Shown here one piece after another: positions 1 to 64,000 of a stretch of 64,000 bases of DNA. The notes under the pieces were generated by a model, which was not told the DNA's origin, did no database searches, and worked only from the letters and a program-made list of their open reading frames with translations. The position numbers were made by a program, and so were the translations under genes. Source of the stretch: Nocardia sp. NBC_00403 (GTDB lineage: Bacteria; Actinomycetota; Actinomycetes; Mycobacteriales; Mycobacteriaceae); assembly GCF_036046055.1 (NCBI RefSeq), contig NZ_CP107939.1, positions 6,324,001 to 6,388,000 on the forward strand, read 5' to 3'. How positions within the stretch are numbered: position 1 is the first letter of the stretch; each line of letters starts with the position of its first letter.

Positions 1-769
1 TCAAATGTGCGAGCTTCTCACTCCAATGGATGGGATTGGGGTCACCGGAGACTCCGGCATAGTTCACCAAATCGCCTTTGCTGAGCCGGACCGTCCGCGG
101 CGCAAGCCGATCGCCGACGACCAGCGAATCGAACGCCACCACGTGCTCCCCCGCGCCATGCCAGTAGTTTTCCGGGCCGGGGATGGTTGGGACATCGACG
201 CGACGCGGTGGGTTCTTCTGGTGGGGGCCGCGCTCACGATCACCGAAAGCAGGCATCAGCGATTCAACTGCGGTATGCGCGAGAGCGGGGTCGTCGCTAC
301 TGCGGCCCACGATGGCCGTGCGCGAGGTCAGAACCGGCTCGGCGCGATGGTTGAAGACCACCTGACGCAGTCCTATGAGATCTCCGCCGAATGCCCGGCG
401 AAAGGACTCCAGGCACATCTCGAAGGTCAGGCAGTCACCCTCGTGGATTGTTGTGTGGTATTCGATCATCTGATCGGTCTGGATCATCTGACTCAGATCG
501 TAGCCGCGCAGAATCGTCGGAAAGATTTCGGAGTAGGCCAGGTGCCCGGAGACGGACGCGAACGTAGGCGGCGCGAGGAGACCCGGGTAGCCATAGGCAG
601 CGGCAATGTCGTCGCGCCAGTGCACGAGGTGACGGTTTTGTACCGCTCGGGCGAACTCACGAATCTTCTCCCGGCCGACCTCATAGTAATCACTGGCACG
701 GTAAGTCCGCCCGACCATCGAATACGCGTGGGCTACGGGATCGAAACCTTCGGTACGGTTACTGAACAC
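1..769 (-). CDS. Fused HadA/HadB-type (3R)-hydroxyacyl-ACP dehydratase, C-terminus cut by window edge
   Basis: The minus strand reads as a FAS1-like dehydratase N-domain (YEVGREKIREFARAVQ) followed by a MaoC hot-dog domain that runs off the window at base 1. The MaoC signature GVSGDPNPIH is complete and includes the catalytic Asp and His. Such fused proteins dehydrate 3-hydroxyacyl chains in type II fatty-acid (mycolate-type) elongation; that role is family knowledge. I chose a GTG start at 769: an in-frame TAG lies 21 bases upstream, and the length before YEVGREK then matches the paralogue at 20236-21318. An ATG at 718 is the alternative. This copy belongs to a group of three with the rearranged gene at 2957-3990 and the paralogue at 20236. 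Confidence 0.85.
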   Translation of the reverse strand, partial: MFSNRTEGFDPVAHAYSMVGRTYRASDYYEVGREKIREFARAVQNRHLVHWRDDIAAAYGYPGLLAPPTFASVSGHLAYSEIFPTILRGYDLSQMIQTDQMIEYHTTIHEGDCLTFEMCLESFRRAFGGDLIGLRQVVFNHRAEPVLTSRTAIVGRSSDDPALAHTAVESLMPAFGDRERGPHQKNPPRRVDVPTIPGPENYWHGAGEHVVAFDSLVVGDRLAPRTVRLSKGDLVNYAGVSGDPNPIHWSEKLAHL

Positions 770-1015
770 TGGCGCGAATTTACCTAACTACCAGTACATA
801 TCCGTTGAACTCGGTTGGTTCGTCGTTTCGCGGCGACGCCGATGTACGCCCGGACCGCGCATTCAGTCGATGTCGACCCCACTCCGGATCGGTCCAGCAC
901 GCCGTTTTCTGGTACCGAACAGCCTCGTCGTCCGCGATTCGAGCGGGGCAGCAATGGCCGGATCTGACAGAAATACGTCGTTGCGGCCATCGGCGCAGGC
1001 ATCGACGATATAGTC

Positions 1016-1999
1016 ATGACCTTGATCCACCGCGTCGTCATCGCGGCCTTCCCCGATGTCGACTTGCTCGATGTCGCCGGGCCGGCCGAAGTATTCGCGC
1101 TGGCGAACCGCGAGGGTGGCGGGCGAGCGCGGTACGACGTGCGGCTGGCAAGCCCCGCACGAGGCGAAGTGCGCACGTCCGCCGGAGTGCGTGTCGTCAC
1201 CGATCTCGGCTTCGACGAGGTCGAACACACGATCGACACGTTGATCGTCCCGGGTGCGGTGGATTCCCTGCCCCATGGTCCGGTGGCGCGGGTCGAGCCG
1301 GAGATCGTGATGTGGATCCGGACCGTCGCGCCGCGCACGAGGCGGATAGCCTCGGTGTGCGTGGGTGCGCATCTGCTCGCGGCCGCAGGCTTGCTGGACG
1401 GGAAGACTGCCACCACCCATTGGTCGACAGCCGACCAACTCGCCACCGAGCACCCGAGCGTCGTCGTGGACCCCGACCCCATCTTCATCCGCGCCGGCCG
1501 GATCTGGACCGGCGCCGGGATCAGCGCATGCCTGGACCTCGCCCTGGCACTGGTGGCCGAGGATCACGGCGAGGAACTGGCCTTGCAGGTCGCGCGGCAA
1601 CTGGTGGTCTACCTCAAACGTCAAGGCGGCCAAAGCCAATTCAGCGTGCCACTGAGCCGGCCCGCGGCCACCCGCCGTGACATCGATGAATTGCGGCTCT
1701 TCGTCACCGAACATCTGGACGGCGATCTGTCCACCTCGGCGCTGGCGGCCAGGATGTGCCTCAGTGAGCGTCATTTCACGCGTGTCTTCCGGCAGGAAAC
1801 CGGCACCAGCGCCGTGGTCTATGTGGAGGCATGCCGGGTCGAAGCCGCGCGTCGGCTGCTCGAAACCACCGACCAGCCGCTCGAACGAGTCGCCGCGACG
1901 GTGGGACTCGGGTCGGTCGAGACCCTCCACCGCGCCTTCCGCAGGCAACTCGCAACCACCCCGGGCGACTACCGAAACCGGTTCCGCATCACGACCTGA
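1016..1999 (+). CDS. GlxA-family transcriptional regulator (DJ-1/PfpI domain plus AraC HTH)
   Basis: The 327-residue protein has an N-terminal DJ-1/PfpI-like domain (about residues 5-170; VVIAAFPDVDLLDVAGPAEV, then VCVGAHLLAAAG at the nucleophile-elbow position) and a C-terminal AraC helix-turn-helix pair (about 230-325; LAARMCLSERHFTRVFRQET). In this family the N-domain usually acts as a ligand sensor and is not a working amidase. It is 69 bases upstream of a cysteine hydrolase on the same strand. GlxA regulators often control such a neighbour, so the hydrolase is the likely target (inference). The 246 bases back to the divergent dehydratase hold no further gene and must contain both promoters. 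Confidence 0.9.
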   Translation: MTLIHRVVIAAFPDVDLLDVAGPAEVFALANREGGGRARYDVRLASPARGEVRTSAGVRVVTDLGFDEVEHTIDTLIVPGAVDSLPHGPVARVEPEIVMWIRTVAPRTRRIASVCVGAHLLAAAGLLDGKTATTHWSTADQLATEHPSVVVDPDPIFIRAGRIWTGAGISACLDLALALVAEDHGEELALQVARQLVVYLKRQGGQSQFSVPLSRPAATRRDIDELRLFVTEHLDGDLSTSALAARMCLSERHFTRVFRQETGTSAVVYVEACRVEAARRLLETTDQPLERVAATVGLGSVETLHRAFRRQLATTPGDYRNRFRITT

Positions 2000-2068
2000 A
2001 CGTCGAGTGCAGCCACCGCGCCGCATCCGACGCCCGAATTTCCATCCCCGCACAGAAAGTCGAAACCA

Positions 2069-2704
2069 ATGTCGATGAATGCTGCCTCGAGCACCCTCCG
2101 AAGCGTGATCGGTCTGGACAATCAGCTACCGCGGCTGGCCGATGCCGCAGTGATCATGATCGATTTCCAGAACACCTACCGCCGCGGCGTCATGGCCGTG
2201 GACGGCGCCGAACAGGCGCTGGCCGCCGGCGCCCGATTGCTGACGGCCGCCCGAGAATCGCACCGGCCGGTAGTGCATATCATCAACGACGGCGGCCCGG
2301 GCACACCCTATGACATTCGCGCCGACATCGGCGCGATCAGCGGCCCAGTCGCACCGCGGTCCGGAGAGCCGGTCGTGGTCAAGCAGTTCCCTAATGCCTT
2401 CCACAACACCGATCTGGAGCAGACCCTGCAACGACTCGGTGTAGGCCAGGAACTGGTGCTGGCCGGATTCATGACCCACATGTGCGTGAGCTACACCGCC
2501 CAGGGTGCGTTCAACCTCGGATACCGCCCGACCGTCGTCGCCGAGGCCACCGCCACCCGATCCCTGCCCAGCCCACAGGGCCCCACTGTCCCCTCCGCCG
2601 TACTGCACACCGCAGCCCTGACCACGATCGCCGACCTGTTCGGCGTCGTCGCCGCAACTGTTGACGACCTCGTTCCGCAGCCTGTGACCCCTACAGATTC
2701 CTGA
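2069..2704 (+). CDS. Isochorismatase-family cysteine hydrolase
   Basis: This 211-residue enzyme has the cysteine hydrolase triad in order: Asp in VIMIDFQNTY, Lys in VVVKQFPNAF, and Cys in GFMTHMCVSYTAQGA. The cis-peptide region before the cysteine is also typical. Family members hydrolyse isochorismate, nicotinamide or N-carbamoyl compounds. Nothing here fixes the substrate. It is probably co-transcribed with, or controlled by, the GlxA-type regulator just upstream. The following 252 bases to the dehydratase pseudogene contain no convincing gene; a 60-codon frame there ends inside the pseudogene start and looks fortuitous. Confidence 0.88.
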   Translation: MSMNAASSTLRSVIGLDNQLPRLADAAVIMIDFQNTYRRGVMAVDGAEQALAAGARLLTAARESHRPVVHIINDGGPGTPYDIRADIGAISGPVAPRSGEPVVVKQFPNAFHNTDLEQTLQRLGVGQELVLAGFMTHMCVSYTAQGAFNLGYRPTVVAEATATRSLPSPQGPTVPSAVLHTAALTTIADLFGVVAATVDDLVPQPVTPTDS

Positions 2705-2956
2705 CTCGGCCGATCCACACGCAACGAGTCCAACCAGACAACCGATGAATCACACAGAAACCGAGATTTCCGGACGAATCATTGATCTCACGTTTGTCGC
2801 CGTCGAACGCATCTCGGTGGCTGATCAATGGAGATTCCATGCTCGACACGGTGTTATCGATCGCCGGAACCGGCCTCGGCACACTATGTTCGGCGGTTCG
2901 GGCACTACTGGATGCGGTCACTGCGGCAACAACCCGCACGCACAACGGGAGCAGAT

Positions 2957-3990
2957 ATGGGTGACATCATCGTCGATCGCGTGAAGGCCACGGCTCCTGC
3001 GCAGGCACTGGCGCAACACCGGTATCGATCGGCAGCGCGCTACATCGTCGGAGGTGAAAAGATCCGGGAATTCGCACGCGCCGTGCAGGACTATCATCCT
3101 GCGCATTGGAGCGAGGATGCGGCCGCCGCGCTCGGCTTCGACGGTCTGATCGCGCCGGCGACATTCGCCGCGATAATCCTGCAGCGGGTTCATCGCGAAA
3201 TACTCGACACCCTCATCACCGGATGCGCCCCGACCCGTATTTTGCACGCCGACCAGGTCTTCGACTTCGGCAGACCGTTGGTGGCAGGCGACCGGCTCAG
3301 CTGCGACATCTACTTCGAATCGTTCCGGAATTTCGCGGACTACGACGTGCTCGCGATCAAGAGCGTGCTCATCGACCAGTACGGCGCGGTCGCGTAGACC
3401 GGCAACACCGCGCTGCTGGCGCGCACGGGCGGCGCGGATCCCGGCCTCGTCGAGACGGTGCGCAAACTCGCCGTCCATGGATACCACCCCGCCGAACCCG
3501 AACGGCTGCCCAACGTCGACACAGCGGCGAACTCCGACCGGACCGCTCCCGCATCTGGCAGCCGAACACCGTGCACCACAGTCGATTTCGATGCGTTGAC
3601 CGTGGGCGCCGAACTGCCGATCCTGGCGTTCGACCACACACTCGGGCTCGCCGCGAGCTTCCTGAGCGCATGGCTGGGTGACCCGGCTGACAGTCGGCAG
3701 ATCCGCAGCGGTGGCGACCTGCTCGTTGAACAACACCGGATTGCCGTCGCCGGTGACCTCGGTGTAATTCACCAGGTCGCGAAGTGACATGCGGTCACCC
3801 GGTTTCGCGCACTACACGCACTACGTGGGCATCCCTGCGCTGGATACCCAGATCGATCGAGTTCCGCGGACGGGTGACCTCGCTGGACCCCCACAAGCGC
3901 AAGGCGACCATCGCCATCGACGCACGATCGAGCGGCCGCAAGCTGTTCGGCTACGCCGCCGCGGAAGTGCTATTCCCCGAACGGGATTGA
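2957..3990 (+). pseudogene. HadA/HadB-type dehydratase relic with stop codon and internal inversion
   Basis: The ATG at 2957 has a GGGAG ribosome site and opens a good FAS1-like dehydratase domain (KIREFARAVQDYHPAHW). An in-frame TAG follows at 3395, and the same frame then continues with recognisable linker (TGNTALLARTGG). The MaoC part is scrambled: the GAELPILAFDHT stretch joins directly to the later SFLSAWLGDPA segment. The block that should lie between them (DLVNYTEVTGDGNP) is on the opposite strand, at about 3692-3788. The C-terminal piece (IEFRGRVTSLDP, RKLFGYAAAEVL) survives in a third frame to 3990. The MaoC signature His is Leu (GDGNPVL). The gene cannot make a dehydratase. Confidence 0.88.
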
Positions 3991-4994
3991 ACCGAGGAGC
4001 CCAATCCGGTCAGCCGGGCGAGGCGGCGGTGCGAATCCAGTCGCGCCGCCCGATCGTAAGTGCTCGTGTGCACCAGGATCTCATCGGCGCCGGTCCGGGT
4101 CACCAAGTGCTCCAACGCCTCCGCGACCTCGTCTTCGGTGCCGTGGATATGGTCGCGCAGCGCCTCGTCGAACATCCTGCGCTCCCGCTCGGTCATCGCC
4201 ATGGTCTCGATGTCCTCGGGCGGGATGAGCACAGGGAACTCACCACGGGTGCGCGAGTAGACATTCGACCACGCCTCCGGCAGCAACAGCCGGTGCGCCT
4301 GTTCGGTGGTGTCGGCGATGACGACCGCGCCCGAGACGACGACATACGGCTGCGCACCCCACGGCATCGGGTGGAACTCGTTGCGGTAATGCTCGATCGC
4401 CTCGACCATCCGGTCCTCGCCCGCCACCGCCGCGATCACCAGCGGCAGCCCGAACCGTGCCGCCCGCGCCGCACCCGAGCCGGTCGCCAGCAGGAACGCA
4501 GGCACCCGCAGGCCATCCGCGGGCCAGGCGTGCACTCCGTGGCGGCCGTTGCCGACGTACTCCAGCACTTCGGTGAGCTGCGCGTCGAAATCGTCGGCGT
4601 CGCCCTTCCCGTGCCCGAGCGCGCGGCGCACACCATCGGTGAACCCGACCGACCGGCCGAGACCCATATCGATGCGGCCCGGATACAACGACTCCAGTAC
4701 CCCGAACTGCTCGGCAACCACGAGCGGCTGATGGTTGGGCAGCATCACACCGCCGGTGCCGATCCGAATCCGCAATGTCGCCGCGGCAGCCGCCGCGGCG
4801 AGCACCGTCGGCGCCGACCCCGCCACGCCCGGCACGCTGTGGTGCTCGGATACCCAGAAGCGGTGGTAACCCCACTCCTCGGCCAGCTGTGCGAACTCGA
4901 CGGTCTCACGCAGCGCCTCGGGGTGGGTCTGACCGCGCCGAACGCGGGACCGGTCCAAGATCGAGAACTGGACCGACTGGAGTGCCGAAGTCAT
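3951..4994 (-). CDS. LLM-class flavin-dependent oxidoreductase (luciferase-like)
   Basis: The 347-residue product is a bacterial luciferase-like TIM barrel. Motifs include FAQLAEEWGYHRFWVSEHHS near the N-terminus, PNHQPLVVAEQFGVLE, and GRIDMGLGRSVGFTDG. These match the LLM group related to the MsnO8 subfamily, which uses reduced flavin to monooxygenate or reduce small substrates. The substrate is unknown. I place the start at the ATG at 4994 because the preceding 35 codons are low-complexity and unlike the family. The last 40 bases overlap the relic dehydratase tail on the other strand. It may be the last gene of a minus-strand run with the monooxygenase-like, esterase and desaturase genes. 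Confidence 0.88.
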   Translation of the reverse strand: MTSALQSVQFSILDRSRVRRGQTHPEALRETVEFAQLAEEWGYHRFWVSEHHSVPGVAGSAPTVLAAAAAAATLRIRIGTGGVMLPNHQPLVVAEQFGVLESLYPGRIDMGLGRSVGFTDGVRRALGHGKGDADDFDAQLTEVLEYVGNGRHGVHAWPADGLRVPAFLLATGSGAARAARFGLPLVIAAVAGEDRMVEAIEHYRNEFHPMPWGAQPYVVVSGAVVIADTTEQAHRLLLPEAWSNVYSRTRGEFPVLIPPEDIETMAMTERERRMFDEALRDHIHGTEDEVAEALEHLVTRTGADEILVHTSTYDRAARLDSHRRLARLTGLGSSVQSRSGNSTSAAA

Positions 4995-5049
4995 ACCAAC
5001 GTCAACGCCGACGGCGTCGTCTGATTCCGCAGCACCGCTGACCAGGGCC

Positions 5050-5433
5050 TCAGGTGAGGCGGATGCGGGCTTCCTTCCAGGAGAGTGGGATGTCCACACG
5101 GGTCGCGGTGGAGTCGACGAAGCTGGGGTTGCCTACGCGACCTGCCATGTCGGCGAGCATCTGCGCGTGGGCGCCGCTACGCACGAAGTTGTTCATCGCC
5201 TCCTGGTCCGACCACGCGGACAAGGTCCAGAACGTCTTGCTGAAAAGGCGTGCGTCGAGCGTGTAGCCGACACAGCCGGGGGCATCGCGCAGCTGGGAGC
5301 GAATCTTCAGCGTCCAGCGCAGGAACCGAACGATATCGGAGTAGCGGTTCAGCGGCAGCCGCGAGGTCAGCACCTGCAACTGCTCCCCGTCGACGGGCTT
5401 ATGAACTCCGGAGGTCCAGGGCAGGGTCGGCAT
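5050..5433 (-). CDS. Small dimeric alpha/beta-barrel protein, monooxygenase-like
   Basis: This 127-residue protein reads like the ABM/EthD-type ferredoxin-like fold: TSRLPLNRYSDIVRFLRW, then KTFWTLSAWSDQEAMNNFVRSGAH, a strand-helix arrangement with aromatic FWTLSAW. Related proteins act as cofactor-free monooxygenases or spectrin-like structural dimers, so the function cannot be assigned from sequence. It lies 55 bases upstream of the LLM oxidoreductase on the same strand, which suggests co-expression. It is only distantly similar to the other ABM-type protein at 26419. Confidence 0.7.
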   Translation of the reverse strand: MPTLPWTSGVHKPVDGEQLQVLTSRLPLNRYSDIVRFLRWTLKIRSQLRDAPGCVGYTLDARLFSKTFWTLSAWSDQEAMNNFVRSGAHAQMLADMAGRVGNPSFVDSTATRVDIPLSWKEARIRLT

Positions 5434-5571
5434 CAGTGGGGTCCCGTCATGAGATGGATCGGATGCGGCACCGCCTCGGGCGAGCGCGGAGCGCCCATCA
5501 AGATGACATTCGGTAAATCCAACCGCAACTCGAGGCCGAATCGAGTCCTGCTGTGCACCTTGCCGCAGAGC

Positions 5572-6600
5572 CTATTTCGTCTCGGGCAGCCCGAGCGCGG
5601 GAGCAAGCACGCGCCAGGCGCGCGGCAGCTGTGCCTCGAAATCGGCCCAGGTGTGCATGCCCGTCTGCTGGTATTCCACGGTGACGGGGATCTTCAGCTC
5701 ACCGAGCCTGGCGGCGAACCGCTCGGTACACGCGCGGGCTCCGGCCTCCAGCGCTGCGCCCCCACCTGCCAGTTTCAGCGCATCGAGGACGGTCGGCGAG
5801 TTGGCCACGGCGATGAGATCCGCGCCGGTTGGCAGGCCGGGCGCGGCCGAGAGATAGATCGTTGTCCCGCGCAGGCCTTCGGCGCCGAGCACGCTGTCGT
5901 GCACGACCCACTCCGGCGAACTCGGCGGGCCCCAGAGGTTCTCGACATTGCCGCCGCGCGAGGCGACGGTAATCGTGGTGACGGCGTGCCCCAATGGGTC
6001 CGCGGTCGAATAGCATCCGCTCATACCGGCGACGGCGCGAAAACGGCCGGGGTGGCGTTGGGCGAGCATCATCGCCGCCTGTGCACCCATCGACACACCG
6101 GCGATCGCACGCCGCCCATCGGACTTCAGCAGCGATTCCGCGATCGGCGGAAGCTCCTCGGTCAGGAAGGTCTCCCACCGGTTCAGCCCGAGCGCGGCGT
6201 CGTGGCGGTCCCAGTCGCTGTACATGCTTCCGGTGCCGCCGCTGGTCAATACGACGTCGACCGGTTTGTCCGCGAAGAACTCCGCCGCCTTGCCTTTGCT
6301 GAGCCAGCCCGAGGTTGCTTCGCCGTCCACGCCGTCGAGCAGATACAACGTGGGGCGCGGTCCGGTGCCCGTGCCGTGCAATACGTCGACGGTGATGACC
6401 CGCCGCATGGCCGCGGAGGCGATGTTCAGACGTTCGCGGTGTGGGCCGAGCCGCTCCTGGCTGAGCAGCCCGGTTCTGGTCATCGCAGGATCGATCGGTG
6501 GCGGCGGCGCCACTGTCACATCGTCGGCAAGCACGGGCGCAGCACTCACCGCGGCGATGGTGACCATCGCCGCGGCAGTGATCGGCACGCGGAGGTTCAT
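5572..6600 (-). CDS. Secreted antigen-85-like esterase
   Basis: The 342-residue protein starts with a signal peptide (hydrophobic run up to the Ala-Leu-Ala site near residue 26) and has an alpha/beta-hydrolase body. TLYLLDGVDGEATSGW resembles the Ag85/esterase-D oxyanion region, GVSMGAQAAMMLA holds the nucleophilic Ser, and TGMHTWADFEAQLPRAW carries the catalytic His. Antigen-85 relatives transfer mycolates onto trehalose or arabinogalactan, and others are plain esterases. Its ATG overlaps the stop of the desaturase gene by four bases (ATGA), so the two are translationally coupled. That supports a cell-envelope lipid role (inference). Confidence 0.87.
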   Translation of the reverse strand: MNLRVPITAAAMVTIAAVSAAPVLADDVTVAPPPPIDPAMTRTGLLSQERLGPHRERLNIASAAMRRVITVDVLHGTGTGPRPTLYLLDGVDGEATSGWLSKGKAAEFFADKPVDVVLTSGGTGSMYSDWDRHDAALGLNRWETFLTEELPPIAESLLKSDGRRAIAGVSMGAQAAMMLAQRHPGRFRAVAGMSGCYSTADPLGHAVTTITVASRGGNVENLWGPPSSPEWVVHDSVLGAEGLRGTTIYLSAAPGLPTGADLIAVANSPTVLDALKLAGGGAALEAGARACTERFAARLGELKIPVTVEYQQTGMHTWADFEAQLPRAWRVLAPALGLPETK

Positions 6601-7547
6601 CCTGCTGCGGCGACTCGCTCTGCCAGCCGGGCCGCGGCCCGGTCCCGCTGCTCCTCGAAACGCCTTGCCTTGACTTCCAATTCGTCCAGGTAGCCGGCCA
6701 GCACCTCGCGCGCGCGTTCCCCTTCGCCGGACAAGTCGGTGCGGTCGAAGACATTCCACGCCCGCAATATCGGACGGACCACGACATCGAGATGCTGCCG
6801 CAGGTCATAAATGCCGTTCTTGGCCAGCACGACCGCTTTACGGCGGAAGTTGGGCTGGGTGAGGCCGGGCATCTGGAACCGGGTCACGATATCCGTGATA
6901 GCACACAGCATCGCGTTGGGCGTCAGCTCCAGTGCGGCGGCACTCAGGTTGCGATAGAAGATCATATGTAGGTTCTCGTCGGCGGCGATCCGCTGCAGCA
7001 TACGCTCGGCGACGGGTTCTCCGCACACGGTTCCGGTGTTGCGATGACTGATCCGAGTCGCCAACTCCTGCAACGTGACATAGGCGACCGAGCGCAGAAA
7101 CTGCGAACCCTTCACCGGTTTCGCGACGCCGGTGGTCATGTGCGCCATCCTGGCCGCTTCCAAGGCCACGGGGTCGACCGCGCGGGTGACCACCAGGTAG
7201 TCGCGCAGCACAATCCCGTGCCGGTTCTCCTCGGCGGTCCAGCGCCCGACCCAGGTGCCCCACACGCCGTCGAGGGAGAACGAATCAGCGATCTCCCTGT
7301 GATAGGAGGGCAGATTGTCCTCGGTGAGCAGATTGGTCACCATCGCGATCTGCGCGACCTCGGAGAGCACCGATTGTCCCGGCTCCCAATCAATTCCGCC
7401 CATGGCCGCGAAATTACGGCCGTCGTCCCACGGCACATAGTCGTGCGGATTCCATGGCCTGGCTTTGCGGAGATGCTCATTGAGATTACGTTCGGCGACA
7501 GGTTCCAGTTCGCGCAGAATGTCGATATCGGTCAACGCGGTTGTCAC
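6597..7547 (-). CDS. Acyl-ACP desaturase (DesA-type diiron enzyme)
   Basis: The 316-residue protein has the plant-type acyl-ACP desaturase pattern of two diiron motifs: TEDNLPSYHREI with WTAEENRHGIVLRDY, and a later ADENLHMIFYRN. This matches DesA1/DesA2 of mycobacteria, which introduce double bases into acyl-ACP substrates for unsaturated or mycolic precursors. The GTG start at 7547 is set by an AAGGAG ribosome site six bases upstream; an upstream ATG would add a 15-residue extension with no ribosome site. It is coupled by an ATGA overlap to the secreted esterase gene and follows a truncated PucR-type gene. Confidence 0.92.
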   Translation of the reverse strand: MTTALTDIDILRELEPVAERNLNEHLRKARPWNPHDYVPWDDGRNFAAMGGIDWEPGQSVLSEVAQIAMVTNLLTEDNLPSYHREIADSFSLDGVWGTWVGRWTAEENRHGIVLRDYLVVTRAVDPVALEAARMAHMTTGVAKPVKGSQFLRSVAYVTLQELATRISHRNTGTVCGEPVAERMLQRIAADENLHMIFYRNLSAAALELTPNAMLCAITDIVTRFQMPGLTQPNFRRKAVVLAKNGIYDLRQHLDVVVRPILRAWNVFDRTDLSGEGERAREVLAGYLDELEVKARRFEEQRDRAAARLAERVAAAG

Positions 7548-7605
7548 TCGTAACTCCTTCGGTGGCCCCCTGAATCGAGGCGAATTCGACAATAGGGTCG
7601 GATAT

Positions 7606-8574
7606 TCAGGCTGTACGACCGATTCGTTGATCGTTGGGTGAGGTGACTACCGAACTGCGCGCCTGCTGGGGTTTGTCATAACCTGCCGCGTCACGTCCGA
7701 TCGCCTCGGGCAGGTCGGCCATCGGATAGAGGCCGGGCGGGCGGCCCGCCACCAGCAGCCGCTCGAGCAGCTCGTGCCCGCGCGCTGCCAGTTCGGGAAT
7801 CCGCGCGGTGTCGCCGGCGCCGACGGTCGCAGTGACCGGCACCTCGGCAGCCGCACTGAGCAGCTCCAGCACCTCCGCGGTCATGGCGAGCGGGGTACCG
7901 GCCGAGGCGCCGTCGATCGGGACCAGCACCGTGCCACCATCGGTGGACAGCAGCGACAGGGCACGGGACCCCAGCGGTGTCGCCAACGCGGCCTGGACGC
8001 GACGCAGCTTGCGCCGCGCCGCGGACGGCCTGGCAATGCCGGGTCTTCGCTCGTCCTCGTGCGGTGGAATCGACAGCGCGACCACCTGGTAGGACGACGC
8101 GACGGTGATACCGGTCTGCCTGGCCAGCCGAGTCACGCCGTAGCCGCTGAGCAGGGCAGATACCAGGGCCTGCGCTGCGGTTTGATGCTCTCTGGCGACC
8201 TGACGGTGCTCGTCGACATAGGCCGCCGAAGCCGCCACCGTGACGGTTTCCAGCACCCGCACCAGCAGTCGCGAACCGGCCACGACCTCGTCGGCGTCGA
8301 GGCCCGCGGCCGCGTCGGCGAGGAACTCCAGACCGGTCCGGACGCCCTCGTGATATGCGCCGAGGACCGTTTCGAGAGCGACACCTTCGCGGGCCCAGCG
8401 GGCCGCGGATCCGGTGACCTCGGCCGGTGGCGATCCGCCTGCGGCCGCGGCGACGAGGTTTCTCGTCGTGGTCGCGACGTCGCCCTCGAGTGCGCCGCGC
8501 GCCTGACATCTCAGATGCTCGAGGAGTTTCGATTCCAAGCTCGTGACGCCCGAGCCCGCGTGTGTGCCCACCAT
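7606..8574 (-). CDS. PucR-like regulator lacking the DNA-binding C-terminus
   Basis: The 322-residue product closely parallels the first three quarters of the PucR-family protein at 30623-31882. Shared blocks include YVDEHRQVAREHQTAAQALV, the RLARQTGI..SSYQVVALSIP block, ARRKLRRVQAALAT and a VAGRPPGLYPMADL segment. After that point it diverges into about 35 unrelated residues and stops. The C-terminal HTH that the 30623 copy keeps (around QLYVHPNTVDYRLRRIS) is missing. It may be a decayed regulator or a DNA-binding-free partner. It lies 58 bases upstream of the desaturase gene on the same strand. Confidence 0.78.
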   Translation of the reverse strand: MVGTHAGSGVTSLESKLLEHLRCQARGALEGDVATTTRNLVAAAAGGSPPAEVTGSAARWAREGVALETVLGAYHEGVRTGLEFLADAAAGLDADEVVAGSRLLVRVLETVTVAASAAYVDEHRQVAREHQTAAQALVSALLSGYGVTRLARQTGITVASSYQVVALSIPPHEDERRPGIARPSAARRKLRRVQAALATPLGSRALSLLSTDGGTVLVPIDGASAGTPLAMTAEVLELLSAAAEVPVTATVGAGDTARIPELAARGHELLERLLVAGRPPGLYPMADLPEAIGRDAAGYDKPQQARSSVVTSPNDQRIGRTA

Positions 8575-9137
8575 GATCGAGGAAGGCTAATGACCCGCCG
8601 CGTCGAAATGGCCCGGCGAATCGAGAATCGGGGATGTCATGAGCCGATACTCCGACCGTTGGGCGAAATCACAAGTGATCTGCGGACTTTCGAGAAGATA
8701 GCGATTGCGGCGCCGACCTTCGAACTATCGGAATCGTTGCGACGCCCGCGATCTCCCGCACCACCGCGGCGGAACTCCAGACGCAGCGCCGACCGCGCAA
8801 ACCGGCGCTGCGTGAACGTCACCCTACGGTCGGCCGCGCGCCGTGACGTCGACTTCTCGACTCTTCACCAGTGGACCGGCTGCCACCAGGGACAAACCAC
8901 AACACACCGACGCCCCGGCAGTGGAGCGCTGTGGAGCGCGGCCCGCGCCGCCTCCGTGACAACGGGTGGGGCTACCGCCGGCCAGAGCCCGCCCGGTGAC
9001 CTGTGAGCTGCCCCAAGAGGACCGTCTAGGATGTGTGCTTTGGGTCATATCCTCGATAACATCGAGCGCCGCGCCGCGTATGACGAGGTCGGCGGAGCAA
9101 CGGCGACGGCGAGCGACTTCGAAGGGCATCACCACAC
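8575..9137. other. Intergenic region between truncated PucR gene and carboxylase gene
   Basis: I see no gene in these 563 bases. It is the shared upstream region of two divergent genes. A 20-base stretch near 9003-9022 (reading CTGTGAGCTGCCC then CAAGAGG) recurs with one missing base at about 15992-16010, in front of the carboxylase relic. It is therefore either part of the duplicated unit or a conserved control element. Confidence 0.6.
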
Positions 9138-10688
9138 ATGAGCGGTACGCGGGACAAACTGGAGCAGCTGCAGGGCATCCTGGAGCTCGCCCAGGAGCCG
9201 GCCGGCGAAGCCGGCATCGCGAAACGCAAGGCCAAGGAGATACCCAGCGCCCGCGAGCGGGTCCGGATGCTGCTCGACGCCGGCAGCTTCATCGAGCTGG
9301 GCGCCCTGGTGCGCCAGCCGGGCACGCCGGGCGCGATGTACGGCGACGGCGTGGTGACCGGCCACGGCCGCATCGACGGCAGGCCGGTGGTGGTGATCGC
9401 GCACGATCAGACCGTCTTCGGCGGCTCGGTCGGCGAGATGTTCGGCCGCAAAGTGGCCAACGCACTCGACTTCGCGTTGAACAATGCCTGCCCGGTCGTG
9501 GCGATCAACGACTCGGGCGGCGCCAGAATCCAGGACGCGGTGGCCTCGCTGGCCTGGTATGCCCTGATGAGCAGGCGCCAGGGACCACTGTCGGGCTTCG
9601 TTCCACAGGTCTCGATCATGCTCGGCAAGTGCGCGGCGGGATCGGTCTACGCGCCGGTCAACACCGACATCCTGATCGCGACCGAGAACTCCTACATGTT
9701 CGTCACCGGGCCCGAGGTCATCAAGGACGTCACCGGCGAGGCCGTGACCATGGAGGAGCTGGGTGGCGCGCAGGTGCAGGCAGGCAACGGCACCGTCCAT
9801 CATGTCGCCGAGACCGAGCAGGCCGCCTTCGACTGGGCCAGGAACTACCTCAGTTACCTCCCGTCCAGCGTCATGGAGGGGGGCCCGATCGTGAACCCGG
9901 GGCTGGAGCCGGAAATCACCGCCTCCGACCTCGAGCTGGACTCCATCATCCCGGATTCCGATCGCGCGGGCTACGACATGCACGACATCCTGCTGCGGCT
10001 GTTCGACGACGGCGATTTCCTCGAGATCGGCGCGGCCACCGCACAGAACCTGATCACCGGTTTCACCCGGGTGGACGGGCGCAGCGTCGGCGTCATCGCG
10101 AACCAGCCGATGGTGCTCGGCGGCGCCATCGACGCCAAATGCTCGGACAAGGCGACCCATTTCATTCGCCTGTGCAATGCCTTCCGGCTTCCGCTGGTGT
10201 TCGTCGTGGACACCCCCGGTGTGCTGCCGGGTGTCGAGGAGGAGCGCAACGGCGTCATCAAGCGCGGCGGGCGCTTTTTCCGTGCCGTCCTCGAGTCGAC
10301 CGTGCCGATCGTGACCGTCGTGGTGCGCAAGGCCTACGGCGGCGGCTACGCGGTGATGGGCTGCAAGCAGCTCGGCGCGGACATCAGCCTGGCCTGGCCC
10401 ACCGCACGGATCGCAGTGATGGGCGCGGAGAGCATGGTCACCATCGTCGGCAAACGCCAGCTGGCCCAGGTGCCCGCCGATCAGCAAGCGGCCGTGCGGG
10501 ACTACATGATCAACCAGTACAACGAGACCGTCGCGACTCCGTGGATCGCCGCGGAACGCGGTTACATCGACGCTGTCATCGAACCGTCGCGCACCCGCCT
10601 GGAAATCCGCCAGGCGCTGCGGCTGCTGCGCGACAAGGAAGCCGCGATCGAACCCGAGCAACGCAAGCACAGCCTCTTCCCGGTCTAG
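9138..10688 (+). CDS. Acyl-CoA carboxylase beta (carboxyltransferase) subunit
   Basis: The 516-residue protein is a full-length biotin-dependent carboxyltransferase of the AccD/PccB type. The N-half has [13 protein letters not shown] and [12 protein letters not shown]; the C-half has [32 protein letters not shown] and a KHSLFPV tail. It moves the carboxyl group from carboxybiotin to acetyl-, propionyl- or long-chain acyl-CoA and needs an alpha (AccA) subunit, which is not in this window. The substrate class cannot be read from sequence alone. A decayed copy of the C-terminal half lies at 16089-16768. A strong hairpin lies downstream. Confidence 0.95.
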
Positions 10689-10845
10689 ACCGCCGCGAGA
10701 AACCGCCAGTTGTGCTGTGTCACAACGCATACCGGTGGCATTCGTAGCATGTGCCGATGTTTACTTTCCGCCGCGCGGCGATCTGTTCGAGTGCCTAACG
10801 TTATCGATATGCCAGGCCCGCGTTCGCCGCGCAGCGGCCCGGCAC

Positions 10846-10895
10846 GCGGTGTGCCCGCCGACCTTGTCCCTACCCTTGGTCGGCGGGCACACCGC
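10846..10895. terminator. Large perfect hairpin between convergent genes
   Basis: Bases 10846-10863 are the exact reverse complement of 10878-10895: an 18-bp perfect stem around a 14-base loop. It lies between the end of the carboxylase gene and the end of the convergent Rv1733c-like gene, with no U-rich tail. This is the usual form of a bidirectional actinobacterial terminator. Confidence 0.75.
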
Positions 10896-10915
10896 ACTCC
10901 ATATGAATTTCCGCG

Positions 10916-11524
10916 CTAGCTCTGGTCCGGTCGGGTGCCGTGGTTGCCCCAGGTGAGTCCCGCTGTGGCCCACTCGGTCTCCCACAGTCGCGAGCGCCTG
11001 CGGTCGAGTGCCCGCCGCAGCAGAGCAAAGCAGCCACCGCAGCAGGCGAGCACCGCCAACACCGCGCCGGTGGTGATGAGCACGGCCTTGCTCAGCGCCC
11101 GGGTTTCCGAGGGCGGATGGGTGACCTTTCCGGTGCTGTCGAGCCAAATCTTGACGGTGCCACCGGTTTTCACTATCCCGGTCACCTGATAGTCGCTGGT
11201 GTGGGTGGTGCCGTCGGGATCGCTCCAGGTCACCTTCGCCGGCGTCATCGGCGCATACAGCGGCGTCTTGCCGACCTCGACGACCGTCGCGTCGACCTGG
11301 TGCAGCTGCGCCGCTTCCGCTTGCGCCACACGGGTTTCGGTCTCGTAGACGCGGCCGCCGATAGTCATGACCGCCACCGGAACGACGATGATGAACAACA
11401 GCAGCAATAGCGCGCCCGCAACCGATTGGAGGCGATCCTCCCGTCTACGCATCGGATTACGATCCAACCCGACGCGCCGACAGGTCCGACGGACTGCATT
11501 CGCTTGCACCGGCCGTGCGGTCAT
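10916..11524 (-). CDS. Rv1733c-like two-pass membrane protein
   Basis: The 202-residue protein has a first transmembrane helix around residues 36-56 (AGALLLLLFIIVVPVAVMT), an extracytoplasmic beta domain (KVTWSDPDGTTHTSDYQVTG, then KIWLDSTGKVTHPP) and a second helix near 145-170 (VLITTGAVLAVLACCGGCF). This matches the Rv1733c family of dormancy-linked membrane proteins, whose biochemical role is not established. The ATG at 11524 overlaps the stop of the upstream TetR gene by four bases, so both are probably made from one transcript. Confidence 0.85.
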   Translation of the reverse strand: MTARPVQANAVRRTCRRVGLDRNPMRRREDRLQSVAGALLLLLFIIVVPVAVMTIGGRVYETETRVAQAEAAQLHQVDATVVEVGKTPLYAPMTPAKVTWSDPDGTTHTSDYQVTGIVKTGGTVKIWLDSTGKVTHPPSETRALSKAVLITTGAVLAVLACCGGCFALLRRALDRRRSRLWETEWATAGLTWGNHGTRPDQS

Positions 11525-12168
11525 GACGGTGCCTCCTCGTGATGGATATCGCTGGTCAGCCCGGCGAGAGTGGCGAAGAACCCTTCGATGAGCTCGGGCA
11601 GGCTGCTGGGATCCGCGCCGACGGCCCAAGCCTGCAGCGCCGCGATGAGCATCCCGGAGCCCACCGCAACGGCCGCAGCCGGGCGCAGATCCGCTACTGG
11701 ATCTGTACCCATGCGCGCGGCGATGATGCGCACCGATTCCTGTTGCCCCGCGAGACGGATGCGCTGGTAGCCCGCGAACAGCGCGGGCTCGTCGTCGAAT
11801 CGCTGGAACAGCTCCCAGCGGCGGACAAGCAGTTCCGTACGCGGGCCACTGTATTCGGCATCCAGCCAGTCATGAATGGCATTGCGATAAGCAGCCAGTG
11901 GCGGCTCATCGAGCGGCCTGGCGCACAACGCGTCGTTGAACAGGTGCACGTCTTGATCGAGATCGGCAAGCACAGCCTCCTCGATCGAGGAGAAGTGCCG
12001 ACTGAAGGTCCGCCTGGTCACCCCGGCGCGCACAGCGATGTCCTCCACCGCCACCAAGCCGAGTCCCCGCTCGGTAAGCAGATCGAACGCAGCAGCCGAC
12101 ATGGCCGCCCGACTGCGCCTCGTGCGCAGCCGACGGCCGTCCAGGTCGACCCCATCGTCGCCACCCAT
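11521..12168 (-). CDS. TetR-family regulator
   Basis: The 215-residue protein has an N-terminal TetR helix-turn-helix (residues about 15-60; AVEDIAVRAGVTRRTFSRHFSS) and a helical ligand domain. The start at 12168 is the ATG directly after the control region. A candidate -10 (TATGCT, 12180-12175) would start transcription at about this ATG and no ribosome-binding site is visible, so the message may be leaderless (inference). It is translationally coupled to the Rv1733c-like gene and is probably autoregulated through the adjacent palindrome. Confidence 0.88.
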   Translation of the reverse strand: MGGDDGVDLDGRRLRTRRSRAAMSAAAFDLLTERGLGLVAVEDIAVRAGVTRRTFSRHFSSIEEAVLADLDQDVHLFNDALCARPLDEPPLAAYRNAIHDWLDAEYSGPRTELLVRRWELFQRFDDEPALFAGYQRIRLAGQQESVRIIAARMGTDPVADLRPAAAVAVGSGMLIAALQAWAVGADPSSLPELIEGFFATLAGLTSDIHHEEAPS

Positions 12169-12187
12169 ACCGTCAGCATACCAGCTA

Positions 12188-12206
12188 ATTGTCCCATAGG
12201 GACAAT
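12188..12206. promoter_or_regulatory. TetR operator-like palindrome
   Basis: ATTGTCCC, a 3-base spacer ATA, and GGGACAAT form a perfect 8+8 inverted repeat 20 bases upstream of the tetR-type start codon. It overlaps the expected -35 zone of that gene (TTGTCC on the minus strand). Position and symmetry fit an autoregulatory operator. Confidence 0.75.
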
Positions 12207-12404
12207 AGTTGACACTTCGTCGCGACCCCAGTCCCCAACTCCAGCCGACCGTCAATTCGCCGCCGAGCGGCACACCAGCGAGACCTCTTCTCACACTTCG
12301 CCAAAGCCATGCATCACTCGTCGCCAGCCAGATGCACAGTTCCCACCGATGGGAAGTGCGACGATGCTCGCGGTTTGCCAAACTGATCGGACGCAACGAC
12401 CGGG

Positions 12405-12749
12405 ATGGAAAGCTGGATGATCGACGACTCCCCGAACCTGGTAGCGATTTACGAACTGGTGTCGGACGGCTACGTGCGCGTAGCCGAGTTCCAGCTGACA
12501 CAGGACGGGACGGTCACGCTCACTCTGAGTGATTCGGACGGATGTCCGCTGGCGCAAGGGTGGTATGCCGAAGGGGTCGAAAAGCTCAACGAAGTAGGCC
12601 ATGTCACCGTAGACGACGGCGCGGCCTTCATGCGAGCCCTGCTACAGCCGTTCCGGATGAGTTACTGCCGTGTCGTCGACGAGAGCACCAACACTCCGCG
12701 AACACCGACCCCCCTGAGCACGCCTACCCCGTGGTCCGCTGCTGAGTAG
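12405..12749 (+). CDS. Small hypothetical protein upstream of kinase-like gene
   Basis: This 114-residue acidic protein is not one I recognise. It has alternating beta-like segments (LVAIYELVSDGYVRVAEFQL, GTVTLTLSDSDG) and a Pro/Thr-rich tail. An ATG at 12417 is an alternative start. It ends 15 bases before the PI3/4-kinase-like gene, so the two probably form an operon and may be partners. I cannot tell whether it is an inhibitor or substrate of the kinase. Confidence 0.6.
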   Translation: MESWMIDDSPNLVAIYELVSDGYVRVAEFQLTQDGTVTLTLSDSDGCPLAQGWYAEGVEKLNEVGHVTVDDGAAFMRALLQPFRMSYCRVVDESTNTPRTPTPLSTPTPWSAAE

Positions 12750-12764
12750 CGATGGCCCCTGCCG

Positions 12765-13769
12765 ATGAGCGATCATTTCGGAGGCCCGCGGCGGATCATC
12801 GACGACGTCACACTCCGCCTCACCGACCATCTCCAGGACGCCGCGCGCGCCCGCGCGGAGTTGATTCGAGGACATAGCCGCACGCTCGATCTCGGCACCA
12901 GACAACTGGTGGACAGGGACCAGCTCAACGCGAACCGATTGAATTGGTACGAAAGCATTTTCACGCCGCAGCATCCGCCGGGGCCCAATGGCAGGCGCTT
13001 CGCGCCATATACCCCCAGCGCGGCGGAACTGGAAATGCGATCACGTGTTCTGACAGACATGGACAGGCTGACAGATTCCCTACCCGAAAGCGCTAACGGC
13101 GTCTACATTATGCGGAGCGGCCATGACCTCCAGATCTACAAGCCAGCGGCCGAGGAGACTTTCGGTCTACGTAACTGGCTCCCGCACAAACATGGTTCGC
13201 TGGCAATACGAGAAGTAGCCGGATATCGAGTGTTCGAAATGATGGGATTCCCTCGCGTTCCGCCCACCGCGTTGGGTGGCGGTCCGAGAGGCCTGGGCTC
13301 GAAACAGCAGCACATGCCGCTCGGGCGGAGCAAACCCGCGTCCAAGTTCCGACGAGAGCATCAGCAACAGGCGGCAGCCGGACATTTCGTGATCGGCGCC
13401 AGCGACGCTAAACGAAGAAACTTTCAGCCACTAGAACATTCGGACTCCCGGCCATCGGAGGAGGATGACCTGGTTCTTTATGATCTCGGACACTCAATAC
13501 CCGAACGATCGCACAGTTCTTCTGGTTACAGTCATTCCTTCGAAATACACTCTGATTTCGTGAATAAATGGGCTGGGGAGACACTCGATGACAATGTGAT
13601 GGCCGGCGTCGATCGCGTCACTCCGGACATGCTGGGCAGCGCACTCGAAGATCTCAGATTGATCTACGAGGATGGCACTGAAATCAGATTCAGCGACGAC
13701 GCTATCAATGGCGTGCTCGGAAGACATCACGATCTGAAGACCACCGGGGGCATACCCTCACGCATATAA
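12765..13769 (+). CDS. PI3/4-kinase-like fold protein (SCO1664-related)
   Basis: The 334-residue protein carries the landmarks of bacterial phosphatidylinositol-kinase-like folds. QIYKP has the candidate ATP-binding Lys126, SLAIREVAGYRVFEMMGF has Glu150, and VPPTALGGGPRGLGSKQQ follows. It then has a catalytic loop GASDAKRRNF (Asp214, Asn219) and metal-binding LVLYDLG (Asp240). The order matches the actinobacterial SCO1664-type group, whose substrates are unknown. The first 110 residues are unlike that group. Codon use becomes visibly less GC-rich toward the 3' end than in the neighbours, which suggests acquisition. A strong hairpin follows the stop codon. Confidence 0.65.
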   Translation: MSDHFGGPRRIIDDVTLRLTDHLQDAARARAELIRGHSRTLDLGTRQLVDRDQLNANRLNWYESIFTPQHPPGPNGRRFAPYTPSAAELEMRSRVLTDMDRLTDSLPESANGVYIMRSGHDLQIYKPAAEETFGLRNWLPHKHGSLAIREVAGYRVFEMMGFPRVPPTALGGGPRGLGSKQQHMPLGRSKPASKFRREHQQQAAAGHFVIGASDAKRRNFQPLEHSDSRPSEEDDLVLYDLGHSIPERSHSSSGYSHSFEIHSDFVNKWAGETLDDNVMAGVDRVTPDMLGSALEDLRLIYEDGTEIRFSDDAINGVLGRHHDLKTTGGIPSRI

Positions 13770-13773
13770 GGAC

Positions 13774-13810
13774 GTCGATGCGGCTCTGCCACACACAGAG
13801 CCGCATCGAC
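13774..13810. terminator. Perfect 15-bp hairpin between convergent genes
   Basis: Bases 13774-13788 pair exactly with 13796-13810 around a 7-base loop. It begins 4 bases after the kinase-like gene and touches the stop codon of the convergent Hsp70-like gene, so it can serve both strands. Confidence 0.8.
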
Positions 13811-15098
13811 TAGGGCGTTCGGCGAACGGAACTATCCCGGGGCTCCTGGCGGCCGGATGCCGCGCTGGAACCAGCGTCGCCGCAGCTTACCTGGCAGGTC
13901 GACAACACCCCAGCGGTGCGGGCGGCCAACGTGTCCAGATCGGTAGTCGGTGAACCGGAATCCGCACTCGGTGCGGATTGGGCGGCCGGCTCGCCGGGCG
14001 ACGTCGGCCCAGTCGCGGTTGTCGCACCTTCGACCGCAGGCGAGTTCGGATCGCTCGACTCGGCTGGTGCCGTTGCCGCCGGATCGGTCGGATCACCCGG
14101 ATGCGTTGCCACCGGATCAGTCGGCGTCGTCGGTACCGAACCGATGTCGGGCTCATCGACAGGAGAAGTCCAGTTTTCCGGCGTGGCAACGGCACTGCCA
14201 CCGGACTCTTGTCCTGGTTACCCTTGCACGCCGCGAGCACCGCAGCGCCGAGTGCGATCGTCTGGGCGGGCTCGGGGCCACGCACGACCGGGCGGCCGAG
14301 TTCGTCGGCCAGGACTCTGGCAACCCGCGTGGGTTGTGCCGCACCGCCGATCAGCAGCACGCGGTCGATATCGCTCATCGCGAGGTTTGCGGCGCGAACG
14401 CAATCGAGGACAGAGGTCACCGATTCCTGGACGTGCCGGGCGTACAGGTCGGCGAGTTCCGTGCCGGGCACAACGCCTGCACGCGGGGGCGTGGCAGCCG
14501 GCGCGAGATCGTGGAGGTGGCGAGCGAGCGATGCATCGAACGGACGGCCACCGAAGTCGTAAGAGCGCAGCGGGCGTCCGAGGAGCCGGGCAGTGCCGGA
14601 TTCGATGCGCACCACGGCCAGGTCGAGGCTGCTCGCGCCGAGGTCGTAAACCAGCACCAGCTCGGATTCAGCGGTGGTGTCCAGCCAGGCGACGGCCGCC
14701 AGTGGTTCCGGAACCAGCCGCATCGCGGACAGACCCACCCGATCCAGTGCCTGACGCAGCGCGGCCACCTGGTCGGCGAGATAGATTGCCGGATAGGCCA
14801 ATACCGCATCCGCCGCCGCACCGTCGGCTTCCAGGGCCAGCCGATTCGCCACCACCGCAACCAAATCGGCGCCGGTAATGACGCGGCCATCGACAATCGC
14901 CACCGGGTCGGGCGAAGTGATGAGGTCGGCGAAATCCGCGATCACATCGGGAGAGCGCGGAATGCAGCCGACATCGGGCTCAGCGCCCGTACTTAGGTTC
15001 ATCGTGGTGCGCAGCCCGGCCACCGCCGGTGTTCCGGATTCGTCGGCTGTCACGGCGGCCACCGAGTTCACCGAGCCGATGCTCAGTCCCAATCCCAC
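13810..15098 (-). pseudogene. Hsp70-like ATPase gene with a frameshift before its Pro/Ser/Thr-rich tail
   Basis: Residues 1 to about 300 form a DnaK-like actin-fold ATPase: SIGSVNSVAAV, VYDLGASSLDLAVV as the second phosphate loop and VLLIGGAAQPTRVARVLADE as the adenosine loop. There is no substrate-binding domain. Near 14190-14230, just after AVLAACKGNQ, the frame turns Arg-rich and non-biological. The neighbouring frame gives a typical low-complexity tail (TPTDPVATHPGDPTDPAATA) ending at the TAG at 13810. A single-base indel reconnects them. The best start is the GTG at 15098, which follows a GAGGGA ribosome site; TTG codons at 15104 and 15113 are alternatives. It is divergent from a membrane protein across an iron box. 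Confidence 0.75.
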
Positions 15099-15175
15099 GA
15101 TCAATTCCCTCAATCCTCACGCTCGATCCACGCCTGCCCGCGCGAACGACCAACAATCTTTACCCAACCACAAAG

Positions 15176-15194
15176 ATAGATTAGCCTCTCCTAA
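15176..15194. promoter_or_regulatory. DtxR/IdeR-type iron box
   Basis: The 19-base stretch ATAGATTAGCCTCTCCTAA matches the iron-box palindrome TTAGGTTAGCCTAACCTAA at 15 of 19 positions. It lies in the 127-base divergent promoter region, 32 bases before the membrane-protein start and about 78 bases from the Hsp70-like start. An iron-dependent DtxR/IdeR repressor could control one or both genes (inference from the match). Confidence 0.6.
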
Positions 15195-15225
15195 CAATTG
15201 ATTAACAGCGTTCTTGGAGGCACCG

Positions 15226-15915
15226 ATGTCCGATGGCCGTACCACTGAATTACCTGGTCGGGCGACCATCAACTCGATTGTGGTACTCCCGAGAACGCGA
15301 ACAGACACCGTCGTATGGGGCGCCACGCAACCCACGGCACCGCGCGCATGCACCGGCCGACGCTGGCCGGCGAACGAACCGGAACGCCCACTGGCACTGC
15401 ACGACTCGTGGCTGGCCGTGACTGCTGCGGGATTGCTGGCCACCCTCACACTGGCCGCGGCACTGTGGATCGCAGCCCATCTCGACGTCGATCGGCAACT
15501 GCATACCGTCGGGCTCTTCGTCCACCTCGCCGCACTGGTGCTGGGTTTCGGCGGCGTCCTGGTCGCGGACTACCTGATGCTGCTGTGGCTGGCCGGACGC
15601 AGCACACTCGCCGAGGCGCTCACTGGCATGAGCCGCCTGCACATTCCCATCTGGGCGGGCCTGGCCGGGCTGATCGCCAGCGGGTGCGTGCTCGAACCGA
15701 ACCTGGACTCACCACTGACCAGGATCAAGATGGCGCTGATTCTCGCGCTTACCCTCAACGGCCTGCAGGCAGTCATCCTGAGCAGGCGTCTTGCACAACA
15801 CGTTGTGGCACCGCTGTCCGCTCGCCTGCTGCTGTGGGGTGCGACCTCAGGTGCGATTTCCCAGATCTGCTGGTGGGGCGCAATCGGGATAGGCTTCTGG
15901 AACGCCGAGCACTGA
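15226..15915 (+). CDS. Five-helix integral membrane protein
   Basis: The 229-residue protein has a polar N-terminal 60 residues and then five hydrophobic segments (around LLATLTLAAALWIAAH, LALVLGFGGVLVADYLMLLW-like, IPIWAGLAGLIASGCVL, MALILALTLNGLQAVIL, and the C-terminal SQICWWGAIGIGFW). I do not recognise a named family; the layout resembles small CopD-like or DUF membrane proteins. The ATG at 15226 follows a GGAGG site. The iron box just upstream suggests a role under iron limitation, which is inference. Confidence 0.72.
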   Translation: MSDGRTTELPGRATINSIVVLPRTRTDTVVWGATQPTAPRACTGRRWPANEPERPLALHDSWLAVTAAGLLATLTLAAALWIAAHLDVDRQLHTVGLFVHLAALVLGFGGVLVADYLMLLWLAGRSTLAEALTGMSRLHIPIWAGLAGLIASGCVLEPNLDSPLTRIKMALILALTLNGLQAVILSRRLAQHVVAPLSARLLLWGATSGAISQICWWGAIGIGFWNAEH

Positions 15916-16088
15916 ACGGAACCCGCAAGCGACGACTTCCGCGTCGGTGATATTGCTTGTCGTGACATCGTCCAACTCCCCCATGCCAACGCTGTGAGCT
16001 GCCCAAGAGGCCGCGGAATCGCTCGATCGTAGATTGCGCCATAGATATCGTCGCCCTGGAACGACGAGGCCGAAAGGCGGCATCTGGC

Positions 16089-16768
16089 ATGGCGATCTTC
16101 CATGAGATCGGTTCGGGTACCGCGCGCAACCTCATCACCGGCGTCCCCCGGGTGGATGTGCGCAACGTCGGCGTCATCGTGAACCAGCCGACGGTGCTCG
16201 GCGGCACCCTTCACGCCCAATGCTCCGACAAGGCAACCCATTTCATTCGGCTGTGCAATGCCTTCGGGCTACCACTGATCTTCGTGGTGGATACGCCCGG
16301 TGCGCTGCCCGGTGTCGAAGAGGAGCGCAATGGCGTCATCAAACGCGGCGGCCGTTTCTTTCGCGCGGTGATCGAGGCGACCGTGCCGATCGGCACCGTG
16401 GTGGTCCGGAAGGCCTATGGCGGCGACTATGCGGTGATGGGCTGCAACGGCTCGGTGCGGACATCAACCTGGCGTGGTCCACCGCGCGGATCGTGGTGAG
16501 GGCGCGGCGAGCGCGGTCGGCATCGTCGGCAAGCGCGAATTGGCCGAAGTCCCCGCCGACCAGCGGTCCGCCGTGCGAGACTTCATGATCAATAGCTACA
16601 ACGCAATCGTCGCCACACCGTGGATCGCCGCCGAGCGCGGCCATATGGACGCCGTCATCGAACCCGCCCGCACCCGACTGGAAATTCGGCACGCGCTGCG
16701 GCTGCTCAGGGAGAAGGAAGCCGGAGCCGAACCAAACCCCTCGCAAACACAACCTGTACCCGATGTGA
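16089..16768 (+). pseudogene. Acyl-CoA carboxylase beta-subunit relic (C-terminal half)
   Basis: The sequence matches about residues 293-516 of the carboxylase at 9138: [38 protein letters not shown] and [12 protein letters not shown]. It is broken by frameshifts after AVMGC ([16 protein letters not shown] continues in the next frame), after ARIVV ([15 protein letters not shown] in a third) and near 16740, where the native-type tail KHNLYPM ends at the TGA at 16768. The N-terminal half is deleted. The upstream bases at about 15992-16010 match those before the intact gene, so a whole unit was duplicated and later lost its 5' coding half. Confidence 0.88.
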
Positions 16769-16824
16769 GACCGCGGCGCCCGGACCCGCAAGTGTCCGGC
16801 ACCGCCTGCCAGAATTGCACGTAG

Positions 16825-18897
16825 TTGATTACCGATGTCATCGATGTAGTCGCCGAATTCGCGATCGCCCGCAAAGCGGTGTGGGATCTGCTGCTGGATC
16901 CGCAAACCTATCCACGAATATTCGAAGGCGTCGGCGCCTGCGAACCGTTGGAGACCGTCGCAGGCCATCCGGTGCTGCTGGTGCGGGTCGGGTCGGCCGA
17001 GGCCGGCATCCGTTCCCACACCATGCAATTGATCGTGGGTCAGGAGCTGGAGAGCTTCGAACTCCGCTTCCCTATGCTCGGCAGCTTCGCCTCGGTGCGG
17101 TTGCGCGACGAGCACGGGCAGTCCAGGATCTGTGTCACCTATTTCGCGCCGGGCCGAGTGCATCCGCATCTGGCCGAGCTGACCAATGCCGCGATCGTCG
17201 ATTGGACGAACGCCGGTCTGCGATTGCTTGCCGATCTCGTCCGCGCCGCGCCGACCTCAGTGATCGTCAACGGCGAGAACTCGCCCCTGCGGCTCAGAGC
17301 CGGTGTCGCGAAACAGATCATGGCCTCCGGGGTAGGGCGCACCTATCGACCGGACTCGGCGTTCCGGCAGCTGCGCCGTCTGGCCGAATGGGGATTCAAC
17401 ATGGCCGGTGGCTACGCCGCCGCGGCCGTGCAGTCCCCGCACCGTGCGGCCGTTATCGACTGCCGGGGGCAGCGCACCTTCACCGAGATGCACGACCGCA
17501 CCCAGGCCTTGGCCGCCGCGATGGCGGCACTCGGGCTGAACGCGGGAGACGCGGTCGGACTGCTGGCGCGCAATCATGCAGGCATGGTCGAAACCATGGT
17601 CGCCGCAGGCAAGCTCGGTATCGATGCCGTGTTGCTGAACACCGGGCTGCCTGCCCGGCGGATCGAGGAGATCGTGCAGCGCGACAAGCTGTCTGCGCTG
17701 TTCGTGGACGCCGAATTCGATCCGCTCGTCCAGTATCTGCACGCCGACATCCCCCGCTACACCACCGACGACACCCCGCCGACGCCGGGCGGAACCACGA
17801 TCGATGATCTGATAGCACAAGGGCACAAGGACTTTCGTAAGCCAACGCAACCGGGCAAACTGGTCGTACTCACCTCGGGCACCTCCGGCACGCCGAAGGG
17901 CGCGCGCCGCCCGCACCCGAAGGGTTTCGGCACCATCGCCGCCCTGCTGTCCCGGATTCCGTTCCGCATGAACGACACCATGCTCATCCCGGCCCCGCTG
18001 TTCCACACCTGGGGCCTGGCGGCACTGCAGATGAGCACGCCACTACGCGCAACGGTGGTGCTGCCGGAACATTTCGACGCTGAGGACTGCCTGCGCCTGA
18101 TCGCCGAGCATCGCGTGACGACGCTGATCGCCGTGCCGGTCATGGTGCACCGCATCCTCGAGTTGCCCACACCCGTGCGCGCTCGCTACGACACCTCCAG
18201 CCTGCGGGTCGTCGCCAGTTGCGGAGCGCCGCTCGCGGCCGCGACGGTGCTGAATTTCATGGATACCTTCGGCGACATCCTCTACAACGTGTACGGCTCG
18301 ACAGAGGTCTCCTGGGCGACCATCGCCGACCCCGACGATCTGCGGACTGCGCCGACCACCGCGGGCCGTCCGCCACTCGGCACCAAGATCGGCGTCCTCG
18401 GGCCCGACCTGAAACCGCTGCCGGTCGGCGCGACCGGGCACATCTTCGTCGGCAATCACATGCTGTTCGACGGCTACGTCAATGCCGCACCTCCCAGCGA
18501 GGCCGACGGCATGCTCGACACCGGCGATCTCGGCTACCTCGATGCCGCAGGGCGGCTGTTCATCGCGGGCCGCGACGACGAAATGATCATTTCCGGCGGC
18601 GAGAACGTCTTCCCACGGCCGGTCGAAGAGGCGCTTTCTCATCTCCCCCAGGTCAGTGAGGTGGCGGTGGTCGGCGTGCCGGACCACGAATACGGCCAGC
18701 GGCTGGCCGCCTTCGTAGTGAAAAGGGAAGGCGCGGGCCTGGATTCGGACATGGTGCGCAGCTATATCCGGCACCGGCTCAGCCGCTTCTCAGTGCCGCG
18801 CGACGTCACCTTTCTCAACGACCTACCGCGCGGTGAGACCGGGAAGATCCTCAAACGGCTACTACTCGGCGCACCGGACGCGAACGAGGCGACGTAG
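16825..18897 (+). CDS. Fusion of an SRPBCC/START-like domain with an acyl-CoA synthetase
   Basis: The 690-residue protein has two parts. Residues 1-150 resemble polyketide-cyclase/START-like SRPBCC proteins (VVAEFAIARKAVWDLLLDPQTYPRIFEGV), a hydrophobic-ligand cavity fold. From about 200 it is an AMP-forming acyl-CoA synthetase of the FadD type: LVVLTSGTSGTPKGARRPH as the ATP loop, NVYGSTEVSWATI, and FIAGRDDEMIISGGENVFP with GETGKILKRLLL at the end carrying the catalytic Lys. It would activate a fatty or aromatic acid as acyl-AMP and then acyl-CoA. The TTG at 16825 is the only upstream start in frame. Related FadD12-like enzymes usually lack the N-domain. Confidence 0.88.
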   Translation: MITDVIDVVAEFAIARKAVWDLLLDPQTYPRIFEGVGACEPLETVAGHPVLLVRVGSAEAGIRSHTMQLIVGQELESFELRFPMLGSFASVRLRDEHGQSRICVTYFAPGRVHPHLAELTNAAIVDWTNAGLRLLADLVRAAPTSVIVNGENSPLRLRAGVAKQIMASGVGRTYRPDSAFRQLRRLAEWGFNMAGGYAAAAVQSPHRAAVIDCRGQRTFTEMHDRTQALAAAMAALGLNAGDAVGLLARNHAGMVETMVAAGKLGIDAVLLNTGLPARRIEEIVQRDKLSALFVDAEFDPLVQYLHADIPRYTTDDTPPTPGGTTIDDLIAQGHKDFRKPTQPGKLVVLTSGTSGTPKGARRPHPKGFGTIAALLSRIPFRMNDTMLIPAPLFHTWGLAALQMSTPLRATVVLPEHFDAEDCLRLIAEHRVTTLIAVPVMVHRILELPTPVRARYDTSSLRVVASCGAPLAAATVLNFMDTFGDILYNVYGSTEVSWATIADPDDLRTAPTTAGRPPLGTKIGVLGPDLKPLPVGATGHIFVGNHMLFDGYVNAAPPSEADGMLDTGDLGYLDAAGRLFIAGRDDEMIISGGENVFPRPVEEALSHLPQVSEVAVVGVPDHEYGQRLAAFVVKREGAGLDSDMVRSYIRHRLSRFSVPRDVTFLNDLPRGETGKILKRLLLGAPDANEAT

Positions 18898-18908
18898 GCG
18901 CGCTGCGG

Positions 18909-19859
18909 CTACTGCTGATCGCCGGTGTCCGACGGCCGATCAACGGTGCGTGGCATCCGCTCCCGCAGCGCTTCGAGCAGTCCGATGGTGTATTCCGGCG
19001 GCGCGGCATGCACCGATAGCACGTTCACCACCCGGAGATAGGCATCGAGATCGGCTCGCTTGTCCAGGTACAGGGCGCTGGTCAACTGCTGGAGGTAGAC
19101 GATATCGGGCAGGTCGGGCTCCGCGAACCGCAGCATGGTGAATGCACCGTCCGCGATCGCGGGTCCGCCGACATGATCGGCGAGCACTTGGACGCTGATA
19201 TGCGGTTGCGCGGCGAGCCGAACCAAGTGGTCCAACTGCCCACGCCACACGGTCGAACCACCGATCGGACGCCGCAATGCCGCCTCGTCGACTGTCACCC
19301 AGAACTGCGGCGGGTCACGACGCACCAAAATCTCTTGTCGGCGCATGCGCAGCGCCACCCGGCGTTCGATCGCCTCGTCCGGCTCGTCGGGATGTGCGAG
19401 CGTCAGCAGGGCGCGGGCGTAGTCGGCGGTCTGCAACAGTTCGGGCACCGCCCGCGGCTCGTAGCAGCGAATCAGCCGCGCCGCCTGTTCCAGGCCGAGA
19501 TAGGTGTCGAACCATTTGGGCAGCCAGTCGGTGTCGCGGTGCCACCAGCCCGATGCGCTGGCCTGCTGCGCCAGCTCGATGAACTCCGCCAATTCCTCAG
19601 GATCGGTGACCCCGTAGAAGGCGAGCAGATCGACGAGATCGCGTTGCCGGAAACCGACCCGGCCCAGCTCTAGTCGGCTGATCTTCGAATGTGATCCGCG
19701 AATGGCCTCGCCCGCGTCCTCCCGGCTGATCCCGCACGCTTCTCGCAGCCGTCGCATGCGGCCGCCGAGAATCATGCGCAGCACCGTGGGTCCGCCGTCG
19801 GCGGCCACACTTCCGGCAAACGGGGGGCCATCCCCTTCTCGTAGCTCCGATGCAGGCAT
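18909..19859 (-). CDS. Scr1-type XRE regulator (HTH plus DUF5753)
   Basis: The 316-residue protein has a cro/C1-type helix-turn-helix (MRRLREACGISREDAGEAIR, KISRLELGRVGF) followed by the DUF5753 domain (WLPKWFDTYLGLEQAARLIR, then ELLQTADYARALL and ISVQVLADHVGG). Such regulators in Streptomyces and Nocardia typically pair with small DUF397 proteins and affect development or secondary metabolism. The partner-type gene here is 9 kb away, beside the second copy at 27593. The start is the ATG at 19859 or a GTG at 19880. A palindromic element at 19926-19947 lies just upstream. Confidence 0.85.
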   Translation of the reverse strand: MPASELREGDGPPFAGSVAADGGPTVLRMILGGRMRRLREACGISREDAGEAIRGSHSKISRLELGRVGFRQRDLVDLLAFYGVTDPEELAEFIELAQQASASGWWHRDTDWLPKWFDTYLGLEQAARLIRCYEPRAVPELLQTADYARALLTLAHPDEPDEAIERRVALRMRRQEILVRRDPPQFWVTVDEAALRRPIGGSTVWRGQLDHLVRLAAQPHISVQVLADHVGGPAIADGAFTMLRFAEPDLPDIVYLQQLTSALYLDKRADLDAYLRVVNVLSVHAAPPEYTIGLLEALRERMPRTVDRPSDTGDQQ

Positions 19860-20235
19860 GCTCCGAGTCTGCCATGTCACGACCGTGACTTTCTACGGCC
19901 AAAGTGCCTCAACCGCACAGATATTCGTGCACATGCACAGGCATCCGAGGCACCGCGGATGCACCGGCGACGCGCCGGTCACCACGCGATTCCATGGTGA
20001 CAATCCCACGCGAATCGCCGGTAGTACCGGGCATTACACATTCCACGACGACCGCCTCTCGATCGGCGTGTCGGACGAATACGCTCATCTCACGGCTTCG
20101 ACACGGCCTTCCTGCAGCGGCCTCCCCATGGACGGGGGGACTCGAAGCTGAGAGGCCGCCCAGGGTCTGTACCCACGCGCCCACGTCGCGAAGCACCCGC
20201 CGGGGGCTCCAGATGTCGTCGCCTACCGTCGCGGA
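19860..20235. other. Intergenic region with one regulatory element
   Basis: I find no gene in these 376 bases, which separate two minus-strand genes. The only structure I can support is the site at 19926-19947, described separately. Confidence 0.55.
19926..19947. promoter_or_regulatory. Candidate Scr1-regulon site upstream of the first XRE gene
   Basis: The stretch CGTGCACATGCACAGGCATC, extending to 19947, aligns with the promoter elements at 26804 and 29993 (shared pattern CGTGCA-ATG-AC--GCATC-G). It lies 67 bases upstream of the XRE start at 19859. It is weaker than the other sites, with fewer matches in the right half. Confidence 0.45.
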
Positions 20236-21318
20236 TCAGCGCAGTAGAACTTCTGCCGTCGCGCGCCCGAACAGCTTCCTGCCGTCGGAAGTCGCGGTGA
20301 GGGCGACGATCGCCGCACGGCGATCGGGATCGAGCGACTTGATCCGACCACGGAACTCGATCCGGCTGTGCTCGGTCTGCGCGACCGGCGCGAACCCGGC
20401 GAACCGTACGCCGTATGTAGTGACGGCGGCCGGATCACCCAGCCATTCGGTGAGATACCCCGCGCCGAGGCCCATGGTCAGCAGTCCGTGCGACACCACA
20501 TCGGGCAGACCCGCGGCACAGGCGACCTGGTCGCTGAAATGGATCGGATTCGAATCACCCGACACCCCAGCGTAATTCACCAGGTCGCCGCGGGTGAGCG
20601 ACACGATGCCGGCAGGCAGTTCCGCACCGACCCGCAGCTGATCGAAGGTAGGGACGCTGCATCGCTCCCGCACCTGCGCCTCGTCGACCGGTCCCGCGGG
20701 CAGGTCGTCGGAGCATTCGACGAGTCCCGGGTCCGCTGTCGGGGATGTGCGCCGCTGCGCCGCGCCGAGGCGATCGGCAAGCGCCTGGCCGGTCATGATG
20801 ACGCCGTCGACCGCCGCCGCGAGGTCGGGAGCGACCTCGGTGCCGGTACGCGCCACCACCGTGGTGCACGCGGTCTGCAACAGCTCCTTGTGCTGGTTGG
20901 TGAGGACGTTCTTGGTCACCATGAAGTCGTTGTCGCCGAACTGCCGAAACGACTCGATAAACGAGTCGCAGCGCAACTGGTCACCCGCGACGATCGGCCG
21001 ATGCATGTGGATGGTCTGCTCGGTCTGCAGGACTTGGCTGATGTCGTAACCGGTGATCACCGATTCGAACATCTTGCGCTGCATCAGCAGCCAGACGATC
21101 GACGGAAAGGTCAGCGGTGCGATCAGCCCGTCGTAGCCCAGCTCCCACGCTGCCGATTCCTGCCGGTGCGCCGGGTGATCGTCCTGCACAGCCCGGGCGA
21201 ATTCGCGGATCTTCTCCCGCCCGACCTCGTAGTGATCGGTCATTCGATAATGGCGGCCGACCAGGGCCCGGGCCTGGTGCGACGCCTGCTCCGGCCCAAC
21301 GGCCCCGGTGTTGTTCAT
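20236..21318 (-). CDS. Fused HadA/HadB-type (3R)-hydroxyacyl-ACP dehydratase
   Basis: The 360-residue protein has a FAS1-like dehydratase N-domain (YEVGREKIREFARAVQDDHP) joined to a MaoC C-domain with a complete GVSGDSNPIH signature and a C-terminal RKLFGRATAEVLLR. Mycobacteria make these as separate HadA and HadB chains; fused forms occur in Nocardia and relatives. The role would be dehydration of 3-hydroxyacyl-ACP during chain elongation. I chose the ATG at 21318; an ATG at 21327 adds three residues, and the upstream frame is not conserved. It is the only complete copy among the three in this window. Confidence 0.9.
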   Translation of the reverse strand: MNNTGAVGPEQASHQARALVGRHYRMTDHYEVGREKIREFARAVQDDHPAHRQESAAWELGYDGLIAPLTFPSIVWLLMQRKMFESVITGYDISQVLQTEQTIHMHRPIVAGDQLRCDSFIESFRQFGDNDFMVTKNVLTNQHKELLQTACTTVVARTGTEVAPDLAAAVDGVIMTGQALADRLGAAQRRTSPTADPGLVECSDDLPAGPVDEAQVRERCSVPTFDQLRVGAELPAGIVSLTRGDLVNYAGVSGDSNPIHFSDQVACAAGLPDVVSHGLLTMGLGAGYLTEWLGDPAAVTTYGVRFAGFAPVAQTEHSRIEFRGRIKSLDPDRRAAIVALTATSDGRKLFGRATAEVLLR

Positions 21319-21510
21319 CGGTCGCATCCGCCGATCCGGTCTGTCACCGCGTCCGGACCGGCCCACCGTACCGGCACAGCGGTCAACGCTCGCGGCGCTC
21401 GACGGAAAGTCTGGGCACCACGACAATGGACAACGCGTATCACTATCACGTGACATTAATCGCCGATTCCACGGCAAGCGCAACGAGGAGGTCCGGCAGA
21501 CGAGCAAATC

Positions 21511-22944
21511 TCAGCATTCGTCGGGCGCAGGCACGCCGTGTAGCCGCTGATCCAGCCAGACCATCGCCTCCGGATAGCCGAGGCCCGCGGCAATGACATG
21601 CTCACCGAGCACACTGCGATAGACCGAGGGGACACCGAGACCGCACTGCTCGTGATAGAGGTTGCGAGCTCCCTCGGCCGGAATCCAGAATTCCTGCTCG
21701 CCGTTGTAGATGTAGAGCGGCGTTGCCGACTTCATGCCTTCCATCCTGGTCACCCGGTAGATCTGCGCAGCGAGCTCGGAGTGCAGCGGGTCGGCGAAGT
21801 TCGCAGCCACATCGATAGGCAGCATGAGCACACCGGCGATCCCGAAGCCGTTGCCGCACAGGTCTTTCACCGGCGAGGTCGCCACCCACTGCGCCAGGTT
21901 GTTCATCCGCGCGAGTATCTCCGGACGTTCCCTGCCGATGGCGAAGGTCGCGGCCATGAACACCCCCGAGGCGAGATTGCCGTTCATGCTCCGAGCGAGG
22001 ATCTCGAAATCGGCGGGCACCCCACCCAGCGCGGCTCCGACAATCACCTCGGCCAACTCCGGCGCATAGCTGTCGATCAGTTTGACTGCGCCGTGGGTGG
22101 CGATCGCACCACCGGAATATCCGGCCATCGCGAACTTGCTGTCCCCGAATTCCTCCGGGCGCAGCTCGCGCACCGCGCGAATCGCATCGAGCACGGCATG
22201 CCCCGCCACATACGGCTCCGCGTAGGCCATCCAGGGTCCCTCGTGGTCGGGAATCAGCACGGCATACCCGCGCAGCACCGCCAATTGTGTTGTCGGTGGG
22301 ATGAAATCGGTGAAGCTGGTCTTCGTCGAGAATCCGTGCGCGAAGCTGTAGCCGGGCGTGCAGTCGCGGCCGAGGGCGTCGATCGGCAGATTGTTGACCA
22401 CTACGGGCCTGCTGCCAGGGCCCGCCCACGCGGTGGTCGGCACAATCAGCGTCGCCGTCGCATACGACGGCAGCCCGTGCGCGTCGGTGGTGCGGAACTT
22501 CAGCAACAGCGCCTGTCTGATGGGGACGACGATCAGCGGCCCGGCGGTGGGGGTGATGTCCCGGACCTCGAGCAACTGACCCTCGGCGAAATCCTCCAGA
22601 TTCGCAGGCCACGCATCGAAGATCGGATCACCGACCGGTGCGGGCAGCACCGCCCGCCGCAGCGCGGCGAGCGCGGGCGTCGGACCAGTCGACAGCGGGT
22701 CAGGGTCCGGCGCCGGCGCGAACGGGATGGGCGGCGGGGGCAGCACCCGATCGATCCATTCCTGCAGGCTGGGTAGGAGTGCGCCGTTCTCCGGAGTCAA
22801 CAGCCTGGGCAGTCCCGAAAGATCGGATAGCGCAGGCGATCCAGGCGGTGCGGTCGGGTCGGGCAGCGGCTCCGCGACCGCCTGCCCGAGCACCGGCGGG
22901 CACACCAGCAACAGAGCGAAGAACAAGGCACGCAAACATCTCAT
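21511..22944 (-). CDS. Secreted LIP-family lipase
   Basis: The 477-residue protein starts with a signal peptide (FFALLLVCPPVLGQAVA) and has the secretory-lipase fold. VVVNNLPIDALGRDC and ALVIPDHEGPW-type segments are present, and the nucleophile elbow is FAMAGYSGGAIATHGA. A late YIYNGEQEFWIP segment holds the acid, and LGEHVIAA holds the His. Proteins of this family hydrolyse lipid or ester substrates outside the cell. A second, diverged family member follows upstream on the same strand at 23179, and a terminator-type hairpin separates them, so they are probably transcribed separately. Confidence 0.9.
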   Translation of the reverse strand: MRCLRALFFALLLVCPPVLGQAVAEPLPDPTAPPGSPALSDLSGLPRLLTPENGALLPSLQEWIDRVLPPPPIPFAPAPDPDPLSTGPTPALAALRRAVLPAPVGDPIFDAWPANLEDFAEGQLLEVRDITPTAGPLIVVPIRQALLLKFRTTDAHGLPSYATATLIVPTTAWAGPGSRPVVVNNLPIDALGRDCTPGYSFAHGFSTKTSFTDFIPPTTQLAVLRGYAVLIPDHEGPWMAYAEPYVAGHAVLDAIRAVRELRPEEFGDSKFAMAGYSGGAIATHGAVKLIDSYAPELAEVIVGAALGGVPADFEILARSMNGNLASGVFMAATFAIGRERPEILARMNNLAQWVATSPVKDLCGNGFGIAGVLMLPIDVAANFADPLHSELAAQIYRVTRMEGMKSATPLYIYNGEQEFWIPAEGARNLYHEQCGLGVPSVYRSVLGEHVIAAGLGYPEAMVWLDQRLHGVPAPDEC

Positions 22945-23118
22945 GACACACCCTCTGCGTGCGACGTCGGTTGCCTGGTGCTGGAGATGACGGGACTCCT
23001 CGACCCCGAAATGCCCCCTGTCGCACCGGGGCTCGAAACGTCAGGCTAACCCGCCGTGCATGGTCCGAGATTCCGCTGTGCCCGAGTTGTATGTGTCATG
23101 TCGCCATATCGCAACAAC

Positions 23119-23156
23119 CGGGCCGAAGGCGATTCGGTGGAATCGCCTTCGGCCCG
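23119..23156. terminator. Perfect 17-bp hairpin after the second lipase gene
   Basis: Bases 23119-23135 and 23140-23156 are exact reverse complements around a 4-base loop (GGTG). The structure begins 23 bases past the stop codon of the minus-strand lipase at 23179. There is no U tract, as is common for actinobacterial terminators. Confidence 0.82.
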
Positions 23157-23178
23157 TTGGTATCTATGCGGTGGGTCC

Positions 23179-24423
23179 TCAGCAGTTGCTGGGTGCGGGC
23201 TCCCCCTGAAAACGGGCGTTCAGCCAGCTGAGCGCCGCCGGGATGCCGAGCACCGCCGCGGTCAGATGATCGGGCACCGGCGTCACTTGTGCCTCCACCC
23301 GCGCCCCTGCCGCACACCAGCGACGGTCGGTGTTGGTGATCGCGTCGACCGGGATGAGCCCATCGATCGGCGAGTGCCATTCGAAGACCGGCGCTTTCGG
23401 CACGCCGTCGTAGAGTTCGAGGCTATTCTCCTCCACCACCGCGCGGGCGTCGCCGTCGTTGATCATCGACGTCGTCTTCGCGAAGTCCATCGCGCCGTGT
23501 CCGGCACCCGCGGCCAGGATGTCATTGGTGCAGCTGTTGGCCATGGCCGCGCGGGCGGCGAGCCCGCGGTCGTTCAGCTGGTCACTGAGCGGGAACCGGT
23601 CGGGGTACTCGCGTTCCAGACCGAGCCCGGCGGCCAGCGCAAGCCCGAACGCCGGATGCGAACCGAGACCGAGCCCCTCGAGCATCTTCACCAAATTCAT
23701 GGGCACCCCGCCCATGGCCGCGCCGACGATGTCGAGTTCCGGCGCATACTGTGGCGCCAGCGCCGCCGCCCATGCAGTGGCCATGCCACCGCCGGAGTAG
23801 CCGACCATGCCCACCTGGCTCTTCTCCACCTGCAGCTCGGATACCTGCTTGACGGCGCGGACACCGTCCAGGGTGATCTGACCACCCAATTTCGCCGCGC
23901 CATAGGCGAACTGGGGCCCGAGGTGATCGGGCAGCGCGACCGTCCAACCCTGCTGCAGCAAAACATTCCACGCAGGAGCCTCACGCACGATCAGATTCGG
24001 ATCGTCGGTGTACAGCACCCGCGAGACCGAGCATTCTGCGCCGAGGCCGTTGATGATGTGCTGATAGGACAGCAGCGGGCCGTCCTTCTTGTGTCCGCGC
24101 GGCGTCAGCACCGTGGTGGTCGCCGCGATCGGCTTGCTCTGGGAGTTGATCGACCGGAACCGCACCACCGTCACGGTGGTGTCCGGGAAGATCGGCAGTG
24201 GCGGCATCGTGCGGGTGGCGATGACGTCGCCGGGCTTCATGTCCGCCAGATTCGCCGGGATCGAATAGAACGGGTCCGGATCCGCCGCCGGGTATATCGG
24301 TGCGCTGTGACCGGTCCCCGCGACCGCGACCACCATCAGTAGACCGGCGGCCATCGCACCGACTGTGCGCACCACCCCCCTACCGGATCTCCACTTGCGC
24401 CTAGAACGTAGGGCCTGCCTCAT
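23179..24423 (-). CDS. Secreted LIP-family lipase, second copy
   Basis: The 414-residue protein has an Arg-rich N-terminus and a long hydrophobic signal segment (TVGAMAAGLLMVVAVAG, cleavage near GHSAP). The lipase body shows VALPDHLGPQFAYGAAKLGG, the nucleophile elbow VGMVGYSGGGMATAWA, VFEWHSPIDGLIPVDA with the acid, and VPDHLTAAVLG with the His. It is related to the lipase at 21511 but clearly diverged. The substrate is unknown. The upstream 276 bases to the next gene hold its promoter and nothing else I can support. Confidence 0.9.
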   Translation of the reverse strand: MRQALRSRRKWRSGRGVVRTVGAMAAGLLMVVAVAGTGHSAPIYPAADPDPFYSIPANLADMKPGDVIATRTMPPLPIFPDTTVTVVRFRSINSQSKPIAATTTVLTPRGHKKDGPLLSYQHIINGLGAECSVSRVLYTDDPNLIVREAPAWNVLLQQGWTVALPDHLGPQFAYGAAKLGGQITLDGVRAVKQVSELQVEKSQVGMVGYSGGGMATAWAAALAPQYAPELDIVGAAMGGVPMNLVKMLEGLGLGSHPAFGLALAAGLGLEREYPDRFPLSDQLNDRGLAARAAMANSCTNDILAAGAGHGAMDFAKTTSMINDGDARAVVEENSLELYDGVPKAPVFEWHSPIDGLIPVDAITNTDRRWCAAGARVEAQVTPVPDHLTAAVLGIPAALSWLNARFQGEPAPSNC

Positions 24424-24699
24424 CGACGATGCCTCCAGAATGGGTCCAACGTTGTGACCATCGTTTACAACAACGGACCACAGTTACATATTTGGAGCGA
24501 AACATTTTGACAAGTCACAAGTTTCGCGTGACTGGTCGTGACGATAGTGCATCGGCCCTGGTGAGAACCCCCTATAGCCCGGCATCGGCCCTGTGAGATG
24601 CCCAACAGCCGAGGTTCACCATATTCCCCACAATGGTGGGGACCTACCGTCACAAGTACCGGCGTCGTTGCCGCGCCGGTGGCGGAAGGAGACAGTGGC

Positions 24700-24942
24700 A
24701 TGGACGGCACTGCGCGAAAACTGACCGACCGGGAGTACGCCAGGGAGTCACCCACCCGTCGGATCACCGTCTACTTCGATGGACCGACACCCGACGAGGC
24801 TCTGATCCTCGAATACGCCGCCACCCGCGCCGAGGCGTGGGAGTTCACCTCCGCCGCGGTGCAAGCCGGGCTGGTGGTCACCGTGGACAACAAGGTGCGA
24901 CCCGAGCTCCGACCGCTGCCGTGCCGTTCGCTGTGGCACTGA
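24700..24942 (+). CDS. Small hypothetical protein
   Basis: This is an 80-residue charged protein. I chose the ATG at 24700 because a GGAAGGAG ribosome site lies 10 bases upstream; the frame stays open further 5' but without such a site. The segment RRITVYFDGPTPDEALILEY followed by a helix and VVTVDNKVRPELRP suggests a small alpha/beta fold. I do not recognise the family and see no functional motif. Confidence 0.6.
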   Translation: MDGTARKLTDREYARESPTRRITVYFDGPTPDEALILEYAATRAEAWEFTSAAVQAGLVVTVDNKVRPELRPLPCRSLWH

Positions 24943-25099
24943 GGACCGGCGGAACCCCGACCTCGCTGTCACCGCGACTCGTCTGACTCTCCGCCGCAGT
25001 CGCACACCACGATCAGAGGTCCGCTGGTCATATGCCGCACCGGCGAACCTTGGCTACGCTCGGTTGCGATGACCATGCGGGAGGAACGACAGTGACCCA

Positions 25100-25645
25100 G
25101 TGAACCCGATTCCGCCCTATCCGGGCAGGCACCTACCTCGCCCGTCGATGCTGTCCGGCGCGGCACTTCTGCTCTGCGCCACCCTGCTGCTCGCGATCAG
25201 CGGTTGCGAAACCGATCAGCCGGCGTCGGTGGCAGCCTCGACGCTCGACCCGCCCGCCGTCACGACCTCCATTGCCACCACCGAGACGTCGATCTCGACG
25301 TCATCTGCCGCGACTCCCACCGTCGATCCTTATGCTGATCAAGCACTCATCGACCACATCGAGTGGACAGTAGCCATCGATGGCCCGCGGCTGCTCGTCT
25401 TCCCGACACCGGCCGGGCGGCATACTACTTTCCCCGGCTCCGAGGACCGCGCCTGGCAAGAAGTGCTCGCGCAGTCCGCAACGGCCGATACACCCGGCAT
25501 GCGCGACCAGTTCGTGTGTCACTGGCATTGGGCCCGCATGGTGGCGCCGAACAAACCGAGTTGGAATCTCGAACCCTGGCGTCCAGCGCTCGACTATCAG
25601 GCCATCGTCCAAGCCGGTTGCAACCCGGGCGGACCCGAACGCTGA
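25100..25645 (+). CDS. DUF2599-type lipoprotein
   Basis: The 181-residue protein has a lipoprotein signal with the lipobox LLAISGC, predicting lipidation of Cys35. A Ser/Thr-rich linker follows, then a domain with VCHWHWARMVAPNKPSWNLE and a C-terminal Cys (VQAGCNP) that resembles DUF2599. The two conserved cysteines could form a disulfide outside the membrane. The start is a GTG at 25100; the preceding GTG at 25092 reaches a stop after three codons. Its function is unknown. Confidence 0.72.
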   Translation: MNPIPPYPGRHLPRPSMLSGAALLLCATLLLAISGCETDQPASVAASTLDPPAVTTSIATTETSISTSSAATPTVDPYADQALIDHIEWTVAIDGPRLLVFPTPAGRHTTFPGSEDRAWQEVLAQSATADTPGMRDQFVCHWHWARMVAPNKPSWNLEPWRPALDYQAIVQAGCNPGGPER

Positions 25646-25690
25646 TCACCGCACCGAATATCACGCGGCACCGACCGGAGAGGACCACCC

Positions 25691-26386
25691 ATGCGCGTCG
25701 TCATCGCAGGCGGACACGGAAAGATCGCACTGCTGCTCGCCGAATTGCTGACCGAACGCGGTGACAAGGTCGACAGCATGATCCGCAAACCGGAGCAAGC
25801 AGCCGACATCGCCGCCACCGGCGCTCGCGCCGTGGTGCTCGACCTCGAACATGCTGCGCTCGGCGACGTCGCCGCGGCCATCCAGGGCTATGACGCCGTC
25901 GTTTTCGCCGCTGGCGCGGGCCCGGGCAGCAGCGCGGAGCGCAAGTACACGGTCGACAAGGGCGGTTCGGTGCTGCTCGCCACCGCCGCCGAGCAGGCCG
26001 GCGTGCGCCGTTTCGTGCAGATCTCCACGATGGGTGCGGGAGCGCCGCCCGCGGCCGGCAGCGATGAGGTCTGGGCGGCCTACATCGATGCCAAAACCCA
26101 AGCCGAAGACGACTTGCGTGCCCGCGATCTGGACTGGACGATCCTGCGCCCCGGCCGCCTCCTCGACACTCCCGCCACCGGCCTCGTGACGCTCGGTCCG
26201 CCGCCGCTGCCGCACGGCGCCATCCCGCGCACCGATGTCGCCATGGTCCTGGCGGGAATTCTGCACGCCCCGCAGACCGCGGGAGCGGCACTCGAACTGA
26301 TCTCAGGTGCCATTCCGGTGACTTCCGCGATCGAAAATTTAGATAACCAGTCGGTCGCCCAAGGCGGTGCCGCCCCGACCGATTGA
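25691..26386 (+). CDS. Atypical SDR / NAD(P)-binding oxidoreductase
   Basis: The 231-residue protein begins with a Rossmann nucleotide-binding loop MRVVIAGGHGKIALLLAE and continues as an NmrA/YwnB-like atypical short-chain dehydrogenase (GVRRFVQISTMGAG, then AYIDAKTQAEDDLRARDLDW with the Tyr-x-x-Lys variant). Related proteins reduce flavins or quinones or act as redox sensors. It is 46 bases downstream of the lipoprotein gene and 32 bases upstream of a quinol-monooxygenase-like gene, consistent with a quinone or redox operon (inference). Confidence 0.85.
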   Translation: MRVVIAGGHGKIALLLAELLTERGDKVDSMIRKPEQAADIAATGARAVVLDLEHAALGDVAAAIQGYDAVVFAAGAGPGSSAERKYTVDKGGSVLLATAAEQAGVRRFVQISTMGAGAPPAAGSDEVWAAYIDAKTQAEDDLRARDLDWTILRPGRLLDTPATGLVTLGPPPLPHGAIPRTDVAMVLAGILHAPQTAGAALELISGAIPVTSAIENLDNQSVAQGGAAPTD

Positions 26387-26418
26387 CTTGTGCACGTCCC
26401 CGATTGGAGTCCGTCACT

Positions 26419-26721
26419 GTGTTCAGCCGTATCGTGTCCCTGAAGATCCGGCCCGGCTCTCGCTCCGAATTTCTGGCCGCCGTCGGCCGCAGCGCCGCCG
26501 CGTCGGTGCGTGAGGAGCCGGGTTGCCTCCGGTTCGATGTCTGTGCCGACCGCGTGGATCCGCACCGGTTCTTCCTGTACCAGGTATATGTCGACGACGA
26601 GGCAGCGGAAGCGCATCGATTCACCGACCATTTCATTGCGTGGCGCAGCGCGGCAGACCGATATGTCGAGCCGGGCACCCAGGTTCACTACAGCACCGAT
26701 GTCCTCGTCAACGCCAACTGA
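26419..26721 (+). CDS. Putative quinol monooxygenase (ABM domain)
   Basis: The 100-residue protein has the complete antibiotic-biosynthesis-monooxygenase fold: FSRIVSLKIRPGSRSEFLAAV, EEPGCLRFDVCADRVDPHRF, FFLYQVYVDDEAAEAHRFTD and a C-terminal aromatic segment. YgiN-like members oxidise quinols or clear reactive intermediates. The GTG at 26419 fits the family start and follows a GGAG site; an upstream frame extension would overlap the preceding gene. It is probably co-transcribed with the NAD(P)-binding protein. Confidence 0.82.
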   Translation: MFSRIVSLKIRPGSRSEFLAAVGRSAAASVREEPGCLRFDVCADRVDPHRFFLYQVYVDDEAAEAHRFTDHFIAWRSAADRYVEPGTQVHYSTDVLVNAN

Positions 26722-26803
26722 GTTGCCCGGCGGAACGCGCTTTCGCCACGCGTTCGCGGGCGGTTAGCAGACACGAAATCGCCTCTGCGCACACGCAATC
26801 GAT

Positions 26804-26846
26804 CGTGCAGATGTACTTGCATCTGAAAGGCGCACCGACCTAAACT
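26804..26846 (+). promoter_or_regulatory. Promoter with shared palindromic element
   Basis: CGTGCAGATGTACTTGCATC begins at 26804 and contains CAGATG and CATCTG arms six bases apart. The right arm supplies a -35 (TTGCAT, 26817-26822); an 18-base spacer and a -10 (TAAACT, 26841-26846) follow. The same arrangement, spacing included, occurs at 29993-30035. The start codon of the small gene at 26889 is 42 bases beyond the -10. Confidence 0.7.
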
Positions 26847-26888
26847 CAGTCCCGCAACGCTATATAGGGGACAACCAGGGGAGGCCGC

Positions 26889-27257
26889 GTGGGCGAGCCA
26901 AGGGCCAATGTCGCCATGGGTTTGCTGCCGCCAGACGTCAGGGGCGTTCGAATGGACCAACCACTTCACGGCGGCCGGCTCGGAATAGCCGATGCCGCAC
27001 TGGCCGACCAGCCAGCGAACGGTACGAATATGAGCACACCGTCGTCACGATCGGGCCAGCGGCCTGCCGCACTCACGCGGGAGACTGCCGTCGCGTTCGT
27101 GATCCACGCCGTCGAATCCACCGGCGCGGCCACCCGCCACGATTTCGACATCGACCGGATCGTCACCACCGCGCATGCGATGGCCGACGACTGGGATCTC
27201 GAGGTCCTGCAGCCGGATGCGTTCTGGCGCATCGCCTCCACTTTTATCAAGCAGTGA
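26889..27257 (+). CDS. Small hypothetical protein of the candidate Scr1 regulon
   Basis: The 122-residue protein starts at a GTG four bases after an AGGGGAGG ribosome site. The C-terminal 60 residues (FVIHAVESTGAATRHDFDID, then ADDWDLEVLQPDAFWRIAS) look like a compact helical domain and the N-half is disordered. I do not recognise it. Its promoter carries the same element as the gene at 30115, and it is convergent with the second Scr1-type regulator. Confidence 0.65.
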   Translation: MGEPRANVAMGLLPPDVRGVRMDQPLHGGRLGIADAALADQPANGTNMSTPSSRSGQRPAALTRETAVAFVIHAVESTGAATRHDFDIDRIVTTAHAMADDWDLEVLQPDAFWRIASTFIKQ

Positions 27258-27592
27258 GGTAGTGCGCGCTCGCGCAGGCACCGAATACTGTTGTGCCGCT
27301 GCGTGATACAGAGCATCCCGCGGCACCTGCGGTGTCCTGCGCCCATCGGCGCCCGCCGCACCTCGCGCTGTGTGATAACCCGAACGCACGGGTTCATCCC
27401 ATACTGAGCGACTCTGCGCCCCACTGATTCCGCAGGCATCTGCGGTCCACGTGCGCGCCGACGCCACATCTATTGCTATGTGAAGCCCGATCGCTCAACC
27501 AGCAACAGTCCGCCCGGGCACGAGCCGGCATGACGGCACACAAAACGGGCGCGATCGAATGAAAACCGGGGCCGACGGCGAACCGCCGGACC
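27258..27592. other. Intergenic region between convergent genes
   Basis: These 335 bases separate the small plus-strand gene from the convergent XRE regulator. I see no gene and no long perfect hairpin in them. Confidence 0.5.
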
Positions 27593-28480
27593 TCACTCCC
27601 CCTGGGCGTACTCCCGGAGAATCTCCACGGACTTCTCCGGACGCTCGGACTGCACACTCAGCCGGTCCATAACCGACAGGTACAGCGCCAGATCTTGCCG
27701 ACGATCCAGGTACAGCGCACTGGTGAGGTGCTCGAGATAAACGATATCGGGCAGCTCGGGCTCGGCGAAGCGCAGAATGCTGAACGAGCTGCCTGCCGCC
27801 GCATGCTCCCCCGCCGCGTACGGCAACACCTGGATGGTGACGTTGGGTAATTCGGAGAGCTTGATGAGATGTTCCATCTGCTCACGCTGGACGCGCGCGC
27901 CGCCGACCGGCCGGTGCAGCGCGGCCTCATCGATCACCGCCCACACCACGGGCGGATCCTGCCGGAACAAGATCTCTTTCCTGCGCTGACGCACCGCGAC
28001 CCGCCGATCCATGTCGGCGTCCTCGTAACCGAGGGAGACGACCGCCCTGGCGTATTCGGGAGTCTGCAACAGTCCAGGAATCAGATTCGCCTCGTAGGTG
28101 CGAATCTTGTTGGCCGCCTGCTCCAAACCCAGGTAGGTGCCGAACCAGGACGGCAGCAGATCGTTGTAGCGATGCCACCAGCCCGGTTCGTTCGCCTGTC
28201 TGGCCAGGTCCAGGAATCGTTCCCGCTCCACAGGGTCGTCGACGCCATAGAGGGTCAGCAGATCTCGAATGTCGCGTTCTTTGAAGCCGGTGCGGCCCAG
28301 CTCGAGCCGACTGATCTTGGCATGCGAACCACGGATGGCGTCGCCCGCGGCCTCCCGGGTGATATTCGCCTTCTCCCGGAGCTTGCGCAATTGGCCGCCC
28401 AGTGCGATCCGCAGCACGGTCGGACCACGTTCCGCGACAACCGATTGCACACGACCGTCGTCATCGGGTTTTGCGATCAT
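27593..28480 (-). CDS. Scr1-type XRE regulator (HTH plus DUF5753), second copy
   Basis: The 295-residue protein matches the regulator at 18909 throughout: LRKLREKANITREAAGDAIR and KISRLELGRTGF in the helix-turn-helix, then LPSWFGTYLGLEQAANKIR, LIPGLLQTPEYARAVV and LPNVTIQVLPYAAGE in DUF5753. The ATG at 28480 follows a GGAG site. It lies 88 bases downstream of a DUF397 gene on the same strand, which is the usual regulator/partner arrangement. The DUF397 protein normally modulates the Scr1-type partner (family knowledge). Confidence 0.9.
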   Translation of the reverse strand: MIAKPDDDGRVQSVVAERGPTVLRIALGGQLRKLREKANITREAAGDAIRGSHAKISRLELGRTGFKERDIRDLLTLYGVDDPVERERFLDLARQANEPGWWHRYNDLLPSWFGTYLGLEQAANKIRTYEANLIPGLLQTPEYARAVVSLGYEDADMDRRVAVRQRRKEILFRQDPPVVWAVIDEAALHRPVGGARVQREQMEHLIKLSELPNVTIQVLPYAAGEHAAAGSSFSILRFAEPELPDIVYLEHLTSALYLDRRQDLALYLSVMDRLSVQSERPEKSVEILREYAQGE

Positions 28481-28568
28481 GAAGTCATCTCCGATACTCG
28501 GGTTTGACCACAGTGTGTCACAAACACCCCAGTTCGAAACACACCGCACCGACCGCCAATGTTACCGC

Positions 28569-28790
28569 TCAGCTAGTCAGATCGTCGAACTCGCCGGCCT
28601 TCGCGCCGCGCACGAACGCATCGATCTCCGGACGGGTGTAGAAGAGCACTCCACCCTCCGGGTCCCGCGAGTTCCGAACGGCTATCAGGTTATTGGTCGC
28701 CGCTGCCACTTCGACGCAGTTCCCGCTCGGGTTACTGAACGAGCTCTTGCGCCAGCTGCCATCGATCTTGTTGCTAGATGTATCCGACAT
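28569..28790 (-). CDS. DUF397 protein
   Basis: The 73-residue protein has the hallmark WRKSSFSNPSGNCVEVAAA followed by IAVRNSRDPEGGVL and a C-terminal DAFVRGAKAGEFDDL, the complete DUF397 pattern. I chose the ATG at 28790, with GAGGAG about eight bases upstream; the open frame extends to 28907 but that part is not family-like. It probably works with the XRE regulator directly downstream. A tandem repeat of the shared regulatory element lies upstream at 28832-28872. Confidence 0.9.
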   Translation of the reverse strand: MSDTSSNKIDGSWRKSSFSNPSGNCVEVAAATNNLIAVRNSRDPEGGVLFYTRPEIDAFVRGAKAGEFDDLTS

Positions 28791-28831
28791 TTCCCCACTC
28801 CTCGGTTGCGCCAGTGGATCAACTCGAGTCA

Positions 28832-28872
28832 GTTCTTGCAGATGCACTCTCAAACGTTCTTGCATCTGCACT
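28832..28872. repeat. Tandem copies of the shared element upstream of DUF397
   Basis: GTTCTTGCAGATGCACT (28832-28848) and GTTCTTGCATCTGCACT (28856-28872) are direct repeats 24 bases apart with two mismatches. Each contains the TGCA(GATG or TCTG)CA core seen in the promoter elements at 26804 and 29993. They lie 42-82 bases upstream of the DUF397 start. Confidence 0.65.
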
Positions 28873-29115
28873 GACAATTGGGACGATAGCACGAAGTTCA
28901 CCCTCACGCGCCTACTATTTCGGACCCCACGGTCCGCTCTGAACGGGCGACCGTTCCGACCCGCGAAATACCGTGCTCAGCTCACCGATCCCGACCGTCC
29001 CTGCGGCGCGAATCTTGTACTGTCACAGTGCACATCGGATGTACCAGTCATTAGCGACACCCGCCGCGCCAGCTCGCCCCGCGTGCCGCACCTGCTTGCT
29101 GAGGAGCCCCCACTC

Positions 29116-29913
29116 ATGCCCGACGACCACAGCCCATTGATCCGCACCGACATTCCCCATTCGGCGCGAATCTGGAACTACTGGATGGGCGGTAAGGACT
29201 ACTACGAAATCGATCAGATCGCCGGTGACGCCGGCGTCGAGGTCGACCCCGACATCACCACCATGGCCGTGCAGTCCAGGCAGTTTCTGATCCGTGCCGT
29301 GCGCTACCTCGCGGGCGAGCAGGGGATCCGCCAGTTCTTGGACATCGGCACCGGCCTGCCGACCATGCAGAACACCCATGAGGTCGCCCAGAGCGTCATC
29401 CCCGAAGCGAAAATCGTTTACGTCGATAATGATCCGCTGGTGCTGACGCACGCCAGGGCGCTGCTGACCAGTACCTCGGACGAGGGTGTGACCACCTACG
29501 TCGACTGCGACTTCCACAACCCGGAGCAGATTGTCTCCGACGCGAAGAATGTGCTGAACTTCAACGAGCCGATCGGCGTCATGTTCATGGGCGTGCTCGG
29601 CCACGCCAAGACCTATGACGAACTGCTGCGGATCGTGCACACGGTGCTCGACGCCGTGCCGTCGGGCAGTTACCTCGTCATGTGGGACGGCACCGACGAC
29701 AGCCAGGCCTACGTCACGCTGTGTGAGAACTACACCGGCACCGGCGGCGATCCCTACACGCCGCGGCCGCAGGCCCAAATCCGGTCCGTCTTCGACGGTC
29801 TCGAGTTGGTCGATCCCGGTTTCGTCTCCATCACGGAGTGGAGGGCAGGCGACACCGAGGTGGGCGATATTCGGCCCATCTCCGCGTACGGCGCCGTCGC
29901 GCGCAAGCCGTAG
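29116..29913 (+). CDS. SAM-dependent methyltransferase, SAV_2177 family
   Basis: The 265-residue protein begins with the family signature PHSARIWNYWMGGKDYYE, then shows the SAM-binding loop FLDIGTGLPTMQNTHEVAQ and the acidic end of strand 2 (IVYVDNDPLVLTHARALL). The ATG at 29116 lies 10 bases after GAGGAG. These methyltransferases are abundant in actinomycetes, often beside Scr1/DUF397 genes as here, and their substrates are unknown. Confidence 0.9.
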   Translation: MPDDHSPLIRTDIPHSARIWNYWMGGKDYYEIDQIAGDAGVEVDPDITTMAVQSRQFLIRAVRYLAGEQGIRQFLDIGTGLPTMQNTHEVAQSVIPEAKIVYVDNDPLVLTHARALLTSTSDEGVTTYVDCDFHNPEQIVSDAKNVLNFNEPIGVMFMGVLGHAKTYDELLRIVHTVLDAVPSGSYLVMWDGTDDSQAYVTLCENYTGTGGDPYTPRPQAQIRSVFDGLELVDPGFVSITEWRAGDTEVGDIRPISAYGAVARKP

Positions 29914-29992
29914 TCGGCCTCACAACGACACTTCGACACCGGCGGTCCTGGGCTATGCGCCAAGGGCCGCTGGTGTTTTCGTTCGGGCCGTT

Positions 29993-30035
29993 CGTGCAAA
30001 TGTACTTGCATCTGTAAGCGACAACAGCCTAAACT
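29993..30035 (+). promoter_or_regulatory. Promoter with shared palindromic element, second copy
   Basis: CGTGCAAATGTACTTGCATC begins at 29993 and differs from the 26804 element at one base. The -35 TTGCAT is at 30006-30011, the spacer is 18 bases, and the -10 TAAACT is at 30030-30035, the same geometry as at 26817. The gene at 30115 follows. Confidence 0.7.
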
Positions 30036-30114
30036 CGAGCGATAATCCGGGAGGTACGCAGGGAGTTCGCGCCGGCGCGATCAGCCTCCCCATCTCATAT
30101 GCGAGGGGCGGTCG

Positions 30115-30351
30115 ATGAGTCAGCCATTCCGAACTCCCCACCGAGTTGCGTTTGCCGGCGCCACCGGGATCGAAATGGTGCGGCCACGTGCGGTTCCAGA
30201 CTTCACACCACCGGATTGCGGCACCGAGCCGCGGGCTCTCACCTACCGGCTGGCCCGCGAAATTCTGCACATTCACGACGTCCATGGACCACAGTGCAGG
30301 CAGTGGCTCGCCGCGGCCGCCTACCTCTCCGCCGGACTCGACGACGAATAG
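30115..30351 (+). CDS. Small hypothetical protein of the candidate Scr1 regulon
   Basis: The 78-residue protein starts at an ATG three bases after a GAGGGGCGG ribosome site. The C-half (LTYRLAREILHIHDVHGPQC, then WLAAAAYLSAGLDD) is helical with two His and one Cys. The family is unrecognised. It shares its promoter element with the gene at 26889 but no clear protein similarity. The 271 bases after it to the PucR gene hold nothing I can support. Confidence 0.62.
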   Translation: MSQPFRTPHRVAFAGATGIEMVRPRAVPDFTPPDCGTEPRALTYRLAREILHIHDVHGPQCRQWLAAAAYLSAGLDDE

Positions 30352-30622
30352 TCACCGCATCCGGTTGGCGCGCGATAAAAAAACAGACCGGCCGCTCCGA
30401 TTTTGGTCGACGCTAATTCCGCGTGACCGATCAGTCGGACACCCCTCACGGCGCCCGAAACTTTATGACACCACAGCGCGACGGGATATCTACTCGGACA
30501 ATCGCAGGGCCTGACAACAGATCTCACCGATCGCTACCCACATTCATCACAATTTCGTATAGTGATGCACACGATTCGGGCTCAGTTCTATTACGCCCGA
30601 CGTGGTTACTGGAGCGACGTGT

Positions 30623-31882
30623 ATGACCTTCTCGACGCTGGATCTGTCCATCAACACGCCTGACACGGCGTTGGAAATCGGCGGGCAACCGGCGTCGGTT
30701 CTGTTGCAGAACACCGATCGGGTGGCCTCGCGCATGGTGGGCTACTTCGCCACCTGCATGGCCCCCTGCCGCACGCTGCCGGGCGAGCAACTGCGCGGTG
30801 ACGTCACCAAACTGACCCGCAGCTGTCTTGCGCTCGCCGCCGAAATGTTCGACAAGCGCGCGGTACCCGACGACGAACAGCTCGACGAGGTCCGCGAAGC
30901 CGCGGCGCAATGGGCACGGGAAGCCGTGCCGCTCGGCACCATCTTGCGCGCCTACCACGAAGGACTCCGGATCGCGTTCGGTCTCGTGACCGCGCGGGCC
31001 AAGGCCGATGATGTCGACGAGCTGCTCGTCGCCACCGATCTGATGCTCGAACTGCTCGAAGCGATCACCGCTGCTGTATCGGACGCCTACGTCGACGAAC
31101 AGCACCTCGTCGCGCGCGAACACCACACTGCGGCACAGACATTGGCCTCGACACTGTTGAGCGGACGCAGCAGCTCCGCATTGGCGCGGCAGACTGGTAT
31201 CCCCATCGCCGAGTCGTACCAGGTGGTGGCCCTGTCGATTCCGGAACATCCGGACGAGCGAGAGTCTCGGGTCGACGAGCAGGTCGCAGCGCGCCGCAAG
31301 TTGCGCCGGCTGCAGTCGGCGTTGGCCACCGTTTTCGACTCCCGCGTCCTGGCCCTGCTCAGCACCAAGGGCGGTACCCTGCTGATCCCGGTCGACGCGG
31401 GCGCGGTGATGCTCACCGGCGAGGTACTCGCGCTGCTCACCGAGGCCGCCGCGGTGCCGCTCACCGCGACGCCGGTCCTGGGTAACACCGAGCAGATCCC
31501 GGAGGCTGCCGAGCAGGCGCACGAGCTACTCAACCTGGTCCGGGTGGCCGGACGCGCACCCGGCCTGTACCAGATGGCCGACCTGGCTGTGGAGTACCAG
31601 CTCACGCGCGGCGGCCCCGCGACCCGGCGGATCGCCACCATTCTCGATCCATTGGACGCGCACCCCGAATTGTTCGACACGATGCGCGCCTATCTCGGCA
31701 ACGACATGAACCGCCAGCTGACCGCGAAACAGCTGTATGTCCACCCGAACACCGTCGACTATCGTCTGCGCCGTATCTCCCAGCTCACTACCATCGACCT
31801 GGCCACCTCGGCGGGCATCTCCCAGGCGGCGATCGCGCTGTTGGCCCGCGATCTCGACCGCAGCATCGCGCGCCGTCTGTAG
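30623..31882 (+). CDS. PucR-family transcriptional regulator
   Basis: The 419-residue protein has an N-terminal helical sensor region (RsbRD-like, with AYHEGLRIAFGL and YVDEQHLVAREHHTAAQTLA), a GGDEF-like central part and a C-terminal HTH (LYVHPNTVDYRLRRISQLT). The ATG at 30623 is 6 bases past TGGAGCG. It is the complete version of the truncated protein at 7606. Its targets are not evident. The CBS-domain gene begins 111 bases downstream. Confidence 0.88.
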   Translation: MTFSTLDLSINTPDTALEIGGQPASVLLQNTDRVASRMVGYFATCMAPCRTLPGEQLRGDVTKLTRSCLALAAEMFDKRAVPDDEQLDEVREAAAQWAREAVPLGTILRAYHEGLRIAFGLVTARAKADDVDELLVATDLMLELLEAITAAVSDAYVDEQHLVAREHHTAAQTLASTLLSGRSSSALARQTGIPIAESYQVVALSIPEHPDERESRVDEQVAARRKLRRLQSALATVFDSRVLALLSTKGGTLLIPVDAGAVMLTGEVLALLTEAAAVPLTATPVLGNTEQIPEAAEQAHELLNLVRVAGRAPGLYQMADLAVEYQLTRGGPATRRIATILDPLDAHPELFDTMRAYLGNDMNRQLTAKQLYVHPNTVDYRLRRISQLTTIDLATSAGISQAAIALLARDLDRSIARRL

Positions 31883-31993
31883 GTCCACAGCCCCAGCTCG
31901 CGACCTCGTCGCGACCTGATGCGGATTTGTGCTGGTCACACGGTCGCGAACGAGAGATCCTTAGAACTGCCGCGACATATGGATGGTGGAAAT

Positions 31994-32428
31994 ATGCGAA
32001 TTGCGGAGATCTTGCGCAGAAAAGGCACCGAGGTGGCCACCGTGCCGCCCGACACGACGGTGCGCAACCTGCTGGCCGCGCTGGCCGAATACAACATCGG
32101 AGCGGTGGTGGTATCGCCGGACGGCAGCCGGATCGCCGGCATCGTCTCCGAACGCGATGTGGTCCGGAGCCTGCACGCGCGCGGCGCGGACCTGCTGGAC
32201 ACCCGAGTATCGGAGATCATGACCGTCGACGTGCGCACCTGCGCACCGGACGACCTGGTCGACGGACTGCGCAGCACCATGACCGAGCACCGGATCAGGC
32301 ATCTGCCCGTGGTGCACGACGGGCAGTTGATCGGCATCGTCAGCATCGGTGACGTAGTCAAGAGCGCGATCTCCGAACTCGCCAACGAACGCGAACATCT
32401 CGTCGAGTACCTGCAGGGCAGATACTGA
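31994..32428 (+). CDS. Two-CBS-domain protein
   Basis: The 144-residue protein consists of two CBS domains (VPPDTTVRNLLAALAEYNIG with GIVSERDVVRSLH, and MTVDVRTCAPDDLVDGLRST with GIVSIGDVVKSAI). Such pairs usually bind adenosine nucleotides and act as free-standing energy sensors. I placed the start at the ATG at 31994, where the first domain begins. It precedes the four-gene PLP/sulfur operon by 115 bases on the same strand and might be transcribed with it, though this is not certain. Confidence 0.88.
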   Translation: MRIAEILRRKGTEVATVPPDTTVRNLLAALAEYNIGAVVVSPDGSRIAGIVSERDVVRSLHARGADLLDTRVSEIMTVDVRTCAPDDLVDGLRSTMTEHRIRHLPVVHDGQLIGIVSIGDVVKSAISELANEREHLVEYLQGRY

Positions 32429-32543
32429 ACGATCGCCACGCCCGTGACGCGTGAAAGACGTTGTGTGCGAGAAACCTTCGAACGCCCTTCGCAAAGTGCG
32501 TATCGTTGGTGGCGTCCAGCGGTTCTCGGAAGGGAGCGACACG

Positions 32544-33854
32544 TTGCGTTCACCTGCGTCCGGGTCGCACCTCACCCCGCCTGCGGCCACCCGGTCGCAC
32601 GTACCGTCGGTGCCGGAACCGCCGATCTCCCCATCCGTCGCCGCGCGCCGACTTTTTCCCGCCCTCGCCGAATCCACCGCGGTCTACCTCGACAGCGCCG
32701 CAACCACACAGAAGCCGCTGCCGGTCATCGAGGCCATCCACCGGTATCACAGCTCACGCACCGCCAACGCCGGTCGCGGCACCTACCCGTGGGCAACCAG
32801 CCTGACCGGGCAGATCAGCGGGATACGGGCGCGTACCGCGGCATTCATCGCCGCCGAACACCCTGACGAGGTCGTTTTCACCGGTGGCGCGACCGCCGCG
32901 CTCAACGCCGTCGCACTGTCCTGGGGCCTCGGGGCGCTGGAGGACGGCGACGAAATTCTGTACAGCCCACGCGATCACGCCTCCAATGTCCACCCATGGC
33001 ACCATCTGCGCCGAGTGCTGGCCCGCTTTGGTCGCCACGTCGAATTGGTCCCCTATCGGGTGACCGAACTCGGCGAGGCGGACACCGCCGACATCCTGGC
33101 CAAGCTCACCCCGCGCACCCGGTTGATCACCACCAGTCACCTGCATCACGTCTTCGGCGGACTGACCACCCTGGAGGAACTGCGCGGCAGGCTGGACCCC
33201 TCGGTGTTGCTGTGTTTCGACTGCAGCCAGAGCGGTGGGCACCTGCCGGTGGACGTGACCGAACTCGGCGCCGACTTCGCAGTGTTCGCCGCGCACAAGA
33301 TGTTCGGCGCGCCGGGGACCGGAATCCTCTACTGTCACCGTCGAATTCACGATCAACTGCTGCCCTTCCTCCCCGGTGGCAATTCCGGAGTCGAGCTCAC
33401 CGACGCCGGGCTCATCCCGACCGGTATGCCGGATCTCCTGGAGGGCGGCACCCAGAACATCCCGGGCATCCTCGCGCTCGGCAGCGCATTGGAAGTCCTG
33501 GAGTCCTTCGATATCGGGGCGATAGCCGAGCACAATCGCGAGCTCACGCTGCACCTGATCGCCAATCTGCGCCAGGTGCCCGGCCTGGAATTCCTGCCAG
33601 GGCCCGCGCACGCGCCGTGCGCGATCGGCTACGGGATCCTGTCGTTCACTCTCGCCGGAATCTCCGCCACCGACCTCGGATTCGTCCTCAGCGAGCTAGG
33701 TTTCCTCGTGCGCACCGGCGCCCACTGCACGCCGGCCGCGGCGGCCGACGATGCCGACGATTCGGTTCGGGTCAGCACGCACATCTACAACACGCTCGAG
33801 GAGATAGACCGCTTCACGGAATGTGTCATGACCATCGCCATGGAGGTTCGATGA
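32544..33854 (+). CDS. Class V aminotransferase / cysteine desulfurase-like enzyme
   Basis: The 436-residue PLP enzyme resembles SufS/CsdA: VYLDSAATTQKPLPVIEAI, RDHASNVHPWH, the PLP-lysine motif FAVFAAHKMFGAPGTGILY, and RTGAHCTPAAAADD with a cysteine at the SufS active-site position. It would release sulfur from cysteine as a persulfide, or act on a related amino acid. The TTG at 32544 is favoured because GGAAGGGAG lies seven bases upstream; a GTG at 32451 would add 31 poorly conserved residues. It overlaps the next gene by ATGA. It is the first gene of the four-gene operon. Confidence 0.88.
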   Translation: MRSPASGSHLTPPAATRSHVPSVPEPPISPSVAARRLFPALAESTAVYLDSAATTQKPLPVIEAIHRYHSSRTANAGRGTYPWATSLTGQISGIRARTAAFIAAEHPDEVVFTGGATAALNAVALSWGLGALEDGDEILYSPRDHASNVHPWHHLRRVLARFGRHVELVPYRVTELGEADTADILAKLTPRTRLITTSHLHHVFGGLTTLEELRGRLDPSVLLCFDCSQSGGHLPVDVTELGADFAVFAAHKMFGAPGTGILYCHRRIHDQLLPFLPGGNSGVELTDAGLIPTGMPDLLEGGTQNIPGILALGSALEVLESFDIGAIAEHNRELTLHLIANLRQVPGLEFLPGPAHAPCAIGYGILSFTLAGISATDLGFVLSELGFLVRTGAHCTPAAAADDADDSVRVSTHIYNTLEEIDRFTECVMTIAMEVR

Positions 33855-35137
33855 GTATCGACGGCTCCCCGCGCTACGACCGGCGGGCCGCTTCCCGAGT
33901 GCTGGCCGGACTTGCCCAGCCCGGATTGTTCGCTACGCCCATCCCTGTCCCCGCGGCTCGCAGGATCGAATACACCTGCGCCGCACTGCGTCCCGAATCG
34001 AACAGCCATCTCACCTTTTCGCAGCGGCTGTACCTGGAGCGGTTCATGCGCCCCTGCCGTCCCTACCAGGTCACCAGCGCCACACATCGGATCGCCTGGA
34101 CCGACAGCGACGGAATCCCCAACACCGGCCACTTCCGATCCGACGGGCTGGGGCCGCTCGTGCCGATCGCCATGCGCGAGACGGTGCTGACGCTCTGGCA
34201 CGCGTTGGCCGCGAATTCCGCTCTCGCCGAACGCATCAGTACACTCGGCCTGCGCGAGCACGCAGTGCTGGCGGCTACCACCACCGATCACGAACCCATG
34301 GACATCCTGCGCGTCGGCGTCGAAGCGACCGGGCGGGCATTGGCCCAGCACGCGCTGCTCGCCCGGCAGACGCCGTATCGCAGCGCGGCCGAATTCGCCG
34401 AAGGAATGCGCGATTCCGGGCTCTTCTCTTCGGTCGCGACCCGCTGGTACTGGGAGCTGCAAGCCTCGACCTATCGGCGCGGAATGATTCCGGTGACCCT
34501 GGCCACCCAGCCCGACGGGACCGTCCGCTACACCGCGGACAGCGTGGCGACGCTGCGCGCGATGAAGGACTCGACCATCGAGGATGCGCACAACGTCATG
34601 CGGCGCGCCACGAGGGTGGAGGGGTTGAGCGTCGAAGACGCGATCGCCAAATACCACGACGATCTCGACCTCATCTCCCGCCAGTACGCGCTGCTGCCGT
34701 CCAACACCCGGCCCGCCTGCCTTGCCACGATGCCACACCACCTCGGCGGCGGGCACTACACCCTGTTGCCGCTGGTGGTGGACCAGTTCGTCACCGTCTT
34801 CGGCTGGCTCGCCGGGCGCTGCGAGATCACCGAGGTAAGCGCCGAACTCGATGAACTGACCGCCGATGGCCAGGCGACCGCCGAGGACCAGGTGTTCTAC
34901 GTGCCGGACATGAACTGCAAACACTGTGTCCGCACGATCACCGGGGTGCTGGAGTCCATGGGGATCAAGGTCGTCGACATCGATCTGATCAGCAAACGGG
35001 TCGTCGCGGAATTCCGCAGCCCGCGTAATCGGGCCCGCGCATTCGAGGCCATACGCGACGGCGGCTACAACCCGGCCGCGGACAAGCCCGTGGCGATCGA
35101 TACGTCGACAACCGCCCCGTCGGAAACCGCGGTATGA
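33851..35137 (+). CDS. Unrecognised protein with C-terminal heavy-metal-associated domain
   Basis: The 428-residue protein has two parts. About residues 345-415 form an HMA domain (VFYVPDMNCKHCVRTITGVL, metal-binding Cys356 and Cys359, then a ferredoxin-like fold). The first 340 residues match no family I know; they are soluble, with conserved-looking stretches such as ATRWYWELQASTYRRGMIPV and MPHHLGGGHYTLLPLVVDQF, the latter rich in His. The start at 33851 has TGGAGG upstream and overlaps the desulfurase stop by ATGA; its own stop overlaps the next gene the same way. The HMA domain usually binds Cu(I) or similar soft metals, so this may be the metal-handling or carrier part of the pathway (inference). 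Confidence 0.75.
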   Translation: MSIDGSPRYDRRAASRVLAGLAQPGLFATPIPVPAARRIEYTCAALRPESNSHLTFSQRLYLERFMRPCRPYQVTSATHRIAWTDSDGIPNTGHFRSDGLGPLVPIAMRETVLTLWHALAANSALAERISTLGLREHAVLAATTTDHEPMDILRVGVEATGRALAQHALLARQTPYRSAAEFAEGMRDSGLFSSVATRWYWELQASTYRRGMIPVTLATQPDGTVRYTADSVATLRAMKDSTIEDAHNVMRRATRVEGLSVEDAIAKYHDDLDLISRQYALLPSNTRPACLATMPHHLGGGHYTLLPLVVDQFVTVFGWLAGRCEITEVSAELDELTADGQATAEDQVFYVPDMNCKHCVRTITGVLESMGIKVVDIDLISKRVVAEFRSPRNRARAFEAIRDGGYNPAADKPVAIDTSTTAPSETAV

Positions 35138-36729
35138 CGGCGCCGCTACCGGCGCTACCAGCAAAGATCCATCCGCTGGTGCGCGCCTTCCTCGACTCAC
35201 GCGACGCCGTCGAAGACACGGTGGTCCGCTTCGGCTCCCCGGTACATCTGGTGTTCCCACAGGTCTATGCCGAGAACCTCACACGATTCCGCGCCGTCCT
35301 CGACCTGCAAGTTTCGCACTACCGAATCTGCTACGCGCACAAGGTGAACCAGTCACGCGCGTTCGTCCGGACAGCCGAGCGTGCGGGCGTCGCCATCGAT
35401 GTCGCCTCACCACAGGAGCTGGGCAGCGCGATCGCAGCGGGTTTCGATGCCACGCGCATCGAGGTGACCGGGCCGAAAGGCGAAGCATTCCTGCGGGAGC
35501 TGATCGACCGCGGCGTCACCATCAATGTCGACAACCTGTGGGAGCTACGCCGAATTGCCGAACTGGCGGCCGACCGCACGAAAGTGCCGGTACTGCTGCG
35601 TGTTTCCGGCTTCGACGCGGCATCGGCGAGCCGGTTCGGCGTACCGCTCGCGCACCTCGACCGCGCCTTCGATCTCCTGACGGCCAGTCGCAGCCGAATC
35701 GCCTTCCTCGGCTTCGCCTTTCATATCGACTCGGGTGAACCTGCCGAACGCATCAGAGCCATCGATGCCTGCCTGGCCTTGGTCGAACAGGCCTACGACC
35801 ATGGTCTGACACCGTCGGTGCTGAATATCGGTGGCGGCTTTCGTCAGGTCTTCACCGCCGACGCGGACCGCTTCGACGGCTACGTGCTCGCGCTGCGCGA
35901 GGCACTGCTCGGCCGTGGCGCGCAGATGAGCTGGGGGAACAATACTTTCGGCTATCACGTCGACGGCGGTGCGGTGCACGGTATTCCGGTGTTCCACAAG
36001 TACGCCAATACCGTGCCCGCGACCACGATGCTCGCCGACCTGCTCGCCGCGCCACTGGAGCGCCACGGTGGGCGCACCGTGGCGCAAGTCGCCGGGGACA
36101 ATATGCTCGAATTGTGGCTGGAGCCCGGCAAGGCACTTGTCGATCATGCCGGCGTGACGGTGGCGAAGGTCGAGTTCGTCAAGGAGCTGGCCGATGGCAC
36201 CGTGGTTGTCAATCTCGACATCAGCCGTGATCTGGTGACGCCGGCGGATCAGGAGGTCATGGTCGACCCCATCGTGCTGTCCGGCAACGCCCACCGCCCG
36301 GACGCACACGTCGGCCACGCTACGGTGACACCACTGCGCCCTGTGGGCGACATCGCGACGACACCACATCCGATGCCCGAATCCGGTCCGGTGGCAGTGT
36401 ATTTCGCCGGTCGGCTGTGCCTTGAACGCGATCTCATCACCAATCACAAGGTATGGCTGCCGCAGCGGCCCCAGCCGGGCGACCTCGTGGTCTTCCCCAA
36501 TACCGGCGCATATCACACGGATCTGTCGGCGGCGACGGCCTCGATGCATCCGGTGCCGACCAAGCTTGCCGTCACCCACCGCGCGGGCAGTTTCCAGGCG
36601 TGCCGCGACGGCGATTATGAACCGCCTGTGCCGGTCGGACTGCCGCCGCACCCGTCTGCCGCACGCGGTCCGCACCGATCGCCAGTGCTGCGCCAAGTCT
36701 CCCACGCCGACAACGATGGAGCGCCGTAA
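35134..36729 (+). CDS. Y4yA-type PLP enzyme (alanine-racemase/decarboxylase fold)
   Basis: The 531-residue protein belongs to the fold III PLP group that includes ornithine, arginine and diaminopimelate decarboxylases. CYAHKVNQSRAFVR holds the PLP Lys, GVAIDVASPQELGSAIAAGF and EVTGPKGEAFLRELIDRGV form the barrel, and VLNIGGGFRQVF is the phosphate loop. The overall pattern fits the Y4yA family, whose reaction is not established; SbnH of staphyloferrin B synthesis is a distant functional analogue. It is coupled to the HMA protein (ATGA) and to the next gene by one base. Confidence 0.85.
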   Translation: MTAPLPALPAKIHPLVRAFLDSRDAVEDTVVRFGSPVHLVFPQVYAENLTRFRAVLDLQVSHYRICYAHKVNQSRAFVRTAERAGVAIDVASPQELGSAIAAGFDATRIEVTGPKGEAFLRELIDRGVTINVDNLWELRRIAELAADRTKVPVLLRVSGFDAASASRFGVPLAHLDRAFDLLTASRSRIAFLGFAFHIDSGEPAERIRAIDACLALVEQAYDHGLTPSVLNIGGGFRQVFTADADRFDGYVLALREALLGRGAQMSWGNNTFGYHVDGGAVHGIPVFHKYANTVPATTMLADLLAAPLERHGGRTVAQVAGDNMLELWLEPGKALVDHAGVTVAKVEFVKELADGTVVVNLDISRDLVTPADQEVMVDPIVLSGNAHRPDAHVGHATVTPLRPVGDIATTPHPMPESGPVAVYFAGRLCLERDLITNHKVWLPQRPQPGDLVVFPNTGAYHTDLSAATASMHPVPTKLAVTHRAGSFQACRDGDYEPPVPVGLPPHPSAARGPHRSPVLRQVSHADNDGAP

Positions 36730-38051
36730 TGCGCTATGACCACATCACCGAACTCATCGGGAACACTCCACTGCTACGCCTCGATCCTGCCGTACACGGA
36801 CTGGAGAACGTCGAGCTGTACGCGAAGCTGGAGTCGCACAATCCTTTCGGCTCGGTCAAGGACCGGGTGGCGTGGGGCATGATTCGCGACGATCTCGACG
36901 AGATCCGGGCGAACGGGCAGACCCTCATCGAGGCGTCCAGCGGCAATACCGCCAAGGCGCTGCGGATACTCGGCGCGGTGTACGGCGTCGGGCTGCGTGC
37001 GGTCACCAACCGGATCAAAGTCGCCGAGGTGCGGGATCTGTTGCAGCTGTTCGGCACCGACATCGTGGAGTTGCCCGGACTGTCCGAGTGCCCGGACCCG
37101 ACTACACCGAACGACGTGTATTCGGTCATCGAGGCGACGATGGCCAAGGATCCCGACGCGTACTACCACGCCTCGCAGTACACCAACGAGAAGAACATCG
37201 AGGCCCATCACCACGGGACCGGCCGCGAAATCCACGAGGATCTCGCCGCTGACGGCATCACTCGTGTCGACTACGTCATCGGCGGTCTCGGCACCACAGG
37301 TTCCACCCGTGGCACCGCCACCTACCTGCGCAAACACAATCCCGAATTACGCACCATCGCCGTGGTTTCCGACCGCACCGACTTCATCCCCGGCATCCGC
37401 TCGGAGAGCGAAATGTGGGACGTCGGTCTGTTCCAACCCGACTTCTACGACCGCATCGTCACCGTCGACGCCCCGAGCGCCGTCGACGCGACGCTGCGCC
37501 TTGCCACCGGCTACGGCATTCTCGCGGGCCCGACCAGTGGCGCCAGCTATGCCGCGGCACTCGAAACCTTGCGCACCACAGCGATTTCCATCACCGATGG
37601 CCCCGTCGTCGCCGTTTTCATCGTCTGCGATCGCCTGGAACCGTACCTGTCCTATATCAAGAAGCGCAGGCCGGATCTCTTCGACCGCACCGACCGCAGA
37701 CCGCAGCCCACCGCGACCGAATTGGCCGCGACACCGGTGCTGTCCCCCGACGAACTCGCAGATCTCGATCGCACCGGCCGACCGACCGTCGTCGACACCA
37801 GAGGGGCCATGGCCTACCGCATCGGCCACGTCCCCGGCGCCATCAACATTCGCGACGACCAACTCGACGACATGTTCACCCACGGTATCCCTTTCCCCCG
37901 CTCCCGCCCTGTCGTCTTCGTGTGCCCCGTCGGCGAGCTCTCGCTGCGCTTCGCGACCACCGCCCGCGCCGCCGGCTTCGACGCCTACAGTCTGGCCGGC
38001 GGCATCGTCGCCTGGCGCGACGCCGGTCTGCCCCTGGAGCGCGGCGCTTGA
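36729..38051 (+). CDS. Cysteine-synthase-like PLP enzyme fused to a rhodanese domain
   Basis: The 440-residue protein has a fold II PLP domain (about 1-315) with TELIGNTPLLRLDP, the PLP Lys in NPFGSVKDRVAW, the substrate loop EASSGNTAKALR and a GLGTTGSTRGTA phosphate loop, as in cysteine or cystathionine synthases and SbnA-like enzymes. Residues about 335-435 are a rhodanese domain with PTVVDTRGAMAYRIGHVPGA and a loop FVCPVGELSLRFA whose Cys sits at the sulfurtransferase site. The fusion suggests that sulfide or persulfide is handed between the domains, or that the rhodanese detoxifies sulfur (inference). Its ATG shares one base with the previous stop. Confidence 0.87.
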   Translation: MRYDHITELIGNTPLLRLDPAVHGLENVELYAKLESHNPFGSVKDRVAWGMIRDDLDEIRANGQTLIEASSGNTAKALRILGAVYGVGLRAVTNRIKVAEVRDLLQLFGTDIVELPGLSECPDPTTPNDVYSVIEATMAKDPDAYYHASQYTNEKNIEAHHHGTGREIHEDLAADGITRVDYVIGGLGTTGSTRGTATYLRKHNPELRTIAVVSDRTDFIPGIRSESEMWDVGLFQPDFYDRIVTVDAPSAVDATLRLATGYGILAGPTSGASYAAALETLRTTAISITDGPVVAVFIVCDRLEPYLSYIKKRRPDLFDRTDRRPQPTATELAATPVLSPDELADLDRTGRPTVVDTRGAMAYRIGHVPGAINIRDDQLDDMFTHGIPFPRSRPVVFVCPVGELSLRFATTARAAGFDAYSLAGGIVAWRDAGLPLERGA

Positions 38052-38143
38052 GTCCGTGGGCACCGGCGCATCACTCCGGCACTTTCCGGACACCGGGCAG
38101 CCGCGAAAGACGCGGTGGCCTCGACGCCTACTAATGTGAGACG

Positions 38144-38773
38144 GTGCAGACAGGGCAGGAATCAGACGACGACGCCGGTCCCCGGATCTGGGGCGGCACG
38201 ACGCTCACCGAGCGCAGGCAGGCGCGGCGGGCCGCGCTGCTCGAAGCTGCGCTGGACCTGATCGGTGAATCCGGCGCTGCCGGGGTCACCATGCGCGCGG
38301 TGTGTCGGCGGGCCAATCTCACCGACCGGTACTTCTATGAGAGTTTCGCCAGCCGCGACGAACTGCTCGACCAGCTCTATCGCCAAGTGGCCGACGAGTT
38401 CCTCGAGCCGATGACCGCATTCGCCGCCACCGACAATCCGGCGCGCGACCATGCGCTTTGCGAAGTACTCGTCGACAAGGTGCTCGCGGATCCGCGCAAG
38501 TCGCGATTGTTTCTGGTCGAGCCGTATTCGAGCACCGGACTCGGCCAGACCACCATCGCGGTCATGCCGGTGTTCACCCGCCTGATGCAGGACCACTTGT
38601 TCGCCCACATCGAAGACCCGGTCCGCCGCCGCCTGGCCGCGGTCACCATGGCCAGCGGTAATGCGGGCATGTTCTCCGCGTGGCTCAATGGTTCGCTGCG
38701 CGCCACCAGGGAAGAGGTCATCGACCACTGCGCCGAAACGATCGCGGCCTACCGCTGCCTCTATCGGTCTTGA
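38144..38773 (+). CDS. TetR-family regulator downstream of the PLP operon
   Basis: The 209-residue protein has an N-terminal TetR HTH (ALDLIGESGAAGVTMRAVCR, NLTDRYFYESFASRDELLD) and a helical C-domain. The start is a GTG at 38144. It lies 92 bases after the four-gene operon on the same strand and is a reasonable candidate for its regulator, but no operator is obvious. Confidence 0.85.
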   Translation: MQTGQESDDDAGPRIWGGTTLTERRQARRAALLEAALDLIGESGAAGVTMRAVCRRANLTDRYFYESFASRDELLDQLYRQVADEFLEPMTAFAATDNPARDHALCEVLVDKVLADPRKSRLFLVEPYSSTGLGQTTIAVMPVFTRLMQDHLFAHIEDPVRRRLAAVTMASGNAGMFSAWLNGSLRATREEVIDHCAETIAAYRCLYRS

Positions 38774-38942
38774 CGCTGTGTTCAGGAACACATAGGGCCC
38801 ACCACGGACAGCGATAGACCCACCTGGACGCAGGCAGCCAGCTGTAGGCGATGAATCCTGGAAAGCGCCGGACGGACGCATGCCCGGACGTCGCATTGCC
38901 AATACTTCCGTTTGGGTGTTTACTGGCCAGCGAAGGTGCCGA

Positions 38943-39102
38943 TCGTTCGCTGAGGCTCCTTCACGGATACAGGCCAGCGACCCCGAACGTCGAGAGACGC
39001 CCCGGGTCAGGACAGGTCTCCCCGGATTAAGGGGTGATCCCGATTGGCTCCCGACACCTGTCGGGTTTACGCCGTGAAGTGCCAAAGGTCTTACGAGGAG
39101 GG
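38943..39102 (+). ncRNA. M-box magnesium riboswitch upstream of mgtC
   Basis: The leader matches the M-box (ykoK) aptamer. It has TGAGGCTCCTTCACGGATAC and AGCGACCCCGAACGTC, then GAGACGCC with GGGTCAGGACAGG, and the closing CGCCGTGAAGTGCCAAAGG and TCTTACGA that pair back toward the TTCGT start. These correspond to the conserved loops that bind Mg2+ and bring L5, L4 and P2 together. It lies about 240 bases upstream of the MgtC gene. A short hairpin at 39109-39124 (CCGGCA, GGTT, TGCCGG) follows and may be part of the expression platform. High Mg2+ would be expected to lower expression (family knowledge). Confidence 0.88.
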
Positions 39103-39206
39103 CTTCCACCGGCAGGTTTGCCGGGATCCCCACGCATACTCCGCAGCGATTGCCGATACCGCGCCCGGCTTTGCCGTGCGCACAACAGCCGAAGGAGGTG
39201 AGCCGG

Positions 39207-39299
39207 ATGCCCGGCGGAGATAATTCGAGAACCCTGTTAGCCAACTATTCACCCGGCGACACCTCCACGGCCGATTTCGGAACGGGACGAGCCCCGTAG
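39207..39299 (+). CDS. 30-residue leader ORF between M-box and mgtC
   Basis: An ATG at 39207 follows GAAGGAGGTG, a near-perfect anti-16S match six bases upstream and one of the strongest ribosome sites in the window. The frame encodes 30 residues starting MPGGDNSRTLLANYSP and ends with a TAG at 39299, 41 bases before the mgtC start. Pro residues are at positions 2, 16 and 30. Position and ribosome site suggest a translated leader peptide that links ribosome progress to mgtC expression, as MgtL-type ORFs do elsewhere. That role is inference. Confidence 0.65.
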   Translation: MPGGDNSRTLLANYSPGDTSTADFGTGRAP

Positions 39300-39340
39300 C
39301 CTGCTGTTCGATGGTGCGCCGACCAGTCAGGGAGTGCGTG

Positions 39341-40060
39341 ATGTCAACGGTAGAAATGATCATTCGGCTGCTCGCGGGCGTCGGCCTCGGCACGGTGATC
39401 GGCTTCGAGCGGCAGTACCGGGCCAGGGGTGCGGGCCTGCGCACCAATGCCCTCGTCTCCGCGGGCGCGACGCTGTTCGTCCTGCTGTCGGCCAATGGGT
39501 TCGAGGGCGCCACCGCCGACCCGACCCGCGTCGCGGCTCAGATCGTGTCCGGAATCGGCTTTCTGGGCGCGGGCGTCATCATCCGCGACGGATTGAACGT
39601 GCGTGGGTTGAATACCGCTGCGACACTCTGGTGTTCGGCGGCTGTCGGCGCACTGGCCGGCGCGGGGATGCTCGGCACCGCGCTGGCGGGCACCGTGGCG
39701 GTCGTCGTGGTCAATATCGCCCTGCGGGCGGCCGGGCGGGCCGTGGATCGCCGGCCCGACGCATCCGATGAGCAGCCCGCTTCCTACGCCTTCGTAGCCG
39801 TGACCAACGACGAGCACGAGGCACACGTCCGCGCGCTGCTGGTGCAGGCGTTGACGCGCACCGATTTCCGGCTGGTTTCGGTGGCCAGCGCGAACACCGA
39901 CGTTCCAGGCCGGGTGGAGGTACGCGCAGAGCTGACCGGTGACCAGCGCGATGACCGGCAGATGGAGTCGGCGGTGAGCAGGCTGAGCCTGGAGCCGTCG
40001 GTGACCAGCGTCGGCTGGCACATCTCGGTGCCCGAGACGGCGGGCGGTGCGCGGGCATGA
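39341..40060 (+). CDS. mgtC: MgtC/SapB-family membrane protein
   Basis: The 239-residue protein has the MgtC N-terminal membrane domain: LLAGVGLGTVIGFERQYR with the conserved Glu and Arg, GLRTNALVSAGATLFVLLSA, VSGIGFLGAGVIIRDG, NVRGLNTAATLWCSAAVGAL and another hydrophobic helix. A soluble ACT-like C-domain follows (residues about 150-235). MgtC proteins support growth in low Mg2+ and in macrophages by affecting F1Fo ATPase and phosphate uptake (family knowledge). The ATG at 39341 has a GGGAG site. Control by the M-box upstream is strongly supported. It overlaps the next small ORF by ATGA. Confidence 0.93.
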   Translation: MSTVEMIIRLLAGVGLGTVIGFERQYRARGAGLRTNALVSAGATLFVLLSANGFEGATADPTRVAAQIVSGIGFLGAGVIIRDGLNVRGLNTAATLWCSAAVGALAGAGMLGTALAGTVAVVVVNIALRAAGRAVDRRPDASDEQPASYAFVAVTNDEHEAHVRALLVQALTRTDFRLVSVASANTDVPGRVEVRAELTGDQRDDRQMESAVSRLSLEPSVTSVGWHISVPETAGGARA

Positions 40061-40179
40061 CCCTGTTGCGTTCCGACCCCTCGCGCGACACTCTCGATCG
40101 GTTATACGACTACGACACCGATTCCGACCGCATCACTGCCGATCCCGTCGCTCACATCTTCGAGCCGAAACCCGCCTGA
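40057..40179 (+). CDS. 40-residue acidic protein coupled to mgtC
   Basis: An ATG at 40057 overlaps the mgtC stop by four bases (ATGA). The frame gives a 40-residue protein starting MTLLRSDPSRDTLDRLYDYD, rich in Asp and lacking a membrane segment, and ending at a TGA at 40179. The overlap suggests translation together with MgtC. I do not recognise a family. It could be a small MgtC regulator, functionally analogous to the MgtR peptide of Salmonella, though MgtR is a membrane peptide and this one is not. Confidence 0.55.
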   Translation: MTLLRSDPSRDTLDRLYDYDTDSDRITADPVAHIFEPKPA

Positions 40180-40241
40180 CCGGGTGGGAGACATCGTCGC
40201 GCGCAGCCACAACCAGGTGCCACTCGCCCTCGGGCACAGGG

Positions 40242-43151
40242 CTATCGGCCTGATTGGGCGCGCCAGTAGTCGAGGTTGCTTCGGGTCAGTTGGGTGTGGG
40301 CGTTATCGGGGCCGAGGACGCGTTCCTGATCGGCGAGCAGTTGTTCGTATTCGGCGATCGCGCGGGTGATGTCACCTGCTTCGCCGTGGCAGGCGGCCAG
40401 ACAGTTGCGGGTGTAGAGGGTATCGGGGTGGTCAGGGCCGAAGATACGGATCTGGTCGGTGAGCAACGACTCGTATTCTGCTATTGCCCTTGATATTTCG
40501 CCGCCCTCCCGCAACCATCGAGCGATGCTGTTGCGGGTGCGCACGGTTTGGGCGTGGTCGCGGCCGAGCAGGCGATTCAGGTCGGTGAGCAGCTGTTCGA
40601 ACTCCGCTAGGGCGCGGTCGATTTCACCTGCCATCGCGCGGCTGCGGGCGAGATCATGTCGGGTACGCAGGGTTTCGGGGTCGGCGGTGCCGAGAATTTT
40701 CGACTGGTCCTCGATGATCTGCTCGAATTCGGTGATGGCGCGGCGCAGGCTACCGCGTTCGCTGCGCCAATACGCCAGACTGTTGCGCACGCGCAGGGTC
40801 CACGGATGGTCGGCGCCGCACACGCGGATGTAATCGATCACGAGCCGTTCGAGTTCGGCGACGGCGCGCTCCAAACGGCCGGTATGCCCCCGCCAGTCGG
40901 CGGTGTGGAGGCGAGTGGTGAGGGTGTCGATGTGCTGATCGCCGAGAACTCGCGCCTGATCACGGCCGAGGTTCTCGAGTTCTTCGATGGCGGTATTGAT
41001 GTCGCCGCTGCGGCCGCGGCTGTTCGCAAGGCGGTTGCGCACGCGCAGGGTGTCGTGATGATCCGCGCCCATAACCGCGGTGAAGCTCGGCAGCCACGCC
41101 GACCACAGGTCGCGATTGTCGGCGGCGCGCGGCGTCTGCAGTTGCTCGAGGAAGTCGAAGGCGGCCGCGGAATTGCCGAAGGCCAGGTAGTGGCGCACCG
41201 CCGCGCCGCGGGCGTAAGTGGTGGCACTCTTCGCGCCGTTGTCCTCGATCGCCGCGATGATTGCCCGGTGGCCGGCGTCGAGTTCCACTCCGAGCCTGCG
41301 GCATTCGGCCCGCAGTCCGGCCAGCAACGCGGCATGGGTCACGCCGACCGCCTCGCGGGCGGTGCCCGGTCGGCTACGAGTGACCAACGAGCCGAGACCG
41401 ACCGTGAGGTCACGCAGGCGGGCAATCTTGGTCTGGTGGCCCATCCACGCCATCGCCGCGTCGAGCAGTTCGATCGGCAGCGCAGGCCCGACGCCCGCGG
41501 CGGCTAGGACACCGAGCAGCGCGCCGATCGTCCCGGCCGTTGCCGCCCCCGCGACCTGCAGGGCGGACCCGATGCGCAAGGCCACCACATCGTCGAGGTC
41601 GACGTCGCGCACCATCGCCTGATCGGCCACCGCACCGGGGATCTCGGTCAGCAGCCGAGCCATCAGCCAGCCAGCTGTCACCGAGTCGGAATCATTACGG
41701 GTCGAAGGTGTTTCGGCCAAGAGCACATCCGTCCATGCTGTCCACTCGCGCTCGTCGAGCACCATACGACTGTCCCGCGCCGACTCCACCGTGGCGGCGA
41801 TGTCCTCGGCGACCGGCTCGGAGACCACGATGCGGTGCATGTGGGCGAGCGCCGGAGCATCCTCGATCCCCATGCCCTGCCGAATACCGAGGATGACCCG
41901 CACCTGACGAAGATCATCGCTGCGCGTCAGATCGGCAAAGACATCGATCAGCAATTGTCGGGTGCCGACTTCCGGATGGTTGAGCCCGTCGACGATCACG
42001 GTGACCCGTCTACCGTCTTTTGCCAACCGCGCCAACGGATGTCGAACCTCGATGTCGAACACGTCATGAGCGGTGCCGTTGTGTTCATCGAGCTCGCGTG
42101 CGGTCCGCGCGGCCGCGGCGAACCCGGGCACCCTGGCAGTCAACTGCGCCGACAGCTCGGCGGCCACCGCGTCGACCGAACTGTTCACCGTCAAAAAGAT
42201 AGCGGCAGTGATGTATTCGGGCGAGATGGGCAGAGTGTCGACGAGACTGGGCCGGATGAGCATGGCCAGCAGGGTCGACTTGCCGACACCCGGCGGGCCG
42301 ATGACGCCGCGCAATCGGTTGCTGCCGGCTTCGATGATGTCGTCGAGGGTCTCCCTCACCGCGGCGGTGAGCAACAACCTACTGGTCAGCTGGTCGACGA
42401 AACCTGCGGCCGGCCGGCCGGTGACCGCATCCCGGCGGCGTGCGATGTTCGGCACCAGCCACAGGCCGGGGTCACCGCCCTCGCTGACGGTGACAGTGCC
42501 CGAGGTGAAGGACAGATGTTCGGGCTGCTGCCTGGTGCACACCGTCGCAATCGGGTCGACCAGATCCGACGGCAGCAGATTCTCGCCACGCAATGGCAGC
42601 CCGGAAGCGAAGGTGGACAACATCGTTCGAGTGAAGCAGCCCGCATACGCGGGGCCGTCACCCGCGGCGACCAACAGCTCCATCCGACCCGCCGCCCTGG
42701 CCAGCAATTCCGGCCATCGACGGGCCGCGCCGAAGAGGCCCTGCTCGGTCTCGCACGCATCCACCAGCACCACCAGCCCATCGAGCGCCGACCTGTTCAG
42801 TCGCTCCCGAATCTCCTGGGTGAGATGAAATGCCGTGTGGGAGTCCGGCATCGACGGCGAATCCTGACCGAGCAGAAAGAAGTCCTCGGCACTGGTCGCC
42901 GTCCCGTGCCCGATGAACCCGATCAAAAGTGTGGCCTGCTGCTGCGCTGCGGCTGCGAATGCCACTCCGACCGCCGAACTGAGCTGCGCTGCAGTCGGAT
43001 TGAGCAGTGGCCCGTCGGCATCGGTCGCGGCTTGCCAACCGCCGGCCGCTTTCAAACTCTCGTACAGACCGGTCGCGAGTTCGCCGGTGAACCCCAGTTC
43101 CCCCAGCGCCCCGCATTCGGATCCGACGACCAGCGCGAGCCTTCCTCCCAT
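40242..43151 (-). CDS. Caspase-like protease / STAND NTPase / TPR-repeat protein
   Basis: The 969-residue protein has three parts. Residues 1-230 are a caspase-like protease with His82 (LIGFIGHGTATSAEDFF) and Cys133 (VLVDACETEQG). Residues about 260-560 are a NACHT/STAND NTPase with P-loop GPPGVGKSTLL (Lys291) and Walker B VTVIVDGLNHPE near 400. About 720-969 hold six kinesin-light-chain-type TPR units of about 42 residues (pattern GPDHPDTLYTRNCLA). This is the plan of bacterial NLR-like defence or cell-death proteins: repeats sense, the NTPase oligomerises, the protease acts. It is divergent from a serine-hydrolase gene. A duplicate of its 5' end lies directly upstream. Confidence 0.85.
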   Translation of the reverse strand: MGGRLALVVGSECGALGELGFTGELATGLYESLKAAGGWQAATDADGPLLNPTAAQLSSAVGVAFAAAAQQQATLLIGFIGHGTATSAEDFFLLGQDSPSMPDSHTAFHLTQEIRERLNRSALDGLVVLVDACETEQGLFGAARRWPELLARAAGRMELLVAAGDGPAYAGCFTRTMLSTFASGLPLRGENLLPSDLVDPIATVCTRQQPEHLSFTSGTVTVSEGGDPGLWLVPNIARRRDAVTGRPAAGFVDQLTSRLLLTAAVRETLDDIIEAGSNRLRGVIGPPGVGKSTLLAMLIRPSLVDTLPISPEYITAAIFLTVNSSVDAVAAELSAQLTARVPGFAAAARTARELDEHNGTAHDVFDIEVRHPLARLAKDGRRVTVIVDGLNHPEVGTRQLLIDVFADLTRSDDLRQVRVILGIRQGMGIEDAPALAHMHRIVVSEPVAEDIAATVESARDSRMVLDEREWTAWTDVLLAETPSTRNDSDSVTAGWLMARLLTEIPGAVADQAMVRDVDLDDVVALRIGSALQVAGAATAGTIGALLGVLAAAGVGPALPIELLDAAMAWMGHQTKIARLRDLTVGLGSLVTRSRPGTAREAVGVTHAALLAGLRAECRRLGVELDAGHRAIIAAIEDNGAKSATTYARGAAVRHYLAFGNSAAAFDFLEQLQTPRAADNRDLWSAWLPSFTAVMGADHHDTLRVRNRLANSRGRSGDINTAIEELENLGRDQARVLGDQHIDTLTTRLHTADWRGHTGRLERAVAELERLVIDYIRVCGADHPWTLRVRNSLAYWRSERGSLRRAITEFEQIIEDQSKILGTADPETLRTRHDLARSRAMAGEIDRALAEFEQLLTDLNRLLGRDHAQTVRTRNSIARWLREGGEISRAIAEYESLLTDQIRIFGPDHPDTLYTRNCLAACHGEAGDITRAIAEYEQLLADQERVLGPDNAHTQLTRSNLDYWRAQSGR

Positions 43152-43160
43152 TCGGGCAAC

Positions 43161-43307
43161 CTACCTTCCGTCGCGAAACGGGAACCCCGCATTGGCTGTC
43201 TTCCAACGTCGCCGTATGGTCGCTGCCGTGCCCGCGGCGCTGGTGAACCCCAGCTCCCCCAGCGCAACACACTCGGATCCGACGACCAGCGCGAGCCTTC
43301 CTCCCAT
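43161..43307 (-). pseudogene. Duplicated 5' end of the caspase-STAND gene
   Basis: From the ATG at 43307 this 48-codon frame opens with MGGRLALVVGSEC and continues LGELGFT, nearly identical to the start of the caspase protein at 43151, then loses similarity and stops at 43161. The two copies are 156 bases (52 codons) apart, in the same frame, with a TAG between them, so no longer protein results. About 100 bases are duplicated, including 20 bases upstream of each ATG. It is either a scar of tandem duplication or a short upstream ORF that affects translation of the main gene. Confidence 0.7.
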
Positions 43308-43445
43308 TCAGGAAACCTACCGCCCTCGGGAACCCGGCTACCGGACCTCATATTTTTGGGCGGACGACCACCGCGGTTTGCCCGCCGTGATAGGAACGTA
43401 CTAGAACGTCACACCGTGGCGAGTGACAACCGGGGGCCGTGAAAT

Positions 43446-44381
43446 ATGGCAGCGATAGTGCTCGTGCATGGCATCGCGCAGGAACAATATGCGGCGGATG
43501 TGCTGGAGGCCCAGTGGATCCCCGCACTGGCGGGCGGAGTTCGCGCGGCCGGGCATCCCGAACTGGCCGATCGGTTGTGGCGCGGGCCGCTGCCGGGGGC
43601 CCCCGAGGTTCGGATGGCCTTCTACGGCAACGCTTTTCTGGATCCCGGCGCTCAGGGTGGCGCCGCTCCGATCAGCGATGACGATCAGGAACTCAGCGAA
43701 CAGCTCGCCGCGGCTTGGCTCGCGACGGCGGCGGCGCAGGCCGGCAACTCGCGAGATCAGATGGAAGCACAGCGCTACCTCGACAACGCAGCGCTCGGCG
43801 ACGTGGGCCAACAGGGAATCGGGGCGAAGGCCAGGTTCGCCACCAATGCGCTCACCAGGCTGAAGTGGTTCGCGCCCTTCGGATTCGGGCTCGCGGAAAA
43901 GTTCGTCAACCGGTCGCTGGCGCAGGTCACCCGGTACCTCTGCGACGAAGCGGTACGCAAGCATGCCCAGCAGCAGGTGCTCGACCTGATCGGACCAGAG
44001 ACCAGACTGGTCATCGGACATTCGCTCGGTTCGGTGGTCGCCTACGAGGCCCTGTACCACGTCCCAGGGCCGGTCACGCTGATCACCCTCGGTTCGCCGC
44101 TCGCCTTGCAGTCGATCATCTACCCGCGCCTGCGGCCGCAGCCGCCGACCGTTCCACCCGCGCTCGCCCGCTGGGAGAATATCGCCGACCGTGACGATAT
44201 CGTCGCCGCACACCTGGACCTGGCCCCTTTCTTCCCACCCGGCCCCGGCGGCACGGTCGTGCCGACAACACATCCCGCCATCGACAATGGCGCACAACCG
44301 CACGACGCCACGCACTATCTCACCAAGCGCTCGGTCGGCCATATCGTCGCCGAGGCGCTGAGCGAACAGCGACACCCGTAA
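43446..44381 (+). CDS. Alpha/beta hydrolase divergent from the caspase-STAND gene
   Basis: The 311-residue protein starts with the hydrolase strand IVLVHGIAQEQYAA and has the nucleophile elbow LVIGHSLGSVVAYEAL with Ser193. The acid is probably in ENIADRDDIVAAHLDL, and the His in DATHYLTKRS near the C-terminus. A central helical insert (about 80-175) carries amphipathic segments. It shares a 294-base divergent promoter region with the caspase-STAND gene, so it may be part of the same conflict module, for example a lipase effector. That is inference from position. Confidence 0.8.
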   Translation: MAAIVLVHGIAQEQYAADVLEAQWIPALAGGVRAAGHPELADRLWRGPLPGAPEVRMAFYGNAFLDPGAQGGAAPISDDDQELSEQLAAAWLATAAAQAGNSRDQMEAQRYLDNAALGDVGQQGIGAKARFATNALTRLKWFAPFGFGLAEKFVNRSLAQVTRYLCDEAVRKHAQQQVLDLIGPETRLVIGHSLGSVVAYEALYHVPGPVTLITLGSPLALQSIIYPRLRPQPPTVPPALARWENIADRDDIVAAHLDLAPFFPPGPGGTVVPTTHPAIDNGAQPHDATHYLTKRSVGHIVAEALSEQRHP

Positions 44382-44472
44382 TCGACGGCCCGACGCCATT
44401 TACTCCAGGGCCGAATTCCGCTCCGACGCGTAGGCTGACAGCCCTGGTGTCTAGTCCGAGGAGTTCACCGCG

Positions 44473-44706
44473 ATGACCGACCCCGTGCGGGGTTTGACGG
44501 GTACGCTGACGGCGGCGATTCGGGGTGCCGGAATGTTGGGGGAGGTTTTGGTGGCGATTCGCGGGGGGACGGAGCTCTATATCGCACGGGCGGAGGAGCC
44601 GATTCCGGCGGGAACCACCGTGTTGATCATCACCGTCAATCCGGGGCGCATCGTCGATGTGGTTCCGTGGATTCCGTTGCAGACGGATCTACCCGAGAAA
44701 ATGTAA
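44473..44706 (+). CDS. Small NfeD-like OB-fold protein
   Basis: The 77-residue protein has the C-terminal NfeD OB-fold pattern: GMLGEVLVAIRGGTELYIAR, then IPAGTTVLIITVNPGRIVDV and VPWIPL. It lacks the membrane helices and protease domain of long NfeD proteins. It lies 17 bases upstream of the flotillin gene, the usual NfeD/flotillin pairing, and probably binds or positions the flotillin. Confidence 0.75.
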   Translation: MTDPVRGLTGTLTAAIRGAGMLGEVLVAIRGGTELYIARAEEPIPAGTTVLIITVNPGRIVDVVPWIPLQTDLPEKM

Positions 44707-44723
44707 ACAAGTAGGGAGTCGAC

Positions 44724-45824
44724 GTGCTGGGGTATCACGTACCTGATCCGGACGAGGCGATGCTCGTCAGTGGCGCCAAGAGCAAGGACGATGTGCCGTT
44801 CGGGGTGGTGATCGGACGCGGCAAATGGGTGATGCCCTTCTTCCGCAAGGTGAGCTATCTGTCGCTGGCGATGTTCGAGGCGGAAATCAAGGAGCGCTGC
44901 GTCACCAAGCAGGCCATCCAACTCGAGGTGCGCGCGGTGATAGCGTTCAAGGTCGCCAATGACGAGAAGTCGATCGTCAATGCGGCACAACGCTTCCTGT
45001 CGGAACAGGAGCGGGAGATGTCGGTGCTCACCGGGCGCATCTTCTCCGGTCATCTGCGCTCGATCGTCGGTTCGATGACGGTCGAGGAAATCATTCGCGA
45101 ACGGCAGCGCCTCGCCGACGAAGTACTTGTGGCGTCCAAAGTCGAGATGAGCAATATCGGGTTGTGGGTGGACTCCTTCCAGATCCAGTCCATCGATGAC
45201 GGCAACCTCGGCTACATCACCGCACTCGCGGCCCCGCACAACGCCGCGGTGCAGCGTGACGCGCAGATCGCGCAATCACAAGCCGCGCAACTCGCCGCGG
45301 AGGCCGAGCAGGAGTCGCTGCGCCGACGGGCCGAGTACCAGCGCGAGACCGCGATCCTGAAGGCCCAGTATCAGCGCGATATCGACAAAGCCAATGCCGA
45401 GGCGGCGCAGGCAGGGCCGCTGGCCGAGGCCAAGGCCATGCAGGAGGTGCTGACCGCGCAGGCCGAACAGGCCCGTAAGGAAGCCGAACTACGCGAACAA
45501 CAATTGCAGGCCGAGGTGGTGAAACCCGCACTCGCGGAGGCGGAACGGGTGCGCATCCTGGCCGAGGCCGAGGCCGACCGGACCAGGATCCAGGCCGATG
45601 CGGCCGCATCGAACAATCGAATCGCGTTGGACCAGTTGCTGATCGAGCAGTTGCCGGAGATCGTCAAGCAGGCGTCCAACGGACTGGCGAACGCGAACCT
45701 GACGGTCCTGAACGGGCCGGACGGCGTCGGGGAATTGGTCAACGGAATGGTCGGTCAAGGGCTCACCGTCTTCAATTCGTTACAAAAGGCGCTTTCATCC
45801 AACGACGGGGAAAATGCGAGCTAA
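44724..45824 (+). CDS. Flotillin-like SPFH (band 7) protein
   Basis: The 366-residue protein has an SPFH domain (about 10-180; PDEAMLVSGAKSKDDVPFGV, QLEVRAVIAFKVANDEKSIV, RQRLADEVLVASKVEMSNIG) and a long Ala-Glu-rich coiled coil (about 185-310). A C-terminal oligomerisation segment follows. There is no N-terminal membrane helix, so membrane attachment must come from the SPFH fold or a partner. Flotillins organise ordered membrane patches. It follows the NfeD-like gene in what is probably a two-gene unit. Confidence 0.9.
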   Translation: MLGYHVPDPDEAMLVSGAKSKDDVPFGVVIGRGKWVMPFFRKVSYLSLAMFEAEIKERCVTKQAIQLEVRAVIAFKVANDEKSIVNAAQRFLSEQEREMSVLTGRIFSGHLRSIVGSMTVEEIIRERQRLADEVLVASKVEMSNIGLWVDSFQIQSIDDGNLGYITALAAPHNAAVQRDAQIAQSQAAQLAAEAEQESLRRRAEYQRETAILKAQYQRDIDKANAEAAQAGPLAEAKAMQEVLTAQAEQARKEAELREQQLQAEVVKPALAEAERVRILAEAEADRTRIQADAAASNNRIALDQLLIEQLPEIVKQASNGLANANLTVLNGPDGVGELVNGMVGQGLTVFNSLQKALSSNDGENAS

Positions 45825-45859
45825 AGTGGCCGAATAGCAACGGCGAGGAGCGGGTGTTG

Positions 45860-46261
45860 GTGTCCATCGGGAAATTGGTGTCGTTCGACAGCTCTCGGGG
45901 GTTCGGGTTCATTCGTCCCGATGACGGTGGACCGGATGTGTTCGTCCACGTGAACGACATCGGTCTCGACGAGGACGAGCTGCGCCAGGGTCGGGTGTTC
46001 GAATTCGAGGTGACCGAGGGCGACCGTGGACCCAAAGCGGTCAATCTGACCGTGGTCGGCGGCCAGCAGGCAGCATCGGCTCCTCCCCCTCGACACAAAA
46101 AGGACCGATCACCCTCCCCCGGCCAGCTGACGGCCGCCGAGCACAAGCGCCAGATCACCGAGCTGCTCCTGGACGCGAGCCCGGCATTGACTGCGGGCGA
46201 AATCCTGACGATCCGCGATCGCCTCACCGCCTATGCCGACCAGCACGGCTGGCTCGAATGA
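45860..46261 (+). CDS. Cold-shock-domain protein with C-terminal extension
   Basis: The 133-residue protein has a complete cold-shock domain (residues 1-67) with RNP1 SSRGFGFIRPD and RNP2 PDVFVHVNDI. A Pro/Lys-rich linker and a helical C-domain (TAAEHKRQITELLLDASPAL) of about 60 residues follow; the extension is not part of classical 67-residue CspA. It should bind single-stranded RNA or DNA. GTG at 45860 is nine bases after GAGGAG; TTG 45857 and GTG 45854 also fit the frame. Confidence 0.85.
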   Translation: MSIGKLVSFDSSRGFGFIRPDDGGPDVFVHVNDIGLDEDELRQGRVFEFEVTEGDRGPKAVNLTVVGGQQAASAPPPRHKKDRSPSPGQLTAAEHKRQITELLLDASPALTAGEILTIRDRLTAYADQHGWLE

Positions 46262-46493
46262 GCTCGGCCCGAACACGAAGGTAGCCGCGATGGAACTGCG
46301 GCCGATCACCGCAGCTCCAGACCTGCGCGCACCGGTTGCCCGGCCCGACATCACCGCGGCCCGGTTGCCCGAAGTTCACGATGTTGTCGGACCTGGGACC
46401 TACGATCGAGCCGGAGCCTCAGCCCGCGATAACCGATGAATCTTCGTCGGCTACGGCGTCGACATGGGTGAGGAACAAACCGAGGAGGAGCGC

Positions 46494-47579
46494 GTGGACC
46501 TACCGGTGATGCCACCAGTCCGGCCGATGCTGGCGAAAACAGCCCCGTCGGTACCGCGTGAGCCGGGCCTGAGCTATGAACCGAAATGGGACGGCTTTCG
46601 CTGCGTCGTTTTCCGCGACGGCGACGAGATCGAACTCGGGTCACGCAACGACCGCCCGCTGACCAGGTATTTCCCCGAGGTCGCCGAATTGCTGAAGCAG
46701 GCGCTGCCGGAGAAATGCGTGGTGGACGGCGAAATCGTCGTGGTCACCGATCAGGGCCTCGATTTCGATACGCTACAGAATCGTCTGCACCCGGCGGCCT
46801 CGCGTGTGAACAAGCTGGCCAAGGAAACACCGGCCAGTTTCGTCGCCTTCGATCTGCTTGCGCTCGGTGACAAGGATCTGACCGGCGAACCATTCGCCGA
46901 ACGCAGGCGACTACTGGCGACCATTCTCGACACCGAATTCGCCACGGTGCACCTCACCCCGATCACCGAGGACCCAGAGATCGCCGAGGACTGGTTCACC
47001 CGGTTCGAGGGCGCGGGCTTCGACGGCGTCATGGTCAAGTCGAACGATCTGGCCTACCTGCAGGACAAAAGGGTGATGCTCAAGATCAAGCACGAGCGCA
47101 CCGCTGACTGTGTGGTCGCCGGCTTCCGCTGGCACAAGGACGGCGAGGGTGTCGGCTCGTTGCTGCTCGGTCTTTTCGATGACGAAGGGCACCTGCATCA
47201 TGTCGGGGTGGCGAGCAGTTTCACTGCGGCCAAGCGCAAGTCGCTGGTCGAGGAGCTGAAACCGTTGCGCGAGCACGCACTGGAGAACCATCCGTGGCGG
47301 GAGTGGGCTGATGCGGCCGCGCAGGCGAAGGCCGACGGCAAGATGCCGGGCGGGGTGAGCCGATGGACCGGCGGCAAGGACCTGTCCTGGGAGGCGCTGC
47401 GCCCGGAGCTGGTCGCCGAGGTCCGCTACGAACATGTGCAGTCGGGCCGCCTGCGCCACGGCGGCCGGCTGGTTCGCTTCCGCGCCGACCGGACCCCGGA
47501 ATCATGCACCTACGCCCAACTCGACGAGGTCGCTCCCGCCGAATTGAGCACCCTCTTCACCGAAATCCAGGGAAAGTGA
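46494..47579 (+). CDS. ligC: ATP-dependent DNA ligase LigC
   Basis: The 361-residue protein has the adenylation motif LSYEPKWDGFRCVVF (catalytic Lys31), VVDGEIVV, FDGVMVKSNDLAY and KIKHERTADCVVAGFRW, followed by an OB-fold, the minimal ligase layout of mycobacterial LigC. It seals nicks with ATP. The GTG at 46494 follows a GAGGAGGAG run. It overlaps the polymerase gene (TGATG). In mycobacteria LigC works with Prim-PolC in short-gap excision repair, and the pairing here supports the same role. Confidence 0.92.
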   Translation: MDLPVMPPVRPMLAKTAPSVPREPGLSYEPKWDGFRCVVFRDGDEIELGSRNDRPLTRYFPEVAELLKQALPEKCVVDGEIVVVTDQGLDFDTLQNRLHPAASRVNKLAKETPASFVAFDLLALGDKDLTGEPFAERRRLLATILDTEFATVHLTPITEDPEIAEDWFTRFEGAGFDGVMVKSNDLAYLQDKRVMLKIKHERTADCVVAGFRWHKDGEGVGSLLLGLFDDEGHLHHVGVASSFTAAKRKSLVEELKPLREHALENHPWREWADAAAQAKADGKMPGGVSRWTGGKDLSWEALRPELVAEVRYEHVQSGRLRHGGRLVRFRADRTPESCTYAQLDEVAPAELSTLFTEIQGK

Positions 47580-48580
47580 TGAGCGCGTCCGTCGATATCG
47601 AGGTGGACGGCAGAACCGTCGCCATCAGCAATCCCGACAAGATCTATTTCACCAAGCGCGGCGAAACGAAACTTGATCTGGTGCACTACTACCGGGCGGT
47701 CGCCGAACCGTTCCTGAAGGTGGTCGGCAATCGACCGCTGCTGCTCGAGCGCTATCCCGACGGCGCGTCGGGGAAATCGTGGTTCCAGAAGCGGGTTCCG
47801 AAATCCGCGCCGGATTGGCTGCACACCGTCGAGGTCTCCACACCCAACGGGACCACCAGCGACGCCCTTGTCGCGCATGATCTCGCGCATATCCTGTGGG
47901 CGGTGAACCAGGGCTGCTTGGGCTTTCACGTCTGGCCCAATCAGGTGGACGATCTGAAGATCGCCGACGAACTGCGCATCGACCTGGACCCCTCCCCCGG
48001 TATCACCTTCGACGATCTCAAGCATGCCGCCGTGCTGACCCGCGAACTGTTCACCGAACTCGGCATCGAATCCTCGATCAAGACCTCCGGTTCTCGCGGT
48101 CTGCACATTTATGTTGCGCTGGAACCGAATTGGGATGGTTACCAGGTTCGCGCCGCCGCTGTGGCCTTGGCTCGCGAGCTCGAGCGCCGCCATCCCGACG
48201 AGATCACCGCGCAATGGTGGAAAGAGGAACGCGGCAGTCGCGTGTTCATCGACTTCAACCAGAACGCCCCACACAAAACGGTTTTCGGCGCCTGGTGCGT
48301 GCGTCCGAAGGTCGGTGCCCAGGTGTCGACGCCGATCGCCTGGTCCGAACTCGACACCATCGTCCCCGACGAACTCACCATCGCCACCGTGCCCGCGCGG
48401 TTGGCCACGCTCGGCGATCCGTGGGCCGACCGCGCCCCGCAATCGATCGAATCGCTGCTGACGATGTCCGAACGCGATATGGCCGCAGGCCTGATGGACG
48501 CGCCGTGGCCGCCGCAGTATCCGAAGATGCCCAACGAGCCGCCCCGCGTGCAGCCGAGCCGGGCCAAGAAGGCCGACTAA
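47579..48580 (+). CDS. Prim-PolC-like LigD-type polymerase
   Basis: The 333-residue protein is an archaeo-eukaryotic-primase-type polymerase of the LigD family. VNQGCLGFHVWPNQ is present, then the metal site LRIDLDPSPGITFDD, SIKTSGSRGLHIYV, and RVFIDFNQNAPHKTVFGAWC with the last catalytic Asp. It is a stand-alone polymerase without ligase or nuclease domains, like Rv3730c (Prim-PolC). It fills short gaps with ribonucleotides or deoxyribonucleotides for ligation by the adjacent LigC (family knowledge). Confidence 0.92.
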   Translation: MSASVDIEVDGRTVAISNPDKIYFTKRGETKLDLVHYYRAVAEPFLKVVGNRPLLLERYPDGASGKSWFQKRVPKSAPDWLHTVEVSTPNGTTSDALVAHDLAHILWAVNQGCLGFHVWPNQVDDLKIADELRIDLDPSPGITFDDLKHAAVLTRELFTELGIESSIKTSGSRGLHIYVALEPNWDGYQVRAAAVALARELERRHPDEITAQWWKEERGSRVFIDFNQNAPHKTVFGAWCVRPKVGAQVSTPIAWSELDTIVPDELTIATVPARLATLGDPWADRAPQSIESLLTMSERDMAAGLMDAPWPPQYPKMPNEPPRVQPSRAKKAD

Positions 48581-48699
48581 CCGCTACCGCGGCGCTACCG
48601 GGTGTGCGTCAGTGCACCGCTCTTCAGGGCGGTGGTGAAGGCCCGCGCGGGAGGCCTGCCGGGGCCCGGCGTGCCCTGAACGAAACGGTCTCACCTGGC

Positions 48700-49584
48700 T
48701 TCGGGACCTCGGGTGTCGGGTTTGTGTCGTACCTCGCTGACGCTCTCACCCGAACCGAGAGCCCGTTCAAGCAGATCCAATGGATCAAGGACAGCCCGAA
48801 CGCGAGTCTGCTGGCCCAGCTCGTGACCGACGACAGGTCGTTGAGCCACGACCTTCTCGACGAGCTCCCGCCAAGTCGCAACGTCCACTACATCCGGCAG
48901 ATGCTGACACAGACCGGCATCCTGTCCGAACGCCACGAGGACCTGGATCGGCTGCCGGCATGGCTCGACCACCCCCCTCCCTCAGGCCGACCTCGACCGC
49001 TGGCTCGACGAGCCCGGAACCCCGCGGCGCAACCTCGTGCGCTACTTCCTCAACTGGACATCCAAACGGAAGATCACGGAAAAGCTTATCGTTCCGTCGA
49101 TTCCGCGCCAACAGGCCGCCGAACCGCTCGACGACGAGGAACGCTGGCGGTTGCTGCGGCAGTGCCTCAACGATGACGAACTTCCGGTCGACGTCCGGGC
49201 AGCCGGTGCACTGACTCTGCTGTTCGGACTCCCTACCGAACGGCTCCGACACCTCACCGCCGACAAGCTCACGCACAACGACGGCCAGGACTTCCTGACC
49301 GCAGGTCACCGACCCATCCTTCTCCCGCCCAAGCTGGCGAAACTCTTGTGGAAGCTGGGCAGCGACCCGCAACGCCGACTGGCCATCCCCGAGGACAAGC
49401 AAGGCCCCCGCAAGCTGTTCCCGGGCCTCGTTCCCGGCCAGCCGATCGCCAATCACGCCCTCACCACCCGGCTCGCCCGCCACGGCATCAACGTCCACAC
49501 TGCACGCAACAGCGCCCTCGCCGCCCTGGCTACCGACCTACCCGCCGCCGTCCTCGCCGACCTGCTCGGCATGCACATTCAACA
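48700..49584 (+). pseudogene. Site-specific-recombinase-like gene, frameshifted and interrupted
   Basis: The first part (ESPFKQIQWIKDSPNASLLA, then SRNVHYIRQMLTQTGILSER) and the second (QADLDRWLDEPGTPRRNLVR, FPGLVPGQPIANHALTTRLA, then AALATDLPAAVLADLLGMHI) are joined by a frameshift in a C-rich run near 48970-48985. The pattern resembles actinomycete tyrosine-recombinase-like proteins that normally continue past LLGMHI with a TAVRW segment; here an IS256-type end begins at 49585 instead. The N-terminal region is missing. It is a relic of an integrated element. Confidence 0.65.
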
Positions 49585-49603
49585 GGGACTGTCCAGGGAA
49601 AAC
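49585..49603. mobile_element. Detached terminus of the IS256-family element
   Basis: GGGACTGTCCAGGGAAAAC has the look of an IS256-type terminal repeat. It continues logically on the far side of the ISL3 insertion at 51221 (CAGAAAAAACGGTGTAACTG), so the ISL3 copy has landed within the last 20-40 bases of this element. Confidence 0.6.
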
Positions 49604-51220
49604 GGCTCTGGCTCACTTTCGGTGGTCACCGTGAGGCTATGCCAGCAGAATGCGGTGTCGAAGTAGCCGAAAACTGGCCCGACCATACATTTGTCGCTTG
49701 ATCAGCTTGGTTTTCGTGTTGACCCCCCTCGATCGGCCCGTTGCTGTAGGGCAGCGTCAGACCGGCGACGGCGTCGTCGTGGTCCTGATCGAGTCCGCGC
49801 AGGAACGGGTCGAGTTCGGGCAGCCCGGCCTCGCGGACTTGCTTCATCCAGGTGTCGAGATCGTCACCGCGGCGTTCGACCATAATCGACGCGAATTCAC
49901 CGACGAGCCGGGCCAGGTCGGTCATCTCGGGGCAGACGGCGACGAGCTCGTCCAGGTGGGCGCGGCGCCCGGCAGCCAGGTCTGCGGGCCGGCTCATAAT
50001 CCACGAGGTGAGGCGTCTCGGCGACGGGCTGATTCGGTCGCTTTCGGCGCGGCCCTGGTTGAGGTATCTGTGCAGCAAGTTCAGGCTGCCGGTGTAGCCG
50101 AGGGTTTTGATCTTGTTGAACAGGTGCAGCACCGGAACGCCGGGTTGCTCGGTGCGGCGCCGACGTAGGTGGTCGCGGTAGGGGTCGACCAAACACGCAC
50201 GGTTTTGCGGTGGGCGGCGCAGTTGGTCCGGCTCGGGGGCGCGGGCATAGCGTTTCACCGTGTTGAGCGACAGTCCGAGCCGACGGGTGCAGTCGAGCAG
50301 TCCGACACCCTGATCGAGCAGGTTATGCACCGCGTGCCAGCGTTCCAACGTGCTGGTTTCGCGGGTGAGCGTCTGTCTCCTCGGACCGGCGGCCGCCCAG
50401 CATCGGCCATGCGCGGCAACGACCTTTTCGACCGATCGGGCAAGCCCGTGCCACAGGTGCCAGCGGTCAGTGGCCTGCAGCGCGGCGGGCAGTGCCCGGG
50501 CGGATGGCTTCGGCGTAGGTAGCCGATCCGTCGCGGACGACGAGCTCGACACCGGGGTTGTCGCGCAGCCATGCTTCGAGGGTCTCGGACTTGCGGTCGG
50601 GCAGGACATCGATTCGTTCATGGCTGACCGCGTCGATCACCGCTGTGCCGTAGCGGTTTCGGCGCCGCAACGCGAAATCGTCCACGCTTACCACCCGAGG
50701 CACCGGCCGGTGCGGCAGCGGGATTCTCAGCAATACCCGTACTGCGATGTGGCGGGACAGCCGAACCGGCAGCGCAGCAAGCAGGCGAACTGCGGCCCGA
50801 CCGGCCAGTTCTCTCACGACCGCCCGCACCTGGCCGGTCAGCCGGGTGGTGCGCCGCTGGTAACGTTCGAGCACGCCAGGAACCTGCTCGCGAAAGGTCC
50901 TGCAGCACTGCGGCGTCGAACAGATCAACCGTCGAATCCGTACCCGCACGACCACAGGCCCGCCGTCGACCGGCAGATCGGCAACGGTCCGATGGTGATA
51001 GCTGTGGACCTTCACCGACTCCGCGCCGCAGCGCGAGCATGCCGCCGGGCCCGGCGCTGTCCTGGCACGCACCACGATCTGCGGGCCATCATCAACGACA
51101 GCCTCGACCAGCAGAGCCGACAACCCTGAAAATGCAAGCCCGACAGTAATCTTCACCTCGCCCACCGGGGCATCGTGCCGTCAGACCATCACGCTGAGCC
51201 ACCGAAAGTGAGCCAGAGCC
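49604..51220. mobile_element. ISL3-family insertion sequence with perfect 22-bp inverted repeats
   Basis: Bases 49604-49625 (starting GGCTCTGGCTCACTTTCGG) are the exact reverse complement of 51199-51220. The 1617-base element carries a minus-strand ISL3-type transposase. The flanks read CAGGGAAAAC on the left and CAGAAAAAAC on the right, a 10-base imperfect match rather than a clean 8-base target duplication. It sits inside the end of an IS256-type element. Confidence 0.88.
49637..51165 (-). pseudogene. ISL3-family transposase, two frameshifts
   Basis: The N-part (from 51165) has the ISL3 zinc-finger pattern CSRCGAESVKVHSYHHRTVADL with CSTPQCCRTF, then DDFALRRRNRYGTAVID. Near 50505 the frame changes and continues with QATDRWHLWHGLARSVEKVV, then GLTLPYSNGPIEG. 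A further indel in a G run near 49730 is needed to reach the family end (VNTKTKLIKRQMYGRA, with RHRILLA at the TAG at 49637). Perfect terminal repeats with a broken transposase suggest recent decay, or homopolymer sequencing errors. Confidence 0.82.
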
Positions 51221-51248
51221 CAGAAAAAACGGTGTAACTGGATTTGAT

Positions 51249-51765
51249 TCAGTTGCTCCGTGCCGCTGAGAGTCGGCCTTCGAAAGTGATGTCGAAGGCA
51301 TTCAAAGCGGCCTTCCATCGGGTGATCCAGCGTTGTCGCCCGGTGCCGGTGGGGTCCAGCGCCATGACCGCCAGATAGACGCATTCAGGGCGGCTTGCTC
51401 GTTGGGGAAGTGCCCGCGGGCGCGCACGGCGCGGCGGATGCGGGCGTTGACCGACTCGATGGCGTTGGTCGAGCACACGACCCGGCGGATCTCGGTGTCG
51501 AAGGCCAGGAACGGCACGAACTCCGCCCACGCGTTCTCCCACAGCTTGACGATCGCCGGATACTTGGCGCCCCAAACCTCGGCGAACTCGTAGAACCGTT
51601 CCAGCGCAGCCGATTCCGTCGGCGCGGTATACACCGGTTTCAACGCTTTGGCGATGGCGTCCCAGCGCTGGCGAGCCGGATAGCGGAACGAGGCACGCAG
51701 CAGATGCACGATGCAGGTCTGCACGACCGCTTGCGGCCAGACCTGCCCGATCCTTCCCGCCGGTA
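51249..51765 (-). pseudogene. IS256-family transposase remnant (C-terminal third)
   Basis: The minus strand encodes VWPQAVVQTCIVHLLRASFR, KYPAIVKLWENAWAEFVPFL, RRVVCSTNAIESVNARIRRA and GHFPNEQAALN, the C-terminal part of an IS256 transposase with the catalytic Glu region. A frameshift near 51385 moves the ending (ALDPTGTGRQRWITRWKAAL, then AFDITFEGRLSAA) into the next frame, with its stop at 51249. Everything before VWPQ is missing. Confidence 0.85.
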
Positions 51766-52100
51766 ACGGTTGGTTGTCGAGTGACAGTGGATTTGCGGCC
51801 ATGGGTTTGCTGGGATGCTGTCGAACTCCCTGAGCACCAACGGAATATGTGAGACCACGGCATCGCTCGCTCCGTAACTGGTTGGGTGGCAATGTCGTTG
51901 ATGTGGCGCGTCCTTATGCTCCTGGCAGCGAGGCAACCAGGTCGACAACGATGCCTCGGACATGCCTGCGATAGCCGAAAGAGGTGGCGGTTCGCCGGGT
52001 GGTCGACCGAGCCAGGTCTCGGAATCGGCTCACCCCGAGTTCGGATTGACCGGTATGATCCCAGCGTCTGGGGTGCTGTCGGGCGAGGGGGCTGATCGTC
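51766..52100. other. Non-coding stretch before the TIR gene
   Basis: These 335 bases lie between the IS256 remnant and the TIR-STAND gene. I see no gene. A TATGAT at 52054-52059 is a possible -10 for the TIR gene, but I find no matching -35, so the promoter call is weak. Confidence 0.45.
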
Positions 52101-55100
52101 GTGTCGCGGGTGTTCATCAGTCATTCCGGCCGTGATAACGCCTGGGCGATCGCGGTGAAGCAGTGGCTGGTCGAACAACAACCGGACCTGGCCCAGGAGA
52201 TCTTCCTCGATATCGATCCCGAGACCGGGATCCACTCCGGGCAACGCTGGAAAGACGCTCTGCGCGCGGCCAAGGAACGCTGCGAAGCCGTGGTGTGTCT
52301 GGTGTCCCGGCACTGGCTGGGCTCGAAAGAATGCGAAGCCGAGTACCGGGCCGCCGAATACTTCGGTAAACGGATCTACTGCGCCCGGATCGAACCGCTG
52401 GAGGGCATCAACGACATCACCCGCGAGTGGCAGCGTTGCGATCTGTATGGCCAGGGCCCGCGCACCGAGGTCCATGTCGGAGCCGGTCATGAGCCGGTGG
52501 TGGTGCGTACCGCCGGGCTGCAACAGTTGCTTACCGGGTTACGCGCCGCCGGAATCGGCGCCGACCATTTCCCGTGGCCCCCGTCTGGTGAGCCCGACCG
52601 TGCGCCGTATCGCGGGTGGGATCCATTCGAACCGCAGGATGCGGCGGTCTTCTTCGGTCGCGATGGCCAGATCGTGCGGGCCGTGGACGCGATGCGGGCG
52701 ATGCGGACAGACGGAAGCCGACCTTTGTTCGTCGTGGTCGGTGCCTCGGGCACCGGCAAATCGTCGTTCCTGCGGGCCGGGTTGATTCCCCGGTTGTGCC
52801 GCGACGACCGGCATTTCGTCGTGCTGGACACCATGCGCCCCGAACGCGACGCCCTTACCGGCCCCCACGGCTTGGCCGCGACCATCCACGCCACTCGCCG
52901 ACGTCTGGGCCTGACCGCTCCGGGTCTCGGTGACATCAAAACAGCACTCACCGACCAGAACATCGCGGTAATGCGGCAGTGGCTGACCGACATCCAGCAT
53001 GCGGCGCGCCACCGGCTCGTCGATGCCACAGCCGAGGCTGCGACGGTGGTGCTGCCCATCGATCAGGCTGAGGAACTGCTGTCGGCCGACGCCGGCCCCG
53101 AGGCCGCCGGGATGCTGGCATTGCTTGCCGGTTTCCTGTCAGTGCCGGTGGGTGAGCGGTTGTCGCTGATCGTCGCGTTGACCATCCGCACCGACCGCTA
53201 CGAACACCTGCAATCGAACCCTGATCTGGTCGATATCGACACGGTCGTGTTCGATGATCTCAAACCGATGCCGCGTGACCGGTTCCGCGACATCATCACC
53301 GGCCCCGCGCGGCGCAGCCCCCGCCACCTCGAGATCGCGCCGGACCTGGTCGACCGGCTGCTGGCGGACTGCGGTGACGGCGCGGACACTCTGCCGTTGC
53401 TGTCGCTGACGTTGGCCACCCTCTACCGCGACTACGGTGGCGATAGCGAACTCACCCTGTCGCATTACACCAAACTCGGCGGGATCGACAACGTCGTGGC
53501 GACCGAGATCAGCAAACTTTTGTCCCGCGATCCCGATACTCGCCGCGATGAACTCGTCGCGCTGCGTTTGGCGTTCATCCCGTTCCTGGCCACCATCGCG
53601 CCCGAGGGCGAGCGGCCATTGCGTCGTATCGCCCATTGGAGGGATCTACCCGCTGAGGCCCGCCCGCTGATCGACCGGTTCATCGAGGCCCGCTTGCTCG
53701 TCAAAGACCACTGGAAGAACGGTGACCGTGAGGAGACCGTTGTCGAGGTTGCGTTGGAAAGCCTACTGCGGCAATGGGACGACCTCGCCGGATGGCTGCG
53801 CGAGGAGGCCGACGACCTGCGCACCGCCGAGAACCTCGAACGCGCCGCCGAGGACTGGAACCGCAACGTCCGCGCCACTGCCTGGCTGTTGACCGGCGCA
53901 CGCCTGATCGCCGCCGAAACTCTCGCCCTGAGACCCGGCTACCGCGAACGCCTCGCTATCGCGCGTGACTACCTGGCCGCGTCCCGGGGACACGAAGACG
54001 CCCGTCACGCAGACGAACTCCTCGAAGCCACCGCCCACGCCGCCGCGTTACGCAAACGCGCCCGAATCCTGATCGCACTCACCACTGTCGCCGTCATGGT
54101 CGCCGTAACCGCGGGCTTCTACTACTTCCGGGCCGACACCGCCGAACACAACGCCACCAGCCTCGCCAACGCCGCCATCGCAGCGCGCCTTCTCCAAGAC
54201 GCCCAACAACAATTCACCACCGGCCACGACACGCGCCGCGGCGTACTGGAAGCCATTGCGGCACAGAATTTCTCACCAGAAACAGCCATGACCGGAATGC
54301 TCGATGTGCAGTACCAGACCCAGAACATCACCAAGATCGCCGACGTCGGCCCTACCCCCAATGGCATGGCGATCAGTCCCGACGGACGGTGGATGGTCAC
54401 AGGCGACCACGTGGGCGGGGTGCGCGTGTGGGACACGAACTCCACAGACGGGCCACGCACCCTGCCCGGCAGCGGCACCGAGGGAGTTCCCGCTGTGGCG
54501 GTCAGTTCGGATGGACGCTGGGTCGTCGCCGGCGATCTCGTGAGTGTGGTGCGCGTGTGGGACATGACCTCCACCGCCGGACCGCGTGCCTTTTCCCTCA
54601 CCGGCTCCAGCACCGGCACAGGCGCCGGGGGAGTTTACGCCGTGGCGGTCAGTTCGGATGGACGCTGGGTTGTTGCCGGTGATCGCGCAGAAGTGGTGCG
54701 GATCTGGGACACGAACGCCTCCGCGCCCGTGCAGCGCGTCCTGCCTGGCACACGCGCCGAGCTGATCAGCTTGGTGGTCAGCCCGGATGGGCGTCGGGTC
54801 GTCGCCGGCGATCGCACAGGAGTGGTGCGGATGTGGGACACGGGCTCCACCGCCGAGCCGCGCACTCTTCCCAGCGACGGCTACAGCCCAGTGGTTGCAG
54901 TGGCGGTCAGCCCGGACGGGCGCTGGGTCGTCGCCGGCGATCTCGTGAGTGTGGTGCGAGTGTGGGACGTGACCTCCACCGCCGGACCGCGCGCTCTCCC
55001 TGGCAACGGTAATGACTCGGTGACAACGGTGGCGGTCACTTCGGATGGGCGCTGGGTCGTCGCTGGCGACGGCAAAGGTGGGGTGCGGGTGTGGGACATG

Positions 55101-56174
55101 ACCTCCACCGCCGGACCGCGCGCTCTCCCCCGCACCGGTACCGCCCTGGTGGTTGCCGTGGGGGTCAGTCCGGACGGGCGACGGGTCGTCGGCGGTGATC
55201 GCGCGGGTGTAGTGCGGACGTGGGATTTGAACTCGTCCGGGAACGAGCCTCGTGCTGTCCCCGGCAGCGGTACCGGCTCCCTACTGATAGACAAGGCGCT
55301 CAGTCCGGACGGGCGCTGGGTTGCCACCAATGACACAGCGGGTGTGGTGCGGGTAGGGGACATGAACTCCACCGACGGACCGCGTACCCTCCCCAACGCC
55401 AGCACCGACACCGACTTGGTGTATGCCCTGGCGATCAGTCCGGACGGGCGCTGGCTCGTCACCAGCAATACCGAGAGTGCGGTGCGAGTGTGGGACATGA
55501 CCTCCACCGCTGGGCCACGCGCGCTGCCCAGCACCGGCACAGGTACCGGCATCGGCGCCGGCGCCAAGGCGGTTTTGGCCGTGGCGATCAGTCCCGATGG
55601 GCACTGGGTCGTCGTCGGCGATCGTTCGGGTGAGGTGCGGGTGTCGGACATGAGCACCTCGGTGCCCGGGCTGCGCGCCCTCCCTGGCATCAGTATCGGG
55701 GGAGTTACCGCCGTGGCGGTCAGCCCGGATAGGCGTTGGGTCGTCGCCGGTGCCCCGAATGGCGGGGTTCTAGTGTGGGACACGAACTACACCGACGGAC
55801 CGCGCGCCCTGCCCAGCGTGGGCATCGAACGGGTGGTTGCTGTGGCGGTGAGCGCCGACGGACACTGGGTCGTTACCGGCGATCGCGCAGGAGTGGTGCG
55901 GGTATGGAGTACCGACCCGAACCAGACCGGGGTCGCTCTGGCCGCCCGCGACGTGGGCATTATCGGTGCCTTGGCGTTGGATCCCGGAAGTCGGTCGATC
56001 AATGCCGTATCAACCCATGGCTCATCCCAAGACGAGTTGATCGCTCTCCCGTTCCTGGTTCCGGACCCGAAGCAATTGTGTTCCAAGCTGGCCACGACGA
56101 TGAGCAGGACCGAATGGGACGAATGGGTGACACCGAACCTGCCGCCCACCCAGCTGTGCGACGGCCTCAAATAA
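52101..56174 (+). CDS. TIR domain / STAND NTPase / WD40-repeat protein
   Basis: The 1357-residue protein has an N-terminal TIR domain (1-105; VFISHSGRDNAWAIAVKQWL, then HWLGSKECEAEYRAAEYFGK, the helix that carries the NAD-cleaving Glu in active TIRs). A STAND NTPase follows (about 170-600; DPFEPQDAAVFFGRDGQ, P-loop GASGTGKSS at 214-222, and VVLPIDQAEELL as Walker B). A transmembrane helix is near 653-676 and 12 WD40 repeats cover about 750-1280. The start is a GTG at 52101 after GAGGGGG. By analogy with bacterial NLR-like systems the repeats sense a trigger and the TIR depletes NAD or makes a signal (inference). A DUF4231 relic follows. Confidence 0.87.
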   Translation: MSRVFISHSGRDNAWAIAVKQWLVEQQPDLAQEIFLDIDPETGIHSGQRWKDALRAAKERCEAVVCLVSRHWLGSKECEAEYRAAEYFGKRIYCARIEPLEGINDITREWQRCDLYGQGPRTEVHVGAGHEPVVVRTAGLQQLLTGLRAAGIGADHFPWPPSGEPDRAPYRGWDPFEPQDAAVFFGRDGQIVRAVDAMRAMRTDGSRPLFVVVGASGTGKSSFLRAGLIPRLCRDDRHFVVLDTMRPERDALTGPHGLAATIHATRRRLGLTAPGLGDIKTALTDQNIAVMRQWLTDIQHAARHRLVDATAEAATVVLPIDQAEELLSADAGPEAAGMLALLAGFLSVPVGERLSLIVALTIRTDRYEHLQSNPDLVDIDTVVFDDLKPMPRDRFRDIITGPARRSPRHLEIAPDLVDRLLADCGDGADTLPLLSLTLATLYRDYGGDSELTLSHYTKLGGIDNVVATEISKLLSRDPDTRRDELVALRLAFIPFLATIAPEGERPLRRIAHWRDLPAEARPLIDRFIEARLLVKDHWKNGDREETVVEVALESLLRQWDDLAGWLREEADDLRTAENLERAAEDWNRNVRATAWLLTGARLIAAETLALRPGYRERLAIARDYLAASRGHEDARHADELLEATAHAAALRKRARILIALTTVAVMVAVTAGFYYFRADTAEHNATSLANAAIAARLLQDAQQQFTTGHDTRRGVLEAIAAQNFSPETAMTGMLDVQYQTQNITKIADVGPTPNGMAISPDGRWMVTGDHVGGVRVWDTNSTDGPRTLPGSGTEGVPAVAVSSDGRWVVAGDLVSVVRVWDMTSTAGPRAFSLTGSSTGTGAGGVYAVAVSSDGRWVVAGDRAEVVRIWDTNASAPVQRVLPGTRAELISLVVSPDGRRVVAGDRTGVVRMWDTGSTAEPRTLPSDGYSPVVAVAVSPDGRWVVAGDLVSVVRVWDVTSTAGPRALPGNGNDSVTTVAVTSDGRWVVAGDGKGGVRVWDMTSTAGPRALPRTGTALVVAVGVSPDGRRVVGGDRAGVVRTWDLNSSGNEPRAVPGSGTGSLLIDKALSPDGRWVATNDTAGVVRVGDMNSTDGPRTLPNASTDTDLVYALAISPDGRWLVTSNTESAVRVWDMTSTAGPRALPSTGTGTGIGAGAKAVLAVAISPDGHWVVVGDRSGEVRVSDMSTSVPGLRALPGISIGGVTAVAVSPDRRWVVAGAPNGGVLVWDTNYTDGPRALPSVGIERVVAVAVSADGHWVVTGDRAGVVRVWSTDPNQTGVALAARDVGIIGALALDPGSRSINAVSTHGSSQDELIALPFLVPDPKQLCSKLATTMSRTEWDEWVTPNLPPTQLCDGLK
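54343..55935 (+). repeat. Twelve near-identical WD40 repeats
   Basis: Twelve units of 41-50 residues share AVAVSPDGRWVVAGD followed by VVRVWD and a PRALPG-type linker. Some units are almost identical at DNA level; the stretches around 54519-54590 and 54920-54991 differ at only a few bases over 70. Such low divergence between units points to recent repeat expansion or gene conversion. Confidence 0.85.
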
Positions 56175-56261
56175 CCGACCGGCAGCAGAAGCTGAAACCT
56201 GTACGTGACGGTGAAAGCTCAGTGACCAGCTCCCTCGTCCCAACTATCAGAAAGGCGCAGC

Positions 56262-56703
56262 GTGGCACAGCCAACCGAAGCCACGGTAACCAACCTGGTG
56301 TGGGAGCGGCTGACTGATCAGATCGCCTGGTAGAGCACCCAGAGCCGGTCGGCGCAGAAGGCCTACAAGTTCGTCAAATTCGCGCAGCTCGTCATCGGCG
56401 CCACCGTCCCAGTCATCGCCGCCCTGCGGCACCGGCCGCTGTGACCGCATCGGTGGCCGCGGTCGTAGTGGTAGCGGAGGGAGCTCAACAGCGTTCCAGT
56501 GGCATGCGAACTGGCTGAACTACCGCGCCACCGCAGAAGCGTTGAAGCACGAAAAGTTCATGTACCTGGCCGAATCGGGTCCCTACGCGAGACCGAGCCG
56601 ACGGAAGATCCTTGCGCAACGGATAGAAAGCATTACGGCACAAGAGAACACCCGCTGGAAATCGACGCACGCCGAAACCGACGAGAACCCCGACGCCTCG
56701 TAG
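56262..56703 (+). pseudogene. DUF4231/SLATT-like gene, nonsense and frameshifted
   Basis: A GTG at 56262 opens VAQPTEATVTNLVWERLTDQ, then an in-frame TAG follows after IAW. The frame continues with YKFVKFAQLVIGATVPVIAA, a membrane-like segment, then shifts near 56435 (TASVAAVVVVAEGAQQ) and again near 56490 into FQWHANWLNYRATAEALKHE and KFMYLAESGPYA, with an end at the TAG at 56701. The FQ..W..YR.TAEALK.E..LY...GPY pattern is the DUF4231 signature. SLATT-type proteins are two-helix membrane effectors often encoded with TIR or nucleotide-signal systems. It is 87 bases past the TIR-STAND gene. Confidence 0.8.
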
Positions 56704-56914
56704 CGACCGAGAATGGTCGAGCCAGCCGCCCGCCCGCGATCGGGCCTCCAACTACAGGCACCTGCTACACAGACGTCGGATCCCGCTAAAGCCGCCCACG
56801 ACCGAAACGGTATGCACATAGCCCGAATCACCCAGCACTACAAAACGATTCGTTCGCCAGCGAATACCGCACGGTTCGAATATCTACACTCCACCAGTAA
56901 GAATCGGGCCGGCG

Positions 56915-57831
56915 AGGTTCCTGTCGCGCCGTGACAATCGTCAGTCGATCCGGTTCACCCGCAACGCCCGATTTACTGTCACCGAGGGGGCGAGCTGCGG
57001 TTGCCGAAGATCGGGGATGTGAGGGTGGCGTGGTCGCGGGAGTTGCCGTGCGAGCCGTCGAGCGTGTCGGTGATCTCCGACAGTGCGGGCAGGTACTTTG
57101 CGTCGTTCGTGGTCGAGGTCACCGGCGAGGCGCTGCCCGAAGGTGTTTGCGAGGTCGGCATCGACCTTGGGTTGAGGAGGTTCGCGGTGCTCAGCGACGG
57201 ACAGGCCGTCGCCTCGCCGAGGTTCTTGCGTCGGGCTGAACGGAGGTTGCGGAAATCGCAACAAGCGTTGTCGCGCAAGGAGAAAGGCTCCAGTAATCGG
57301 GTGAGGGCCCGGCTCAGGGTTGCCAGGGCTCACGCCACGGTGGCCGATACGCGTCGCGATTTCGCGCACAAACTGTCTACGGCGATCATCCGCGAAAACC
57401 AAGCGGTTTATGTCGAGGATCTGTGTGTGAAAGGGCTTGCGCGGACTCGTCTGGCGAAATCTGTGCACGACGCCGGGTGGGGGATGTTCACCTCCATGTT
57501 GGAGGAGAAAGCTGCCCGGTACGGGCGGTATTTCGCGAAGGTCGACCGGTTCTTCCCGTCGTCGCAATTGTGTTCGGAGTGCGGGGTGATCGATGGGAAG
57601 AAACCGTTGTCGGTGCGGTCGTGGAGGTGCCGGTGTGGCGTGGTGCACGATCGGGATGTGAACGCGGCACGAAACATTCTCGCCGCCGGGCAGGCGGAGA
57701 GACGAAACGCTTGTGGAGCGCGGGTAAGACCGGTATCTGTTCCGGCTCTGCGTGTTGAGGCAGGAACCCGCCGAGAGCGCCGTTCGGCGCTGGTAGGGAT
57801 CCCCAGCCTTTTAGGCCAGGGAGGATGTCAA
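56915..57831 (+). pseudogene. tnpB (RNA-guided transposon nuclease) relic, N-terminus lost
   Basis: From 56915 the frame reads SRRDNRQSIRFTRNARFTVT. One G missing from a G run near 56986 shifts it into the frame at 57001, which gives LRLPKIGDVRVAWSRELP and the RuvC-like nuclease core. The three acidic sites are in GIDLGLRRFAVL (Asp), VYVEDLCVKGLARTRLAKSV (Glu) and HDRDVNAARNIL (Asp), with a CSECG and CRCG zinc ribbon between. About 120 N-terminal residues and the left end are missing. The native stop is also lost: the frame reads through the right end to 57876. Confidence 0.82.
57690..57831 (+). ncRNA. Probable TnpB guide-RNA scaffold at the element's right end
   Basis: The 3' part of tnpB and the bases after it end in CCCCAGCC, TTTTAGG and CCAGGGAGGATGTCA, matching the conserved right-end hairpin of IS200/IS605-type TnpB elements that forms the omega-RNA scaffold. 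The transcript would end at about 57831, and the guide would be copied from the next bases (starting TCGGTCCACAGC), inside the adjacent gene. Activity is doubtful because tnpB is broken. Confidence 0.5.
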
Positions 57832-58583
57832 TCGGTCCACAGCACCCACACCTTGCTCTCGCACGCCAGCGCATGACCGTCCGCGGTGCGTGCGCTCTTG
57901 GTTGTGCCGGAAACTTCGCATTTCGTCCCGGCCTGCTGCACGGCCGTCGCGATGGTGTATGGCCCTGCCCACTGGTAGCCGCCACTCGCCGGAGTGGCCA
58001 GGCATAGCAGGGTGTTCCCGTCCGCGCCCGTACCGATGAGCGCGGGGTCCGAACATGCCGTGCCCTTCTTCGGAGTGACCAGGTTGGTCGCCGCAGAGGT
58101 CGTGGTCACCGGCGGCGGCGCGACCGTGGTCGGCGCCACCGTCGTCACGACGACGGGCGGCGCGGCAACGGTCGATACCTCGGTGACCTTGTTCGCGCGC
58201 GACACGGAATCGGTCCATGCCGCTCCGGACAACGCCACGAATCCCGCGAGCGCCGTCGCCTCGGCCACCCCGATCAGCAGCGCGGACACCGCCATCGCCT
58301 TGCCACGTGGATGACTGAAGGCGATGAAACCGAACACAATCGCCACCGGAAACAACCCCAGCAACGCGGCAACCAGCGCGACGATCGCATACGGGTTCAC
58401 GATGGGCGGAATCTCCACCCGCAACCGACCCGTCCGGCGACGACCGGGCTGCGGCGCCTCCGACCAGCGTCCCTCGGCGTCCGCCTCGGGCCAACGCTCC
58501 TCGGATTCCGATTCCTGCTGCCAGTTCTCCTCGTGCTGCGCCTCTGGCCAGCGCTCGATCTCACGGCGTTCCATCCGTGCCAT
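57828..58583 (-). CDS. DUF4190-like membrane protein, C-terminus formed at the TnpB junction
   Basis: The 251-residue protein has an acidic N-terminus with many Trp/Glu (RWPEAQHEENWQQESESEER), two hydrophobic helices (IVALVAALLGLFPVAIVFGF and MAVSALLIGVAEATALAGFV), a Thr/Pro/Val-rich linker and an extracytoplasmic C-domain with three Cys. The ATG at 58583 is preferred; a GTG at 58604 and an ATG at 58574 are alternatives. Its last codons end KVWVLWTD, and the TGA at 57828-57830 lies in the final bases of the TnpB right end, so the insertion supplied the stop. A longer original C-terminus is possible. Confidence 0.72.
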   Translation of the reverse strand: MARMERREIERWPEAQHEENWQQESESEERWPEADAEGRWSEAPQPGRRRTGRLRVEIPPIVNPYAIVALVAALLGLFPVAIVFGFIAFSHPRGKAMAVSALLIGVAEATALAGFVALSGAAWTDSVSRANKVTEVSTVAAPPVVVTTVAPTTVAPPPVTTTSAATNLVTPKKGTACSDPALIGTGADGNTLLCLATPASGGYQWAGPYTIATAVQQAGTKCEVSGTTKSARTADGHALACESKVWVLWTD

Positions 58584-58889
58584 GCCAGGTCCGTCCCTCT
58601 CCACACCACAACCGCGCAGGAGCCTCGGACTGCCCGGACCCGCCCCGATATCGACACAGAATAGGGGCGAACAGCCGCAGGATCATCCGAAACGTCCAAT
58701 CGGCCGTCATCAAAGCGTAATAACGAAGCCGGAGCAACATTTCGCAGCAGTGGGAACAGTGCGATTTCCGCTGCGCCCGCCCCGGAATAACGAACCAGCA
58801 AATACCCCTCGCGGATCGCGCGGCCGAGGTCCATGCTGATCACAGGGTGAAATCGCTGATCATGTGCTGACTCGAAACCAGGAGGAGAC

Positions 58890-59252
58890 ATGTTCGGTAG
58901 TACCGATTCGACCCAAGGGCGGCCGTGGCACGCTCATGCGGGCGATCTGCTCGGCGACGACTACAACGTGCCCGGCCTGATCCTGTGCGCCCTCGGCATC
59001 GTGGCGATGGCGTGCACCCTCACCGCAGCCGGATCCGGGTTCACCGGCTGGACGCAGATCGGCGCGATCGCGACCGCCATGCTGTGGATAGCGGGCATCG
59101 GCGCGCTGGTCGTCGAGCATCGGCGCGAGGAAGTGATCGAGCTGAAGTACGGCAGACAGGGGCACGCGCCAGGACATGTCCGGCACGTTCGCTACGGCGC
59201 CGCGCCGCGCGGCACCACGACATCGAGCGAGCCGGCCCGCGAGCTGACCTAG
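58890..59252 (+). CDS. UsfY-like two-helix membrane protein
   Basis: The 120-residue protein has an N-terminal motif (TQGRPWHAHAGDLLGDDYNV) followed by two transmembrane helices (PGLILCALGIVAMACTLTAA and GAIATAMLWIAGIGALVVEH) and a basic tail. The layout resembles UsfY of mycobacteria, which lies upstream of the sigF operon there. No sigma factor gene is present here. The upstream 285 bases hold its promoter and that of the divergent gene. Confidence 0.65.
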   Translation: MFGSTDSTQGRPWHAHAGDLLGDDYNVPGLILCALGIVAMACTLTAAGSGFTGWTQIGAIATAMLWIAGIGALVVEHRREEVIELKYGRQGHAPGHVRHVRYGAAPRGTTTSSEPARELT

Positions 59253-59277
59253 CAGCTCGAACGGGCCGCCTCCGCGC

Positions 59278-59949
59278 TCACCGGCGCGGGTCCACTTTCG
59301 GCATCGTTTCGGTCATCAACGTCATCAGCATGTCCGCGAGCAACACGTGCACCTGTTCGCGGGTGAGTGTGCCTCGGGTGATCCACTCCCGCCCGGCCAC
59401 CTTCACCAGACCACCGAAGGCGCGGACCATCGCGCGCAATTCCGCACTGTGTGTCGAATCGGCGCGTCCGACCATCAGCAGCATGCGCTCGGCGGCCGCG
59501 TCGTCGGCTTGGTCGAGGATGTGCTGCACCTCGGGGTCGTTGCCGACGCCCTCGTGACTTGTCACCTTCACCCAGGTGCTGCCGTGTTCGGAGATCACGT
59601 CCAGCAGCCAATGCACGCTGGCGTCGACTCGCTCGCGATCGGTGCCGCTCGGCGTCACCATGTCGTCGAGCCGCGGCAAGGTGACCATCCGGCGCACCAC
59701 GGCGAGGTAGAGGTCGCGCTTGTTGCCGAAGTAGTGATTGATCAGGCCGCGCGCCACACCTGCGCGCTGAGCCAGCTCGGCGGTCGAGACGGCCGCGTAG
59801 GGACGCTCACCGAACATGTCGATCGCGCAGGCGAGGATCTGCGCGCGCCGCTCATCGGGTTCCAGCCTGCGCCTGCGCGGCTGCGCCTCGTCGGAGGACG
59901 CGGCCGCCGACGAAGCCACCTCACCCCTGACTTCAGAGAGACCGGGCAA
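59278..59949 (-). CDS. TetR-family regulator coupled to an acyl-CoA dehydrogenase
   Basis: The 223-residue protein has a TetR HTH (ILACAIDMFGERPYAAVSTA, ELAQRAGVARGLINHYFGNK) and a TetR C-domain with HWLLDVISEHGSTWVKVTSH. The TTG at 59949 follows AAGGA with a five-base spacer and overlaps the end of the acyl-CoA dehydrogenase gene by 17 bases. The pair is probably one transcript, with the regulator sensing acyl-CoA (inference). Confidence 0.85.
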   Translation of the reverse strand: MPGLSEVRGEVASSAAASSDEAQPRRRRLEPDERRAQILACAIDMFGERPYAAVSTAELAQRAGVARGLINHYFGNKRDLYLAVVRRMVTLPRLDDMVTPSGTDRERVDASVHWLLDVISEHGSTWVKVTSHEGVGNDPEVQHILDQADDAAAERMLLMVGRADSTHSAELRAMVRAFGGLVKVAGREWITRGTLTREQVHVLLADMLMTLMTETMPKVDPRR

Positions 59950-61078
59950 TGAGATCCTTCATCACCTCGTTGCTGCCCGCGAGGATGCGCAGGACGCGGG
60001 CGCCGGTATAGAGCTGGGAAATCGGATACTCCGTCATGTAGCCGTAGCCGCCGAACAGTTGCAGGCAGCGGTCAACCACGATACCCAGCTGATCGGTGAG
60101 CCAGTACTTGGACATCGCAGCAGTGGGAATGTCCAACTCGCCGCGCAGGTGCTTGACGATGCAATCGTCGAGGAAGGTGCGACTCACCGTGGCGATGGTC
60201 GCGCACTCTGCCAGCTCGAACTTGGTGTTCTGCATCGCGAACAGCGGCTTGCCGAATGCCTCACGGCCTTTGGTGTAGTCGACGGTCAGCGCGACGGCCT
60301 TCTCCATCATGGCCACCGCGATGATCGCGGTCACCAGTCGCTCCTGGGCGAGCAGCTGCATCATTTGATAGAAGCCTTGGCCCTCGGACTCCCCGAGCAG
60401 GTTCGAGGCGGGCACCCGCAAGCCGTCGAAGAACAGCTCGGCGGTGTCCTGGGCCTTGCCGCCGATCTTGTTCAGGATGCGACCCCGCTTGAATCCCGGG
60501 GTGTCGTCGCCGACCTCGGCGAAAATCAGCGAAACGCCTGCGGCGCCCTTGGTCGGGTCGGTTTTCACGGCGATGATGATGCCGTCGCACAACCAGCCGT
60601 TGGTGATGAAGATCTTCGAGCCGGTGATGACGTACTCGTCGCCTTCACGGACCGCCCTGGTCTTGATGTTCTGCAGGTCCGAGCCGGTGCCGGGTTCGGT
60701 CATACCGATCGACAGCACCATCTCGCCACTCGCGGCCTTGGGCAGCACTCGCCGCTTGAGTTCCTCGGAGCCGAATTCGTTCAGGTAGGGCGCGATAATC
60801 GAGCTGTGCACAGGCATGCCGAGCGAGCCGTCACCGGCGAATGCCTGCTCCTCGATTATGGCCGCGTCGTGCGCGAAAGTGCCTCCACCGCCACCGTATT
60901 CGCTCGACAGCGCGGTGCACAGCAGACCGAGCTCGCCGGCGCGATTGTAGAGCGCGCGGTCGGGATGCCCCTGGGCGACGAACTTCTCCTCGTGCGGGAC
61001 GACTTCCTTTTCGAAGAAGGTCTTGGCCAGGTCCCGTACCGCTTCGACCTCGTCATCACTCCACGCGGCGCGTGCCAT
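59933..61078 (-). CDS. Acyl-CoA dehydrogenase
   Basis: The 381-residue flavoprotein has the full family pattern: SSEYGGGGGTFAHDAAIIEE, LSIGMTEPGTGSDLQNIKTR (FAD and substrate loop), GFKRGRILNKIGGKAQDTAE, YTKGREAFGKPL and a C-terminal LFGGYGYMTEYPISQLYTGA with RILAGSNEVMKDLIARSL. It oxidises acyl-CoA to enoyl-CoA and passes electrons to ETF. Chain-length preference is not readable. It is coupled to the TetR gene downstream. Confidence 0.93.
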   Translation of the reverse strand: MARAAWSDDEVEAVRDLAKTFFEKEVVPHEEKFVAQGHPDRALYNRAGELGLLCTALSSEYGGGGGTFAHDAAIIEEQAFAGDGSLGMPVHSSIIAPYLNEFGSEELKRRVLPKAASGEMVLSIGMTEPGTGSDLQNIKTRAVREGDEYVITGSKIFITNGWLCDGIIIAVKTDPTKGAAGVSLIFAEVGDDTPGFKRGRILNKIGGKAQDTAELFFDGLRVPASNLLGESEGQGFYQMMQLLAQERLVTAIIAVAMMEKAVALTVDYTKGREAFGKPLFAMQNTKFELAECATIATVSRTFLDDCIVKHLRGELDIPTAAMSKYWLTDQLGIVVDRCLQLFGGYGYMTEYPISQLYTGARVLRILAGSNEVMKDLIARSL

Positions 61079-61212
61079 CGCTCGATCCTTTGCTCGCCTC
61101 GGGCCGGCCTCGACGCCGACTCCTCGCCATCAGATTCCACCACTATTGGCATGATGTCAACAAGGCGAGCACGCGTCGGTATCGCCCGCCGCTTTCACAC
61201 GGGCAGCGCAGG

Positions 61213-61911
61213 TCAGGTTGCGGACTGTTGCGACTGGTTGGCTGCCGCCAAAGACGTGAAGATCGGGGTGTCCGGGTCCGCCGAGATGCCTTGACGACGC
61301 AAGAAGCCATCGATCAGGCCCCAGACGAACTCGACGGCTTGATCGACGAACTCGACGGTCGTAGCAGGCCGCGACACCTCCGCATCCCCCAGCCACAGAT
61401 CGGTGATCGCCACGACCACTCCGACGACCGCACAGGCCAGATAGTCGATGCCCGTTGCAGCGATCGGGATGGATTCGGCGATTTCCCGCGCCTGCTCGGC
61501 GAATCGGCCCGCCACCGCCCGCCCGAGGTCGAATTGCAGTACCGATCCATCGGCTTTCTGCGTGACGTGCGCCTGACCGAGGAAGCGAAAAACGTTGGGG
61601 TGCTCCAGAATACTGTCGGCGTAGCCGGTCAGGACGCGGCGCAGCGCGGTGCGTGGCGGCTGCAGCATAAGGGTGAGATCGTTGCCTGCCGCAGCCCCGG
61701 CCGCCTTGGCCATCCGATTGCCGATCTCGGTGTACAGATCCGCTTTGTCGGCGAACTGGCGATATAGCCGCGGCTTGGTGATGTGGGCCTCGCGCGCGAT
61801 GTCGTCCATGCTCGGGCGCGGACCATCCCGGTCGATCACCCGAATCGCTGCGTCGACGATCTCCTCGCGGGTAATCGTCCTCGCGGCGGATCTGGCATCG
61901 GATCTGGGCAC
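61213..61911 (-). CDS. TetR-family regulator
   Basis: The 232-residue protein has a TetR HTH (TREEIVDAAIRVIDRDGPRP, IAREAHITKPRLYRQFADKA) and a long helical ligand domain. The GTG at 61911 gives the family-typical N-terminus; a candidate -10 (TATGCT) about nine bases upstream suggests a leaderless message. Three operator-like repeats lie in the divergent region toward the EphD-like hydrolase at 62118, which is the probable target. Confidence 0.85.
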   Translation of the reverse strand: MPRSDARSAARTITREEIVDAAIRVIDRDGPRPSMDDIAREAHITKPRLYRQFADKADLYTEIGNRMAKAAGAAAGNDLTLMLQPPRTALRRVLTGYADSILEHPNVFRFLGQAHVTQKADGSVLQFDLGRAVAGRFAEQAREIAESIPIAATGIDYLACAVVGVVVAITDLWLGDAEVSRPATTVEFVDQAVEFVWGLIDGFLRRQGISADPDTPIFTSLAAANQSQQSAT

Positions 61912-61924
61912 AATCGGAGCATAG

Positions 61925-62080
61925 CGTACCGACAGTACCACTACTGATTGCCTCGCAACCGGATCGGAATGGCTTGTGCAACTGCTCATCACGTGACAGA
62001 CCTCATAATTCTCCTCCGCTGGCGCCCATTGATTTCCGATCCTTCGTACTGCCAGTATCGGATCACGTACCAGCGGTACA
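61925..62080. promoter_or_regulatory. Three operator-like repeats in a divergent promoter region
   Basis: CGTACCGACAGTACC (61925-61939), CGTACTGCCAGTATC (62045-62059) and CGTACCAGCGGTACA (62066-62080) share the near-palindrome CGTAC-five-GTAC. One copy sits beside the TetR start and two lie 38-73 bases before the hydrolase start, as expected for a TetR regulator that controls both directions. Confidence 0.65.
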
Positions 62081-62117
62081 CCAGGATCTGCGACAGCACA
62101 TCGATCGAGGCGCGAAC

Positions 62118-63056
62118 ATGAACGAACAGCCCGACAGCACCGACCCGACCGACCTCCGACGACCGGACCGGCAGTCGACCGTGGCCGTCGAGGGCGCCGA
62201 GCTGGCGGTGTTCGAATGGGGCGATCCGGCCGCGGAACCCCTTGTCCTCGTGCACGGCGTCACCGATACCCATCGCGTCTGGACCAGGGTGGCGGCACTG
62301 CTGAGCGACGGCTTCCGCGTGGTCACCTATGACGTGCGCGGCCACGGCCGGTCCGCGAAACCCGCTGCGCTGCCGGACTATCGACTCGAGCGGCTCGCCG
62401 CGGACTTCTACGCCGTGATCGACACAGTCAGCCCGCGCAGCCCGGTGCATGTGTGCGGCCACGGCTGGGGCGCGGTGCAGGTGTGGGAGGCAGTGTGCGA
62501 TCCGCAGGCGAACACCAGGATCGCCTCGTTTACCGCCATCTCCGGCCCCAACCTCGACCATGTGGGAATACTGTTGCGCGACATCTCATCTCCGTCACGA
62601 CACCTCCGCAGACTGGCCACCGACCCGGCCTGGATGCTATGCGGCGCCGAGTCAGCGCCCGCCGCCGTGCAACGTATCGCCTACCCACCACGAGTGCGTT
62701 CCTGGCTGATCGAGCGGCTCGGCGGAGTCCCACGCGTATACGCGCCGATCGCGGCCACCTGGCACACCGATCTGCTCGCCGGAACCCGCATCGTGCGGGC
62801 CAATCTGCTGCGCCATCTGCTGCGCCCACGGGATCGGCACACGGCGGTGCCGGTCCAGCTGGTGGTCGACACCACCGACGTGTTCGTGCCGCCGTTCCTC
62901 TATGACAGCAGTGCCCCTTGGGTGGATCGCCTGTGGCGCTGCGCGATTCCCGCCGACCACTGGCTCCCGGTGACCGAGCCGCTGCTCGTCGCCGAGGCCA
63001 TCGCCAACTTCGTCGAAGACCTGCACGCGGCCGACGCGACCATCCCGCGCCGCTAG
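62118..63056 (+). CDS. EphD-like alpha/beta hydrolase lacking the nucleophile
   Basis: The 312-residue protein resembles the N-terminal hydrolase half of EphD: PLVLVHGVTDTHRVWTRVAA, RVVTYDVRGHGRSAKPAALP and SFTAISGPNLDHVG. Where epoxide hydrolases have GHDWG, this protein has VCGHGWGAVQVWE, so the nucleophilic Asp is Gly. EphD proteins also carry a C-terminal SDR domain, absent here; the protein stops after FVEDLHAADATIPRR. It may be inactive or binding-only. The ATG at 62118 matches the family start. The TetR gene is divergent. Confidence 0.8.
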   Translation: MNEQPDSTDPTDLRRPDRQSTVAVEGAELAVFEWGDPAAEPLVLVHGVTDTHRVWTRVAALLSDGFRVVTYDVRGHGRSAKPAALPDYRLERLAADFYAVIDTVSPRSPVHVCGHGWGAVQVWEAVCDPQANTRIASFTAISGPNLDHVGILLRDISSPSRHLRRLATDPAWMLCGAESAPAAVQRIAYPPRVRSWLIERLGGVPRVYAPIAATWHTDLLAGTRIVRANLLRHLLRPRDRHTAVPVQLVVDTTDVFVPPFLYDSSAPWVDRLWRCAIPADHWLPVTEPLLVAEAIANFVEDLHAADATIPRR

Positions 63057-63256
63057 CCGGTGCTCGCCACCGACGCAGCCCGACAACGGACGGAGACGAT
63101 GTCCGATGCCGCCCACACGCTGACACGGGCCGCGGTGCTGCGCGGGTGACGAGCACCCTCGACGGTGCAGCCGGGGTGCGACCAGCGCGCCGAGCCCTCG
63201 ATGCGACAATGAATGCGTCAACCGCCCCAGTTCACGAAGGATAAACCCGCATTCCG

Positions 63257-64000
63257 ATGGCCGAGAACACCGCGTCGACCTCGCCCGATACCCAGGCCAT
63301 CGACCCGGCCGAACTGGCCATTTGCCTGCGTGTGCTGGAACAGGCCGGGCAGCTGGACAAGGACGATCCCCATTCGATCGCCGTGCAGCGCGCCGTCGGG
63401 CACATGTTCAAGAAGCTCAAGCTCCGCCGTCGCAGCGAGGCAAGGGACGCGGTTGCGGCCGCGGATCGCTCGGTGGTCGCGGCGACGGCGACCGGGTCGC
63501 CCAATCGGATCGATGACGAGACCGCGGGCATCCCGCTGACCTCGAACGCCGCGGGCGCGAGCGCGGGCACCCTGCTCCGGCCGCGCCCCTGCTACATGTG
63601 CAAGCAGCGCTACACCCGCGTCGACGCCTTCTACCACCAGCTCTGCCCGGAGTGCGCGGCCAGCAGCCATGCCAAGCGAGACGCGAGGACCGATCTGACC
63701 GGCCGTCGCGCGCTGCTGACCGGCGGTCGCGCCAAGATCGGCATGTACATCGCACTGCGACTGCTGCGCGACGGCGCACACACCACCATCACCACACGTT
63801 TCCCCAACGATGCCATCCGCCGCTTCGCCGCCATGGACGACAGCGCGGACTGGCTGCATCGACTGCGGATCGTCGGCATCGACCTGCGTGACCCCGCTCA
63901 AGTAGTCGCTCTCGCCGACGATGTCGCCGCACAGGGCCCGCTCGATATTCTCATCAACAATGCCGCGCAGACCGTGCGCCGCTCCCCCGGCGCCTACAGC
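63257..64000 (+). CDS. Zinc-ribbon SDR oxidoreductase, C-terminus beyond window
   Basis: The visible 248 residues contain a helical N-terminus (AIDPAELAICLRVLEQAGQL), a Cys-x2-Cys pair (CYMCKQRYTRVDAF), a second pair (LCPECAASSHA) that would bind zinc, and then a Rossmann start (RALLTGGRAKIGMYIALRLL) with GPLDILINNAAQT, typical of SDRs. The cofactor is probably NAD(P). It is 200 bases downstream of the EphD-like gene, with no other gene between. The catalytic Tyr-Lys is beyond the window. Confidence 0.82.
   Translation, partial: MAENTASTSPDTQAIDPAELAICLRVLEQAGQLDKDDPHSIAVQRAVGHMFKKLKLRRRSEARDAVAAADRSVVAATATGSPNRIDDETAGIPLTSNAAGASAGTLLRPRPCYMCKQRYTRVDAFYHQLCPECAASSHAKRDARTDLTGRRALLTGGRAKIGMYIALRLLRDGAHTTITTRFPNDAIRRFAAMDDSADWLHRLRIVGIDLRDPAQVVALADDVAAQGPLDILINNAAQTVRRSPGAYS

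What the first reader, a model, noticed from the sequence alone, without database searches (positions are those of the whole stretch)
32544..38051. Four-gene PLP/sulfur/HMA operon with no known pathway
Four genes are joined by overlaps of 1-4 bases: a cysteine desulfurase-like enzyme, a protein with an unknown 340-residue domain plus a metal-binding HMA domain, a Y4yA-type PLP enzyme, and a cysteine-synthase/rhodanese fusion. Overlaps this tight imply a single stoichiometric pathway. Sulfur release (desulfurase), sulfur transfer (rhodanese), two further PLP steps and a metal-binding domain in one operon suggest a sulfur-containing amino acid or metal-chelating metabolite. SbnA/SbnH-type chemistry in staphyloferrin B is the nearest analogue I know, but it lacks the desulfurase and HMA parts.
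Basis: partly seen in the sequence, partly recalled or inferred. Interest (0 to 1): 0.85.

Follow-up and report, generated by a model that had tools for sequence, protein, structure and literature searches.

The report
Nocardia-wide sulfur-relay and copper-domain operon
Nocardia genomes carry a protein of unknown fold with a copper-chaperone domain, usually in one operon with three vitamin-B6 enzymes that look like a sulfur relay; the three enzymes also occur as a separate operon that seems zinc-linked, which suggests an unknown sulfur metabolite tied to metal handling.

Summary
In detail: four genes (32544-38051, +) overlap by 4, 4 and 1 bases. The second protein (G2) is in 128 of 128 sampled Nocardia genomes; outside Nocardia I saw it in three genomes. 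Its N-terminal domain matched no known family or solved fold; its copper-chaperone-type domain keeps C-x-H-C in all 83 copies examined. In one Micromonosporaceae genome a G2 relative precedes csoR-, copZ- and copA-like genes.
The other three enzymes (desulfurase G1, Y4yA decarboxylase G3, CysM-rhodanese fusion G4) form a separable module: 30 of 30 examined Streptomyces loci hold Y4yA, CysM-rhodanese, desulfurase and a methyltransferase, with a conserved Zur-box-like site before the methyltransferase. Catalytic residues are kept in both forms.
18 of 128 Nocardia genomes hold both forms. G1 is clearly lost in 7 of these (2 more undetermined) but in 0 (worst case 1) of 109 scored genomes with the first form only, while G2 and G4 persist. 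The second desulfurase may substitute for G1.
Best reading: G1 passes persulfide to G4's rhodanese, G4 adds sulfur to a serine-derived intermediate, G3 decarboxylates, G2 handles copper. Product, metal and G2 chemistry are unproven.

The parts
32450..32475 (+). conserved upstream box (GTGAAAGNCGTTG..CGAGAAACC)
   Evidence: read by eye in most G1 upstream regions printed
32477..32508 (+). conserved promoter-like element TTCGA-N16-GCGTATCGTTG
   Evidence: core found near the G1 (or G2) start in 76 of 80 loci; pattern in 21 of 40 Nocardia genomes, 22 sites, 20 of them just upstream of this operon by coordinates, reversed control 0 in all 40
32544..33854 (+). G1: SufS/CsdA-like cysteine desulfurase
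   Evidence: Pfam Aminotran_5 2.7e-84; PLP Lys K252 and Cys C395 conserved
33851..34864 (+). G2 N-terminal domain, family and fold unknown
34886..35083 (+). G2 C-terminal HMA domain, CopZ-like, C356-K-H358-C359
35134..36729 (+). G3: Y4yA-type fold-III PLP decarboxylase
   Evidence: Pfam Orn_Arg_deC_N 3.5e-27; K70, H197, C429, D433 conserved in copies covered
36729..37652 (+). G4 N-terminal CysM-like PLP domain
   Evidence: Pfam PALP 9.1e-54; K44 and R224 conserved in copies covered; R224 aligns with an Arg of M. tuberculosis CysM
37743..38021 (+). G4 C-terminal rhodanese domain, Cys399
   Evidence: Pfam Rhodanese 7.8e-16; Cys in 78 of 78 type A and 20 of 20 type B copies covered

Best explanation
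The operon makes a small sulfur-containing amino compound linked to metal handling. Proposed steps: (1) G1 takes sulfur from cysteine and holds it as a persulfide; (2) the persulfide passes to the Cys of the rhodanese domain fused to G4; (3) the CysM-like domain of G4 forms an aminoacrylate, probably from O-phosphoserine, and adds the delivered sulfur; (4) G3 decarboxylates the product to an aminoethyl thiol or persulfide type of compound; (5) G2, a new protein family with its own copper-chaperone domain, binds, loads or transforms that product with Cu(I). Shown: operon, conservation, active sites, separability of the modules, and loss of G1 seen only where a second desulfurase exists (one frameshifted copy aside). 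Inferred: every reaction, the product, and copper as the metal.
For: Conservation over the genus. The trio without G2 keeps one order with a methyltransferase in 30 of 30 Streptomyces loci examined, of 34 hits in 150 genomes. Catalytic residues kept in both forms, with a shared loop SSGNTAKA (Lys76 in 79 of 80 type A and 20 of 20 type B copies covered). Arg224 is invariant, 79 of 79 and 25 of 25, and aligns with an Arg of M. tuberculosis CysM that I recall as the O-phosphoserine reader. G1 lost with the promoter kept in 7 of 16 scorable genomes holding the second operon against 0 of 108 fetched genomes without it (Fisher 1.5e-7; worst case 7 of 18 against 1 of 109, 2.6e-6). Desulfurase-to-rhodanese relay is documented (PMC8931425, abstract read). 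Metal links: G2 HMA; G2 relative before csoR-, copZ-, copA-like genes; CopZ-like gene before G1 in another genus of the family; Y4yA/CysK beside RicR-like genes on pMAH135; Zur-like boxes at the sister operon.
Against: No CsoR, CopA or multicopper oxidase relative, and no CopZ relative other than G2's own domain, was found in the flanks held of the 80 Nocardia/Planosporangium loci or in the window; no Zur-like box (best 5 mismatches) and no exact 6-base inverted repeat sits at the Nocardia promoter. So copper rests on the HMA domain and on outgroups. The sister operon looks zinc-linked instead. No transporter is part of the operon, so a secreted metallophore would need one elsewhere. A desulfurase feeding a cysteine synthase would be futile unless the product differs from cysteine. 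The loss pattern is weakly replicated on the tree: 4 losses; independent pairs 3 agree, 0 oppose, 1 no difference, sign test p 0.25, underpowered. One genome without the second operon (G421) has a frameshifted G1. In two genomes (G414, G503) G2 and G4 lie far apart and I could not see where G1 is.
Confidence: 0.43

Rival explanations
1. A cysteine or persulfide buffer for copper stress: the operon raises reactive sulfur (Cys-SSH, H2S) or cysteine to bind Cu(I) inside the cell, and G2 hands copper to it. No secreted natural product.
For: No transporter or ligase among the four genes. cysK2 is in the M. tuberculosis RicR copper regulon (PMC10470581, passages) and its product is cited as an O-phosphoserine-dependent S-sulfocysteine synthase (PMC9048740, passages and reference title). 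G1 is replaceable.
Against: It does not explain the constant Y4yA decarboxylase, which would remove the carboxyl group of the amino acid made.
Confidence: 0.25
2. A diamine/aminopolycarboxylate metallophore of the EDDS or staphyloferrin B kind, in which CysK-type and Y4yA-type enzymes make a diaminopropionate-derived ethylenediamine unit, and the sulfur parts are accessory.
For: Y4yA pairs with SbnA-like and SbnB-like genes (below NCBIfam cut-offs) plus MATE on pMAH135 and with a cysteine synthase-type gene, octopine/nopaline-type dehydrogenase and IucA/IucC on pNGR234a. Zur controls EDDS biosynthesis in Amycolatopsis japonicum (PMC6103462, passage read; that its cluster holds these gene types is recalled).
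Against: G4 scores 146.6 bits with the SbnA model, cut-off 349.95. The constant genes of the type A and type B operons hold no SbnB-like or NIS gene. Rhodanese and desulfurase are the constant parts.
Confidence: 0.12
3. Metal-stress supply of sulfur for iron-sulfur cluster or cofactor repair, with the G4 rhodanese as carrier and no small product.
For: G1 is SufS/CsdA-like; rhodaneses are general sulfur carriers (general knowledge).
Against: Needs neither the CysM domain nor Y4yA, both with intact active sites in the copies covered.
Confidence: 0.1

Closest known systems
Staphyloferrin B / SbnA-SbnH and rhizobial y4xM-y4yA siderophore-type clusters
   Same: CysK-superfamily enzyme next to a fold-III PLP decarboxylase (Y4yA)
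   Different: no NIS synthetase, dehydrogenase or exporter among the four genes; has desulfurase, rhodanese fusion, HMA protein
M. avium pMAH135 cluster (SbnA-like, SbnB-like, Y4yA, MATE) beside a RicR-like regulator and multicopper oxidase; resembles EDDS clusters as recalled
   Same: Y4yA + CysK type in a copper-gene neighbourhood in Mycobacteriaceae
   Different: SbnB-like dehydrogenase in place of desulfurase and rhodanese; Y4yA about 30% identical
M. tuberculosis CysM-CysO-MoeZ cysteine route (recalled) and CysK2
   Same: CysM-type enzyme taking sulfur from a protein donor; CysM Arg conserved; CysK2 is copper-regulated
   Different: donor here is a fused rhodanese, expected to carry persulfide rather than thiocarboxylate; a decarboxylase follows
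CopZ/Atx1 copper chaperones
   Same: HMA fold and two-cysteine site (MxCxHC)
   Different: fused to a 340-residue domain of unknown family

Membership tests
Staphyloferrin B-type biosynthesis | SbnA-type enzyme above the TIGR03945 cut-off | tested here: not met
   146.6 bits against cut-off 349.95
Staphyloferrin B-type biosynthesis | NIS (IucA/IucC) synthetase and SbnB dehydrogenase in the cluster | tested here: not met
   none among the ten ORFs scanned between 30602 and 44399, the operon's four included
Staphyloferrin B-type biosynthesis | fold-III PLP decarboxylase | tested here: met
   K70, C429, D433 conserved
SufS/CsdA cysteine desulfurase | PLP lysine and catalytic cysteine | tested here: met
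   K in 75 of 75, C in 74 of 74 type A copies covered (of 82 loci) and 20 of 20 type B copies
SufS/CsdA cysteine desulfurase | score above an NCBIfam cut-off | tested here: not met
   sufS 296.4 against 475.1
CysM (O-phosphoserine sulfhydrylase) | PLP lysine and the Arg aligned to that of M. tuberculosis CysM (its role is recalled) | tested here: met
CysM (O-phosphoserine sulfhydrylase) | score above the cysM cut-off | tested here: not met
   158.1 against 394.2
Copper chaperone (CopZ/HMA) | HMA fold with two cysteines | tested here: met
   named CopZ models are matched below their cut-offs
Copper chaperone (CopZ/HMA) | Cu(I) binding | not testable with these tools
   needs purified protein
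CsoR/RicR copper regulon | CsoR-type operator at the Nocardia promoter | tested here: inconclusive
   no exact 6-base inverted repeat with a 0-10 base gap in 32429-32560; no operator model was used
Zur regulon (type B operon only) | 6-3-6 Zur-type box at the operon | tested here: inconclusive
   Nocardia type B: boxes with <=2 mismatches in 5 of 6 loci. Streptomyces: site TGRNAACCGTTKYCA before the methyltransferase in 15 of 19 loci, weaker in 4; scored against published box types only, 11 to 14 of 15 match, with no control window as good in 9 of 19 loci and under 1% in 15 of 19. Binding not tested
Known fold or family for G2 N-domain | significant profile or fold match | tested here: inconclusive
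   none found, which does not exclude one

The most novel reading that the evidence does not exclude
A genus-wide pathway to an undescribed class of sulfur metallophore or copper thiol: a desulfurase charges a rhodanese built into a CysM-type synthase, Y4yA decarboxylates the product, and a new copper protein family with a built-in chaperone finishes it. Streptomyces use the same core, perhaps under zinc control, with a methyltransferase as the finishing step.
Probability: 0.35. Interest if true: 0.88.

Novelty: new variant of a known kind. Interest (0 to 1): 0.7.

Why it matters
G2 is a candidate marker of the genus Nocardia (128 of 128 sampled genomes; named carriers include N. brasiliensis and N. 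farcinica) with no function that I found assigned. The operon couples cysteine sulfur to copper or zinc handling through a fused protein sulfur donor, defines a protein family without a recognised fold, and offers a natural genetic experiment: repeated loss of one desulfurase where a related one is present. If right, it gives a testable route to an undiscovered sulfur metabolite and links the copper-regulated CysK2 of mycobacteria to a wider set of Y4yA/CysK metal clusters.

Tried and rejected
Plasmid records gave no G2 match at E 1e-5. Fold search with the whole G2 model is filled by the HMA domain; the N-domain alone gives no significant match. Weak Pfam matches to the N-domain (US22, RecO_C, Dyp_perox_N, HTH_Crp_2; E 0.007-0.07; 1 to 4 of 65 members) were treated as chance. 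Paulomycin isothiocyanate biosynthesis was considered because its cluster has a desulfurase; in that paper's main text the words rhodanese, cysteine synthase and decarboxylase do not occur, so I dropped it. Encapsulin cargo desulfurase was considered; G1 scores 243.8 against a cut-off of 800.

Rejected: chance assembly of the operon; TetR, CBS and PucR neighbours as parts of the system, because their presence and distance vary over the loci; Zur control of the Nocardia type A operon (best box 5 mismatches); a wide regulon for its exact promoter pattern (2 of 22 sites elsewhere; a looser motif was not tried).

The box consensus included one string taken from these loci; one search repeats the test with published box types only and is weaker. 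I lowered the main confidence from 0.45 to 0.43 for these. For the tree L077 was entered as carrying the second operon on the strength of its desulfurase match alone. L148 was dropped because it is the same record as L199.

Literature: papers were seen only as listings, abstracts or passages. 'y4ya' or 'y4xp' occur in 4 papers (by title rhizobia, type III secretion or NEL ligases); [quoted passage not shown] Among the rows listed by searches (15 of 271; 12 of 72; 10 of 21; 7 of 7) I saw none on this operon; subscription papers are mostly not held, so this is weak evidence of novelty. EDDS papers were not held.
Full report
OBSERVATION. The window is G000:C1:6324001-6388000 of an 8.7 Mb single-contig genome. 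The best relatives of G2 are nearly all Nocardia, so I take the window's genus (g1) to be Nocardia. Four genes on the + strand overlap by 4, 4 and 1 bases: G1 32544-33854, G2 33851-35137, G3 35134-36729, G4 36729-38051. Pfam gives aminotransferase V; HMA only, at residues 348-391 of G2; Orn/DAP/Arg decarboxylase; PALP plus rhodanese. None of the four reaches the cut-off of a named NCBIfam family.

CONSERVATION. A scan of one genome for each of 84,980 species found 103 stretches encoding G2 relatives; the best 80 were kept and shown, 79 Nocardia and one Planosporangium. In these loci G2-G3-G4 are collinear; G3 was found in 79 of 80 and G4 in 78 of 80, the misses being contig ends. The G2 profile is present in 128 of 128 Nocardia genomes, in 3 of 396 genomes spread over the phylum, all three of the window's genus, in 16 of 201 genomes of the family, 15 of the genus and one other, G683, and in 2 of 150 of the Planosporangium family, one being Planosporangium itself. 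G4-like proteins are in 127 of 128 Nocardia genomes; the one miss (G403) has G2 near its contig end. Flanking genes differ between clades.

PROMOTER. Upstream of G1 a motif TTCGA-N(15-16)-GCGTATCGT(T/G)G with an upstream GAAA..CGTTG box recurs; its core was found in 76 of 80 loci (not in L004, which starts at G2, L047, L067 or L076). As a pattern it is in 21 of 40 Nocardia genomes, 22 sites, 20 of them just upstream of this operon by coordinates, with 0 hits of the reversed control. No Zur-like box (best 5 mismatches) and no exact 6-base inverted repeat was found there.

THE SEPARABLE MODULE. Y4yA relatives in other genomes led to a second operon (type B): Y4yA, CysM-rhodanese, desulfurase. 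In genus g7, which I take to be Streptomyces because G864:C2 has the length of the Streptomyces record NZ_CP108509.1, 34 of 150 genomes have the fusion; 30 of these 34 loci were fetched and all 30 show Y4yA, fusion, desulfurase and a SAM methyltransferase, with no G2. In 20 loci no further neighbour is constant. Before the methyltransferase a site TGRNAACCGTTKYCA stands in 15 of 19 loci scored and a weaker one in 4 (one string of that consensus came from these loci). Against published mycobacterial Zur boxes alone, such as TGAAAATCGTTTTCA (PMC4298942, passage read), the sites match 11 to 14 of 15 bases; in 9 of 19 loci no control window did as well, in 15 of 19 fewer than 1% did. In Nocardia type B loci, boxes with at most 2 mismatches occur in 5 of 6 (L330 has only 3-mismatch sites), against 1 in 1.6 Mb of type A loci. 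Neighbours there include Fur-family regulators (L136, L329), a thiazolinyl imide reductase and P450 (L136) and a FecCD-type uptake system (L330). Catalytic residues of G1, G3 and G4 are kept in every copy covered of both types, including G1 Cys395 and G4 Cys399. Lys76 of the loop SSGNTAKA is shared (99 of 100 copies covered). Arg224 is invariant (79 of 79 and 25 of 25) and aligns with an Arg of M. tuberculosis CysM, recalled as reading O-phosphoserine.

A NATURAL EXPERIMENT. In L027, L064 and L073 G1 is reduced to an in-frame remnant, and in L077 and L078 it is gone, while G2, G3 and G4 remain. I fetched the region upstream of G2 in the 127 other genomes of the 128-genome sample. 18 genomes also carry type B (second fusion 68-73% identical to the Streptomyces one). 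No full G1 stands upstream of G2 in 9 of these 18. In 7 of the 9 the promoter core is still there and G4 lies close by, so G1 is lost; in G414 and G503 G2 and G4 are far apart, and G1 could be elsewhere. For four of the loss lineages a whole-genome search found no other G1 above 42% identity. Of the 109 fetched genomes without type B, 108 have full G1 coverage and 1 (G440) cannot be scored, being at a contig end; the window's own genome is intact. Fisher: 1.5e-7 for 7 of 16 against 0 of 108; worst case 2.6e-6 for 7 of 18 against 1 of 109. These tests ignore kinship. In the 6 Nocardia type B loci read, the desulfurase lies next to the fusion gene, and the 40-42% desulfurase of the loss genomes lies at those places (matched by contig number and coordinates). 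Loss footprints differ between lineages. I read this as replacement of G1 by the type B desulfurase, which fits a shared sulfur-relay role; a general relaxation of the operon in these genomes is the alternative.

MECHANISM. Desulfurase to rhodanese transfer is a documented relay, including natural fusions (PMC8931425, abstract). A CysM-type enzyme with its own persulfide carrier would add that sulfur to a serine-derived aminoacrylate. If the product were only cysteine the cycle would be futile, so I expect a persulfide, thiol or thioether product, decarboxylated by G3. In type B the methyltransferase would cap it; in type A G2 would bind or transform it with copper. cysK2 of M. tuberculosis is a RicR target (PMC10470581) and its enzyme is cited as an O-phosphoserine-dependent S-sulfocysteine synthase (PMC9048740), and on M. 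avium pMAH135 SbnA-like, SbnB-like, Y4yA and MATE genes lie beside a RicR-like regulator and a multicopper oxidase. These are context, not proof.

VERDICT. A real, conserved and, as far as my limited literature searches go, undescribed system. The four-gene unit is best seen as a three-enzyme sulfur/PLP core plus a copper-type partner. Product, metal and the chemistry of G2 remain open.

Noticed in passing
window 38935-39106 (+): M-box magnesium riboswitch (120.7 bits) upstream of an MgtC-family gene at 39311-40060.
   Followed up: no
window 7162-7229 (+): Match to ASdes, an sRNA family named from tuberculosis bacteria (76.9 bits), here in what I take to be Nocardia.
   Followed up: no
window 40242-43151 (-): 969-aa protein with FxSxx-type TPRs (142.5 bits, cut-off 300) and a weak match to EACC1-associated caspase domains; possibly a conflict or immunity protein.
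   Followed up: no
L002 8042-8566 (-), L070 8122-8562 (-); cluster of 34 loci: Divergent gene between the CBS gene and G1 whose two scanned members match pyridoxamine 5'-phosphate oxidase (PF01243): a possible B6-related neighbour of the PLP operon. The window has only 115 bases there.
   Followed up: partly
L149 5262-10753: M. avium pMAH135: SbnA-like, SbnB-like, Y4yA and MATE genes beside a multicopper oxidase and RicR/CsoR-type regulators; looks like an EDDS-type chelator cluster (recalled) in a copper island.
   Followed up: partly
L153 6593-7023: Pieces of a degenerate second copy of G2 in genome G489.
   Followed up: no
L330 11394-14310 (-): FecCD permease, ATPase and periplasmic binding protein genes next to a Nocardia type B operon, with a weak (3-mismatch) Zur-like box before them.
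   Followed up: partly
L134 10031-10400 (-): A further small HMA reading frame seems to lie just upstream of the G2 relative in the copper operon (read by eye from the sequence printed).
   Followed up: no
L184, L185, L186, L197, L199 and similar: In 4 to 6 of 20 Streptomyces loci small genes that look by eye like alternative ribosomal proteins (S14, L28) and a CobW-type GTPase lie 4-9 kb from the type B operon; such genes are typical Zur targets (PMC6103462, passage).
   Followed up: no
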